DNA of 46,020 nt from Eubacteriales bacterium (GTDB lineage Bacteria > Bacillota > Clostridia > Lachnospirales > Lachnospiraceae), in the NCBI GenBank assembly GCA_030526665.1, contig JAUNCI010000009.1, positions 1 through 46,020 on the forward strand, read 5' to 3'. The position numbers were made by a program, and so were the translations under genes. Within the stretch, counting starts at the first letter, position 1. Each line of letters opens with the position of its first letter. The notes under the pieces were generated by a model that saw only the letters and a program-made list of their open reading frames with translations, did no database searches and had not been told where the DNA came from. Shown one piece after another: positions 1 to 46,020 of this stretch.

Positions 1-50
1 GCAGCTGATTTGTAATCAGCAGGTTATCGGTTCGAGTCCGATCATCGGCT
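1..50 (+). tRNA. tRNA-Thr (UGU), 5' end missing
   Basis: The window opens inside this tRNA. The anticodon stem-loop (GCTGA, loop TTTGTAA, TCAGC) gives anticodon TGT. It is followed by a complete T arm (ATCGG, TTCGAGT, CCGAT), the 3' acceptor strand CATCGGC and discriminator T at 50. No CCA is encoded. The acceptor 5' strand and D arm lie before the window. It is the first of four closely spaced tRNA genes on this strand. Confidence 0.9.
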
Positions 51-68
51 TTTTTCATTTTTTATTAT

Positions 69-142
69 CGCGGGGTGGAGCAGTCTGGAAGCTCGTCGGG
101 CTCATAACCCGAAGGTCATAGGTTCAAATCCTATTCCCGCTA
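69..142 (+). tRNA. initiator tRNA-Met (CAU)
   Basis: The 5' strand CGCGGGG pairs with TCCCGCT except at position 1, leaving a C1-U72 mismatch. An unpaired first position is an initiator hallmark. The anticodon stem holds three consecutive G-C pairs (TCGGG, loop CTCATAA, CCCGA) around CAT, the second initiator hallmark. The T arm is ATAGG, TTCAAAT, CCTAT. The discriminator is A and no CCA is encoded. Confidence 0.93.
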
Positions 143-147
143 CTCAT

Positions 148-220
<73 letters not shown>

Positions 221-252
221 TTTTATTCAAAAGAATAAAATGAATTAAATAT

Positions 253-325
253 GGAGCATTAGCTCAGTCGGTAGAGCACTTGACTTTTAATCAAGTTGTC
301 CGGGGTTCGAATCCCCGATGCTTCA
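253..325 (+). tRNA. tRNA-Lys (UUU)
   Basis: The acceptor GGAGCAT pairs with ATGCTTC, with one G-U pair. The anticodon stem-loop CTTGA, CTTTTAA, TCAAG gives TTT. The T arm is CGGGG, TTCGAAT, CCCCG. The discriminator is A and no CCA is encoded. It is the last tRNA of the cluster and is followed directly by a terminator hairpin. Confidence 0.95.
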
Positions 326-331
326 CTTAAA

Positions 332-358
332 ACACTTGCACATGCAGGTGTTTTTTTT
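332..358 (+). terminator. Rho-independent terminator of the tRNA cluster
   Basis: A 9-bp stem (ACACTTGCA / TGCAGGTGT, one T-G pair) with a very short loop is followed by a run of T. It starts 7 nt after tRNA-Lys, so it ends the tRNA transcript before the GIY-YIG gene. Confidence 0.85.
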
Positions 359-392
359 ATATCAGAATGGATGATAGGAGACACCGGGTATC

Positions 393-647
393 ATGGATTT
401 TACCTATAACTATACATATATTGTGCAGTGCGCTGACGGAACGTTGTATACAGGATGGACAAATTGCCTGAAAACACGTTTAAAAGCACATAATGAGGGC
501 AAAAATGGTGCGAAATATACAAGAGCAAAGAGACCGGTTGAACTGGTTTATTTTGAGGGATTTCGTACGAAAGAAGAAGCTATGAGCAGAGAGTATCAGA
601 TCAAGCAGCTGAGCCGGGACAAGAAGCTGCAACTGATAGAGGAGTGA
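393..647 (+). CDS. GIY-YIG nuclease-fold protein (YhbQ/UPF0213 type)
   Basis: This is a small 84-residue protein made only of the GIY-YIG core. The two signature tyrosines sit in Y9-I-V and Y19-T-G21, followed by conserved Asn24, Arg29 and the NGAKYTR segment (about 38-44). The C-terminal helix has the family's [13 protein letters not shown] pattern. The length matches stand-alone YhbQ-like proteins, which are single-domain and are thought to act on DNA. Their physiological role is poorly defined, and I infer nothing more specific. A GGAG lies 13 nt before the ATG, a rather long spacing. The gene is isolated between a tRNA terminator and a bidirectional terminator. Confidence 0.9.
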
Positions 648-703
648 ATATTAGAAAGCTTATAGATGATTATAAAATAAGAAGAGCCATGGAAAATAAA
701 AGG

Positions 704-767
704 AAAAAGGACATCTTTATATACATTTTTGAAAATCTTCGATGTATATAGGAATGTCCTTTTTTTC
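704..767. terminator. bidirectional terminator between GIY-YIG gene and galE
   Basis: A long inverted repeat: AAAAAGGACAT at the left pairs with ATGTCCTTTTT at the right, and TATATACAT pairs with ATGTATATA inside, interrupted by a few imperfect pairs. T runs are present on both strands. It separates the convergent GIY-YIG gene (plus) and galactose operon (minus). Confidence 0.85.
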
Positions 768-823
768 ATTATATTATTGAATCATAACGGACGATAATAA
801 TCTATCAGCCAGATCTTCAATTT

Positions 824-1837
824 TTAATTATATCCGTTCGGGTTCTGTGACTGCCATCTCCAGGAGTCTTCGCACATTTCTTCGATTCCGTATTCTGCAA
901 CCCAACCAAGTTCTTTTTTGGCTTTTTCCGGTGCGCAGTAGCAGGTTGCAATATCGCCGGGACGGCGTTCTTTGATGACATATGGAAGTTTTTTTCCGCA
1001 GGCTTTTCCAAATGCTTTAATTACCTGTAATACGCTGTATCCATTTCCTGTACCGAGGTTGTAGATACGGACAGTTTTTTCTTCATTGAATTTTGCCAGG
1101 GCTTTTACATGACCTTTGGCAAGATCTACTACGTGAATGTAATCACGGACACCGGTTCCGTCTACTGTATCGTAGTCATTTCCAAATACACCGATGGAAG
1201 GAAGTTTTCCGATTGCAACCTGAGCTACGTAAGGAAGAAGGTTGTTCGGAATTCCTTTTGGATCTTCTCCAATCATACCGGATTTGTGAGCACCGATTGG
1301 ATTGAAGTAACGAAGAAGGATAACATTCCATTCAGGATCTGCTGTATGAATGTCCATAAGAACCTGTTCCAGCATTGTTTTGGTTGAGCCATATGGGTTG
1401 GTTGGCTGTTTTTTCGGGCAATCTTCAGTGATTGGAATGATAGCCGGATCACCATATACAGTCGCGGAAGAACTGAAGATGATATTTTTTACATTGTGTT
1501 TACGCATGCTGTCACACAGGAGAAGTGTTCCGGTCATATTATTGTGATAATATTCGATTGGTTTTGCTACAGATTCACCAACCGCTTTGTAACCGGCAAA
1601 GTGAATAACTGCATCAATATTTTCTTTGTCAAAAATTGCATCGATTGCAGGCTGGTCAAGAAGATCAGCTTCATAAAAAGTGAGAGTCTTGCCGGTAATT
1701 TTCTGAACACGGCGAAGAGATTCTTCTGATGCATTATAGAGGTTGTCAACTACGACAACTTCATATCCTTCATTTAAAAGTTCTACACAAGTATGGCTGC
1801 CGATATAGCCGGCGCCGCCGGTAACTAAAATTTTCAT
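824..1837 (-). CDS. galE: UDP-glucose 4-epimerase
   Basis: It interconverts UDP-galactose and UDP-glucose with bound NAD, the step that regenerates UDP-glucose in the Leloir pathway. The 337-residue chain has the usual bacterial length. It starts with the Rossmann dinucleotide motif G7-G-A-G-Y-I-G13. The short-chain dehydrogenase catalytic set is present: Ser122-124 and Y149-GST-K153. The C-terminal half carries the substrate-binding GTGNGYSVL region and PGD motif of the family. It is the last gene of a minus-strand operon galK-galT-galE, 132 bp after galT. The start is an ATG preceded by AAGGAA. No truncation or odd residue was seen. Confidence 0.97.
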
Positions 1838-1909
1838 GGCGAAGTTCCTTTCTCTATATAGTTATTTCATTCTGAACAAATTATATATTACTATTATATA
1901 TCGGATGAT

Positions 1910-2015
1910 AAAGTTTGCGCGTTTATTTTACGAAATATTGGTAATGTAAGTAAAGTTTGTACATTTATTTTACAGGGCATTGATAAAGCGCATAAAGTTT
2001 GTACGTCCTTCTTCG
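1910..2015 (-). repeat. degenerate 42-bp tandem repeat across the galT stop codon
   Basis: The 12-mer beginning AAAGTTTG recurs at 1910, 1952 and 1994, exactly 42 bp apart. The first two units share AAAGTTTG and TTTATTTTAC and differ at three positions within their first 22 bp. The third copy, at the right, lies inside the 3' end of galT. The galT stop at 1970-1972 falls in the second copy. Read on the minus strand, the units look like decayed copies of the last 14 codons of galT. I infer an old tandem duplication of the gene end. Confidence 0.7.
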
Positions 2016-3463
2016 GTGCATTTGTATACACCGGCGTCTTCCAGTACCTGAACGAATACCTGTCCGATTTCATGCTGAAGAATCTGTTCAATATTTTCTG
2101 CATTGACAGCAGCGTATTTCGGAAGGAATTCAGCAACCCAGTCTGCATGTTTTGCAAGTACTTCATCCTGTGTAAGATCATTTCCTGCAAGGATGGCCTC
2201 TTTTAACTGACTCATTTCTGATTTTAAACGAGCCGGAAGAACTGCGAGTCCCATTACTTCGATCAGACCGATGTTTTCTTTTTTGATATGATGCAGATTT
2301 GCATGAGGATGATAAACACCTAAAGGATGTTCGTCTGTTGTAATATTGTTGCGAAGTACTAGATCTAGTTCGTACAGATCACCTTTTTTACGTGCGATTG
2401 GAGTAATTGTATTATGTGGTGTTTCGCCGGTATAAGCATAAATGAATGCTGCTTCATCGGTATAGCCTCTCCAGGTATCCAGAATGTGATCTGCCAGAGC
2501 GATGATTCTGTCGATTTCGGTGCACTGCAGACGAATAACAGACATTGGCCATTTTACAATTCCTGCTTTTACATCTTCATAGTCTGGAATGGAAAGTTCT
2601 TTTTCAATAGGCGCATTTGCCATTGCAAAGCTGTAATTTCCACCCTGGAAATGATCGTGGCTGAGAATGGATCCACCTACAATTGGAAGATCGGCATTGG
2701 AGCCGAGAATGTAGTGAGGAAACTGTTTTACGAAGTCAAATAATTTGACAAATGCATCATGGTTGATTTTCATAGGTGTGTGTTCACCATTAAAAACGAT
2801 GCAGTGTTCATTGTAATATACGTATGGAGAATATTGGAATCCCCACTGACTGCCATTAATTGTCAAAGGAATGATTCTATGGTTTTCGCGGGCCGGATGG
2901 TTTAAACGACCGGCATAGCCTTCATTCTCTACACAAAGCTGACATTTAGGATAAGCAGATGATTTTGCAGCACCTGCGGCAGCAATGGCACGAGGGTCTT
3001 TTTCCGGTTTGGAAAGGTTGATCGTGATATCAATTTCACCGTAAGGACTGGTTGTTTTCCATTTCTGATCTTTGACGATACGGTAGCGGCGAATGTAGTC
3101 GCTGTCCTGACTGAATTTATAGAACCAGTCAGTTGCTTCGACAGCAGATCGATTGTATTTTTCAAAAAATTCTTTCTGAACCTGAGCCGGGCGAGGAAGC
3201 AGACAATTCATAATTTTGGTATCCAGCAGATCGCGGAAACCAATGCTGTCTTCGATGATTCCTCTGCGGCAGGCTTCATCCAGAAGTTCTTTTAAAATTT
3301 CTTCCAATTCTAATTCCGGAACCTGTTCCGGTTCGATGTATTCATCTTCATGAAAAATTTCTAATAAAAGATTTATTGTATAAATGCGTTCGCATGCCGG
3401 TGTAAGGCCGGTACGAATACCGTATTCTGTTAAAGCGGTAATATAGGTTGATAACATTTGCAT
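1970..3463 (-). CDS. galT: UDP-glucose--hexose-1-phosphate uridylyltransferase, class II
   Basis: It transfers UMP from UDP-glucose to galactose-1-phosphate, the middle step of the Leloir pathway. The 497-residue length and sequence are those of the Firmicute class II (GalT2) enzymes rather than the roughly 350-residue E. coli type. Visible family segments include CQLC (174-177), the SHDHFQGG block (268-275) that contains the active-site histidines, and a C-terminal HPHANLHHIKKENIGLIEVMG-like block. It starts 56 bp after galK on the same strand, and an AGGCATGC stretch carrying a GGAGG-type site precedes the ATG. The coding end is embedded in a decayed 42-bp tandem repeat, so the exact C-terminus may vary between relatives. 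Confidence 0.96.
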   Translation of the reverse strand: MQMLSTYITALTEYGIRTGLTPACERIYTINLLLEIFHEDEYIEPEQVPELELEEILKELLDEACRRGIIEDSIGFRDLLDTKIMNCLLPRPAQVQKEFFEKYNRSAVEATDWFYKFSQDSDYIRRYRIVKDQKWKTTSPYGEIDITINLSKPEKDPRAIAAAGAAKSSAYPKCQLCVENEGYAGRLNHPARENHRIIPLTINGSQWGFQYSPYVYYNEHCIVFNGEHTPMKINHDAFVKLFDFVKQFPHYILGSNADLPIVGGSILSHDHFQGGNYSFAMANAPIEKELSIPDYEDVKAGIVKWPMSVIRLQCTEIDRIIALADHILDTWRGYTDEAAFIYAYTGETPHNTITPIARKKGDLYELDLVLRNNITTDEHPLGVYHPHANLHHIKKENIGLIEVMGLAVLPARLKSEMSQLKEAILAGNDLTQDEVLAKHADWVAEFLPKYAAVNAENIEQILQHEIGQVFVQVLEDAGVYKCTEEGRTNFMRFINAL

Positions 3464-3519
3464 GCCTCCGAATATTTGTTGTGTTTATAAAATTCTTGTC
3501 TGTTTATATTCCCGGTCTA

Positions 3520-4695
3520 CTAAGATAACTCGCGTGCACCATCGCCGATGTCAACGACATAGAAATCAGCATCAAGACCGGTTTGTTCTTTGTATCCTTT
3601 TTTGACTGTTTCGATAAAAGTATCAACAGATTCGTTTTTTACGATACTAACGGTACAGCCGCCAAATCCGCCTCCGGTAATACGTGAGCCGATCACTCCC
3701 GGAATGCTCCATGCAAGTTCTGCCAGAACATCGGTTTCTTTGCAGGATACTTCAAAGTCATCACGAAGAGAAACGTGTGTCTCATTCATAAGACGACCGA
3801 ATTCTTCAATGTTATTTTCTTTGAGTGCACTTACCGCACGGATGGTTCTCTGATTTTCATATACGGCATGCTTTGCTCGTTTCAGGCAGATTGGATCAGA
3901 AATTACATCTTTGTGTGCTTCGAATTCTGCTTCGGTCAAATCACCGAGTGTTTTGATATCGCATACGGTCTGCAGATTTTTCAGAGCTGTTTCACATTCT
4001 CTTCTGCGGTCGTTGTAAGCGGAGCCTACAAGACTGTGCTTTACATTACTGTTTGTGATTACGATTTTTGCAGTTGGAAGTTTGATTGGAGCATATTCAA
4101 AGTCAAGTGTTGCGGTATCCAGGAAAATGGCGCAGTCTTTTTTTCCATTTGCGCTGGCAAACTGATCCATGATACCGCAGTTCATTCCATTAAAATTATT
4201 TTCGGAGTACTGTCCGATCAATGCAAGGTCAGTCATGGAAATATCAAAACCATATGTATCACGCAGCATGATTCCGGTCAGAACTTCCAGTGATGCGGAG
4301 GAGGATAAGCCGGATCCTGCAGGGATATCACCGTAGATCAGAATATCGGCACCTGTCGGAATATGATAGCCTCTTTTTTCAAAAGTCCAGAATACACCTT
4401 TCGGATAATTGGTCCAGCCAGCCTGTTTGGATGGAGTCAGGTCATCAAGAGAGGTTGTAACAATTCCCATTTTATCAAAATTGATGGAATAAAAACGAAT
4501 GGTGCGGTCTTCTCTTTTTCGAATCAGGCCATAGGTACCGATGGTAAGGGCACATGGAAAAACATGTCCGCCATTGTAATCGGTGTGTTCGCCGATGAGG
4601 TTTACGCGTCCCGGTGCGAAGTAAACTTTCACGTCATCTGAGCCGCCAAATACCTGAGTAAAAGTATCTTTTAATTCATGAATAGAAAGTGCCAT
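3520..4695 (-). CDS. galK: galactokinase
   Basis: It phosphorylates galactose to galactose-1-phosphate with ATP, the first committed Leloir step. The 391 residues match the family length. The galactokinase signature GRVNLIGEHTDYNGG lies at 29-43. The GHMP-kinase ATP loop PAGSGLSSSAS is at 125-135. The third GHMP motif, ITGGGFGGCT, is near residue 340. It is the promoter-proximal gene of galK-galT-galE. A strong AGGAGG lies 8 nt before the ATG, and a leader hairpin lies just upstream of that site. The divergent AraC-type regulator at 4848 is the obvious candidate for controlling it, by position only. Confidence 0.97.
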   Translation of the reverse strand: MALSIHELKDTFTQVFGGSDDVKVYFAPGRVNLIGEHTDYNGGHVFPCALTIGTYGLIRKREDRTIRFYSINFDKMGIVTTSLDDLTPSKQAGWTNYPKGVFWTFEKRGYHIPTGADILIYGDIPAGSGLSSSASLEVLTGIMLRDTYGFDISMTDLALIGQYSENNFNGMNCGIMDQFASANGKKDCAIFLDTATLDFEYAPIKLPTAKIVITNSNVKHSLVGSAYNDRRRECETALKNLQTVCDIKTLGDLTEAEFEAHKDVISDPICLKRAKHAVYENQRTIRAVSALKENNIEEFGRLMNETHVSLRDDFEVSCKETDVLAELAWSIPGVIGSRITGGGFGGCTVSIVKNESVDTFIETVKKGYKEQTGLDADFYVVDIGDGARELS

Positions 4696-4717
4696 TATGG
4701 TGATCCTCCTTTATATT

Positions 4718-4745
4718 GGGAGCTATTGCTTTTCGTTGAGCTCCC
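4718..4745 (-). promoter_or_regulatory. hairpin in the galK leader, next to the RBS
   Basis: On the minus strand, GGGAGCT and AGCTCCC form a perfect 7-bp stem with a 14-nt loop, about 10 nt upstream of the AGGAGG of galK. There is no T tract, so it is not a terminator. It could be a stability or translation-control element, or an operator, since the arms contain GAGCT/AGCTC. The role is inference. Confidence 0.5.
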
Positions 4746-4847
4746 TAAATGATTACGATTGATTTTTTCTTATAATATCAATATAATGAGATAAAAGAGC
4801 GAATTCAACAATAATATTGGGATTTTTTTAAAGGATATTGAGATTTT

Positions 4848-5804
4848 ATGCAGATTCAGATAGATAAAGAACAAAAAGAAATAAAAAAGCATGGAAGCTA
4901 TGAATTTCCGGTTCTTCTAAGTCCGGAAGCCTTATCAAATTTTGATACGGAAAGCTTTCAATGGCACTGGCATACAGAGATAGAATTGACTTTTGTTTTA
5001 GATGGAATGATTGAATACCAGGTAAATGAAACGTTGTATCATTTAAAAGAAGGCGAAGGGCTTTTCTGTAATACAAATGTATTGCACGCCGGGCATAAGG
5101 GAGAGACTAAGGATTGTCGATACCTGTCAGTAACGTTTCATCCGCGATTTTTGTATGGATATGGATCAAGTGCGATGCAGAGAAAATATGTAAATCCGAT
5201 TTTGAATAATCCGAGACTTTCTTCGATTCACTTTACGAATCAGGAGAAATGGATGCAGCAGGTGTTGGAACAGCTAAAAAAATTACAGCAGCTGCAGCAG
5301 ATTCAGGAAGCAGAAGATAATAGATCAGAGGCGCAGGACTCGGGGACAGACGCATTGGAAATGCCGGATTCAAAGAGTAATACACTGGAAATTGATGCAC
5401 AAATCAGTTTGCTGACGATTTGGAAATTGATATTCGAGAATGTAAATCATGAGAGAACGGAAGCTACGGAGGCTGGGGTGACGCGAGATACGGAACGAAT
5501 TCGTACAATTATTGCATACATACAGCAAAATTATATGGATCCGATTTCCCTGGAAGATCTGGCGGAAGAAATTCATCTGTGCAGATCTGAGAGCTGCCGT
5601 TTGTTTAAACGTTATATGAATGAAACGATTTTTGATTATCTGATGCGGTTTCGAATTGAAAAAAGTCTTGAATTTTTAAGAGACCGAAGCTTAAGCATAA
5701 CGGACGTTGCGGAAAAGGTCGGATTTGCAACACCCGGTTATTATTCCCGTATGTTCCGACAGCTCATGGGGTATACGCCCAGAATGTACCGAAAGAGAGA
5801 ATAA
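4848..5804 (+). CDS. AraC-family transcriptional regulator, divergent to galKTE
   Basis: This is a 318-residue regulator with an N-terminal cupin-type effector domain (about 15-110, with the WHWHTEIELTFVLDG pattern typical of AraC_binding) and a C-terminal double helix-turn-helix (about 213-315, ending in the VAEKVGFATPGYYSRMFRQ signature). Between them is an unusual Gln/Glu/Asp-rich, low-complexity insert (about 145-182) with predicted helical LQQLQQIQ repeats. It is transcribed away from galK with 152 bp between, so activation or repression of the galactose operon is likely by context. The effector is not shown by sequence. A 23-bp decayed tandem repeat follows its stop codon. Confidence 0.93.
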   Translation: MQIQIDKEQKEIKKHGSYEFPVLLSPEALSNFDTESFQWHWHTEIELTFVLDGMIEYQVNETLYHLKEGEGLFCNTNVLHAGHKGETKDCRYLSVTFHPRFLYGYGSSAMQRKYVNPILNNPRLSSIHFTNQEKWMQQVLEQLKKLQQLQQIQEAEDNRSEAQDSGTDALEMPDSKSNTLEIDAQISLLTIWKLIFENVNHERTEATEAGVTRDTERIRTIIAYIQQNYMDPISLEDLAEEIHLCRSESCRLFKRYMNETIFDYLMRFRIEKSLEFLRDRSLSITDVAEKVGFATPGYYSRMFRQLMGYTPRMYRKRE

Positions 5805-5807
5805 AAT

Positions 5808-5853
5808 AGTAAAAAGATTTGGGAAAACAGAGTAAAAAGTATGGGAATCATAG
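5808..5853 (+). repeat. 23-bp imperfect tandem repeat after the regulator stop
   Basis: Two adjacent 23-bp units both begin AGTAAAAAG and continue with TTTGGGAA or TATGGGAA (16 of 23 positions identical without gaps). They begin 3 nt after the stop codon of the AraC gene. The region is AT-rich, so part of the similarity may be chance. Confidence 0.5.
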
Positions 5854-5886
5854 ATTGGAACAAAAAGGGAGAAATCGTTGAAATAT

Positions 5887-5924
5887 AAAAGCGCCTCATC
5901 CACAAATTATTGTAGATGAGACGC
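5887..5924 (-). terminator. terminator of the hemolysin III gene
   Basis: On the minus strand, GCGTCTCATC and GATGAGGCGC form a 10-bp stem with one G-T pair, extendable through TACA/TGTG, followed by TTTTAT. It lies just after the stop codon at 5931. Confidence 0.8.
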
Positions 5925-5930
5925 CAGAGA

Positions 5931-6593
5931 TTATAATGGCATTTGTGCTACAAAGAAATACATTACGATAAAGTGGCATGCACTTCCCAGCATTACAAAG
6001 ATATGGAAGATTTCATGCGATCCGAAATTTTTGTGGCGGGAATTGAACAGAGGAAGTTTCAGTGCATAGATGATTCCGCCAACAGTATAAATCAATCCGC
6101 CCGCTAAAAGCCATTCAAAACCGGCCTTTGGCAAAGCCTGAATAATTGGTACAAAGGCAAGGACACATAACCATCCCATTCCGATATATAATACGGAAGA
6201 AACCCATTTCGGACAGGTAACCCAGAAAAATTTGAAAATCATACCAAGTATCGCGATACTCCATACGAGAACACAGAGAATATAGCCGATGCGATTGTGC
6301 AGAACAATCAGGCATACAGGAGTATAGCTTCCCGCAATCATTACAAAAATCATCATATGATCCATTTTTTTCAGAAAACGGTTTACTTTTGGAGAAGAAT
6401 CAACGGTGTGATAAATTGTGCTGGCTGCGTACAGCAGCATCATCGTCAAGACAAAGATGCTAAGTGCTATGATATGAATTTTATCAGGCTGACGTGCAGA
6501 CTTGACCAAAAGTGGTGATGCAGCAACCATTGTAAGCAAAAATGCTATGCCATGAGTGATGGCACTACCCGGATCTTTAATTTTTATACTCAT
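5931..6593 (-). CDS. hemolysin III family (PAQR-type) integral membrane protein
   Basis: The 220-residue chain has about seven hydrophobic segments. The family's conserved metal-site residues are visible: the first His and Ser (ITHG near residue 13; YAASTIYH about 55-62), and the C-terminal HEIFHIFVMLGSACHF block (about 193-208). The length and pattern match the bacterial YqfA/HlyIII group, which is related to eukaryotic progestin and adipoQ receptors and was named for a Bacillus haemolysin. In vivo function is uncertain, with membrane lipid homeostasis among the suggestions. It is a single gene ending in its own terminator. Its upstream region holds a perfect GTAGTA/TACTAC inverted repeat at 6686-6702. 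Confidence 0.92.
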   Translation of the reverse strand: MSIKIKDPGSAITHGIAFLLTMVAASPLLVKSARQPDKIHIIALSIFVLTMMLLYAASTIYHTVDSSPKVNRFLKKMDHMMIFVMIAGSYTPVCLIVLHNRIGYILCVLVWSIAILGMIFKFFWVTCPKWVSSVLYIGMGWLCVLAFVPIIQALPKAGFEWLLAGGLIYTVGGIIYALKLPLFNSRHKNFGSHEIFHIFVMLGSACHFIVMYFFVAQMPL

Positions 6594-6807
6594 AGTAACG
6601 CCCCCTTTGAAAAATTATACTCGTATCTATGAAGTAATTTAATAGATACAAATACATCTTGATATAGCAAAGATGATAATATGAAGTAGTAATCAATACT
6701 ACATAACTTATATAAGAATACTATAACACGCATTTGTGATAATGCAAGTGCTTTTGTAATTATTTAATGATTTCTTAATTTATTTATTTGTGAGTTGGCA
6801 ATTTAAT
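6594..6807. other. AT-rich intergenic region between hlyIII and proA
   Basis: No gene is visible here. It holds a perfect 6-bp inverted repeat GTAGTA / TACTAC with a 5-nt loop at 6686-6702, which is a possible operator for hlyIII. Several ATGAAGTA repeats occur between 6630 and 6945. The proA promoter begins at its right edge. Confidence 0.4.
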
Positions 6808-6835
6808 TTGATAAAGTGAGAAAGCATGCTATAAT
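6808..6835 (+). promoter_or_regulatory. promoter of proA
   Basis: The -35 box TTGATA (6808-6813) and -10 box TATAAT (6830-6835) are separated by 16 bp. This leaves a leader of about 115 nt before the proA start. Confidence 0.7.
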
Positions 6836-6958
6836 GTAGCTGTTCAATATTGGAAAATATTAATTTATGAAATGAAGTAATATGTGACAGGATATATGAA
6901 AGTCAAGCTCTGCGAGACTTGTAACCGTATGATAAGACAATGAAGTGAGGTAAGCGCG

Positions 6959-8236
6959 ATGAATATGAGAGAAATTACGGCACGAATGAAACAGGACAGT
7001 TCCAATATGGCTGCAATGAGTCTGGAACAGAGAAATGCTGCACTTGCTGCGGTCAGAGAGGCGCTGCTTGAGCATAAAGATGAAATTTTTGCAGCAAACC
7101 AGGAGGACATGAAAGCAGCAGAAGAAGCCGGTGTGCCGGAATCGGTTCGCAAACGTCTGAAATTTGATGAACATAAGCTTGCCGATGTGACGGCAGGAAT
7201 TGAGGGATTGATCAAACTGGCAGATCCATTGGGAAAAGTACAGCTGGCAAGAGAATTGGATGAGGGATTAAAATTATATCGTATTTCCTGTCCGATTGGT
7301 GTGATCGGTATCATTTTTGAGGCGAGACCTGATGCACTGGTACAGATTTCATCACTCTGCATCAAAAGCGGGAACTGTGCAGTTTTGAAAGGCGGCAAAG
7401 AAACTGCACGAACAAATAAAGTTTTATTTGATATCATCTATGCGGCAGCAGTCAAAGCGGGAGCACCACAGGGATGTCTGGTGCAGGCCGAACAGCACAA
7501 TGAAATCGATGAACTGCTGGAGTGCCACGGAAATGTGGATCTGTTGATTCCAAGGGGCTCTAATCAGTTTGTACAGTACATCATGAATCATACAAAAATT
7601 CCGGTAATGGGACACGCAGATGGTATCTGTCATACATACCTGGATGAGGATGCTGATTTGAAAAAAGCAATTCCTGTTATTGTAGATGCAAAAACACAAT
7701 ATACTGCAGCCTGCAACGCGACGGAAACATTGCTTGTAAATCGTAAGGCGGCCGGAGAAATGCTGCCTGCAATTGCAAATGCACTGAGAGAAAACGGTGT
7801 AAAGATTCGTGGTACACAGGAAGTTGCAGAGATCATTGAATGCGAAGTAATGACAGAGGAGGAATTCAAAACAGAATATCTGGATCTGATTATTTCGATT
7901 AAACTGGTAGATGATGTCATGGAAGCAATTGCACATATCAACAAATATGGATCACATCATACGGATTGTATATTGACGGAAAATGATGAAACAGCAGCAA
8001 AATTTATGCAGCTGGTAGATTCGGCAGGTGTATATCAAAATTGTTCGACAAGATTTGCAGACGGATTCCGCTACGGATTTGGTGCGGAAGTCGGAATCAG
8101 TACAAGTAAAATTCATGCCAGAGGACCGGTAGGTCTGGAGGGACTTGTTACCTATAAATATAAACTCTTTGGACAAGGTCATACAGTTGGTGACTATGCA
8201 CAGGGCAGAAAACATTTCCATTTCAGAGATATCTAA
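6959..8236 (+). CDS. proA: glutamate-5-semialdehyde dehydrogenase (gamma-glutamyl phosphate reductase)
   Basis: It reduces gamma-glutamyl phosphate with NADPH to glutamate-5-semialdehyde, the second step of proline synthesis. The 425 residues match the family (about 415-420). The aldehyde dehydrogenase-type catalytic cysteine is C252 in the ACNATETLLV block. Other family segments are PIGVIGIIFEARPDA (112-126), LKGGKE (143-148) and the LIPRGSNQFVQYI block (196-208). The start is the ATG after GTGAGGTAAGCGCG, and a second in-frame ATG two codons later is also possible. The partner glutamate 5-kinase gene (proB), usually adjacent, is not in this window. A regular tandem repeat follows the stop. 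Confidence 0.96.
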   Translation: MNMREITARMKQDSSNMAAMSLEQRNAALAAVREALLEHKDEIFAANQEDMKAAEEAGVPESVRKRLKFDEHKLADVTAGIEGLIKLADPLGKVQLARELDEGLKLYRISCPIGVIGIIFEARPDALVQISSLCIKSGNCAVLKGGKETARTNKVLFDIIYAAAVKAGAPQGCLVQAEQHNEIDELLECHGNVDLLIPRGSNQFVQYIMNHTKIPVMGHADGICHTYLDEDADLKKAIPVIVDAKTQYTAACNATETLLVNRKAAGEMLPAIANALRENGVKIRGTQEVAEIIECEVMTEEEFKTEYLDLIISIKLVDDVMEAIAHINKYGSHHTDCILTENDETAAKFMQLVDSAGVYQNCSTRFADGFRYGFGAEVGISTSKIHARGPVGLEGLVTYKYKLFGQGHTVGDYAQGRKHFHFRDI

Positions 8237-8239
8237 TCT

Positions 8240-8281
8240 GATGTTGATAAATCAACAAAAGATGTTGACAATTCAACAAAA
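8240..8281 (+). promoter_or_regulatory. two tandem 21-bp units, each a TGTTGA-N4-TCAACA palindrome
   Basis: Two adjacent 21-bp units match at 19 of 21 positions. Each contains an inverted repeat TGTTGA-N4-TCAACA (8242-8257 and 8263-8278), so the centres are exactly 21 bp, two helical turns, apart. The second overlaps the -35 box of the degV promoter. This is what a paired repressor operator looks like. The TTGA/TCAA half-sites resemble those used by some MarR-type lipid regulators such as FabT, but that link is inference. Confidence 0.65.
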
Positions 8282-8293
8282 ATCCTATATTCT
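8265..8293 (+). promoter_or_regulatory. promoter of degV
   Basis: A consensus -35 TTGACA (8265-8270), 17-bp spacer and -10 TATTCT (8288-8293). The -35 box lies inside the second operator-like palindrome. Confidence 0.7.
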
Positions 8294-8385
8294 ATCTGCG
8301 TGATACGAGAACTACTTATTATAATAGAAATTGTTTGAATGGACAGATTAGATTTTGGATGGATTAAAATCAGAAAGGATATTAT

Positions 8386-9228
8386 ATGGCAATCAGAATA
8401 GTTACAGATTCGGCAGCAGATTACAAACAGGAAGAAATTCTCAGACGTCAGATTGAATGTCTGCCAATGTCTGTCACATTTGGATCGGATAGTTTTTTAG
8501 ATGGAATAGAGTTGGAAAAAGAAGAGTTTTATGAACGCTTACTTGAGGGAAAAGAATTCCCAAAAACGTCACAGCCGGCACCGGGAGCATTTTTGGAATG
8601 TTTTGAAGCTGCGAAGGAAGCAAATGATTCCGTAATTGTGATTCTGATTTCAGGAGCACTCAGCGGAACCGTTCAAAGTGCATATATCGCAAAGGATATG
8701 GCGGAATACGATGACGTTTATATCATTGACAGTACAACGGCAACATTGGGAATGAGACTTCTGGTAGATACTGCAGTAGTATTGCGTGAAAAAGGTGCAA
8801 CGGTACAGCAGATCGTAGAAGAAGTAGAACGATTAAAGAGCAAGGTTCATGTATTGGCAGGATTGGATACACTGGAATATCTCGCAAAGGGCGGACGTAT
8901 TTCAAAAGGCGCTGCAAATATCGGAAATCTGGCAAATTTGAAGCCGCTTATTTCTATTCAGGAAGGAAAAGTAGATGTATGCGGTAAGGCAATCGGAATG
9001 CGCCGTGCATATAAAGGCTTGATGAAAATTGTGGATGGATATGAAATCGACGAAGATTATCCCGTATATTTCATCTATTCCTATGATCGCACGAACTGTG
9101 CAGGCTTCCTGCATACGATGGAAAAAGCAGGCCACATTTTTGATCCTGTAAAAATTCGTGGCATCGGACCTACCATCGGAACACATATCGGGCCTGGGGC
9201 ATTCGGAATGGTCTTTGTTGAGAAATAG
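8386..9228 (+). CDS. DegV family fatty-acid-binding protein
   Basis: The 280-residue chain has the two-domain DegV fold. The N-terminal part carries IVTDSAADY (5-13), the family's start motif. TSQPAPGAF (about 62-70), SGALSGTVQSA (about 89-99) and the GGRISKG segment (about 170-176) are family-conserved. The C-terminal domain ends GTHIGPGAFGMVF, typical of the group. DegV proteins bind a fatty acid, and those called FakB present it to the kinase FakA. No fakA is in the window, so the exact role is open. It has its own promoter with operator-like palindromes and ends at a strong bidirectional terminator. Confidence 0.94.
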   Translation: MAIRIVTDSAADYKQEEILRRQIECLPMSVTFGSDSFLDGIELEKEEFYERLLEGKEFPKTSQPAPGAFLECFEAAKEANDSVIVILISGALSGTVQSAYIAKDMAEYDDVYIIDSTTATLGMRLLVDTAVVLREKGATVQQIVEEVERLKSKVHVLAGLDTLEYLAKGGRISKGAANIGNLANLKPLISIQEGKVDVCGKAIGMRRAYKGLMKIVDGYEIDEDYPVYFIYSYDRTNCAGFLHTMEKAGHIFDPVKIRGIGPTIGTHIGPGAFGMVFVEK

Positions 9229-9239
9229 AGAGAATTAGA
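9220..9239 (+). repeat. 10-bp tandem repeat across the degV stop codon
   Basis: GAGAAATAGA is directly followed by GAGAATTAGA (9 of 10 identical). The TAG stop at 9226-9228 is inside the first unit. Confidence 0.55.
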
Positions 9240-9240
9240 A

Positions 9241-9281
9241 AAGTGGGTGCTGCACGAATTTGGTGCAGTACCCACTTTTTA
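9241..9281. terminator. bidirectional terminator between degV and the 9293 gene
   Basis: AAGTGGGTGCTGCAC pairs with GTGCAGTACCCACTT over 15 bp with one G-T pair and a 7-nt loop, followed by T5. The A-rich left flank gives a weaker T tract on the other strand. The two flanking genes converge here. Confidence 0.9.
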
Positions 9282-9292
9282 TTAGTATTAGA

Positions 9293-10870
9293 TTATTCCG
9301 TAGCAGTATCCTGGAGTATGGCGAGATATTCTTCCGGAACACCGGTATCTTTTAGAATGTTATAGACCATATCCGGGGTGATGGAATTTATATATTCATT
9401 CATTTTTTCCTTATCATTAGAGTCGATCACTTCATCAGATGCAGCAGGAAGCGCCGCTTCTTTTTCCACAGAGGATACGACATGTTGGCGAAGCGTTCCA
9501 AAAGTCTGCTCGCCGTTCACTACGGTGATTGCAGTATCTACAGAATCAGGAGTGATATCCTCTGTAAGTACAAGTGAATAAGCAGATAGAAGATTCGCAG
9601 CCATCGTGGCACCGGAAATATTCTGATTTTCTGAGTGTGATATTACATCGTTAATATTTTCTCCGAGTTTAAGTGTAAATTCGGAATGGCCTTTTTGCGC
9701 ATCCGGATCGTTATAGTAATCGGCAACGTCAACATTCAGAAGTGTTAAATCCTGTTCGCCGTTATTTAACAGAAGCTGGTAATTTCCGTTTGTAATACCA
9801 TCCGTCGTAGTTCCTTCTCCGATAACAGATACGATTTTGTTATCATCGGAGGTGATTTGGATATTGCTGTGGAAATTATCTCCGTTTTTGCTGTTTTCAT
9901 AACTGAATACAGGCTGTTCCATTCCTTCGACGTAAATATTTGCACCTACAAGTTTCTGATCGGTGTCGAATGCGACCTCAAGAACTGCCATGGTATCATC
10001 TGTTGCATTGTCAGCCTGGTCAAGGTCGGAAAGCGTCTGTTTGATAGAATCCTGCATAGATTGATACGTCTGTTCTCCGTTTGCGTTTAATTCAGAAGGA
10101 AGTGCATCGACAAGCTGAACAAGAACTGTTTTTAATTCCTCATCCTGCTGTGCGGTTGTCAGAACTTCTTTGGCAATTGCCTGGACATCTTTCTGAGAAA
10201 CAGTAATGGTATAAACGCTGCAATCCTGCTTGTAATCCCCTTCAAACATAGATTTGGTTTCGCCGGAAATATTAGTCATTCCATTAATAATCAATTTTCC
10301 ATAACGACTGATTAGGGAGGTCAGTGTTCCTGTATCAGGGAGAAGCGATTCCATATTGGAGATTAATTCCTGAAGAGTGATTGGAGTTCCATTGATATTG
10401 GCACTGGCCGGGAATGAAATATAGGAATCAGACACTTCCGGAATCTGAATATAAGAAAGCATATTGGCAAAGTCAATCGGCATATTTACTGTAAATAAAG
10501 AATGGTCGTTTAACGAAACACCTAATACTACGCTAAATGCTTCAGAGGAAAGCTTTTCGTCTATCGTAAGGGAAACATTTTGTAACCATGAAGTATCGAT
10601 GCCGAGTGCTTTGATAAGGGCTGTGGCTCCTTCACCTAATTCGACGGTTATATCTGCATGCTTGCCATTCTCGGTTAAATCTGAAAAACGAGATAACGCA
10701 CGTTCATAATTTTTTTCGAAACTTTCCAGACTATTGTCCAATGCGGTTTCTGCCATGGTATGATATTCAGAGGCTGCATCCTCATTTGCAAAACATGTGC
10801 TTGTCATAGCAGTACCGGAAATGGTCATTGAAGCAGCAGTTATAAAAGCCAAAGACTTTTTGAAATTCAT
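9293..10870 (-). CDS. secreted protein of unknown function
   Basis: I do not recognise this 525-residue protein. The open frame runs further upstream, but the start chosen (ATG at 10870) has a perfect AGGAGG 8 nt before it and begins a classic signal peptide: MNFKKS, a hydrophobic stretch, then CFA before NED. There is no lipobox. The mature part is acidic, Ser/Thr/Asp-rich, has no further long hydrophobic segment and looks like an extracellular or wall-associated beta-rich protein. It has regularly spaced segments of the type DxDQKLVGANIYVEGME and ITSDDNKIVSVIGEG. It stands alone, convergent with degV and divergent from tRNA-Gln. No function can be assigned. Confidence 0.8.
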   Translation of the reverse strand: MNFKKSLAFITAASMTISGTAMTSTCFANEDAASEYHTMAETALDNSLESFEKNYERALSRFSDLTENGKHADITVELGEGATALIKALGIDTSWLQNVSLTIDEKLSSEAFSVVLGVSLNDHSLFTVNMPIDFANMLSYIQIPEVSDSYISFPASANINGTPITLQELISNMESLLPDTGTLTSLISRYGKLIINGMTNISGETKSMFEGDYKQDCSVYTITVSQKDVQAIAKEVLTTAQQDEELKTVLVQLVDALPSELNANGEQTYQSMQDSIKQTLSDLDQADNATDDTMAVLEVAFDTDQKLVGANIYVEGMEQPVFSYENSKNGDNFHSNIQITSDDNKIVSVIGEGTTTDGITNGNYQLLLNNGEQDLTLLNVDVADYYNDPDAQKGHSEFTLKLGENINDVISHSENQNISGATMAANLLSAYSLVLTEDITPDSVDTAITVVNGEQTFGTLRQHVVSSVEKEAALPAASDEVIDSNDKEKMNEYINSITPDMVYNILKDTGVPEEYLAILQDTATE

Positions 10871-11041
10871 AATGGTATCCTCCTTAACAAGTTTTGAACC
10901 TATTATATAACAAATGAAAGTGGAAATTGTCATTTGGAATTTTATTTTCACCTGATTTTGAGGAGTGCGGATGATGAAAACACGAAGATAACGTTATATT
11001 TTATGGAAAATAAAAAAAATCAAAAAAATTAAAAAAAGGGG

Positions 11042-11070
11042 TTGCATTTTCCAAAAGACTGATATATAAT
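11042..11070 (+). promoter_or_regulatory. promoter of tRNA-Gln
   Basis: The -35 TTGCAT (11042-11047), 17-bp spacer and -10 TATAAT (11065-11070) lie about 21 nt before the mature tRNA 5' end, as expected for a stand-alone tRNA gene. Confidence 0.8.
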
Positions 11071-11091
11071 ACGTTTTGTTGTGAGACATAA

Positions 11092-11163
11092 AGGGCTATC
11101 GCCAAACGGTAAGGCAACGGACTCTGACTCCGTCAGTTCAAGGTTCGAATCCTTGTAGCCCTG
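11092..11163 (+). tRNA. tRNA-Gln (CUG)
   Basis: The acceptor stem AGGGCTA/TAGCCCT is fully paired. The anticodon stem-loop ACGGA, CTCTGAC, TCCGT gives CTG. The T arm is CAAGG, TTCGAAT, CCTTG. The discriminator is G and no CCA is encoded. It is an isolated single-gene transcript with its own promoter and terminator. Confidence 0.93.
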
Positions 11164-11170
11164 CTTTTAA

Positions 11171-11199
11171 GAGTAACTCGAAAGAGTTGCTCTTTTTTT
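11171..11199 (+). terminator. terminator of tRNA-Gln
   Basis: GAGTAACTC, loop GAAA, GAGTTGCTC forms a 9-bp stem with one T-G pair, followed by T7. Confidence 0.9.
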
Positions 11200-11250
11200 A
11201 TTGTTAAAAGTGCTAAAAAGAACAAATTGTTTGAAAGTATATGTATATAA

Positions 11251-11279
11251 TTGAGTAGAGTAAAGATATTTGGTATAAT
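11251..11279 (+). promoter_or_regulatory. promoter of the DUF6273-type gene
   Basis: The -35 TTGAGT (11251-11256), 17-bp spacer and -10 TATAAT (11274-11279, preceded by TGG) lie about 90 nt before the chosen start codon. Confidence 0.6.
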
Positions 11280-11372
11280 TTAATATAAATAGAAGTATAT
11301 GGATAATAGGGCGGTTGACAGAGAAGGCTAATGATGAACAAGCTACAATAATAGGATATGGAGATGAAAACC

Positions 11373-12722
11373 ATGACAAAAATCTATAATGTAAATCGTA
11401 GAAAATCGTTGCAAGTATCTTTCCGTAATATTGCTATGGTAATATTGTTTGCTTTTTGCCTGTTTAAAACCATTTCCGTACAAGCCGGACCCGGTGTGAG
11501 CAATGACCGGGCGGTTCAGATCTACAATGAAGAACTTTCCGGAAGTATGCTTGTATGGGGGAATGATGTAGTAAGTACATCCGATGTTGAATTTGCTCCG
11601 ATTGATATCGATGGAGATGGTGTTTTAGAATTATATATTCATGCAGGAAATAATAAACATCAGAATAATACATTTTATGAACTCTGGTCGATTCAAAATG
11701 GTGTGCTTTGCAAAGATACTTCGATTCCGTATTATGAGACGCCGGAATACTATTCTCAGTACAATGAGTTTATACTTTCACATGGCACACATAAAGGATA
11801 TGAATTTTGGACATATTGGCAGTATAGTGGAGGATATTTGTATAAATATGCAGGCGTAATGACAAATATCGAAACAGGACTGGCAGCATATTCAGATGGA
11901 AACGGATATGAAATTACAGAAGATGATTATTATACAAGCATAAATACATTGGAAAATGGAGTTTATGATTCAAAAGAAATAGTATTTTATGAAAACAATG
12001 CATCGAATCGCCAATCTCAGCTTGGAATAACTTCTTCGGGTGGCGATATTGATATAGATATAAATATTCACATCCATCCGGATCCATCAAAGCCAAGTCC
12101 AATTCCGACCCCGCTCCCTGTGCCTGATCAAATTAATGTTGGAGATATCGTAACATTTGGAAGTTACGAGCAGGATAATAATCTGGCCAATGGTCAGGAA
12201 GCGATTGAATGGCAGGTTTTGCGAGTACGTGGCAACGAAGCTTTATTGCTCAGCAGATATGGTCTTGATGCGCAGCCGTATCATCAAAATGGAACGGATG
12301 TAACATGGGCAAACAGTACTCTGAGATCATGGTTGAACGGCAGTTTCTATCAGCAGGCGTTTTCACCTCGACAAGCGAGTTCTATTGTAACAAAAACGAT
12401 AGAAAACAAAAATAATTCGAATTACGGAACCTTAGGAGGAGTCAATACTACGGATCCGGTATTCCTACTGAGTTATGATCAGGTGTATTATTATTTGCCT
12501 TCAAATGAGCAGCGTATGTGCTATCCGACAGAGTATGCAAAGGCACGTAATGTTTATGTAAATAGAAGTCGGGGCACCTGTTGGTGGTGGCTTCGTACAC
12601 CGGGATTTGCAAGTTACAGTGCAGCGGATGTGGATAGCGATGGGACCGTCAGCGATGATGACGGAAGTGTAGCAGAACCAACCGGTGCTGTTCGACCGGC
12701 GATTTGGGTTAGAATAAGTTAG
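11373..12722 (+). CDS. secreted protein with C-terminal DUF6273-like domain
   Basis: The chain is 449 residues from the chosen ATG, which has GGAG 9 nt upstream. In-frame ATGs at 11358 and 11364 are less well served. A basic N-terminus and a hydrophobic segment ending SVQA before GPG form a signal peptide without a lipobox. The middle is an acidic region with a DIDGDGVLELYI segment, a calcium-loop-like or FG-GAP-like pattern. After a Pro-rich linker (PDPSKPSPIPTPLPVP) comes a domain starting VGDIVTFGSYEQ. It contains IEWQVL, LRSWLNGSFY and WWWLRTPG, and ends VRPAIWV. That set is the pattern of the DUF6273 domain, common in secreted proteins of gut Firmicutes. Its function is unknown. A late CARNVYVN-type segment gives no catalytic clue. 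Confidence 0.82.
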   Translation: MTKIYNVNRRKSLQVSFRNIAMVILFAFCLFKTISVQAGPGVSNDRAVQIYNEELSGSMLVWGNDVVSTSDVEFAPIDIDGDGVLELYIHAGNNKHQNNTFYELWSIQNGVLCKDTSIPYYETPEYYSQYNEFILSHGTHKGYEFWTYWQYSGGYLYKYAGVMTNIETGLAAYSDGNGYEITEDDYYTSINTLENGVYDSKEIVFYENNASNRQSQLGITSSGGDIDIDINIHIHPDPSKPSPIPTPLPVPDQINVGDIVTFGSYEQDNNLANGQEAIEWQVLRVRGNEALLLSRYGLDAQPYHQNGTDVTWANSTLRSWLNGSFYQQAFSPRQASSIVTKTIENKNNSNYGTLGGVNTTDPVFLLSYDQVYYYLPSNEQRMCYPTEYAKARNVYVNRSRGTCWWWLRTPGFASYSAADVDSDGTVSDDDGSVAEPTGAVRPAIWVRIS

Positions 12723-12768
12723 TAACAAAATAAAAGCCAAAATAAATTAGCAATAGAAATAAAATGAA
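12713..12768 (+). repeat. 28-bp imperfect tandem repeat across the stop codon
   Basis: AATAAGTTAG, holding the TAG stop at its end, recurs 28 bp later as AATAAATTAG. The following bases also match (19 of 28 without gaps, better with one gap). Confidence 0.5.
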
Positions 12769-12843
12769 AAAATACCGATCTCTTAAGGAGGGCTGATAGT
12801 GCTTTAAAGACTATCAGGTGACCCTTTTGAGATCGGTATTTTT
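12768..12843. terminator. long bidirectional terminator hairpin
   Basis: AAAATACCGATCTC pairs perfectly with GAGATCGGTATTTT over 14 bp. The interior holds a second stem, CTGATAGT / ACTATCAG, and a GGG/CCC pairing. A and T tracts flank both sides. It separates the convergent DUF6273-type gene and the AraC gene. Confidence 0.85.
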
Positions 12844-12845
12844 AG

Positions 12846-12873
12846 ATTCATTATCTTGTATTTGTTACCTTGT
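12846..12873 (-). repeat. 14-bp tandem repeat across the AraC stop codon
   Basis: Read on the minus strand, ACAAGGTAACAAAT (with the TAA stop) is directly followed by ACAAGATAATGAAT. Eleven of 14 positions match and all three differences are transitions. Confidence 0.55.
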
Positions 12874-13737
12874 CGGTCGTTTTCCCGGTGATGCACCGGT
12901 GTGTTTTTTGTACAATCGATAGAAATTCGACAGGTTATTGAAACCGCATTCGATGGCAATCGTCTGGATGCTTTTGTTTGTGTTGTCCATCATTTCATTT
13001 GCTCGCAGGATTCGCTGCAAAGAGACGTAGTCAGAGAAACTCGTGTCTGTTGTTTTGTGGAAAAAGTGCGAGAAATAGTTGGGACTCATGAAGACAGTGT
13101 CGGCGGCTTCTTTTAATGTGATTTTGCTACAGCAGTTTTCATTGATATAAATCAGGGCGGCGCCGAGGCGATCCATGGCCTTTTGTTTTTGAATCAGAAG
13201 CTCTTCTGATTTTGGCTTGCCCTGATAATATCTGGTCAGAAGTGTGAGCAGATATAGGATATCGGAATGGATGATCGTTCGGTATCCCATTTCTTCATTA
13301 GACCATTCTACTAACAACTCTTTCATTATCGTATGAATCTTTTTTGAAATAATTCCATTAGAATCGATTTTGTTCTGGAAATTACTTCCGTGCTCGACGA
13401 AAGAGCGAAGGAAGTCCAATTGCTCGCTTTCGGAATAAACCGAGATAAAACTGGTCTCAAAATTTATAACGATGACATCCATTTCCCGGTCGAGGATTTG
13501 CCAGCCGTGAGGCTCCGCGCTGTTAAAAATCATTGTGTCCCCGGCCTGCACCTCATAAATTTTTCCGTTTGCGTAGTAACGTCCTTTTCCGGAACGGATG
13601 TATGTGATCTCGAAATACGTATGCCAGTGGAATGGATTTTTTACATTGTCGCTGGCATACAAAGGAATTTCGCGAATGCAAAATGGAAAATCCTGATCAA
13701 GCTCTATAACGTCCTGTTCTTGCGTAATATTTATCAT
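12865..13737 (-). CDS. AraC-family transcriptional regulator coupled to the GH31 gene
   Basis: The 290-residue regulator has an N-terminal cupin domain (about 20-100, with FHWHTYFEITYIRSG and the GDTMIFNSAEPH turn) and a C-terminal AraC DNA-binding domain (about 190-288, with the IAIECGFNNLSNFYRLYKKHTG second helix-turn-helix signature split across it). Its ATG overlaps the TGA of the upstream GH31 gene in an ATGA junction, so translation is probably coupled. The regulator likely controls the GH31 gene and perhaps the divergent corrinoid/ABC genes, sensing a sugar or glycoside. That is inference from position. It has no RBS of its own beyond the GH31 tail. Confidence 0.93.
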   Translation of the reverse strand: MINITQEQDVIELDQDFPFCIREIPLYASDNVKNPFHWHTYFEITYIRSGKGRYYANGKIYEVQAGDTMIFNSAEPHGWQILDREMDVIVINFETSFISVYSESEQLDFLRSFVEHGSNFQNKIDSNGIISKKIHTIMKELLVEWSNEEMGYRTIIHSDILYLLTLLTRYYQGKPKSEELLIQKQKAMDRLGAALIYINENCCSKITLKEAADTVFMSPNYFSHFFHKTTDTSFSDYVSLQRILRANEMMDNTNKSIQTIAIECGFNNLSNFYRLYKKHTGASPGKRPTR

Positions 13738-16262
13738 TTTCTAATAACAACGGTTTGTTCGGTACCGTCGTAATCGACCGTAAGTACTTTATTGTCAAAA
13801 GAAGCCAGGTGAATCTCAAATTGGCGTGAGATTTCCATTCCTTTATAGGAACCGATACGGGCACCGATGGTGAGCGTGCCTGTAGCGTCCTTCCATGTAA
13901 GCGGAATCATGCTGTACTGTCCGTCTTCAAACGCATAAGTGTCCCCTTCATCTTCGTAGAGTGTAAAGGAGGCATCTTTGCCGGGATAGATTACGAGTTT
14001 TACCGGCTGTTCCGGAATCTGAGCTGCATACTGCAGGTTTTCGGCAGCAGGAATGATGCTTCCGGCTTTTACAAATATTGGCATGATATCTAATGGAGCA
14101 GATACAGTAGTGGTCTGCCCGCCCTCGTAGCGTATGCCGGTCCAGAAATCAAACCAGGAAGCACCCTTTGGCAAATAGATTTGCCAGTCTTTGCTATGCT
14201 GAACAGGTTTGCTGTTTGGCATGTAATACATTGGTTCGGTTACCGGACTCACCAGGAAAGATGGTCCAAACATATACTCTGAACTTTGTTTTACTGCTTC
14301 CGGATCCTGAGCAAAATCAAAAAGCAAACTGCGCATCATAGTATAGTGATTGAAATGCACGGCACCTGCCAGTGAGTAAATATATGGCATCAGACGGTAA
14401 CGCAGCTGAATATATTTTTTCAATGTATCATAAACCGGCTCGCCTTCTTTTCCGAAATTCCAGATTTCACGAGGCGTGTCTGTTCCATGCGAACGGAACA
14501 TTGGCAAAAATACGCCGAACTGTAACCATCGGGTGTAGAGTTCCTGATAGCCTTTGTCACGAATGCCTTCCTCGAAATCACCCTGCCAGAACCATTTTGG
14601 TTCCGGATCATTTTCACAGCAGCAGCCGCGGTTTTGCCATTTTTCCTTTACGGTAAAAAATGCACCGATATCCAAAGTCCAATACGGATAGCCGCTCATA
14701 CTCATGTTGAGACCCTCGGCAATCTGGCGGCGCATTGTTTCCCAGGTTGCGGTAATGTCCCCGGACCACAGGACGGCACCGTATTTCTGACTCGATGCGT
14801 AGCCGGAACGAGTTAAATTCAGGACACGTTTCTGATCCGTTGCTTTTCGCTGATTTTCATAAATGCCTTTTGCGTGGAGCAGGGAATATACATTTGCAAA
14901 TTCCGGATCGAGGAAGTGTTTGTGTTCGCCGCCGACGATAGAATAACGTTCCCATGGCTCTCTTTTGACCGGACCATTCCAATCGGGACCGCTGAACGGC
15001 TCGGTGGAATCACACCACCAGGAGTCAAAACCACTGTTAAACAGTTCGATTTCTGCCTGCTTCCAGTATAGCTCGCGAGCTTCTTCATTAAATGCATCAT
15101 AGGTGCAGAGATCATTGAGAAGGAAGCCTTTTTCCATAAATTCTGTATGATCGATGGTTCCGTTGTTCATATTGGGCCATACGGAAACCATTGCGTGAAC
15201 GTTCATTTCATGAATTTGATCAATGCAATTTTTTAGATTTGAGTAGCGAGCCGGATCAACTCTTTTTTCGCCCCAGTGATCTTCGCTCCAGGAATACCAG
15301 TCCTGCACGACGCAATCGAGCGGAACATTCAAATCGCGATAATGTTTTGCAACGTCCACAAGTTCCTGATCGGATTTGTAGCGTTCCTTGGACTGAATAT
15401 ACCCAAAAGCCCATTTTGGCAGCATAGACGCACGGCCTGTGAGACGACGATAGGAGGCAATGATCTCATCAGCGTTTTCGCCGACAATGAAATAGTAGTC
15501 TAATTGTTTCACGGTATCCAGAAATAGGTAAGAACCATTGACATCATCATTGAATGTCATCAGCGAACAGCAATCGACAAAAATTCCATATCCTTTGTCG
15601 GACAGCATAAAAGGCATTGGAATGCGCATATTATGCTGATAGAGATACTGATTCTGGCGGCGATGATCGTAGATGCCTTCTTCGGCCTGACCAAGGCCGA
15701 AAATGGATTCGTCAGAAGCAAAATCAAAAAACAGCTTTGCACGATAGGCCTTTCGATCGTTAATCGCTTTCAGATTCAGGATGAAATTTCGCTCGCCGTC
15801 GACAGTTTTCACACGTTTGATCACGGGGTCTTCATCCCCTGTGGTATAACGAACAACATCGGTCTCACTTAACTCTTTTCCGGCTTCCTGCAAGAGGAGG
15901 CGATCTTGTGTAGAGTTCGATATAGGCTGCGATACAGAATCCAATGTCTGACCGGATTCGGATTCTGAGCTGAAATCAGAAGCTGATTCGGGTTTGAGAG
16001 CACTCCATGTAAAGTGCTCGGTATTTTTGTCGATGGAGAGCTTTAATTTTGAAGAGCAGATTTGAATATCATTTTTACTTTCGAATATTTCCGTCGAAAC
16101 AGGAAGAAAAGTTTCTGATGTATTGACAAGCAAAGATGGTTCCGCAAATTCTTCTTTTAATGTATATACACAGCGAAAAATATTGTCTGCGATTGGCTGA
16201 ATCAAATAATTTCCTTTTTTGCCGGTGCACTGAATTTGGCCATTTATATTTGAATGTTTCAT
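13734..16262 (-). CDS. glycoside hydrolase family 31 alpha-glycosidase, cytoplasmic
   Basis: The retaining alpha-glycosidase is 842 residues from the ATG at 16262, which has AGGAGGG 6 nt upstream. The open frame extends 31 codons further without an RBS. An N-terminal galactose-mutarotase-like beta domain (about 20-265) carries FGLGQAEEG. The (beta/alpha)8 barrel holds LPKWAFGYIQSKERY (281-295), the nucleophile D418 in WWCDSTEP and the likely acid/base D502 in WSGDITATWE. A C-terminal DUF5110-type domain starts near 752. WWCDSTEP is closer to alpha-xylosidase-like GH31 members than to the WxDMNEP glucosidases, so the substrate could be alpha-xylosyl or another alpha-glycoside. There is no signal peptide, so it acts on imported oligosaccharides. 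A Ser-rich insert (about 92-118) is unusual. Confidence 0.93.
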   Translation of the reverse strand: MKHSNINGQIQCTGKKGNYLIQPIADNIFRCVYTLKEEFAEPSLLVNTSETFLPVSTEIFESKNDIQICSSKLKLSIDKNTEHFTWSALKPESASDFSSESESGQTLDSVSQPISNSTQDRLLLQEAGKELSETDVVRYTTGDEDPVIKRVKTVDGERNFILNLKAINDRKAYRAKLFFDFASDESIFGLGQAEEGIYDHRRQNQYLYQHNMRIPMPFMLSDKGYGIFVDCCSLMTFNDDVNGSYLFLDTVKQLDYYFIVGENADEIIASYRRLTGRASMLPKWAFGYIQSKERYKSDQELVDVAKHYRDLNVPLDCVVQDWYSWSEDHWGEKRVDPARYSNLKNCIDQIHEMNVHAMVSVWPNMNNGTIDHTEFMEKGFLLNDLCTYDAFNEEARELYWKQAEIELFNSGFDSWWCDSTEPFSGPDWNGPVKREPWERYSIVGGEHKHFLDPEFANVYSLLHAKGIYENQRKATDQKRVLNLTRSGYASSQKYGAVLWSGDITATWETMRRQIAEGLNMSMSGYPYWTLDIGAFFTVKEKWQNRGCCCENDPEPKWFWQGDFEEGIRDKGYQELYTRWLQFGVFLPMFRSHGTDTPREIWNFGKEGEPVYDTLKKYIQLRYRLMPYIYSLAGAVHFNHYTMMRSLLFDFAQDPEAVKQSSEYMFGPSFLVSPVTEPMYYMPNSKPVQHSKDWQIYLPKGASWFDFWTGIRYEGGQTTTVSAPLDIMPIFVKAGSIIPAAENLQYAAQIPEQPVKLVIYPGKDASFTLYEDEGDTYAFEDGQYSMIPLTWKDATGTLTIGARIGSYKGMEISRQFEIHLASFDNKVLTVDYDGTEQTVVIRK

Positions 16263-16598
16263 ATTCCCTCCTAAATTTTGATGCAAACGCTCATTCAAGT
16301 TCGGCGTTGCGAGACTTGGCGTTGGATTCGGAACAGTATTAGCTGGTATCTTCAAATCCGAATCTGTGCACTCGTCTGCATCTGCACATCTGTATATCTT
16401 TAGTTATAGTTGATAGCAAGGGACAATGTCAATTAATTTCCATTATTTTGATGTATAGTTAGTATAATAGAACACAAAACTGCGTAAGATAGTATAATTT
16501 TATCATAATATAAGCAATTGTTATTTGACAGGGTGAAAACTAAAATAGAATCATACAGAGGTGAAAGCGGAAAATTGCCTCAGGAGGGAACTTAGAAA
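16263..16598. other. divergent regulatory region between GH31 and the corrinoid methyltransferase
   Basis: No gene is visible here. It contains a minus-strand promoter for GH31 and, for the plus strand, TATAAT boxes at 16463-16468 and 16493-16498 plus a TTGACA at 16525-16530 without a clean partner. An AGGAGGG at 16582-16588 serves the methyltransferase start. The close divergence suggests both transcripts may share a regulator. No cobalamin riboswitch was found here. Confidence 0.5.
16403..16432 (-). promoter_or_regulatory. promoter of the GH31-AraC operon
   Basis: On the minus strand, the -35 TTGACA (16427-16432) and -10 TATAAC (16403-16408) are 18 bp apart. This leaves a leader of about 135 nt before the GH31 start. 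Confidence 0.55.
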
Positions 16599-19463
16599 AT
16601 GATTATTATTGGAGAGAAATTAAACGGCTCAATTCCACCGGTTGCGAGAGCAATTGCGGAGCGTAACGAGTTGTTTATCAAGGAACGTGCGCGTATGCAG
16701 GCGGAATGCGGCGCAACGTTTTTGGATGTATGTGCTTCCGTAGATGAAGATGTAGAAACAGAAACTCTGAAATGGATGATCGATCTGGTTCAGGATGTAA
16801 CAGATGTACCGATCTGTGTGGACAGTCCGAGTGCAAATGTTTGTATCAGTGCCATTCCGTTTTGTAAACGTCCGGGATTGATCAACTCCGTTTCTCTGGA
16901 AGGCAACAAAATTGATATTGTTTTTCCGGAAATCGCAGACACGGATTGGGAATGTGTTGCACTTTTATGTGACAATGACGGAATTCCGACAACCGTAGAA
17001 AAACGTATCGAAGTATTCCATGGAATCATGGAAAAGGCAAAACAGTATGGTATTGCACCAAATAGACTGCACATTGATCCATTGGTTGTGACTTTGGCAA
17101 CAGATCAGACAGCACTTCTCGTATTTATGGAATGCTGCCGCCAGATCAAAGCGGAATATCCGGATATTCACATCACCAGTGGACTTAGTAATATTTCCTT
17201 TGGACTTCCGGTTCGAAAAAATGTGAATTTTGCATTTATGGCATTGGCGATGAGCGCAGGTATGGATAGTGCTATTGTGGATCCGACGAACCAGCAGATG
17301 ATGGGAATTGTATATGCGACAGAAGCACTTTTAAACAAAGATGAATTTTGTTTGAATTATATCAAACACGCCGGAAATCAGAAAAAAGAAGAAGCTGCAA
17401 CGAAAGCTGCACCGAAGGCAGTCAATGCTGCAGAAGAAAAAATGCAGATGGTCGCCAATGCGGTTGAAAATGGAGACCGCAAAAATGTCGGTCAGTATGT
17501 GAAAGACGCTTTGGCGGCCGGCTGTAAAGCAATTGATATTTTGAATATTGGAATGATCGGGGCAATGGATATTGTCGGCGATAATTTCAAAAAACAGGTT
17601 ATTTTTGTTCCGCAGATGCTGGCAGCAGCCAGAGCAATGAAAGCCGGTGTGGATGTTTTGAAACCATATCTGGCAGATGGAAATTCCGGAAGTATCGGAA
17701 CAATGATTTTAGGAACCGTTGCAGGTGATTTCCATGATATCGGAAAAAATCTCGTAGGCATGATGATCGAAAGTGCCGGTATCGATGTGATCGATATAGG
17801 CGTGGATGTACCGATCAGCACATTTATTGAAGAAATCAACAATCATCCGGAGGTTACAATTGTAGGTTTATCTGCACTTTTGACGACCACAATGCCATCT
17901 CTTCGCGATACGGTAGCTGCTTTAAATGCAGAACCTTTCCGCGACCGAATCAAAATTATGGTAGGCGGTGCTCCGATTACACAGGAATTTGCAGATGAGA
18001 TCGGTGCAGATGCATATACAGCGGATGCGGCGGCAGCTGCGAAAAAAGCAAAAGAATTGATTTTGACCTATGGCGGCATGACAGTAACACAGGACGGTCA
18101 GCAAAATGTCACGGCTCCTGATTTAAATGCGGCAGCAGAGATGAACGCATCCGGAAATGCTGCGGAAGATACAGGGGAGACGGCTGCAGAGGCTGAAAGA
18201 GTCTTTGATGACAGCAGACTACAGGAAATTCTGGCAAAACCGGTTCCGGCTATGAATCTCTCAGCGAGCCCTTACAAAAAGAACTGGGCAGCAGTGCAGG
18301 AGAAATGGAAAGGCTATTGGAAGCACGAAAATACAGGACGCCCACTGATGTGTGTAATTGTTCGTAAACCGGAAGTGGAACAGTATTCTGACGGAACACC
18401 GGTTGAAGGCGGTTATCTGGATCAGATCTGTCAGGGTAAATATTACAATATGCCTGAAGAACTGAAATGGAAAGATATGGAAGACAAATACCAGAATGCG
18501 CAGCGTATTGTAGATCGTTATCGTTACTTCTGCGAAACACATGAATTTCTGGGTGAAAGCTTCCCGAACTTAAATATTGACTTCGGCCCCGGCTCATTGG
18601 CTTCTTATCTCGGTTCCGATATTGGATTCAAAGAAGATACCGTATGGTTTAAATCCTGCCTGAACAGCTGGGATGATGCACCGAAGTATGTATTTGACCC
18701 GGAAAATGAATGGTTTTTGAAACACATTGAACTTGCACGTGAATGCCGTAGATTATCCGGAAATGATTTCTATGTGGATATGCCGGACCTGATGGAAAAC
18801 ATCGATGTACTTGCATCTCTGCGCGGTGCGCAGGACGTGTTATATGATTTGCTGGACGAGCCGGAAATCATTGATGAGAAAATCAAGGAAGTAACAGATC
18901 TTTACTTTGATTATTATGATAAATTCTATGACGCGATCCATGATGACGAAGGTGGTAACGCATACACGGTATTCCAGATCTGGGGACCGGGAAGAACGGT
19001 AAAACTGCAGTGCGATTTCTCAGCAATGATGGATCCGAAAGATTTCAAGGCATACATCAAACCATCGCTGGAAAAACAGACAGAAAAAGTCGATCAGGTA
19101 CTTTATCATCTGGATGGGCCGGATGCAATCAAACATCTGGATGCGTTAATGGAAATTGAGGGAATTGATGCCCTTCAGTGGACAAGCGGCGATGCAGGCC
19201 CGGACGGAACGCTTCCGGATTGGGATGTGATTTATGACAAAGCTATTTTGGCCGGCAAATCTATTTGGGTAAAAGTTTATTCAGGCTCCTTTGAAGATTG
19301 GCTCACGAATGTAGACAGAATTGTACAAAAATATGGTTCACACAGCTTATTCCTTCTGTTTCCGGAGATGTCTCAGGAACAGGGACAGCGCCTGCTTGCC
19401 TATGCGGAAGCGCATTGGAGCGATGTAAAAGGAACATTTTGTGAGGAACACGGACTTAGATAA
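16599..19463 (+). CDS. three-domain fusion: pterin methyltransferase, corrinoid domain, UroD/MtaA-like methyltransferase
   Basis: The 954-residue chain joins three parts normally on separate proteins. Residues 1-255 are an MtgA/AcsE-type methyl-corrinoid:tetrahydrofolate methyltransferase TIM barrel (IIIGEKLNG at 2-10, DVCAS 43-47, CVDSP 73-77, GLSNISFGLP 195-204). After an Ala/Lys/Glu linker (256-282), residues 283-490 are a corrinoid protein with helical cap and Rossmann part. It shows DFHDIGKN (377-384, H379 the predicted cobalt ligand), S425-A-L and G456-G457. A second acidic Ala-rich linker precedes a UroD/MtaA-like domain (about 541-950). There the thiol-enzyme HxC zinc motif appears as H837-L-D839. 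I infer a one-chain demethylase passing a methyl group from substrate to cobalamin to THF. There is no MetH-type reactivation domain, and a RACo-like gene lies downstream. The start has AGGAGGG 10 nt upstream. Confidence 0.9.
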   Translation: MIIIGEKLNGSIPPVARAIAERNELFIKERARMQAECGATFLDVCASVDEDVETETLKWMIDLVQDVTDVPICVDSPSANVCISAIPFCKRPGLINSVSLEGNKIDIVFPEIADTDWECVALLCDNDGIPTTVEKRIEVFHGIMEKAKQYGIAPNRLHIDPLVVTLATDQTALLVFMECCRQIKAEYPDIHITSGLSNISFGLPVRKNVNFAFMALAMSAGMDSAIVDPTNQQMMGIVYATEALLNKDEFCLNYIKHAGNQKKEEAATKAAPKAVNAAEEKMQMVANAVENGDRKNVGQYVKDALAAGCKAIDILNIGMIGAMDIVGDNFKKQVIFVPQMLAAARAMKAGVDVLKPYLADGNSGSIGTMILGTVAGDFHDIGKNLVGMMIESAGIDVIDIGVDVPISTFIEEINNHPEVTIVGLSALLTTTMPSLRDTVAALNAEPFRDRIKIMVGGAPITQEFADEIGADAYTADAAAAAKKAKELILTYGGMTVTQDGQQNVTAPDLNAAAEMNASGNAAEDTGETAAEAERVFDDSRLQEILAKPVPAMNLSASPYKKNWAAVQEKWKGYWKHENTGRPLMCVIVRKPEVEQYSDGTPVEGGYLDQICQGKYYNMPEELKWKDMEDKYQNAQRIVDRYRYFCETHEFLGESFPNLNIDFGPGSLASYLGSDIGFKEDTVWFKSCLNSWDDAPKYVFDPENEWFLKHIELARECRRLSGNDFYVDMPDLMENIDVLASLRGAQDVLYDLLDEPEIIDEKIKEVTDLYFDYYDKFYDAIHDDEGGNAYTVFQIWGPGRTVKLQCDFSAMMDPKDFKAYIKPSLEKQTEKVDQVLYHLDGPDAIKHLDALMEIEGIDALQWTSGDAGPDGTLPDWDVIYDKAILAGKSIWVKVYSGSFEDWLTNVDRIVQKYGSHSLFLLFPEMSQEQGQRLLAYAEAHWSDVKGTFCEEHGLR

Positions 19464-19502
19464 TATTGTACTCAGATAATATAACACTCAGATAACATAG
19501 TA
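19455..19502 (+). repeat. three 16-bp tandem units across the methyltransferase stop codon
   Basis: Three adjacent 16-bp units begin CTTAGATAATAT, CTCAGATAATAT and CTCAGATAACAT. Adjacent units match at 12 and 13 of 16 positions. The TAA stop (19461-19463) is in the first, and later copies keep an in-register TAA. Confidence 0.7.
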
Positions 19503-19535
19503 TTTATCGGGTGAGATGCTTGAGTTGTGTGAAAT

Positions 19536-19584
19536 GCACAAAGAACTGATACAGCGTTTGTAAAAACGCGAGTATCAATTGTGC
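19536..19584 (+). promoter_or_regulatory. long interrupted hairpin upstream of the sugar ABC promoter
   Basis: GCACAA, TGATAC and GCGTTT on the left pair in order with AAACGC, GTATCA and TTGTGC on the right. That is 18 pairs with small internal bulges and a GTAA loop. No T tract follows, so it is not a standard terminator. It may be an mRNA-processing or stability element between the methyltransferase and transporter genes. The role is inference. Confidence 0.55.
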
Positions 19585-19631
19585 GTAATAACGAAAGGCG
19601 TTGTAATTATATAAATGCAATATAGCAAATG

Positions 19632-19660
19632 TTGACAACGTTATTTGAGCAGAGTATGAT
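19632..19660 (+). promoter_or_regulatory. promoter of the sugar ABC transporter operon
   Basis: A consensus -35 TTGACA (19632-19637), 17-bp spacer and -10 TATGAT (19655-19660), about 55 nt before the first permease. A 9-bp odd palindrome, GTTGACAAC (19631-19639), covers the -35 box and could be an operator core. Confidence 0.75.
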
Positions 19661-19714
19661 ATATTGTACATAATGAAAAGCGGAAACAGAGACTCTTGGT
19701 AGAAGGAGGTACAA

Positions 19715-20590
19715 GTGAATAAGCGGAAGGTATATCCCTGGTACTTCGTGCTGGTTCCATTGCTGATTTACTGTGTGTTCAGTGTAATCCCGGGAATCAT
19801 GGGTATTGCATATTCATTCACAGACTGGTCGGCATACGGCAAAGAACTTCACTTTGTCGGCTGGAAAAACTTTCTCGAAGTATTTAACGGAAAAGGTGAT
19901 TATTTAAAATATATTACCAACACAATGTTGTTTACTGCGGTAACAGTAGTTGCAAAAATGCTGTTTGGTCTCATTCTGGCGGTAATATTGGCAAAAAATA
20001 TTAAGGGGAAAAATTTTCACAGAGCGGTTATGTATTTACCATCGGTTCTTCCGATTCTGGTAACCGGTCTTACATTTACATCAATATTGAATCCGAAAAA
20101 CGGATTTTTGAACGAATTCCTTCGTGCAATCGGACTTGGCAAGCTGACACAGATGTGGCTGACTAATCCGAAAATTGCATTCTGGTCTGTCATGGGCGTA
20201 GATATCTGGCGTGGTACCGGTTATATCATGACACTTTTGATCGTCGGTATTCTGGCTATCCCGAAAGTATATTATGAAGCGGCTTCGATCGACGGTGCAA
20301 GCTGGTGGGCACAATTCAAATACGTTACAATGCCAATGCTTCGTCAGACACTTTCTGTTTGTATCGTATTGAACGTAATCTATGGATTGAAAATCTTTGA
20401 TATGGTTTATGCTCTGACAAACGGCGGCCCGGGAAAACGTACCGAGGTTCTCTACACAGCGGTATACAAGATGATGTCAAAAGGATTGTATGCACAGGCA
20501 ACGGCAATCAGTTCTGTATTGTTCATCTTTATGCTGATTGTAGGATTCTTTATGGTTAAGATCCTGACCAGAAACGAGGTGGTGGAATAA
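19715..20590 (+). CDS. sugar-type ABC transporter permease, MalF-like (CUT1)
   Basis: The 291-residue inner-membrane subunit has six hydrophobic segments. The EAA loop, EAASIDGASWWAQFKYVTMP (about 190-209), contacts the ATPase. The N-terminal pattern PLLIYCVFSVIPGIMGIAYSFTDW is typical of the sugar CUT1 family rather than peptide or metal importers. It starts with GTG at 19715, 5 nt after GGAGG. The next permease overlaps its TAA by one base. No ATPase gene lies in the operon, which is normal for CUT1 systems that share an MsmX-like ATPase encoded elsewhere. It is probably one half of the membrane channel for the ligand of the 21512 binding protein. Confidence 0.94.
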   Translation: MNKRKVYPWYFVLVPLLIYCVFSVIPGIMGIAYSFTDWSAYGKELHFVGWKNFLEVFNGKGDYLKYITNTMLFTAVTVVAKMLFGLILAVILAKNIKGKNFHRAVMYLPSVLPILVTGLTFTSILNPKNGFLNEFLRAIGLGKLTQMWLTNPKIAFWSVMGVDIWRGTGYIMTLLIVGILAIPKVYYEAASIDGASWWAQFKYVTMPMLRQTLSVCIVLNVIYGLKIFDMVYALTNGGPGKRTEVLYTAVYKMMSKGLYAQATAISSVLFIFMLIVGFFMVKILTRNEVVE

Positions 20591-21420
20591 TGAATGCAAA
20601 GACTAAGAAAAAAGTGCAGACAGTATTGAAAAATATTGTTGCATGGATCGCTTCACTGATCGTCATTGTTCCATTGTTTCTGATTATACTGAATGCCTTC
20701 AAAGGGAATGGAGAGGCGTTGACGATGACGATCTCTCTTCCGAAAAAATGGGTGTTCACAAACTTCATGACGGTTATCGAAAAAGGAAAGCTGATTCGAA
20801 GTTTTGTAAACAGCGTAATCTATGCCGGAGGAGCAACGATCCTGTGTGTGTTCTTTGACACCATGGCAGCGTATGTGTTCTCCAGAAGACGCTCAAAGGG
20901 AATGAATGCCTTGTATATGTTCGTGGTTTTGGGTATGGTCATTCCGATCAACTATGTAACATTGACAAAGGTAATGCAGTTTACACATTTAAACAACTCG
21001 GCAATCGGAATTATTATTCTGTACATTGCGATGCAGACGCCATTTACCATCTTTCTTACCTATGGATTTGTCTCAAAAATCCCGGTGGAACTGGATGAAG
21101 CAGCTTTGCTGGATGGATGTTCACCATTCCAGTTGTATTTCAAAATTGTATTGCCATTGTTAAAACCGGCGGTCGTTACAGCAGGGGTTTTATGTTTCCT
21201 GAATTGCTGGAACGAATTTATGATGCCGTTGTATTTCCTGAATTCCTCAAACAAATGGCCAATGACACTTGCGGTATATAATTTCTTTGGTCAGTTTGAG
21301 ATGAATTGGAATCTGATTTGTGCAGACGTTATCCTGACATGTGCTCCTGTTGTCATTATGTATCTGGCATGCCAGAAATACATTGTAGGCGGACAGACAT
21401 CAGGCGCAGTGAAAGGTTAA
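20590..21420 (+). CDS. sugar-type ABC transporter permease, MalG-like (CUT1)
   Basis: The 276-residue partner permease has six hydrophobic segments. Its EAA loop begins DEAALLDGCSPFQLYFK (about residue 170), and the FLNCWNEFMMPLYFL segment near residue 210 is characteristic of MalG-type CUT1 permeases. Its ATG overlaps the preceding TAA (TAATG), giving tight translational coupling with the MalF-like subunit. The stop region is followed by a decayed 16-bp echo (AAAGGTTA at 21412 and again at 21428). The usual sugar specificity of the family supports import of a mono- or oligosaccharide, but the exact substrate is not readable. Confidence 0.94.
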   Translation: MNAKTKKKVQTVLKNIVAWIASLIVIVPLFLIILNAFKGNGEALTMTISLPKKWVFTNFMTVIEKGKLIRSFVNSVIYAGGATILCVFFDTMAAYVFSRRRSKGMNALYMFVVLGMVIPINYVTLTKVMQFTHLNNSAIGIIILYIAMQTPFTIFLTYGFVSKIPVELDEAALLDGCSPFQLYFKIVLPLLKPAVVTAGVLCFLNCWNEFMMPLYFLNSSNKWPMTLAVYNFFGQFEMNWNLICADVILTCAPVVIMYLACQKYIVGGQTSGAVKG

Positions 21421-21511
21421 GACGTTAAAAGGTTACTTGTAAAAAATGTATTGGGAACTTTACAGAGAGGGACTCTGTTAAGAAATAATGAATAACCTAG
21501 GAGGGAATGAA

Positions 21512-22825
21512 ATGAAACGAAAAGCATTATCCGTATTACTCGCAGGTGCAATGGCAGTATCTATGGGGACAGTAGCCATGGCTGAAGAATGGACACAGGA
21601 TTATTCCGGAACAACTATCACATTGATGGCCAGCCAGGACTGGATTGAAGATTCAGAACAGGAACTTGGAGCGAAGTTCGAAGAAGCTACAGGTATCCAT
21701 GTTGATTACCAGATTCTTCCGGCAGATCAGTATCAGGACAACCTTCTGAACAGACTGAACAATGGTGAATGTACAGATATCTTTATGACACAGTCCGGTT
21801 TTGCTGTTGATACTACATATCATGTGGATGAAAATGCAGTATCACTTGCTGACGAGCCATGGGCAGATGCATATTCTGTCTTCTCAGCAGCACAGACATC
21901 TGTTGACGGTGTTAACTATGGTCTTACCTATTATGATACAACAACAGACTACTACATGATCTACAACAAGAAAATTCTTGCTGATGCAGGCGTAACAGAA
22001 GTTCCTACAACATTTGAAGCATTCGAAGATGCATGTCAGAAAGTTCTCGATGCAGGTGTTACACCAATCTATGAGCCTGTAGCAGATGGATGGCATCAGA
22101 CAATGCTCTGGACAGCAGCAGCTCAGATCCTTGATATCAAAAATCCTGGAACAATCGAAAAATTGAACAAAAATGAAGCTACATTCGCAGAAAACGAAGA
22201 TATGAAAACAATGCTGGAACAGCTTGCTGATCTTGCTGCAAAAGGATACTTCGGCGAATACTACATGAGCGATGAATTCGCAAATGCAGAAACAAACCTT
22301 GCAACAGGCGAATATGCTATGTGCTTCCTTAAATCCGGCGCAATCAAATCTATCGTTGCAAACGAAGCAAATGCAGGATACACAGAAGAAGATTTCGGCA
22401 TCATGCTTCTTCCACTGTTAGACAACCAGAACCTGAACGTACATCCTACAGGTCCTTCAAAATTCATCTACAGCAAATCTGAAAACATTGAAGCAGCTAA
22501 ATTATATCTTCAGTACATCACAACAAAAGATAGCCTTCAGTATGTAATCGATAATGCATCAGACGTAGAAAACTTCCCGATCGACATGGGACAGACACCT
22601 GAATACAGCGCCACAACAACAGAATTCCTTGCACAGTTTGACGACTCTACATCAGGAATGGTTCTTCAGGATGTTGCTACATACTTCAACGAACAGTGGA
22701 TGGAAATCTCTGCAAACATCGCAGCTATGTTCATCGGCGACATGACAGCAGAAGAAGTTCTTCAGGCAATCGATGACGGACGTGCACAGCTTGCTGCAGC
22801 AGCCGGCGACGAAGCTTGGCAGTAA
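21512..22825 (+). CDS. extracellular sugar-type solute-binding protein (family 1), no lipobox
   Basis: The 437-residue protein starts at the ATG at 21512, preceded by GAGGG. An upstream in-frame ATG at 21488 lacks a site. A basic start MKRKALS, a hydrophobic core and AMA before EEW give a type I signal peptide cleaved near residue 24. There is no cysteine lipobox, which is unusual for a Gram-positive binding protein. The mature part has the SBP_bac_1 pattern: TITLMASQDW strand, EEATGIHVDYQ, TDIFM, and YYMIYNKKIL. It is the receptor for the two permeases just upstream. Its codons favour AAC, TTC and ATC more than its neighbours, as in highly expressed genes. A terminator follows, closing the operon. 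Confidence 0.93.
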   Translation: MKRKALSVLLAGAMAVSMGTVAMAEEWTQDYSGTTITLMASQDWIEDSEQELGAKFEEATGIHVDYQILPADQYQDNLLNRLNNGECTDIFMTQSGFAVDTTYHVDENAVSLADEPWADAYSVFSAAQTSVDGVNYGLTYYDTTTDYYMIYNKKILADAGVTEVPTTFEAFEDACQKVLDAGVTPIYEPVADGWHQTMLWTAAAQILDIKNPGTIEKLNKNEATFAENEDMKTMLEQLADLAAKGYFGEYYMSDEFANAETNLATGEYAMCFLKSGAIKSIVANEANAGYTEEDFGIMLLPLLDNQNLNVHPTGPSKFIYSKSENIEAAKLYLQYITTKDSLQYVIDNASDVENFPIDMGQTPEYSATTTEFLAQFDDSTSGMVLQDVATYFNEQWMEISANIAAMFIGDMTAEEVLQAIDDGRAQLAAAAGDEAWQ

Positions 22826-22892
22826 GTCTTGCAGAGCTTGATTTGAACGGGTTCAAAAGTCAATTGGAAAATCAGTGAATAAATAAGTTTTG

Positions 22893-22937
22893 CTCCCGGA
22901 AAGTTATGGTTTTTCTGTAACTTTTCGGGAGTTTTTT
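22893..22937 (+). terminator. terminator of the sugar ABC operon
   Basis: CTCCCGGAAAGTTA pairs with TAACTTTTCGGGAG over 14 positions with one internal G-T pair, followed by T6. Confidence 0.9.
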
Positions 22938-22951
22938 GCGGTGATAATCTA

Positions 22952-22979
22952 TTGTAAAAAAATATCTAAATGATATAAT
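22952..22979 (+). promoter_or_regulatory. promoter of the 23038 secreted protein
   Basis: The -35 TTGTAA (22952-22957), 16-bp spacer and -10 TATAAT (22974-22979) lie about 58 nt before the start codon. Confidence 0.55.
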
Positions 22980-23037
22980 TCTGATATAGGTTAGAGGAGA
23001 TAAACCTGAAAAAATAATATCGGAAAGGAAAATATTT

Positions 23038-23724
23038 ATGAAAAAGATAACATGGCTTCTTACAGCAATGATGGCTGTATCTATTCCATTTACGGCAGGT
23101 GCTGAAGAACAGACAACAGCAGTGGAGAGCGCGGAGCAATCAGCAGATACAGATTTTGACAGTCTTTCATGGGATAGTTATAAACTTATGATTGATGACA
23201 TCGTTTATCAGTTTCCGTTCATGGTTTCCGACCTTGATGCTGAAAAATGGACAACCTCAGAAGATTTGACCGCAGAGCTTTCGCCAAACAGCTATGGCCT
23301 GTTTTATTACAGCGAAGTAAAAACGGGAAGACAAGTAATGTTCCAGATCGCAAATATGGCAAATAATACTATCACTGCCCAGGAAGGAATTATTTTTGGT
23401 ATAAAAATTGATAATTATGACTGGGATTTGAACGATGCGAATATTCGCCTTCCTAAAGGTATTGTTTATGGTAAGTCTACCAGAGAAGACATTGAAGCAG
23501 CATATGGAACTCCGTCAGATGTCTATGAGGGCGATCTTTATACGAAGCTTACCTATTCGACAGATTATTATGAGGAAGTAGAATTGCAGATTGGTACAGA
23601 AAGTGGAGTCCTGGAAGGAATTGATCTTGAGTGCTATCGTCAGCCGGAGGGTTTTGATACAGGAGAGGTAAGCACAGAGGTTCCTGCTGAGGTTGCTGCA
23701 TATACGGCTCCTACTGAACTGTGA
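23038..23724 (+). CDS. secreted two-repeat protein, N-terminal part before a frameshift
   Basis: I do not recognise a named family. The frame starts at an ATG after GGAAAGGAAAA and encodes a type I signal peptide (MKKITWLLT, hydrophobic core, AGA before EEQ) and a first repeat-like domain with DIVYQFPFMVSDLDAEKWT, RLPKGIVYGKSTREDIEAAYG and LTYSTDYYEEVELQI. It stops at TGA 23722-23724, inside a perfect 7-bp tandem duplication. The next frame continues with a second copy of the same domain pattern, so the intact gene was probably one protein of about 495 residues. Whether the shorter 228-residue product is made and stable is unknown. Expression could still occur from the promoter upstream. Confidence 0.8.
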   Translation: MKKITWLLTAMMAVSIPFTAGAEEQTTAVESAEQSADTDFDSLSWDSYKLMIDDIVYQFPFMVSDLDAEKWTTSEDLTAELSPNSYGLFYYSEVKTGRQVMFQIANMANNTITAQEGIIFGIKIDNYDWDLNDANIRLPKGIVYGKSTREDIEAAYGTPSDVYEGDLYTKLTYSTDYYEEVELQIGTESGVLEGIDLECYRQPEGFDTGEVSTEVPAEVAAYTAPTEL

Positions 23725-23728
23725 ACTG
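23715..23728 (+). repeat. perfect 7-bp tandem duplication causing a frameshift
   Basis: TGAACTG occurs twice in a row at 23715-23721 and 23722-23728. Removing one copy restores one reading frame through ACT GAA CTG GGA GAG. The second copy's TGA is the premature stop of the upstream frame. Confidence 0.9.
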
Positions 23729-24532
23729 GGAGAGGATATTACATCTCCGGTGATTCGAATCAGAGATAAATACTATACAATGCCGGTTCCGGTAAGTACT
23801 TTGATTGCAGATGGATGGACCATTCGAGAGTCTGAGACTGCAGAATACATTAAAGGAAATGGAAGTGATTGGGTTGGACTGCAGCTGGAAGGACAGTATA
23901 TGCATACCATCGCTAAAAACTTCAATGCAAATGCGGTTACACCGGAAAATGCATGGGTTACCGAAATGACTTTTGGAGAGAGTGATTTGAATTTAGATGC
24001 GGAATTTTCCGGAGGTATTCGTCTCGGAATGTCCGAGGCTGAACTTCTGTCTCTGTTAGAGAATACAAATCTGCAGTATGAGAAAGAAGAGTCCGGGGAT
24101 TACTTCTATTATGTCATCAATATGAAGACAAATGAGTCAGATGAGCAAAGAATTGTAAGTTTTTATCAGGGTGAAAGTGGTTATCATGATATAGATAGTG
24201 CATATGCGATTGAAATCGTTGATCGAGAACCGGATTTTTCCGCTGTGGAAGCTAAGTCGGAAGAAACAGAGGAATCTGCAGAAGAAACAGGAGATAAAGA
24301 CAATGCTGCAGCAGTTACATTGCTGGATAGTGCCCAGGCGCTGGTAGATGCAGGAATTGATCAGAACAAAGACAGTATCAAAGTGATTCTGGAACAGATT
24401 AAAACTTCACTGGGCGACTCCAATGCAAATGCAGTACAGCTGCTGGACAGCGCGATTACACTTCTTGAATCAGACAGTGTGGATGCTGCATCTGTATCGG
24501 CTCTGCTTTCCAGTGTAAAGGTGCTGCTCTAA
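23729..24532 (+). pseudogene. C-terminal part of the frameshifted secreted protein
   Basis: This frame is shifted by +1 relative to the upstream half and has no good start codon or RBS. It begins with a second copy of the domain: DKYYTMPVPVSTLIADGWT lines up with DIVYQFPFMVSDLDAEKWT upstream, and GIRLGMSEAELLSLLENTN with the upstream GKSTREDIEAAYG. It then has an acidic linker (SEETEESAEETGDKDN) and a C-terminal helical tail with two similar LLDSAxxL units. No signal peptide is present, so on its own it could not be exported. It is therefore best read as the detached end of the preceding gene. The function is unknown. It ends before a terminator at 24566. Confidence 0.75.
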
Positions 24533-24565
24533 AATTAATTGAAAATAAAAAATATTGAGGTGCTT

Positions 24566-24609
24566 AAAAATCAGTCGTACATATCAATCATTGTACGGCT
24601 GATTTTTTA
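24566..24609 (+). terminator. terminator after the secreted-protein gene
   Basis: AAAAATCAGTCGTACA pairs with TGTACGGCTGATTTTT over 16 positions with one G-T pair and a 10-nt loop, followed by T. It separates this transcript from the RACo-like gene. Confidence 0.88.
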
Positions 24610-24749
24610 TATAAAACGCTCCGCTTGCGGACTTTGTTTTTACAATAGGAAACTAAACTATAAAGGGAATTTGTGATATGATAAGTGAAGAAACCGGAAT
24701 CAAAAAAGTACGAGAAAAATGATTTTCAGATATCCGAAAGGTTGTAGAT

Positions 24750-26237
24750 ATGGAAAGAAAAGTCTTTTTTTCAAGAGATAATAAAGCAATTGAAGTGCAG
24801 GAAGGAACCACGGTTCAGCAGGCGCAGATCATAGCTGGGAGAATACCGGATGCTGTTTGCGGAGGAAAAGGAACTTGCGGAAAATGTAAGGTTCGTGTAA
24901 ATGGAAAGGAAGTGCTGGCTTGTCAGACAAAGATTTATGAGGATGTGGTTGTTGATGAGCCTTTTAGTACAGAGGAACAGACAGGTGCAGGTGATGCAGA
25001 TATAGAGACAGAATATTATGCCACGGTTGAGAAAGAATACTATGCGGCAGTGGACGTGGGAACAACGACACTGGCTGCTTATTTATTGGATGCAAAGTCC
25101 GGTGAAGTTGTCGGGACAAATAGTATGCTAAATCCGCAGAGAAAATACGGTGCAGATGTAGTGGAACGCTGCAATCACAGCTTTTCGGAGGGGTGGGCAG
25201 CATTAAGCAGTGTGGTTCGTGAGGCGGTGAACCGACTTTTGGAACAGCTTGCCGGACGAGTAGATGCTTCGGTGACAGACATTACCAGAATCGTTATGGT
25301 CGGGAATACAGGAATGCATCATTTGTTTCTGGAACTTCCGACGGAAAAACTTGCGTTGGCACCTTACATGCCATATACGAAAGAGGCGGTGCGTATGCCT
25401 GCTTGTGAGTGTGGAATCAAAATAAATCCTAAAGCGGAAGCTTTCTGGCTGCCGAATATCGGAGGCTTTGTTGGGGCGGATACGAGTGCCTGCATTTTGG
25501 CTTCGCAAATTTATGAAGCAGAAGAGATGACATTGCTCGTGGATATAGGAACTAATGGCGAAATGGTATTGGGAAAACGAGAGACAGGACTTCTGGCGTG
25601 TGCAGTGGCTGCTGGACCTGCATTTGAAGGTGCAAAAATTTCCTGTGGAATGCGGGGATATGCCGGAGCTATTGATCATGTATATGTGGAAGAACGAGAT
25701 ACTTCAAACGCAGAAATCAGCTATCATGTAATTGGTGAGAAGAAACCGATTGGAATTTGTGGATCCGGATTGGTAGATGCGGCAGCGTGTCTGCTCAAAA
25801 AAGGTCTGATCGATGAAACCGGGCGTATGGAGAATAAGTATGTTTTTGCAGATGGGGTGTATTTGTGTCAGCAGGATATTCGGGAACTCCAGCTGGCAAA
25901 AGCGGCCATCGCGGCAGGGATTCGGATCATGTGTAAGCAGAAGGGAATACGAGTGGAGCAGATAGAGAAAGTTCTGCTGGCGGGTGCGTTTGGAAATTAC
26001 ATGAATCCGAAAAGCGCTTGTGAGATTGGCATGCTTCCGAGTGTGCTGCAAAATCGAATTACTTCCATAGGAAATGCAGCAGGTGAAGGTGCTGTGATTG
26101 CGGCTGGAGATCTGCGAGAATTTGAAAAAATGAAAGTGATTGCGGAAAAAGTAGAATATCTGGAATTGGCGACAAGCAGCGAATTTCAATATATTTATAT
26201 AGAAGAAATGGATTTTGACCATTTTGAGAATGAATAA
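24750..26237 (+). CDS. RACo-like reductive activator of corrinoid proteins
   Basis: The family uses ATP to drive electrons from a 2Fe-2S centre onto inactive Co(II) corrinoid proteins. Residues 1-85 are a plant-type ferredoxin domain with C37-x5-C43-x2-C46-x11-C58. From about 95 on there is an ASKHA-type ATPase with AAVDVGTTTLAAYLLD, LLVDIGTNGEM (about 265) and VLLAGAFGNYMNP (about 410). At 495 residues it is shorter than many characterised RACo proteins of over 600 residues, mostly through a compact region between the two domains. It is the only corrinoid activator in the window, and the 16599 fusion lacks an activation domain, so the two probably work together. A DUF2284 gene follows 88 bp later. 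Confidence 0.9.
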   Translation: MERKVFFSRDNKAIEVQEGTTVQQAQIIAGRIPDAVCGGKGTCGKCKVRVNGKEVLACQTKIYEDVVVDEPFSTEEQTGAGDADIETEYYATVEKEYYAAVDVGTTTLAAYLLDAKSGEVVGTNSMLNPQRKYGADVVERCNHSFSEGWAALSSVVREAVNRLLEQLAGRVDASVTDITRIVMVGNTGMHHLFLELPTEKLALAPYMPYTKEAVRMPACECGIKINPKAEAFWLPNIGGFVGADTSACILASQIYEAEEMTLLVDIGTNGEMVLGKRETGLLACAVAAGPAFEGAKISCGMRGYAGAIDHVYVEERDTSNAEISYHVIGEKKPIGICGSGLVDAAACLLKKGLIDETGRMENKYVFADGVYLCQQDIRELQLAKAAIAAGIRIMCKQKGIRVEQIEKVLLAGAFGNYMNPKSACEIGMLPSVLQNRITSIGNAAGEGAVIAAGDLREFEKMKVIAEKVEYLELATSSEFQYIYIEEMDFDHFENE

Positions 26238-26325
26238 ATTTTTTTTAATGAAATAGAAGACTGGATCCGAGTATAGATAATAGGATAATAATTTTGATAT
26301 TGATATAGAAGGAACTGAAAATATT

Positions 26326-26913
26326 ATGAACGATCTGACGATAAAAGATCTGATTGCAGAAGCACAGAAAATAGGATTTACTACGGTAACGCAAATGAAT
26401 CCTGCGACAATTGAACTGCTCGATGAAGTACGTGATATGTGCAGTGCAAATACATGTGGAATGTACGGGAAAAACTGGTCCTGTCCTCCGGCATGCGGTG
26501 AGTTGAGTTTCTGCCGAGAAAAAATCCGGCAGTATTCCGATGGCATATTGGTGCAGACGGTCGGTGATGTTGAGGACAGCTGGGATTTTGAAGCGATGAT
26601 GGAAATCGAGGCGATGCATAAAGCGCATTTTTCAGAACTGATAGAAGCACTTGCGCCAGAAGTCAGCGATAAGCCGGAATGCAATGATAAACCATCTATG
26701 GAGAACAGAGCAATCCTTGTGCTTGGCGCAGGGGCATGCACGATCTGCAGGGAATGCACCTACCCGGAAAAACCTTGCCGTTTTCCAAATAAAAGGATTT
26801 CTTCATTGGAGGCATATGGAATCGTAGTGAGTGAGCTGTGCAGACGAAATGGAGTGGGATATTATTACGGATCTCAGAAAATGGCATACACCTCTTGCGT
26901 GTTGATGAAATAG
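26326..26913 (+). CDS. DUF2284 cysteine-rich putative metal-binding protein
   Basis: The 195-residue soluble protein shows the DUF2284 cysteine pattern: CSANTCGMYGKNWSCPPACG (about 38-57) and GACTICRECTYPEKPC (about 137-152), closing with a SELCRRNGVGYYYG region. The cysteine spacing suggests an iron-sulfur cluster or other metal. DUF2284 has no established enzyme activity. Its position directly after the RACo-like gene, probably on one transcript, suggests a part in electron supply or in corrinoid activation. That is inference only. The start ATG follows GAAGGAACTGAAAAT. The gene end carries an 11/12-bp tandem repeat and then a bidirectional terminator. Confidence 0.9.
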   Translation: MNDLTIKDLIAEAQKIGFTTVTQMNPATIELLDEVRDMCSANTCGMYGKNWSCPPACGELSFCREKIRQYSDGILVQTVGDVEDSWDFEAMMEIEAMHKAHFSELIEALAPEVSDKPECNDKPSMENRAILVLGAGACTICRECTYPEKPCRFPNKRISSLEAYGIVVSELCRRNGVGYYYGSQKMAYTSCVLMK

Positions 26914-26926
26914 GGATGAAAATAGG
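26904..26926 (+). repeat. tandem repeat across the DUF2284 stop codon
   Basis: GATGAAATAGG is directly followed by GATGAAAATAGG, identical except for one extra A. The TAG stop (26911-26913) is in the first unit. A weaker third unit, AATAAATAAAA, follows. Confidence 0.7.
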
Positions 26927-26934
26927 AATAAATA

Positions 26935-26978
26935 AAAATATCCTCGATCAGGAGTAACTCTTGATCGAGGATATTTTA
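26935..26978. terminator. bidirectional terminator between DUF2284 gene and pepT
   Basis: AAAATATCCTCGATCA pairs with TGATCGAGGATATTTT, 16 bp perfect, with an 11-12 nt loop and flanking A and T tracts serving both strands. A separate perfect 14-bp palindrome, TCCGGTCGACCGGA, lies at 27004-27017, next to the pepT stop. Confidence 0.9.
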
Positions 26979-27022
26979 CTTTTGAGCTTTATTTTTTGAA
27001 TTATCCGGTCGACCGGACTTCA

Positions 27023-28276
27023 TTATTTAGCTTCGTGTTTTGTATAGATTGCAATCAGATGAAGCATGATTTCTACGTTCTTTTCAAGAGACTGGATAGA
27101 AACCATTTCAAAACGTCCGTGTGCGTTTTCATAACCTGCGCTGATGTTCGGACACGGAAGACCTTTCTGAGAAATGAATGCGCCGTCTGTGCCTCCGCGC
27201 ATTGGGATACATTTCATTTCGATTCCGCATTCTGCCATAGCCTGTCTTGCATAATCAACCATATATGGGGCTGTCATTACAGCATCGAGCATGCTTGAGT
27301 AACGGCCTGTATAAGTATGTTCTACGGTTCCTTCACCGTATTTTGCATTCAGAGCTGCAACGCATTTTTCCAGATAATCATGTCTCTGGCTGAAACGGAA
27401 TTTGTCGTGGTCACGGATGATTGCACGGATGAATGCATTTTCGATATCGCCTTCGAATACGAGTGGATGATAATATCCTTCACGTTCTTCGGTATGTTCC
27501 GGACGTTCGAATGCCGGAAGCATGGAAAGGAATTCATTACCGATTGTGATTGCGTTTTTCATGATGTTTTTGGCTGTTCCAGGATGAACGGCAACACCGT
27601 GAATACGCAGCTGGATTTCTTCACCATTGAAGTTTTCGTAGATGAATTCGCCAAGTCCATCACCATCGAGAGTGTAGGCAAGGTCTGCACCAAATTTTGG
27701 AATATCCATTTTGGATGCACCGAGAAGACCAACTTCTTCGTCGCTTGTGAAACAAATCTGGATTGGTCCGTGTGGTACTTCCGGATGTTTGCAATAGTAT
27801 TCCGCCATTGTCATGATGGAAGTAACGGCTGCTTTGTCATCTCCGCCGAGAAGTGTTGTTCCGTCTGTGAGAATGAGGTCATCACCAACATATTTTGCCA
27901 TACGTGGGAATTTTGCTGCTTCAAGAACAATATTTTCTTCCTTATTTAAAAGAATATCTCCGCCATCATAGTTTTCAAGAACCCATGGTTTTACATTTGT
28001 TCCGCTTGCTTCAGATGCGGTATCGATGTGACCGAGAAAACCGAGAGAAATTCCGCCACCGTCCGGCATTGTGGAAGGAATGGTTCCGTATGTATTGCAG
28101 TATTCATCCTGCCATACATTCTGTACGCCCATTGCTCTCATCTCATCTGCGAGCATATTTGCGAGATCCCACTGTTTTTCTGTACTAGGTACTTTACCTG
28201 CACCCGGAACAGATTGCGTATCTACTTTGGCATAACGTATAAAACGTTCTTTGCACTGATCATAAAATTCTGACAT
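27023..28276 (-). CDS. pepT: peptidase T (tripeptide aminopeptidase)
   Basis: This cytoplasmic di-zinc M20 peptidase releases the N-terminal residue of tripeptides. It is 417 residues from the ATG at 28276, preceded by AAGGAGG; the open frame upstream has no site. Metal and catalytic residues are visible: H83-I-D85 (GHIDTASE), GGDD 144-147, the SDEEVG glutamates (E180/E181), DGDGLGEF, and the C-terminal NISAGYENAHGRFE histidine. The length matches E. coli PepT (about 408). It is divergent from the oligopeptide transporter, a sensible pairing of peptide uptake and hydrolysis. A 20-bp palindrome sits just upstream of its RBS. Confidence 0.97.
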   Translation of the reverse strand: MSEFYDQCKERFIRYAKVDTQSVPGAGKVPSTEKQWDLANMLADEMRAMGVQNVWQDEYCNTYGTIPSTMPDGGGISLGFLGHIDTASEASGTNVKPWVLENYDGGDILLNKEENIVLEAAKFPRMAKYVGDDLILTDGTTLLGGDDKAAVTSIMTMAEYYCKHPEVPHGPIQICFTSDEEVGLLGASKMDIPKFGADLAYTLDGDGLGEFIYENFNGEEIQLRIHGVAVHPGTAKNIMKNAITIGNEFLSMLPAFERPEHTEEREGYYHPLVFEGDIENAFIRAIIRDHDKFRFSQRHDYLEKCVAALNAKYGEGTVEHTYTGRYSSMLDAVMTAPYMVDYARQAMAECGIEMKCIPMRGGTDGAFISQKGLPCPNISAGYENAHGRFEMVSIQSLEKNVEIMLHLIAIYTKHEAK

Positions 28277-28291
28277 AACTACCTCCTTGTG

Positions 28292-28311
28292 ATAGGTATG
28301 TATATACCTAT
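28292..28311 (-). promoter_or_regulatory. palindrome upstream of the pepT RBS
   Basis: ATAGGTAT-GTAT-ATACCTAT has perfect 8-bp arms with a 4-nt centre, about 9 bp from the AGGAGG of pepT on the minus strand. It could be a repressor operator or a leader hairpin. No T tract follows. Confidence 0.5.
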
Positions 28312-28451
28312 AGAATACACGATAAATACGTGCATGAAACTGCAAGAATATTATACAAAAAACAAAGAAAAAAACAAGGCTTTCTTGTATAAACAATGGA
28401 TAAATGAATCAGAAAGAATTGCTAAATGTGTCTATTTTGTGAAAAAGTAAA

Positions 28452-28492
28452 TTGACAGTATCACACTAAAGTGATAAAATTTTCCTAAGATT
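28452..28492 (+). promoter_or_regulatory. promoter of the oligopeptide transporter with operator-like inverted repeat
   Basis: The -35 TTGACA (28452-28457), 17-bp spacer and -10 TAAAAT (28475-28480). The spacer carries the inverted repeat TATCAC-N6-GTGATA (28459-28476), which would block RNA polymerase if bound. Just after the -10, AATTTTCCTAAGATT (28478-28492) matches the CodY consensus at 12 of 15 positions. CodY controls peptide uptake in related Firmicutes, so the match is plausible but unproven. Confidence 0.6.
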
Positions 28493-28519
28493 TTAAAAAA
28501 ATCACCAAGAGGAGGCACT

Positions 28520-30052
28520 ATGAAACTTAAATCTATCAAAGCAATCTTAGTTGCCGCTGCAGTTACACTTACAACTGTATTAGGCGGAGTTTCAGTTATG
28601 GCTGAAACAACACAGGACACTCTCGTTGCAGCAATGAGCTCAGATGCAACAAACATGGACCCATCAGCGGTTTGTAACGTATACTCTTCAATGGTTCATC
28701 AGCAGATTTTTGATCGTCTGATCGACGTTGCAGAAGATGGTACAGTTACACCAAAAATCGCAGAAAGCTATGAAGTTTCTGAAGATGGTCTGACTTACAC
28801 ATTTAAAATCAGACAGGGAATTAAATTCCACGACGGTTCTGACCTTACAGCAAAAGACGTTGAATATTCTCTGAAACGTGCAGCAACAAGTGCAGCAGTT
28901 GCTCATATCTATGGAGATATCGATCCGGATAGCTTCAACGTTCCGGATGATTACACAGTATCATTCACACTGAAAAACCCTAACGCAGGTATCATTGCAG
29001 GTCTTGCTCATACAGGCGGATCTATCGTTCCTATGGCAGTTGTAGAAGCTGATCCTGAAGGATTCGTTTCTAATCCGGTTGGTTCCGGTCCTTTCAAATT
29101 CGTTAGCTGGACAAAAAATGACTCTATCGAACTTGAACGTTTCGATGACTACTACGGAGACAAACCAGAACTTTCTAAAATCACTCTTCGTGTTATCACA
29201 GAAGCAACAAACCGTGCAATCGAACTTGAATCAGGCGGCGTAGATATGTCATTCGATATTTCTACAAACGATGTTAGCCGTGTTGAAGACAACAGCGATC
29301 TTCAGCTGATCCGTAAAGTTGACAACCAGACAACATTCATGGCATTCAACTGTGAAAAAGAACCATGGAACAACCCGGATGTTCGTCAGGCAATCTCTTA
29401 TGGTATTGATACAACAGCTATCTGCAACGCAGTATGGCGTGGAATCGGTGCACCGGCTGCAGGCCCAATCGCTCCAAACGTAAAATATCATGATGCAGAA
29501 GCAACACCACACGAATACAATCCTGAAAAAGCAAAAGAACTTCTTGCAGCTGCAGGTGTAGAAGAAGGACAGAAACTTGTTATCTCTACAAACGAACGTC
29601 AGGAACGTATCGACATGTGTACAATTATGCAGGCTCAGCTCAAAGAAATCGGTATCGATGTAGAAATCGAAGTTCTTGAATGGGGCGCACTTCTTGACAA
29701 AGCAAACAGACGTGAACAGGATGCAATCATGGTTGGCTGGACATGCCAGACAGCAGACCCTGATATGGCTGTATACGCAGTATTCCATTCACAGAGCAAC
29801 GGCGAAGTTGGTAACAACTATGCAAACTTCTCAAATGCAGAAATCGATGAACTCCTTGAAAAAGGTAGAGCAATGGAAGATTCAGACGAAAGAGAAGCAG
29901 TATATGTAGAAATCCAGAGAGCAATTATGGAACAGGCTCCATGGTTATTCTTCAACAATGCTGAAGCAGTTGTAGGTGCAAAAGCAAACCTGAAAGGTTT
30001 CGAACCAACAGCATTTGGATATCATTCACTTTACAACATCTACTTCGAATAA
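28520..30052 (+). CDS. oligopeptide/dipeptide ABC transporter solute-binding protein (SBP family 5)
   Basis: The 510-residue receptor has a type I signal peptide (MKLKSIK, hydrophobic core, VMA before ETT, about 28 residues) and no lipobox. The mature part has the family 5 hallmarks: the segment beginning YTFKIRQGIKFHDGSDLTA, VEYSLKRA, SNPVGSGPFKFVSW, and the VRQAISYGIDT block. The final ~100 residues resemble DppA/OppA-type proteins. It opens an operon with two permeases and two ATPases. A terminator hairpin between it and dppB-like gene 30348 probably lets the receptor be made in excess. Codon choice favours C-ending codons, as in highly expressed genes. The start ATG follows GAGGAGG. Confidence 0.95.
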   Translation: MKLKSIKAILVAAAVTLTTVLGGVSVMAETTQDTLVAAMSSDATNMDPSAVCNVYSSMVHQQIFDRLIDVAEDGTVTPKIAESYEVSEDGLTYTFKIRQGIKFHDGSDLTAKDVEYSLKRAATSAAVAHIYGDIDPDSFNVPDDYTVSFTLKNPNAGIIAGLAHTGGSIVPMAVVEADPEGFVSNPVGSGPFKFVSWTKNDSIELERFDDYYGDKPELSKITLRVITEATNRAIELESGGVDMSFDISTNDVSRVEDNSDLQLIRKVDNQTTFMAFNCEKEPWNNPDVRQAISYGIDTTAICNAVWRGIGAPAAGPIAPNVKYHDAEATPHEYNPEKAKELLAAAGVEEGQKLVISTNERQERIDMCTIMQAQLKEIGIDVEIEVLEWGALLDKANRREQDAIMVGWTCQTADPDMAVYAVFHSQSNGEVGNNYANFSNAEIDELLEKGRAMEDSDEREAVYVEIQRAIMEQAPWLFFNNAEAVVGAKANLKGFEPTAFGYHSLYNIYFE

Positions 30053-30119
30053 TTTTCAGAAATGATACGAACGTATCGATGATGCTAAATGAAATCGTGA
30101 AATTGATAAAGTAAATTTT

Positions 30120-30153
30120 GAGAAGCAGGGAGAAATTCCTGCTTCTCTTTTTT
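30120..30153 (+). terminator. terminator between the binding-protein and permease genes
   Basis: GAGAAGCAGG pairs with CCTGCTTCTC over 10 bp with an 8-nt loop, followed by T6. It lies inside the transporter operon and is probably a partial terminator. Confidence 0.85.
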
Positions 30154-30347
30154 CAAATTTTTAAAATGTGAATCTCGCAGGAGAAGAACATATTATGTAA
30201 AGTAAATTAATCGAAACAAATCTAGACTTTTAGTGCCTGGAATATTATACTAAAGAGATGTAGTGTTGCTTTTTCCGTAGTAAATACAAAGGAAACATGT
30301 GAAAAAGACAAAACAAAAAATAAAATAATAATGAAAGGAGAATAAAG

Positions 30348-31277
30348 ATGCTTAAATATGTAGGAAAACGTTTATTAATGCTGATACCGGTATTAATCGG
30401 TGTTACTTTTATCATTTTCTCTATGTTATATGTAACTCCAGGAGATCCTGCCAGAATCGTGCTTGGTGAATCTGCTTCACCGGAAGCTGTTCAGCAGTAC
30501 AGAGAAGAACAGGGTCTGAATGATCCATTCCTGGTACAGTATGGAAGATATATGAAGAAACTTATTTTCCATGCGGATCTTGGTACATCTTATTCTACAA
30601 AGAAACCTGTAATCGACTTAATCAAGGATTGCTTCCCGGCAACAGTTAAACTGGCTTTTGCCTCAATGTTTGTTGCGCTGTTGTTTGGTATTCCAATCGG
30701 AATCATATCGGCGATCAAGCAATATTCCGTATTTGATATGTGTTCCATGGGATTTGCGCTGCTTGGTATCTCCATGCCGGTATTCTGGCTTGGACTTCTG
30801 CTGACACTTCTGTTTTCTGTTCAGCTGAAATGGCTTCCATCATCAGGATTTGATTCCATTAAGCATATGATTCTTCCGGCCGTATCACTTGGTGCTCAGT
30901 CAGTTGCGGTAATTACCCGTATGACAAGATCAAGTATGCTTGAAGTTATCAACATGGACTATATCAAAACAGCTCGTTCCAAAGGTCTTCGTGAAAAAAC
31001 AGTTATTCTCAAACATGCTCTTGGCAATGCGTTGATTCCGATCATCACATCTGCAGGTCTGCAGTTTGGTACACTGCTCGGCGGAGCAGTTCTGACAGAA
31101 TCTATTTTCTCAATTCCGGGTATCGGACGTCTGATGGTAGATTCCATTAAAATGCGAGATTTCCCAACTGTACAGGGAGGCGTATTAGTTATCGCTCTTG
31201 CATTCTGTATCGTAAACCTTCTTGTTGACTTATTGTATGCATTCGTTGATCCACGAATCAAAGCGCAGTACAAGTAG
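30348..31277 (+). CDS. oligopeptide ABC transporter permease, DppB-like
   Basis: The 309-residue membrane protein begins MLKYVGKRLLMLIPVLIGVT, the standard N-terminus of the DppB/OppB group. It has the GDPARIVLG loop, the LGTSYSTKKPV segment, six hydrophobic segments and an ATPase-contact loop beginning ARSKGLREKTVILKHAL (about 203-219). The start has AAAGGAG 7-8 nt upstream. It follows the binding-protein gene across a 295-bp gap holding a terminator. Nothing else in that gap was recognised apart from AT-rich sequence. It precedes the second permease by 17 bp. Confidence 0.95.
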   Translation: MLKYVGKRLLMLIPVLIGVTFIIFSMLYVTPGDPARIVLGESASPEAVQQYREEQGLNDPFLVQYGRYMKKLIFHADLGTSYSTKKPVIDLIKDCFPATVKLAFASMFVALLFGIPIGIISAIKQYSVFDMCSMGFALLGISMPVFWLGLLLTLLFSVQLKWLPSSGFDSIKHMILPAVSLGAQSVAVITRMTRSSMLEVINMDYIKTARSKGLREKTVILKHALGNALIPIITSAGLQFGTLLGGAVLTESIFSIPGIGRLMVDSIKMRDFPTVQGGVLVIALAFCIVNLLVDLLYAFVDPRIKAQYK

Positions 31278-31294
31278 GGGAGGGGAGATAAAGT

Positions 31295-32149
31295 ATGAAG
31301 AAAAAGAAATTTGCCCAAACCAAAGAAATATGGGGACGTCTGCGTAAAAGTAAACTCGCAGTTGTGGGCCTTATAATTATCGTTGCAATGATTTTAATCG
31401 CGATTTTTGCTGATTTTATTGCACCATATAAATTTGATGAACAGAATCTGATCGATTGTTTCCAGGGACCTAGTGCAGCACACTGGTTTGGAACAGACGA
31501 ATTCGGTCGTGACATTTTCAGCCGTGTTGTATACGGTACCAGAATTTCACTTCTGATCGGTTTTGTTGCCGTTGCAATCGCTATGGTAATTGGTGTATTG
31601 CTTGGTGCATTTTCCGGATATTATGGAAATAGAGTGGATAATATCATCATGCGACTGATGGATATCCTGTTATCTATTCCACAGATCATTCTTGCAATCG
31701 CAATTGTAGCGGTTCTTGGAAACGGTCTGTTCAACCTGATGCTGGCGGTAGGTATTTCTTCTATCCCGCATTACGCACGAATCGTACGTGCATCTGTTCT
31801 TTCAGTAAAAGATCAGGAATTTATCGAAGCTGCAAAAGCTGCAGGTTCTTCTAATTTCAGAATTATTTTTAAACACATCATTCCGAACTGTCTTGCACCA
31901 ATCATCGTTCAGGCAACACTTGGTGTAGCTATGGCGATTCTGACAGCTGCCGGTTTGAGTTTCGTAGGTCTTGGTATTTCACCGCCGACACCGGAATGGG
32001 GTTCTATGCTTAGCTCCGGACGTCAGTACATTCGTGATTATTCCTACATGACAATGTTCCCGGGACTTGCAATTATGGTAACAATTTTTGCACTGAACGT
32101 TTTAGGTGATGGTCTTCGTGATGCGTTAGACCCGAAACAGAAGAAATAA
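31295..32149 (+). CDS. oligopeptide ABC transporter permease, DppC-like
   Basis: The 284-residue membrane protein has the DppC/OppC pattern: a first transmembrane segment, then FGTDEFGRDIFSRVVYGTRIS (split in the family as HxxGTDxxGRDxxSR), and an EAA loop in the AKAAGSSNFRIIFKHIIPN region (about 175-193). The C-terminal block begins GLSFVGLGISPPTPEWG (near residue 222). It pairs with the upstream permease and is 10 bp from the first ATPase gene. The RBS is GGGGAGG. No deviation from the family was seen. Confidence 0.95.
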   Translation: MKKKKFAQTKEIWGRLRKSKLAVVGLIIIVAMILIAIFADFIAPYKFDEQNLIDCFQGPSAAHWFGTDEFGRDIFSRVVYGTRISLLIGFVAVAIAMVIGVLLGAFSGYYGNRVDNIIMRLMDILLSIPQIILAIAIVAVLGNGLFNLMLAVGISSIPHYARIVRASVLSVKDQEFIEAAKAAGSSNFRIIFKHIIPNCLAPIIVQATLGVAMAILTAAGLSFVGLGISPPTPEWGSMLSSGRQYIRDYSYMTMFPGLAIMVTIFALNVLGDGLRDALDPKQKK

Positions 32150-32159
32150 GGGGGACATT

Positions 32160-33158
32160 ATGGAGAATACAAACAAGAAACTGTTAGAGATTAACAATCT
32201 CACAGTGGAATATCATACAAATGGCGGTATTGTTCATGCGGTTAACGGACTGAGCATGGAAATCGGCCAGGGAGAAACGCTTGGTTTCGTAGGTGAAACC
32301 GGTGCCGGTAAAACAACTACGGCCCTCAGCATTCTGAACATTCTTCCTCATCCGCAGGGAAAAATCCTGAGTGGATCAATTAAATTTAAAGGGGAAGAAA
32401 TTCTCGGAAAATCCAACAAAGAAATGACATCCATTCGTGGAAAGAAAATCTCAATGATTTTCCAGGATCCGATGACATCTCTGAACCCTGTTATGACAGT
32501 TGGAGATCAGATTGCAGAAGGAATCAAACTTCACGAAAAATGCAGCAAATCCGAAGCCCACAAAAAAGCATTGGAAATGCTCAAAACAGTAGGGATTCGT
32601 CCGGAACGTGCGTCAGATTATCCGCATCAGTTCTCAGGCGGTATGAAACAGCGTGTTGTTATCGCGATTGCACTTGCATGTAATCCGGAACTTCTGATTG
32701 CCGATGAACCGACAACCGCTCTCGACGTAACGATTCAGGCACAGATGCTTGAACTTATGAAAGGTCTGAAAGACAAATACGATACATCTATGATCATGAT
32801 TACACATGACCTTGGTATCGTTGCAGAAATCTGTGATAAAGTAGCGATTATGTATGCCGGAAATATCGTGGAATATGGTGATAAAGTAGATGTATTTACA
32901 CCTGAAAAACCGCATCATCCATATACGATCGGTCTTTTCAATTCCATCCCGGATATCTTTACAGAACAGGAAGAACTGAAGATTATCAAAGGTTTGACAC
33001 CGGACCCGACAGATCTTCCAAAAGGCTGTACCTTCCATCCTCGTTGTCCTCATGCCTGCGAAGCATGTCAGAACGCAGCGCCTGAGTATGTAGAGATAAG
33101 TGAAGGACATAAAATCAGCTGTCATCTGTTCAAAAACAAAGAGCAGGAGGTGAAATAG
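32160..33158 (+). CDS. oligopeptide ABC transporter ATPase, DppD-like
   Basis: The 332-residue cytoplasmic ATPase has Walker A GETGAGKT (45-52), the Q-loop [10 protein letters not shown] (101-110), a signature region FSGGMKQR (158-165), Walker B ELLIADEP (177-184) and the switch histidine in MITHDLG. The C-terminal oligopeptide-transporter extension carries [16 protein letters not shown], a four-cysteine motif of this subfamily that can hold an iron-sulfur cluster in related proteins. It is directly followed, with no gap, by the second ATPase. The two are expected to form a heterodimer on the DppB/DppC-like permeases. Confidence 0.95.
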
Positions 33159-34115
33159 GTGGCAGGAACAATTCTCGAAGTTAAGAACCTGAAAAAATAT
33201 TTTAAAACCAAAAAAGGAATGCTCCATGCAGTCGATGATGTAAGTTTCTCTATCAATGAAGGAGAAACACTCGGTCTCGTAGGAGAATCCGGATGTGGTA
33301 AATCAACAACAGGACGTGCGGTTCTTCGTCTGCATGAGCCGACCAGCGGTGAAGTTCTTTTCCGCGGTCAGGACGTTGTAAAATTAAATGCAGCGCAGAT
33401 GAAAAATATGCGTAAAAAAATGCAGATCGTATTCCAGGATCCATATTCATCATTGAATCCGCGATTAAATATCGAAGAACTGATATCAGAACCTCTTCTG
33501 GTAAATAAAATTTATTCAAACAAAGAAGAGCTTGAAAAACGTGTACATGAGGTTATGGACATTGTAGGTCTCGAAAGTCGTCTTGCAAATTCTTATCCTC
33601 ACGAGCTCGATGGTGGTAGAAGACAGCGTATCGGTATCGCCCGTGCACTTTCTATCAATCCTGAATTCATCGTAATGGACGAACCTGTTTCAGCACTGGA
33701 CGTTTCCGTACAGGCACAGATTTTGAACCTGATGAATGAGCTGAAAAAAGAACTGGGACTGACATATCTGTTCATTTCCCACAACTTAAGCGTTGTAAAA
33801 CATGTCAGCGACCGTATCGCTGTTATGTATCTTGGAAAAATTGTTGAAATGGCAGACTACAAAACAATCTTTGAAAATCCACTTCATCCATATACACAGG
33901 CATTGCTTTCTGCAATTCCGATTGCAAAACTGGATGTTGAAAAACGCCAGAGAATCATTCTGGAAGGTGACGTACCAAGCCCGGTAAATCCACCTGCAGG
34001 ATGTAGATTCTGCGGCAGATGCCGTTATCGTCATGAAGGATGTGACACAAACGAACCAAAGCTTGTTGATGTAGGCGGCGGACATATGGTTGCATGTCAT
34101 TTGACAAACAAATAA
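33159..34115 (+). CDS. oligopeptide ABC transporter ATPase, DppF-like, with degenerate signature
   Basis: The 318-residue cytoplasmic ATPase starts with GTG immediately after the stop of the previous gene, with AGGAGG upstream. It has Walker A GESGCGKS (42-49), [10 protein letters not shown] (92-101), Walker B EFIVMDEP (169-176) and [10 protein letters not shown] with the switch histidine. The C-terminal extension has [15 protein letters not shown]. The ABC signature reads LDGGR (150-154) instead of LSGGQ, replacing the serine that contacts ATP. That would make one of the two composite ATP sites of the heterodimer degenerate, as in other asymmetric ABC pairs. The effect here is inference. Confidence 0.95.
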
Positions 34116-34129
34116 GAAATATTTAAATT

Positions 34130-34159
34130 GTGAGTATACAGATCGTGAGTATATAAGCA
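34130..34159 (+). repeat. 15-bp tandem repeat after the dppF-like gene
   Basis: GTGAGTATACAGATC is directly followed by GTGAGTATATAAGCA. The first 11 positions match except one. It begins 15 nt after the stop codon. Confidence 0.45.
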
Positions 34160-34170
34160 AATGAATGTAA

Positions 34171-34270
34171 GAAGGCCATTCGGTCTCGCTGGTTGAATTT
34201 CATTCTAAAAATCAGATATCACTTCTGATATTTGGAACGTAAATTCCTGCGAAGCCGAATGGCCTTTTTA
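34171..34270. terminator. large nested terminator between the peptide transporter and the NAGPA gene
   Basis: The outer stem AAGGCCATTCGG / CCGAATGGCCTT (12 bp perfect) is followed by T5. Inside are TCGC/GCGA and GAATTT/AAATTC pairings, and an inner hairpin AAATCAGATATCA / TGATATTT-type stem at about 34208-34232. The 100-nt nested form is larger than a standard terminator. It sits between convergent genes. Confidence 0.75.
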
Positions 34271-34319
34271 TATTTTGACACGTCTTTTTTGCATATATTG
34301 AAATTCCGAGAGGTTTGTA

Positions 34320-35780
34320 TCACTTCCACAAACTGTCAGAATTTCCATCGCTTGAAGAGGATTCGATCATTCCTTCTTCGTCATGGACAATGATCTCATC
34401 GCCTTCGGCACCGTCGCCGACATCGATGAAATAAAGTACATCGGCAACGGGACGTTCGTGTCCGTTGTCAGTCAGACGATTGATGACACGACCTTTGAAA
34501 ACGAGGGTAACGGATCCGCCGCCGTCCAGGTTGTAAGCGTACTGACAGCCGAGATCCAGGAATAGATCCTGCATTTCTTTGTAATCAAATCCGGAGGAAC
34601 CGCCTGCACCTTTTCCATCACAGCACATGATGTAGTAATTTCCCGGATGAACCATTCCGATTGCCGCCCTCTGGTAACGATAGGTTTCATGAAACTGATC
34701 ATTGATTTCATAGGCTTTACCGTTTTCTACCAGGGTTGGACCGAAACAGAACGTATCGCGAACGCCCTGAGAAAGCATGTCGTCGGTCGGCATGCCAGCG
34801 AGTGCGGTGAACATTCCGCCGTCCTCAGTGATACACATAATATTTCCATTGGAGTAAATATCGCTGTAAACAACCCCATCCTTGATCAGGCTTTTTCCCG
34901 GAGCCGGGACACCGCTTCCATAATCAAATCCACTTCCGTTAACACCGATAACGGCATTGTGTGCACGAAGCTCTTCGGAAGTTGTTGTACGGGGATTTCC
35001 ATAGGTTCCGTCGCACAGTGCGGAGCGTGCCTGCTGAATGCTGAAGGTTTCGATGTGTGCCAGATAGTAAGTAGTATTGTATGAGGTGGTCAATGTTTCC
35101 ACAGATACTTTCAGCGTTCCTGTTTCATAATGCCAGTCATCATTGAGATAATTCCAACTTTCGGAAATTCGATCGACTGCAGTATTATACAGGTCGGTCT
35201 TGCAGGTGAATTGCCCTTCCGGAATTTTCCAAATCAGAGATTGGACATTTTGAAATATTTTGTCGCTTTTTGCCGAGTTTTCTACAACAGTATCGGAAGC
35301 AGCATCATATAAAGTGGGAATGATTTCGTCGATTTGTGGAATGACTTTGAGTGCTTCTATTGTATGTTCTGCCTCGTTAATTATTTCATCAGCAGGTTTG
35401 CGCAGATACGAATCCGCATCTTTGTATTTGGTTTCAAATTCTGTGATTTGCTCTTCGTAGGAAGGCAATTGGCTGATCAGTTCATCGATATGATTACAGA
35501 CCATATCATCGGTTGCAAGATTTGTCAGTGAATCTCGAATGTGCATCGCTTCTTTTTTGTAAGTTCGAATCTGGTTTCGTTCAACGGCGGTCAGATGAGA
35601 ACGAATTCGCATTTGTTCCTGAGCGTATTCTAAATCGCCTGCCTCCACTGATTTGCCGGTTGATGTTTCTGCAGTCGGCGATTCTGCAACTGCTGACTCT
35701 GCATATGCACTGCCGGAAGAAAACGCGGCCAGTGAAAGTAGTGTAACAATTGTAAATAATGTATATTTTTTTAAATTCAT
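34320..35780 (-). CDS. secreted protein with C-terminal phosphodiester glycosidase (NAGPA) domain
   Basis: The 486-residue protein has a type I signal peptide (MNLKKYTLF, hydrophobic core, AYA before ESA). A long helical, charged region (about 45-200, rich in Glu, Asp, Lys) is probably coiled-coil or spacer. A C-terminal domain (about 240-455) has the NAGPA pattern: AVIGVNGSGFDY, CFGPTLVENGKA, QRAAIGM, and NLDGGGSVTL (417-426), then ERPVADVLYF. The family includes the mammalian mannose-6-phosphate uncovering enzyme and bacterial exported proteins thought to act on cell-wall glycans or exopolysaccharide. The substrate is unknown. The acidic, Ser-rich tail has no sorting signal, and there is no lipobox. 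Confidence 0.88.
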   Translation of the reverse strand: MNLKKYTLFTIVTLLSLAAFSSGSAYAESAVAESPTAETSTGKSVEAGDLEYAQEQMRIRSHLTAVERNQIRTYKKEAMHIRDSLTNLATDDMVCNHIDELISQLPSYEEQITEFETKYKDADSYLRKPADEIINEAEHTIEALKVIPQIDEIIPTLYDAASDTVVENSAKSDKIFQNVQSLIWKIPEGQFTCKTDLYNTAVDRISESWNYLNDDWHYETGTLKVSVETLTTSYNTTYYLAHIETFSIQQARSALCDGTYGNPRTTTSEELRAHNAVIGVNGSGFDYGSGVPAPGKSLIKDGVVYSDIYSNGNIMCITEDGGMFTALAGMPTDDMLSQGVRDTFCFGPTLVENGKAYEINDQFHETYRYQRAAIGMVHPGNYYIMCCDGKGAGGSSGFDYKEMQDLFLDLGCQYAYNLDGGGSVTLVFKGRVINRLTDNGHERPVADVLYFIDVGDGAEGDEIIVHDEEGMIESSSSDGNSDSLWK

Positions 35781-36004
35781 AAAATTCCTTATCCCTGCTC
35801 ATAATGGAGCAGATAATTGCATACTAATAGGTATATTTGCATAAAAGTATATGCTTTGCCCGGAAGACTGTCAACTTATGTGGGGATGCCTGTGCGTCAG
35901 ATGTGAAACACATGGCTGGATACCATCTGAAAATTATTCGCCGACATAGTTTGAAGTATGCTATAATAAATGATAATACCCAAAAATCAGGAGGTTTGTT
36001 TTTT

Positions 36005-36658
36005 ATGGAACGTCATGCTTTTGCAATGGAAATAAAAAAAGGTCAAAAAAATATATATCGTAAAAAACTGGGAGAAATCTGGCCGGAATTAACAGCGTTT
36101 CTGGATCGCAATGGAATGAAAAATTTCAGCATCTGGAATACGGATGATTTGATTTTCGGATACTATGAAAACAAAGATGGAGCGGTTCTTTCTGCAGAAG
36201 AAGCGGAAGTACAGAAAAATCTGATTGCCAAAATGGAAGATACGTTTACATGGATTTCCACTCCGGGGAAAGATATGCGTCTGATGTATCATAACTTTGG
36301 TATTGTCAGAGAAAATAAAGAACTGATTCGTCATAGAATGTTTATGACAAAACTGAAACCGGGCTGTGAAGAAGAGTATAAAGCACGTCATGATGCACTG
36401 GTGGAACAGCGCGGAGATAAAATCGATCCGGGTCCGGACAGTAACTTCAGTATCTGGAGTGCCGGCGGTTATATTTTTGGTTATGATGAAATCGATACGA
36501 CTATGGAAGTCGAGGAAACACCGGAAGCCAGAGAGGCAACAATTGCGTGGGAAACCCGTCAGTTAGGCATTATGGATTGGATTACAAATGACGTTGACTG
36601 GATGACAGGAGAACATCACTCTTCCAGCGTGCGCCTGGCATGGCATGAAGGAGTGTAA
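36005..36658 (+). CDS. tandem L-rhamnose mutarotase-like protein (two RhaM-type domains)
   Basis: The 217-residue protein starts at the ATG at 36005, which has AGGAGG 10 nt upstream and a TATAAT at 35962-35967. The open frame begins 56 codons earlier without support. Two similar halves of about 100 residues each follow the RhaM alpha/beta-barrel pattern. The first is RHAFAMEIKKGQKNIYRKK with FSIWNTDDLIFGYYE. The second is RHRMFMTKLKPGCEEEYKA with FSIWSAGGYIFGYDE. Classical RhaM proteins are single domains of about 104 residues that dimerise and interconvert L-rhamnose anomers. Here one chain would supply both halves. The usual catalytic His/Tyr pattern is not fully conserved, so the sugar is uncertain. 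The next gene starts 6 bp after the stop. Confidence 0.8.
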   Translation: MERHAFAMEIKKGQKNIYRKKLGEIWPELTAFLDRNGMKNFSIWNTDDLIFGYYENKDGAVLSAEEAEVQKNLIAKMEDTFTWISTPGKDMRLMYHNFGIVRENKELIRHRMFMTKLKPGCEEEYKARHDALVEQRGDKIDPGPDSNFSIWSAGGYIFGYDEIDTTMEVEETPEAREATIAWETRQLGIMDWITNDVDWMTGEHHSSSVRLAWHEGV

Positions 36659-36664
36659 AGGTTC

Positions 36665-37375
36665 ATGAGTTATTCTTTTAGCAGTAGAGTTCGTTACAGC
36701 GAAGTTGGAGAAAACGGACAATTAACACTTCCGTCCTTGCTGAATTATTTTCAGGATTGCGGAACGTTTGAAACAGAAGATATTGGTTTTGGAACAATGG
36801 TATTAAAGGCGAGAAATAAAGCCTGGGTTCTCGCAGCGTGGCAGGTAGTGATCGAACGCCTGCCTATGCTTGGAGAAGAAGTGATAATTACAACTCTTCC
36901 ATACGAATTTCACGGCGTTATGGGAATGCGTAACTATTATATGGAAACAAAAGATCATGAACGTCTGGCATATGCGAATTCATTCTGGACATTTTTTGAC
37001 ACAGAAAAACAGATGCCGTCCAGAGTTTCACAGGATCTTATTGACAGTTATACATTGGACGAAAAACTTGACATGGAATACACACCGCGTAAAATCCGCG
37101 CGCCAAAAGAATGGGAAGAGCGTCCGACATTTGTTGTGCAGAAACAGCATCTGGACACAAATCATCACGTAAATAATGTTCAGTATATTACAATGGCTGC
37201 TGATTTTTTGCCGGATTCTTTCCATATGCATCAGATGAGAGCGGAGTATAAAGCACAGGCAAGACTTGGCGATGAAATCCATCCATGGATAAATCAGGAT
37301 GGAGATAAAGTGACGATTATGCTTGCAAATGAGGAGCAGAAACCATATGCGGTCGTCGAATTTACAAAGGCATAA
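36665..37375 (+). CDS. acyl-ACP thioesterase
   Basis: The 236-residue protein has two hotdog folds, as in the acyl-ACP thioesterase family that releases free fatty acids from acyl carrier protein. The first half begins SRVRYSEVGENGQLTLPSLLNYFQD-like (about 7-30, split here) and contains AWVLAAWQVVIERLP. The second half carries HLDTNHHVNNVQYI (about 160-173), with the conserved Asp-Asn-His set of the family. The length fits bacterial members. It follows the mutarotase-like gene by 6 bp and is likely co-transcribed, though no shared pathway is evident. Confidence 0.93.
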   Translation: MSYSFSSRVRYSEVGENGQLTLPSLLNYFQDCGTFETEDIGFGTMVLKARNKAWVLAAWQVVIERLPMLGEEVIITTLPYEFHGVMGMRNYYMETKDHERLAYANSFWTFFDTEKQMPSRVSQDLIDSYTLDEKLDMEYTPRKIRAPKEWEERPTFVVQKQHLDTNHHVNNVQYITMAADFLPDSFHMHQMRAEYKAQARLGDEIHPWINQDGDKVTIMLANEEQKPYAVVEFTKA

Positions 37376-37450
37376 ATGTCAGGTATAAAATACGGGATGT
37401 AAAATACAAGGCCCGGAATGGTTAGGCTATAAATTTATAGGAGGGGCGTT

Positions 37451-38269
37451 ATGTTTCATAAAAAGATAAAGATTCAGATTCCGGAATCGGAATTTGATGC
37501 GGAACTGGTTACCTATTTTTTGGATAATTCAGAAGAAATGGATCCAAATAGAAAACGTCCGATCGTTGTGATCTGCCCGGGCGGTGGATTTGAATTTACA
37601 TCGGACCGAGAAGCAGAAGCAATTGCAATACAATTTTTGGCACATGGATTCCATGCGGCCGTTTTGAGATACAGTGTGGCACCTGCGAGATTCCCGGTTG
37701 CATTGCTTCAGCTGGGGGCAGCAGTTGGTATGCTCAGAGAAAGTGCGGAAGAATGGAATATTGATCCTGACAAAATTATTGTACAGGGATCTTCGGCAGG
37801 CGGACATCTGGCAGCCAGTCTGGGTGTGTTCTGGAATAAATTGTTTTTGGCAGAGAAACTGGATGAGGAAGTGGAGATGGTCCGTCCTAATGGACTGATC
37901 CTGAGTTATCCTGTAATTACCGCCGGTGAAAAAAGGCATCAGGGATCTTTCCAAAATCTGTTGGGCAAGGGCTATCAGCAGGAACAAAATCGCCGGGCAA
38001 TGTCTCTGGAAAATTATGTATCGATAGATACACCTCCGACATTTTTGTGGCATACAATGGAAGATGATACGGTGCCGGTGGAAAACTCACTGCTGTTTTA
38101 CGAAGGTCTTTTAAAAGCCGGTGTGCCGTCAGAACTTCACATTTATCCTCATGGCGACCATGGTCTGGGATTGGCCAATGAGGAAACAAAAGGCTGGCAG
38201 GGAAGAGGCATTCAGGAAGAATGTCAGAGCTGGATTGAACTGGCATGCACATGGCTGAAACATTTATAA
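37451..38269 (+). CDS. alpha/beta hydrolase, acetyl-xylan-esterase/lipase-like
   Basis: The 272-residue cytoplasmic serine hydrolase has an oxyanion CPGGGF motif (42-47) and a nucleophile elbow GSSAGG (113-118, S115). A probable acid is D205/D206 in HTMEDDTVPV, and the catalytic His is H237 in HGDHGLG. This arrangement is that of the BD-FAE/xylan esterase group of prokaryotic hydrolases acting on acetylated sugars or small esters. The substrate is not certain. It starts 75 bp after the thioesterase, after AGGAGGGGCGTT. No signal peptide. A likely role in removing acyl groups from imported glycans is inference. Confidence 0.9.
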   Translation: MFHKKIKIQIPESEFDAELVTYFLDNSEEMDPNRKRPIVVICPGGGFEFTSDREAEAIAIQFLAHGFHAAVLRYSVAPARFPVALLQLGAAVGMLRESAEEWNIDPDKIIVQGSSAGGHLAASLGVFWNKLFLAEKLDEEVEMVRPNGLILSYPVITAGEKRHQGSFQNLLGKGYQQEQNRRAMSLENYVSIDTPPTFLWHTMEDDTVPVENSLLFYEGLLKAGVPSELHIYPHGDHGLGLANEETKGWQGRGIQEECQSWIELACTWLKHL

Positions 38270-38356
38270 AAAAGAAATTATTAAAAGCATCTATATAAAA
38301 ACATATAATTATAGAAACTATACAAATATATGATTCAAAATTAGAATGGAGAATTT

Positions 38357-39199
38357 ATGATAGAACTTGGAAAAAAACAGTCCTTGATGATTGTGAAGAC
38401 TGTTGATTTTGGAGTGTATCTTGCAGAAGACAAAAGCGCAGATGCACAGCATAGAGTATTGCTTCCGGGAAAACAGGTTCCGGCAGGCGCAAAAGAAGGA
38501 GAGCGCATAGAGGTTTTTATCTATAAGGACTCACAGGACCGATTAATCGCAACAACACAGGAACCATATCTGACCGTTGGACAGACAGGGCTTCTGAAAG
38601 TAAAGCAGGTTACAAAAATCGGAGCATTCCTTGATTGGGGATTGGAAAAGGATCTGCTTCTCCCGTATCATGAGCAGACATTGCGTGTACGTGAAGGAGA
38701 AGAATGTCTGGTTGCATTGTATGTAGATAAAAGCAACAGACTTTGTGCAACAATGAAAGTATATCGTTATCTGTCAACACATTCACCTTATGTAATCGGA
38801 GAACAGGTTACAGGACGTGTTTATGAAATCAGTGAACGATTTGGCGTATTTGTGGCTGTAGATGATAAGTACAGCGCATTGATTCCGGCGAAGGAAGCAC
38901 AGGGAAAATATCGTCCGGGTGCTGTTTTGACACTTCGTGTTACGGAAGTTAAGGAAGATGGAAAACTGAATGTCAGTGATCGTCAGAAAGCATATAAACA
39001 GATTGAAGAAGATGCAGAAAATGTACTGAGTGTAATTGAAGAATTTGCCGGAGTGCTGCCATTTGATGACAAAGCATCGCCGGAAGTTATCGCCCGTGAG
39101 TTTGGATTGAGCAAAGGTGCATTTAAACGAGCAGTCGGACACCTTCTCAAAGAAGGCAAGGTTGAGATAAAAGACCGCCGCATTTATATGAAACATTAG
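38357..39199 (+). CDS. S1-domain RNA-binding protein, CvfB family
   Basis: The 280-residue protein has successive S1-like OB domains: about 4-60 (VKTVDFGVYLAEDK), 70-130 (VKQVTKIGAFLDWGLEKDLLLPY) and 145-205 (GRVYEISERFGVFVAVDDKYSALIP, split). A C-terminal winged helix (about 230-278) has VIAREFGLSKGAFKRAVG. This layout is the CvfB/YitL family, RNA-binding regulators known in Staphylococcus to affect virulence gene expression. The start follows GGAGAATTT. It sits 26 bp before dnaE and may be co-transcribed with it. Confidence 0.93.
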   Translation: MIELGKKQSLMIVKTVDFGVYLAEDKSADAQHRVLLPGKQVPAGAKEGERIEVFIYKDSQDRLIATTQEPYLTVGQTGLLKVKQVTKIGAFLDWGLEKDLLLPYHEQTLRVREGEECLVALYVDKSNRLCATMKVYRYLSTHSPYVIGEQVTGRVYEISERFGVFVAVDDKYSALIPAKEAQGKYRPGAVLTLRVTEVKEDGKLNVSDRQKAYKQIEEDAENVLSVIEEFAGVLPFDDKASPEVIAREFGLSKGAFKRAVGHLLKEGKVEIKDRRIYMKH

Positions 39200-39224
39200 A
39201 AATAAATTTATCTAAGGAGCAAAT

Positions 39225-42200
39225 ATGAACTTTGCACATCTTCATACCCATACAGAATATAGTCTTCTGGATGGGTCGAACAAGATAAAAGAATATGTTG
39301 CCAGAGTCAAGGAACTGGGAATGAATAGTGCGGCCATTACCGACCATGGAGTTATGTATGGCGTGATCGAGTTCTATCGTGAAGCAAAGGCAAATGGAAT
39401 CAATCCGGTTCTCGGATGCGAAGTTTATGTCGCGCCGGGATCTCGATTCGATCGAGAGCTTGGAAGCAGCGAGGATCGATATTATCATCTGGTGCTTTTG
39501 GCAGAAAATGATCAGGGATACAGCAATTTGATGAAAATTGTATCGAAGGGGTTTGTGGAAGGTTTTTATTATAAACCACGAATCGATATGGAAGTGCTGG
39601 AAACCTATCATGAGGGCATTATTGCCCTGAGTGCCTGCCTGGCCGGAGAAGTAGCCCGTTATCTTACCAGAGGAATGTATGAGGATGCAAAAAATGCAGC
39701 ACTTCGCCTGGAGCGCGTGTTTGGAAAAGGAAACTTTTTCCTGGAATTGCAGGATCATGGAATCTCAGAACAGAAAATGGTAAATCAGCAGCTGCTCCGT
39801 ATGCATCAGGAAACGGGGATCGAGCTGGTTGCTACAAACGATATTCATTATACGAACGCTTCCGATGTGGATTCACATGATATTTTGCTGTGTCTGCAGA
39901 CCGGAAAAAAAGTTTCGGATGAAAATCGTATGCGCTATGAAGGCGGTCAGTACTATGTGAAATCGCCCGAAGAAATGGCACAGCTGTTTCCGTATGCACT
40001 GGAAGCACTGGAAAACACACAGAAAATTGCAGATCGCTGCCATGTAGAAATTGAATTTGGAGTAACAAAACTTCCGAGATTTGATGTGCCGGATGGTCTG
40101 ACATCATGGGAATACCTGAACAAGCTTTGCTTTGAAGGGCTGGAGCAGCGATACGATCCGGTGACACCGGAACTTAAGGAACGTCTGAGATATGAGCTGG
40201 ATACGATCCAAAATATGGGATATGTAGATTATTTCCTGATTGTATGGGATTTTATTCGGTATGGAAGGGATCATGATATCATAGTTGGCCCCGGACGAGG
40301 ATCGGCAGCAGGAAGTCTGGTTGCCTACACATTGGGAATCACAAAGCTGGACCCTATTCGTTACGACTTGCTTTTCGAACGATTCCTGAATCCGGAACGT
40401 GTATCAATGCCTGATATTGACGTGGACTTTTGTTTTGAGCGACGTCAGGAAGTAATTGATTATGTTGTGCGAAAATATGGAAAAGACAGGGTTACACAGA
40501 TTATTACCTTTGGAACAATGGGAGCGCGAGGTGTTATTCGAGATGTGGGACGAGTACTGGATATGCCATATGCACAATGCGATGCCATTGCAAAAATGAT
40601 TCCGCAGGAATTAAACATGACAATTGATCTGGCACTGCAGATGAATCCGGAATTAAAAAAAGTTTATCAGGAGCAGGCGGAGGTTCATTACCTGATCGAT
40701 ATGGCAAAACGTCTGGAGGGACTGCCGAGACATACATCCATGCATGCGGCTGGAGTTGTAATCTGCCAGAAAGATGTCGATGAGTATGTACCATTGTCCA
40801 GCTCATCGGATGGCGCAATTACGACACAATTTCCGGCACCTGTATTGGAGGAATTAGGTCTTCTGAAAATGGACTTTTTGGGCCTTCGAACATTGACGGT
40901 TATTCAAAATGCGGTAAATCTGGTTCGAAAAACAACCGGAAAAATTATCGATATTGATCAGATTGATTATAATGACAAAAAAGTTCTGGATTCTCTGGGA
41001 ACAGGAAGAACAGATGGTGTGTTCCAGATTGAAAGCGGCGGAATGAAAAACTTCATGAAAGAACTGAAACCGCATAGTCTCGAGGATCTGATTGCGGGAA
41101 TTTCACTGTACAGACCGGGACCAATGGACTTTATTCCGAAATATATTAAAGGCAAAAACTATCCGGAAACGATCAAGTACGATTGCCCGCAGATGGAACC
41201 GATTTTGAAGGCAACACACGGATGTATTGTTTATCAGGAACAGGTCATGCAGATCGTTCGAAATCTGGCGGGATATAGTCTTGGACGAAGTGATTTGGTT
41301 CGTCGTGCGATGTCCAAAAAGAAAGCGTCCGTAATGGCGAAGGAACGTCAGAATTTCGTTTATGGTAACAAAGAAGAAAATGTAGCAGGCTGTATTGCAA
41401 ACGGTATCTCAGAAGAAATCGCAAATAAGATTTATGATGATATGACCGATTTTGCCAAATACGCATTTAATAAATCACATGCAGCGGCATATGCGGTCGT
41501 TTCCTACCAGACCGCATATCTGAAGTACTATTATCCGGTTGAGTATATGGCTGCGCTTATGACATCTGTAATTGATGCTCCGGCAAAAGTTGCCGAATAT
41601 ATTCAGGTATGCCGTCAGATGAATATTCAGATTTTGCCGCCGGATGTAAATCAGGGATATTATGGATTCTCTGTTTTCGATGGAAAAATTCGCTATGGAC
41701 TTTCGGCTATCAAAAATGTAGGACGCCCGATTATTGAAAGCATGGTAGCGGAGCGAAAAGAAAGAGGACCATATACTACACTCAAGGATTTTATTGAAAG
41801 AAATCCGCAGATCAACAAGCGTGCGATTGAAAACTTTATTAAATCCGGAGCACTGGATTGTCTGGAGGGAAATCGCCGTCAGAAAATGATCGTCTATGGA
41901 AATGTCATGGACGATATCAACAAGAACAAAAAGCAGTCAATGGCAGGACAAATGTCGCTGTTTGATATCGTGCAGGAGGATCTCAAAAAGGATTTCGAGA
42001 TCCATATGCCTAAGGTGGAAGAATATGACAAAGATACACTTCTGGCCAATGAAAAAGAAGTACTTGGAATTTATCTGAGCGGTCATCCACTGGAAAAATA
42101 TCGCAGTATTATGGAAAAAATGATTACTGCAAAAACAACGGATTTTCAGCCGGCAGAAGCGGAAGAAGGACAAAATCCTGATGCGATGATGAATTCCGGA

Positions 42201-42716
42201 CGTCTAAGAGACGGACAGAAAGTAATTGTTGGCGGAATGATTACCGAAAAGCAGATTCGCTATACCAAAAAGAATCAAATTATGGCAAATCTGACATTGG
42301 AAGATTTGTATGGCACGATGGAAATTATTGTATTCTCCAGAGATTATGAGCGATATCAGAGCATATTGACGGAAGACGCACGTGTATTTATACAGGGGCG
42401 TGTGGATGGAGATGATGAACGAGGCAGTAAATTACTTTTTGAAAAAGTATTGAGTTTCGAATCTCTTCCAAGAGAATTGTGGATACAATTTGAAAACAAA
42501 CAGGAATTTGTGGATAACGAAGCAGAACTCCTCCGGGAACTTGGAAAATATCCGGGGAATGATTCTGTAGTAATTTATCTGAAAGACGTAAAAGCGATGA
42601 AACGCCTGCCGGCAAATTGTCAGATTCGTGCGGACGCAGAAGCGCTGGAAGCATTAGGTGTGAAGTACGGTGAGGGCAACATCAAACTTGTCCAAAGAGT
42701 ATTGAAAAACTTATAG
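39225..42716 (+). CDS. dnaE: DNA polymerase III subunit alpha
   Basis: The 1163-residue replicative polymerase of DnaE type begins with a PHP domain (HLHTHTEYSLLDG, 5-17; AITDHGVMYG, about 36-45). The palm holds the catalytic aspartates in PDIDVDF (about 393-399). Further on are GRGSAAGSLVAY (about 353-364), RHTSMHAAGVVI (about 505-516) and a late helix-hairpin-helix region. A C-terminal OB fold carries IVGGMITEKQIRYTKKNQIM (about 1003-1022). The length matches DnaE1 proteins. RBS AAGGAG 6 nt upstream. A 13-bp tandem repeat crosses its stop codon. pfkA follows on the same strand, an order seen in several Firmicutes. Confidence 0.97.
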   Translation: MNFAHLHTHTEYSLLDGSNKIKEYVARVKELGMNSAAITDHGVMYGVIEFYREAKANGINPVLGCEVYVAPGSRFDRELGSSEDRYYHLVLLAENDQGYSNLMKIVSKGFVEGFYYKPRIDMEVLETYHEGIIALSACLAGEVARYLTRGMYEDAKNAALRLERVFGKGNFFLELQDHGISEQKMVNQQLLRMHQETGIELVATNDIHYTNASDVDSHDILLCLQTGKKVSDENRMRYEGGQYYVKSPEEMAQLFPYALEALENTQKIADRCHVEIEFGVTKLPRFDVPDGLTSWEYLNKLCFEGLEQRYDPVTPELKERLRYELDTIQNMGYVDYFLIVWDFIRYGRDHDIIVGPGRGSAAGSLVAYTLGITKLDPIRYDLLFERFLNPERVSMPDIDVDFCFERRQEVIDYVVRKYGKDRVTQIITFGTMGARGVIRDVGRVLDMPYAQCDAIAKMIPQELNMTIDLALQMNPELKKVYQEQAEVHYLIDMAKRLEGLPRHTSMHAAGVVICQKDVDEYVPLSSSSDGAITTQFPAPVLEELGLLKMDFLGLRTLTVIQNAVNLVRKTTGKIIDIDQIDYNDKKVLDSLGTGRTDGVFQIESGGMKNFMKELKPHSLEDLIAGISLYRPGPMDFIPKYIKGKNYPETIKYDCPQMEPILKATHGCIVYQEQVMQIVRNLAGYSLGRSDLVRRAMSKKKASVMAKERQNFVYGNKEENVAGCIANGISEEIANKIYDDMTDFAKYAFNKSHAAAYAVVSYQTAYLKYYYPVEYMAALMTSVIDAPAKVAEYIQVCRQMNIQILPPDVNQGYYGFSVFDGKIRYGLSAIKNVGRPIIESMVAERKERGPYTTLKDFIERNPQINKRAIENFIKSGALDCLEGNRRQKMIVYGNVMDDINKNKKQSMAGQMSLFDIVQEDLKKDFEIHMPKVEEYDKDTLLANEKEVLGIYLSGHPLEKYRSIMEKMITAKTTDFQPAEAEEGQNPDAMMNSGRLRDGQKVIVGGMITEKQIRYTKKNQIMANLTLEDLYGTMEIIVFSRDYERYQSILTEDARVFIQGRVDGDDERGSKLLFEKVLSFESLPRELWIQFENKQEFVDNEAELLRELGKYPGNDSVVIYLKDVKAMKRLPANCQIRADAEALEALGVKYGEGNIKLVQRVLKNL

Positions 42717-42733
42717 AAATAACTTATAATTTT
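42708..42733 (+). repeat. 13-bp tandem repeat across the dnaE stop codon
   Basis: AACTTATAGAAAT is directly followed by AACTTATAATTTT. The first eight bases are identical and the TAG stop (42714-42716) is within the first unit. Confidence 0.45.
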
Positions 42734-42785
42734 TATCATATATGCATAATTTGCTTTAAAGCGTCGATTTTACGGAGGTGTAAAA

Positions 42786-43787
42786 ATGGCTGAGAAAAAA
42801 ATAAAAACCATCGGTGTGCTGACCAGCGGCGGAGATGCGCCGGGCATGAATGCTGCAATTCGAGCAGTTGTCAGAAGAGGTCTTAGCAGTGGTTTGAATG
42901 TAAAAGGTATCTATAAAGGATACAATGGACTTTTAAATGAAGAAATCGTAGACATGACGGCAAAGGATGTTTCCGATACAATTGAACGAGGCGGAACATT
43001 TCTCTATACAGCACGCTGCGCTGAATTCCGTACGGAAGAAGGACAGCAAAGAGGTGCTGAGGTTTGCAGAAAACATGGTATTGACGGACTGGTAGTTATC
43101 GGTGGAGATGGTTCTTTTGCCGGTGCGCAGAAACTTGCAAACCTGGGAATCAATACAATCGGTGTTCCGGGAACGATCGACCTTGATATTGCCTGCACAG
43201 AGTATACGATTGGTTTTGACACAGCCGTAAATACAGCCATGGAAGCAATCGATAAAGTCAGAGATACATCTACTTCTCATGAGAGATGCTCTATTATTGA
43301 AGTTATGGGACGTGCCGCCGGATATCTGGCAATGTGGTGCGGTATTGCAAACGGAGCAGAAGATATTTTGATTCCGGAAAAATATAACTATGATGAAGAA
43401 AAGCTGATCAGTAATATTATCGACAGCCGTAAAAAAGGCAAAAAACATCACATTATCATTAATGCGGAAGGTATCGGACATTCTGAAGCAATGGCGAAAC
43501 GTATTGAAGCCGCAACCGGTATCGAAACAAGAGCAACCATTTTGGGCCACATGCAGCGAGGCGGAAGTCCGACATGCAGGGACCGTGTGTTTGCATCTAT
43601 GATGGGTGCCATGGCGGTAGACCTTCTGCTGGAAGGAAAAACATGTCGAGTTGTCGGATATCAGAACGGAAAATTTGTAGACTATGATATCAATGAAGCA
43701 CTTGCAATGCAGAAGAATGTAGATCCATATATGTGGGAAGTTTGCAACTCACTGTCTCATAATTACAGCAAGAATGATACCGTTTAA
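42786..43787 (+). CDS. pfkA: ATP-dependent 6-phosphofructokinase
   Basis: It phosphorylates fructose-6-phosphate in glycolysis. The 333-residue chain has the length of bacterial PFK-A (about 320). Motifs include LTSGGDAPGMNAAIRA (12-27), GGDGS (106-110, whose Gly at the E. coli 104 position fits ATP rather than pyrophosphate use), TIDLD (130-134) and VEVMGR-like IEVMGRAAGYLA. The middle residue of the catalytic TIDxD is Leu rather than the more common Asn, while both aspartates remain. The RBS is GGAGG at 42775, 6 nt before the start. It is followed by ktrB after 26 bp. Confidence 0.96.
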   Translation: MAEKKIKTIGVLTSGGDAPGMNAAIRAVVRRGLSSGLNVKGIYKGYNGLLNEEIVDMTAKDVSDTIERGGTFLYTARCAEFRTEEGQQRGAEVCRKHGIDGLVVIGGDGSFAGAQKLANLGINTIGVPGTIDLDIACTEYTIGFDTAVNTAMEAIDKVRDTSTSHERCSIIEVMGRAAGYLAMWCGIANGAEDILIPEKYNYDEEKLISNIIDSRKKGKKHHIIINAEGIGHSEAMAKRIEAATGIETRATILGHMQRGGSPTCRDRVFASMMGAMAVDLLLEGKTCRVVGYQNGKFVDYDINEALAMQKNVDPYMWEVCNSLSHNYSKNDTV

Positions 43788-43813
43788 TATATACTGAAAT
43801 TGATAAATGTAAT

Positions 43814-45199
43814 ATGCAGAATATGAGAAGAAAAATTCAAAAATTAAATACTGCACAAATAATTGCCCTCGGTTTTGCGGGGGTGATTTTTGTAGGAGCT
43901 ATAATTTTGTGGCTGCCGTTTTGTACAGCCCCCGGACAGACGACTTCGTTTACAGATGCAATGTTCACGGCTACGACCAGTGTCTGTGTAACCGGCCTGT
44001 CAACGGTAACGATGTCCGAGCATTGGACATTGATTGGAAAATTAGTCATTCTCGCATTGATTCAGATTGGCGGTATTGGAGTAATTGCAATCGGAACATT
44101 GATATTCATCGCGTTTCGCCGCAGACTCAGTATGAAAAATCTGAAAATGATCAGAGAATCTTATAATGTGGATGGACAGATCGGAATGTCGAAACTGGTT
44201 GTCCGAATCGTAAAAGATGTGTTTCTGGCAGAAGGAATCGGAGCGGTTTTGTATCTGTTTTGTTTTATTCCTCGTTTTGGTGTGGGGAAAGGAATTTGTC
44301 AGGCATGCTTTACGGCGATTTCTGCATTCTGTAATGCGGGTATTGATATGCTCGGGGCAGATAGTTTAATCGCATATCGAGATGATGTGCTGATGAATTT
44401 GATAACAATTGGACTGATTATCGTATCCGGTCTCGGGTTCATTGTCTGGTGGGACATCGGCGGCATGTTCAAAAAAGTATTGCGACGAGAGATGACATGG
44501 AAACGGGCGCATCGCGGTCTGCGTTTCCATACAAAGCTTGTACTGGATATGACACTGATCCTTGTGGTCGGAGGCACGATTCTTGTATTTATTTTCGAAT
44601 TCAATAATGCGGATACATTGAAAGCATTACCTTTTGGCAACAAATTGCTTGCTTCTGCTTTTCAATCCGTAACAACAAGAACGGCCGGATTTATGACAGT
44701 TCCGCAGGAATTACTATCACAGGCATCCGTAGTGCTTTGTCTGTTTCTGATGTTTATTGGCGGATCTCCAATGGGTACCGCAGGCGGCGTCAAAACAACA
44801 ACAATCGGCGTGCTGGTTCTTGCTCTGATCGCTAATATTCGTGGGAAAAAAGACGTAGAATTACATCATCGAAAAATTCGAAATACATATGTGCAGTCAG
44901 CGCTGGTTGTAACTGTAATTGGATTTTTGACGGTCTTTATAATGTCAATGGCACTTGCAGTGGCAATGCCGAACTTATCTCTGGCAGATGTGCTTTATGA
45001 AATTACATCCGCTGCAGCAACGGTTGGTCTGTCACGCGGAGTTACCGGAACATTGAACATGGCAGGGAAATGGATCGTTATCAGTACCATGTATTTAGGA
45101 CGAATCGGTCCAATTACAATGGGAAGTGCAGTCGTGATCGCAGCTGCAAAAACAGGCTCTAAAACCAGTTTGGTGGCAGAAGATATGATGATTGGATGA
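43814..45199 (+). CDS. ktrB: potassium uptake membrane subunit, KtrB/TrkH family
   Basis: The 461-residue membrane protein has four M1-P-M2 repeats. The pore-loop glycines are visible in TSVCVTGLS (about 56-64), AISAFCNAGID (about 166-176), VTTRTAGF (about 288-295) and AAATVGLSRG (about 400-409). It forms the K+ (Na+-coupled) channel part of the Ktr system together with KtrA downstream. There is no convincing Shine-Dalgarno before 43814 or before the second ATG at 43823, so translation may depend on read-through from pfkA 26 bp upstream. A 24-bp decayed tandem repeat crosses the stop region. Transport of K+ is family knowledge. Confidence 0.95.
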   Translation: MQNMRRKIQKLNTAQIIALGFAGVIFVGAIILWLPFCTAPGQTTSFTDAMFTATTSVCVTGLSTVTMSEHWTLIGKLVILALIQIGGIGVIAIGTLIFIAFRRRLSMKNLKMIRESYNVDGQIGMSKLVVRIVKDVFLAEGIGAVLYLFCFIPRFGVGKGICQACFTAISAFCNAGIDMLGADSLIAYRDDVLMNLITIGLIIVSGLGFIVWWDIGGMFKKVLRREMTWKRAHRGLRFHTKLVLDMTLILVVGGTILVFIFEFNNADTLKALPFGNKLLASAFQSVTTRTAGFMTVPQELLSQASVVLCLFLMFIGGSPMGTAGGVKTTTIGVLVLALIANIRGKKDVELHHRKIRNTYVQSALVVTVIGFLTVFIMSMALAVAMPNLSLADVLYEITSAAATVGLSRGVTGTLNMAGKWIVISTMYLGRIGPITMGSAVVIAAAKTGSKTSLVAEDMMIG

Positions 45200-45233
45200 T
45201 AAATATCGCTGATGAATTTGAGATAATAGGAGT
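45187..45233 (+). repeat. 24-bp imperfect tandem repeat across the ktrB stop codon
   Basis: GATGATTGGATGATAAATA recurs 24 bp later as GATGAATTTGAGATAATA with one gap. The TGA stop (45197-45199) is within the first unit. Confidence 0.4.
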
Positions 45234-45241
45234 AACTAACT

Positions 45242-45901
45242 ATGGTAGAGAAAAAATGTGCAGTCATCGGGCTGGGCTTGTTTGGCATGGCTGTAGCTCA
45301 AACACTTGCTGAAGCAAACTGTGAAGTGCTGGTTGTTGATAATGAAGAGGAAAAATTGCAGGAAGTCGTTGACTTTGCGACATATGCAATTTGCGCAGAT
45401 GTAACAGAACCAAAGGCATGGAAAGCAATCGATCTTGAAAATATTGATGTGGTTATCATTGCTATTTCAGAAAATATGGAAGCAAGTATTATCGCTGCCA
45501 TGAATGTTTTGGAACAGAATGTTCCATATGTAATTGCAAAAGCAATCAGCAAAATTCACGGAAGAGTTTTGGAAAAATTAGGTGTTAACGAAGTTATCTA
45601 TCCGGAAATGGAGATGGGAAAACGAGTTGCCAGAAATCTCACCAATACAGGTGTTGCAGAAGTGTTTGAAATATCAGATACCTTCAGCATGATCGATGTA
45701 GAGATTCCGAAAGCCTGGGGAGGAAAAACACTTCAGGAATTAAAGATCCGTGACAAATACCATGTAAATGTGGTAGCGGTATGTGAAACTGATAAGGTTG
45801 ATGTTGGATATAATCCAATGCAGGGGCTTCCGGAAAAATGCAAGTTGATTTTGGTTGGAAATAATACGGATTTGGAGAAGGTTATTTCGTTGCCTAAGTG
45901 A
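45242..45901 (+). CDS. ktrA: potassium uptake regulatory subunit KtrA
   Basis: The 219-residue cytoplasmic RCK protein gates KtrB. The N-terminal Rossmann domain has GLGLFG (11-16), the DNEEEKLQ acidic loop (about 33-40) and VTEPKAW (about 53-59), typical of RCK_N, where NAD(H) or ATP/ADP binds. The C-terminal RCK_C domain is about 135-218 with the EVFEISDTFSMIDVEIP start. RBS AGGAG 45229-45233, 8 nt from the ATG. It lies 42 bp downstream of ktrB, so the two form the usual ktrBA pair. A weak hairpin follows the stop. Confidence 0.96.
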   Translation: MVEKKCAVIGLGLFGMAVAQTLAEANCEVLVVDNEEEKLQEVVDFATYAICADVTEPKAWKAIDLENIDVVIIAISENMEASIIAAMNVLEQNVPYVIAKAISKIHGRVLEKLGVNEVIYPEMEMGKRVARNLTNTGVAEVFEISDTFSMIDVEIPKAWGGKTLQELKIRDKYHVNVVAVCETDKVDVGYNPMQGLPEKCKLILVGNNTDLEKVISLPK

Positions 45902-45928
45902 TTTTGAAATTCAAGAGTCAAAATCTTT
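45900..45928 (+). terminator. possible weak terminator after ktrA
   Basis: GATTTTGA pairs with TCAAAATC over 8 AT-rich pairs with a 10-nt loop, followed by only TTTATT. The stem is weak, so termination is uncertain. Confidence 0.35.
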
Positions 45929-45959
45929 ATTGGAATATTTTTTGAATAGCAGCATGAAA

Positions 45960-45992
45960 TTTGCTCGCAAACCTTTGCAACGCGCTTGCAAA
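45960..45992. promoter_or_regulatory. paired operator-like palindromes at the right edge
   Basis: TTTGC-TC-GCAAA (45960-45971) and TTTGCAA-CGCGC-TTGCAAA (45974-45992) are two adjacent palindromes sharing the TTTGC/GCAAA half-site. They resemble LacI-family operators. The gene they might control is outside the window. Confidence 0.4.
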
Positions 45993-46020
45993 CTAAGTTT
46001 AAGAAACACTATATAAAATC

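Follow-up and report, generated by a model that had tools for sequence, protein, structure and literature searches.

Gene arrangement around the fused chain

The window, i.e., the whole stretch of 46,020 nucleotides that was analysed, contains a single open reading frame with an ATG start at positions 16599-19463 of the forward strand, which encodes a chain of 954 amino acids (Table 1). The domain matches along this one chain agree with a preliminary description of the locus, which had proposed a three-part protein in the order MT-II-type methyltransferase, corrinoid carrier and UroD-like domain. Three Pfam matches lie above the Pfam cut-offs, namely Pterin_bind (aa 29-228, E 2.6e-19), B12-binding_2 (aa 285-355, E 1.6e-18) and B12-binding (aa 368-479, E 4.8e-23). 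The N-terminal domain also matches the NCBIfam model NF005719 for methyl-THF:corrinoid methyltransferases (aa 1-264; 339.6 bits, well over the 259 required), with 4o0q as its nearest solved chain (E 1.9e-92), and is predicted from its sequence to be an MT-II of the O-demethylase kind, accepting the methyl group on THF. The second domain aligns with the solved chain 1y80 (E 1.1e-53) and contains the DxHxxG corrinoid motif of O-demethylase carriers (D377, H379, G382). The linkers are rich in Ala and Glu as anticipated, these residues making up 41% of linker 1 (aa 257-285) and 27% of linker 2 (aa 489-558), compared to 17% of the whole chain.

Table 1. Features of the locus, with positions counted in the window.
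Feature	Positions	Strand	Evidence or remark
AraC-type regulator	12865..13737	-	Pfam HTH_18
GH31 glycosidase, xyloglucan alpha-xylosidase type, divergent from fusion	13734..16355	-	PF01055 E 1.3e-90
Domain 1, methyl-THF:corrinoid methyltransferase (MT-II type), aa 1-264	16599..17390	+	Pterin_bind, NF005719, 4o0q
Linker 1, aa 257-285, Ala/Glu-rich	17367..17453	+	A+E content; varies among relatives
Domain 2, corrinoid carrier, aa 285-480	17451..18038	+	B12-binding_2, B12-binding, 1y80, motif
Linker 2, aa 489-558, Ala/Glu-rich	18063..18272	+	Gapped region in alignment A1; varies among relatives
Domain 3 (UroDC), remote UroD superfamily, putative MT-I	18273..19463	+	HHalign, invariant residues
ABC permease 1, sugar type	19715..20590	+	BPD_transp_1; 75% identity to L106
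ABC permease 2, sugar type	20590..21420	+	BPD_transp_1; 73% identity to L106
Extracellular solute-binding protein	21488..22825	+	SBP_bac_1 E 3.7e-23
Terminator-like stem of 18 pairs with T tail, following importer genes	22892..22932	+	Consensus scan
RACo-type reductive activator of corrinoid proteins	24750..26237	+	RACo_C_ter E 1e-73, Raco_middle E 1.9e-48
DUF2284 protein	26326..26913	+	PF10050 E 9.3e-46

The Pfam scan of the window likewise confirmed the adjoining sugar importer and the divergent GH31 gene. The best solved chains for the GH31 protein are BoGH31A (E 4.5e-151), Xyl31A (1.4e-139) and 7kmp (9.6e-139), the next one following at 1.9e-82. The cluster of the AraC-type regulator (c1) is present in 14 of 28 loci. 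The consensus scan for terminators found 14 structures against 10.4 expected in shuffled sequences, and the next longest stem after that behind the importer genes has 9 pairs. Further downstream lie the genes for a RACo-type protein, i.e., an activator of the RACo/RamA type belonging to O-demethylase systems, and for a DUF2284 protein, neither of which had been listed among the neighbours before; DUF2284 also adjoins RACo in three other loci (L027, L029, L106).

A remote member of the UroD superfamily at the C-terminus

The C-terminal piece of the window chain (aa 536-954) matches no Pfam family by itself at E<=1, and PF01208 is touched by 9 of 28 UroDC family members with a best E of 0.0075, below the Pfam cut-off of 23.9 bits. 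When profiles of the C-terminal part (A2 and A3) were searched against solved structures, all hits were chance-like or insignificant, and CdmB (9rui) is a very weak match of the family profile (E 0.85). A profile-profile comparison of A3 with an alignment of URO-D proteins (A4) by HHalign gave a probability of 96.7% and an E of 3.3e-10 over 125 columns. This alignment of PF01208 neighbours matches solved UroD and MtaA chains, including MtaA 4ay7, whereas the PF01208 neighbour of L048 found no solved chain as a single sequence. UroDC is therefore placed remotely in the UroD superfamily as judged from its sequence profile, and of the earlier label "UroD/MtaA-like" the profile-level homology to URO-D proteins stands, but neither a PF01208 match nor the MtaA motif.

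Nine residues (D730, D736, D806, H837, D839, G840, H846, Q860, W861) are invariant in 37 divergent members, which argues against a dead last domain, a case that had been named as counting against the proposed function and is not clearly apparent here. They include an H-x-D-G motif (H837-x-D839-G840) found in 37/37 aligned members at the position where MtaA reads H-I-C-G; the H-x-C-G motif of MtaA-type thiol methyltransferases, which has a zinc role, is thus absent. This difference speaks against a reading in which the chain works in the reverse direction, with methyl-THF methylating the corrinoid and UroDC handing the methyl group to an acceptor, as happens with homocysteine in MetH and coenzyme M in MtaA, even though MtaA is itself an acceptor enzyme of the UroD superfamily matched by A4. 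In one locus (L047), both MtaB (PF12176) and a corrinoid protein accompany UroDC, which may there serve the acceptor side by analogy to MtaA in methanogens; the neighbours identified in the window, by contrast, are the sugar importer, GH31 and RACo. The only B12-binding_2 match in the window genome is the fusion itself, so an ordinary MetH does not seem to be present (the search covered B12-binding_2 and PF01208, the latter without a match), which would leave room for such a role, yet neither the homocysteine-binding nor the activation domain of MetH was found in the chain by the Pfam scan. A plain MetH variant was rejected on these missing domains. Moreover, a match to the acetyl-CoA synthase family, which would provide a use for methyl-THF, occurs in 11 of the 12 same-genus genomes with the fused form (13 of the 15 carrying the gene in any form, the window genome included), and we consider the reverse direction unlikely.

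Relatives, split operon and glycan link

Ten fused relatives were aligned over their full length, nine of them with 72-74% identity and one (L034) with 65% and a broken reading frame. Because they come from many separate assemblies, some of them isolates, an assembly artefact is ruled out. The fusion is found in Blautia and Robinsoniella, a distribution consistent with one origin; isolates carrying it include Blautia sp. MSJ-19 (L029) and B. schinkii DSM 10518 (L031). No study of such a fusion is among the literature matches listed, which cover mostly freely accessible papers, and the concern that it may be a well-studied enzyme with a known non-sugar substrate does not clearly apply.

A further genome of the same genus (G002) harbors the three parts as separate genes at a locus termed L106, arranged on one strand in the order permeases, GH31, UroDC, DUF2284, RACo, a PF01208 protein, MT-II and corrinoid protein. 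GH31 has a 4-bp overlap, and the subsequent gaps are 16 bp before UroDC, 19 before DUF2284, 15 before RACo, 190 before the PF01208 protein, 33 before MT-II and 85 bp before the corrinoid protein. The permeases are of the sugar type and GH31 is of the alpha-xylosidase type, and the identities to the window are 62% for UroDC, 60% for MT-II and 67% for the corrinoid protein. Since all three parts share one strand with GH31, permeases and RACo, this operon is strong evidence that they work together.

These arrangements also bear on the idea that UroDC is a glycan enzyme not itself using corrinoid, its fusion being a lineage-specific accident. Among 40 neighbourhoods, a separate corrinoid protein shares its locus with a single-domain member only in L106 and in L091, a scarcity that favours this idea; in L091, a 34%-identical UroDC adjoins the corrinoid protein and RACo is three genes away. 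Against it, these two loci as well as L047 and L036, with MT-II and UroDC genes 32 bp apart, tie the family to corrinoid-dependent partners, and the fusion is retained in 12 of 34 tree rows. In a sample of 295 genomes of the order, 25 contain the UroDC family, and a separate or fused corrinoid protein was found in 22 of these 25 compared to 27 of the 270 others (counted at a depth of E <= 3.1e-38, where all matches were printed). This co-occurrence is significant both overall (Fisher P 3e-16, for which the 27 were increased by two weaker cases) and when stratified by the three families holding 21 of the 25 (P 1.6e-4), but not within family f5 alone (P 0.21). Three genomes with the UroDC family (G160, G239, G252), which are 83-89% complete, gave no corrinoid match, and some members may act without corrinoid; for the family as a whole, a corrinoid-free function appears highly improbable.

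The glycan link of the preliminary description gains support from the split operon with its GH31 gene and from the enrichment of GH31 within 10 kb: of the 16 genomes that carry close relatives, 9 have it there, against 0.54 expected. Relatives lacking nearby sugar genes had been named as evidence to the contrary, and the outcome on this point is divided: GH31 is not within 10 kb in the other 7 of the 16, and its distribution on the tree, with 10 changes over 34 rows that include some short loci, is patchy, ruling out that every relative has kept it. Other glycosidases account for 17 of the 50 ORFs near family members chosen for scanning, a raw count from glycosidase-rich genomes. None was identified among the 3, 4, 1 and 1 ORFs scanned in L025, L030, L037 and L050, respectively, with a sugar-type ABC importer present in L030, and the scan at L031 covered 0 ORFs.

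The type of GH31 matters for another variant, a demethylase whose donor is a methoxylated aromatic compound or its glycoside, as in the known O-demethylases of acetogens, to whose solved parts domains 1 and 2 are closest. Phenolic glycosides are not known as typical targets of GH31 enzymes of the alpha-xylosidase type, and UroDC fails PF01208, which we take to be the family of the MtvB/OdmB-type MT-I. Demethylation by a corrinoid system is cited for Blautia producta (PMC12915777); even so, an aromatic donor appears quite unlikely.

Proposed function and comparison with known systems

With a probability of roughly two in three, we regard the chain as a single-chain corrinoid demethylase that transfers the methyl group of an O-methylated sugar or glycoside to THF. 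We infer the direction of transfer, the sugar as donor and the function of UroDC as a putative substrate-specific MT-I, its position fitting by the logic of operon and fusion. UroDC would bind the methylated substrate and move the methyl group onto Co(I) in the central corrinoid domain, which would swing on the Ala/Glu-rich linkers to the N-terminal domain, where the MT-II activity would transfer the methyl group to tetrahydrofolate. RACo would re-reduce the cobalt whenever it has become Co(II), and methyl-THF would feed into the Wood-Ljungdahl pathway. An O-methylated sugar or glycoside is the most likely substrate, brought in by the adjoining ABC transporter and also handled by GH31.

The statement of the preliminary description that known systems use separate proteins does not always apply, MetH being a chain of this general multi-domain design. 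Like MetH, the window chain has a THF domain followed by a cap and a B12 domain (metH alignment over aa 2-511), but it reaches 231 bits against a metH cut-off of 1010.85 and has an extra C-terminal UroD-like domain. CmuA is also described as combining MT-I and carrier in one protein (PMC13222342), but, unlike in the window chain, the MT-II of that system is a protein of its own, CmuB. The 16 NCBIfam matches of the window protein do not include TIGR01463 (MtaA/CmuA). Fused corrinoid/methyl transfer proteins are also known in Methanosarcina (cited in PMC10418091). The same source as for CmuA describes the CdmBCA chloromethane system of Acetobacterium dehalogenans, which, like the system proposed here, consists of a UroD-superfamily MT-I, a carrier and an MT-II and does not need zinc (PMC13222342), but is made of three proteins acting on a haloalkane, and the sequence link between CdmB and UroDC is not significant.

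The three-component O-demethylases (Mtv, Odm, Vdm and the CobDH system of Desulfitobacterium), which comprise donor, carrier, THF acceptor and activator proteins (PMC3727330), resemble the window system in the MT-II (nearest to 4o0q/4o1e/4o1f), the corrinoid domain (nearest to 1y80) and the RACo-type activator. In contrast to them, the window has all three parts in one chain, its donor-side candidate belongs to a separate remote family failing PF01208 alone, and its neighbours are glycan-related rather than aromatic. The designed fusion MT-L5-CP demonstrates that methyltransferase and carrier are able to function within one chain, but is artificial, of two parts and directed at an aromatic substrate (PMC9930637).

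A more specific proposal is tentative and rather doubtful, namely that the Blautia chain is a complete one-chain machine among anaerobic corrinoid-dependent O-methyl-sugar demethylases whose substrate is the 2-O-methyl-xylosyl-alpha-1,3-fucose of pectic RG-II. The bond of this disaccharide is the only RG-II linkage left uncut by Bacteroides thetaiotaomicron (PMC7939467; see also PMC12282258 and PMC10154630). The fusion might strip the 2-O-methyl group first, letting the alpha-xylosidase-type GH31 cut the xylosyl-fucose bond, and the methyl carbon would end up in acetyl-CoA. No anaerobic methyl-sugar demethylase is among the literature matches listed (mostly freely accessible papers), the single sugar route encountered there being the oxidative P450 demethylation of 6-O-methyl-galactose (PMC10033563).

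If the main reading is true, glycan breakdown and acetogenic one-carbon metabolism would be joined in one enzyme, and O-methylated sugars could be used in the gut without oxygen; this may also account for the fate of the leftover methyl-xylosyl-fucose of RG-II. The chain would represent a natural single-chain counterpart to the designed demethylase fusions, and it exposes a UroD-like family, carried by 25 of the 295 sampled genomes of the order, that is hardly detected by the Pfam URO-D model.

Domain make-up of the fusion protein

The preliminary description of a single chain joining a THF-side methyltransferase (MT-II), a corrinoid carrier and a donor-side methyltransferase (MT-I) is borne out with respect to its architecture; the first two parts have Pfam or NCBIfam domain matches in one open reading frame (see table). 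Residues 1-264 pass the cut-off of NCBIfam NF005719 (methyl-THF:corrinoid/iron-sulfur protein methyltransferase), and the top solved relative of this first domain is 4o0q (E 1.9e-92), with AcsE-type methyltransferases (1.4e-38) and MetH far behind; passages of PMC13222342 cite 4o1e and 4o1f, which share the sequence of 4o0q, for the positions of methyl-THF and THF in CdmA. The second domain is closest to 1y80 (E 1.1e-53), a structure used in solving the carrier of a putative O-demethylase, according to an excerpt of PMC3727330. Its D-x-H-x-x-G motif is unbroken (residues 377-382), and it passes no NCBIfam cut-off for a named carrier. The assertion that known demethylation systems consist of separate proteins does not always hold, since part-fusions are already on record (PMC9930637; CmuA, as described in PMC13222342; and, by a title cited within PMC10418091, fused proteins of Methanosarcina). 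MetH-like enzymes are viewed as modular in a section of PMC12478193, and no description of a three-part fusion was found among the literature-search matches listed.

The last domain (residues 536-954) matches no Pfam family at E<=1, and only 9 of 28 scanned members of the family formed by this domain and its relatives (UroDC) touch PF01208, with a best E of 0.0075. A profile comparison of 37 UroDC members with four PF01208 proteins yielded 96.7% probability (E 3.3e-10, 125 columns), aligning the invariant H-x-D-G of UroDC with H-x-C-G in the PF01208 proteins, a motif that reads H-I-C-G in MtaA. Nine residues are invariant in all 37 members (D730, D736, D806, H837, D839, G840, H846, Q860, and W861 in the numbering of the window's protein). 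Because of the profile match, the motif and these invariants, UroDC is, at the sequence level, a remote UroD-superfamily branch with its own signature; the earlier label "UroD/MtaA-like" is weaker, the superfamily link coming from the profile comparison. CdmB, a UroD-superfamily MT-I, contains no zinc and shows no zinc dependence according to passages of PMC13222342, so the absence of the H-x-C-G cysteine from UroDC is no argument against an MT-I role. A donor role of the last domain is likely.

Features of the fusion protein, the window and the neighbourhoods (L) of UroDC relatives
Feature	Location	Strand	Remark
Fusion ORF	16599-19463	+	954 residues
Pterin_bind	fusion residues 29-228		above Pfam cut-off
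B12-binding_2	fusion residues 285-355		above Pfam cut-off
B12-binding	fusion residues 368-479		above Pfam cut-off
Two overlapping ORFs	window 23038-24532	+	228 and 279 aa
UroDC, corrinoid protein, MtaB	L047 9962-13579
Fused gene, MT-II part split	L034 3863-6789
PF01208 protein near or beside UroDC	L106 15103-16149; L048 1948-2994; L100 5772-6881; L091 11035-12402
Pyruvate formate-lyase-like glycyl radical enzyme	L099 12486-14963		three genes from distant UroDC member
GH29	L032, L085
Melibiase-like	L032
GH95-like	L034
GH38	L036, L100
GH2	L092, L098, L107, L112
GH3	L035, L086
GH30-like	L113
GH120	L122
GH94	L038
GH4	L049
GHL6/GH42-like	L094

Separate and fused forms and their distribution

A joint function of MT-II, corrinoid carrier and UroDC is well supported. 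In L106, from a genome of the same genus (G002), one strand encodes two permeases, GH31, UroDC, DUF2284, the corrinoid activator RACo, a PF01208 protein, MT-II and a corrinoid protein, the last being the sole B12-binding_2 match of that genome. Identities to the window are 75% and 73% (permeases), 55% (GH31), 62% (UroDC), 47% (DUF2284), 46% (RACo), 60% (MT-II), and 67% (corrinoid protein), and the spacings from the second permease onward are -4, 16, 19, 15, 190, 33, and 85 bases, each frame being taken from its first possible start. MT-II adjoins UroDC in L036. In L091 a 34%-identical UroDC adjoins a corrinoid protein, and their surroundings include RACo, a transporter, and PF01208 and CobW proteins. 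The row in L047, which includes the methanol methyltransferase MtaB, may represent a second use of the family, and UroDC may there have an acceptor role because of these neighbours.

The UroDC family occurs at E<=1e-5 in 18 of 61 genomes (relatives plus the window's own). Scanning a single genome for each species turned up 27 loci, under names including Blautia, Robinsoniella, Murimonas, and Faecalicatena; 13 are fused, of which L040 and L051 are truncated at contig ends. Fused forms make up 12 of the 34 rows of the tree, a pattern that needs no more than two changes, the simplest history being one fusion followed by a separation in L035. The split of the MT-II part in L034, over two overlapping frames, reflects a frameshift or assembly error. 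The order sample contains the family in 25 of 295 genomes, with fused length in G000 (the window's genome) and G005, and the phylum sample in 21 of 398, with fused length only in the window's own genome.

Within the order sample (corrinoid-domain matches complete to E 3.1e-38, counted if the frame had <400 residues or was the fusion), a corrinoid protein is present in 22/25 genomes with the family (missing from G160, G239, and G252) versus 27/270 without it (Fisher P 3e-16, with the weaker cases G213 and G319 added to the 27). Three taxonomic families holding 21 of the 25 positive genomes, with negatives only from genomes among the matches listed, gave 8/9 versus 1/12 (f2), 6/8 versus 11/22 (f5, not significant alone) and 4/4 versus 5/15 (f22), for a stratified P of 1.6e-4.

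The window's genome (1.55 Mb, 92% estimated completeness; the other genomes of the genus covered here have 2.0-5.3 Mb) contains one B12-binding_2 match, the fusion, and three B12-binding matches, the fusion and frames of 572 and 495 residues, the latter below cut-off. The MT-I search there covered PF01208 and found no match. Lacking a second B12-binding_2 match and any PF01208 match, the genome seems to have no ordinary MetH. Many UroD-type proteins are present in G002, G023 (17 PF01208 matches each) and G037 (12). Acetyl-CoA synthase (PF03598) is matched in 13/15 same-genus genomes, the window's among them (missing from G007, 83% complete, and G024, 89% complete), in 11/12 of those with the fused form and in 1/23 of the remaining genomes. 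The two overlapping ORFs of the window, the first with a signal-like N-terminus, lie in different frames without significant Pfam matches and could be one secreted protein split by a frameshift or base error.

Glycosidases and the possible methyl donor

The proposed association with GH31 glycosidases holds for part of the family: GH31 lies within 10 kb in 9/16 genomes with close relatives (G000, G002, G009, G011, G012, G013, G019, G025, G032), where the GH31 counts and sizes of the genomes would predict 0.54, but not in G005, G007 (5.9-kb contig), G014, G023, G024, G027, and G037. These genomes are related and hence not independent; GH31 nonetheless takes different positions among the loci: it is divergent from the fusion in the window, precedes the UroDC gene on the same strand in L039, L043, L045, L046, and L106, and lies either downstream (L027, L029, L033) or further downstream (L028, L041, L042) elsewhere. 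This GH31 cluster occurs in 11/28 loci of the locus set, and of the remaining 22 genomes of the order sample that carry the family, five have GH31 within 10 kb (G199, G208, G212, G239, G252). The three top solved relatives of the window's GH31 are alpha-xylosidases (E 9.6e-139 to 4.5e-151; next 1.9e-82). Other glycosidases account for 17/50 scanned ORFs near members, which is not a census because the ORFs were hand-picked, often large ones, without background control; none was identified in L025, L030, L031, L037, and L050, with only 3, 4, 0, 1, and 1 ORFs scanned.

Bacteroides thetaiotaomicron is said, in an excerpt of PMC7939467, to cut 21 of 22 RG-II linkages, the exception being 2-O-Me-Xyl-alpha-1,3-Fuc, which was tracked there by HPLC in a mutant's spent medium; BT1002 frees this disaccharide from chain A, as stated in part of PMC10154630. 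Such a leftover would suit an importer, an alpha-xylosidase-type GH31, a demethylase and the fucosidases near some members, and other methyl sugars would fit as well. A sugar is a plausible methyl donor, with 2-O-Me-Xyl-alpha-1,3-Fuc as one candidate substrate.
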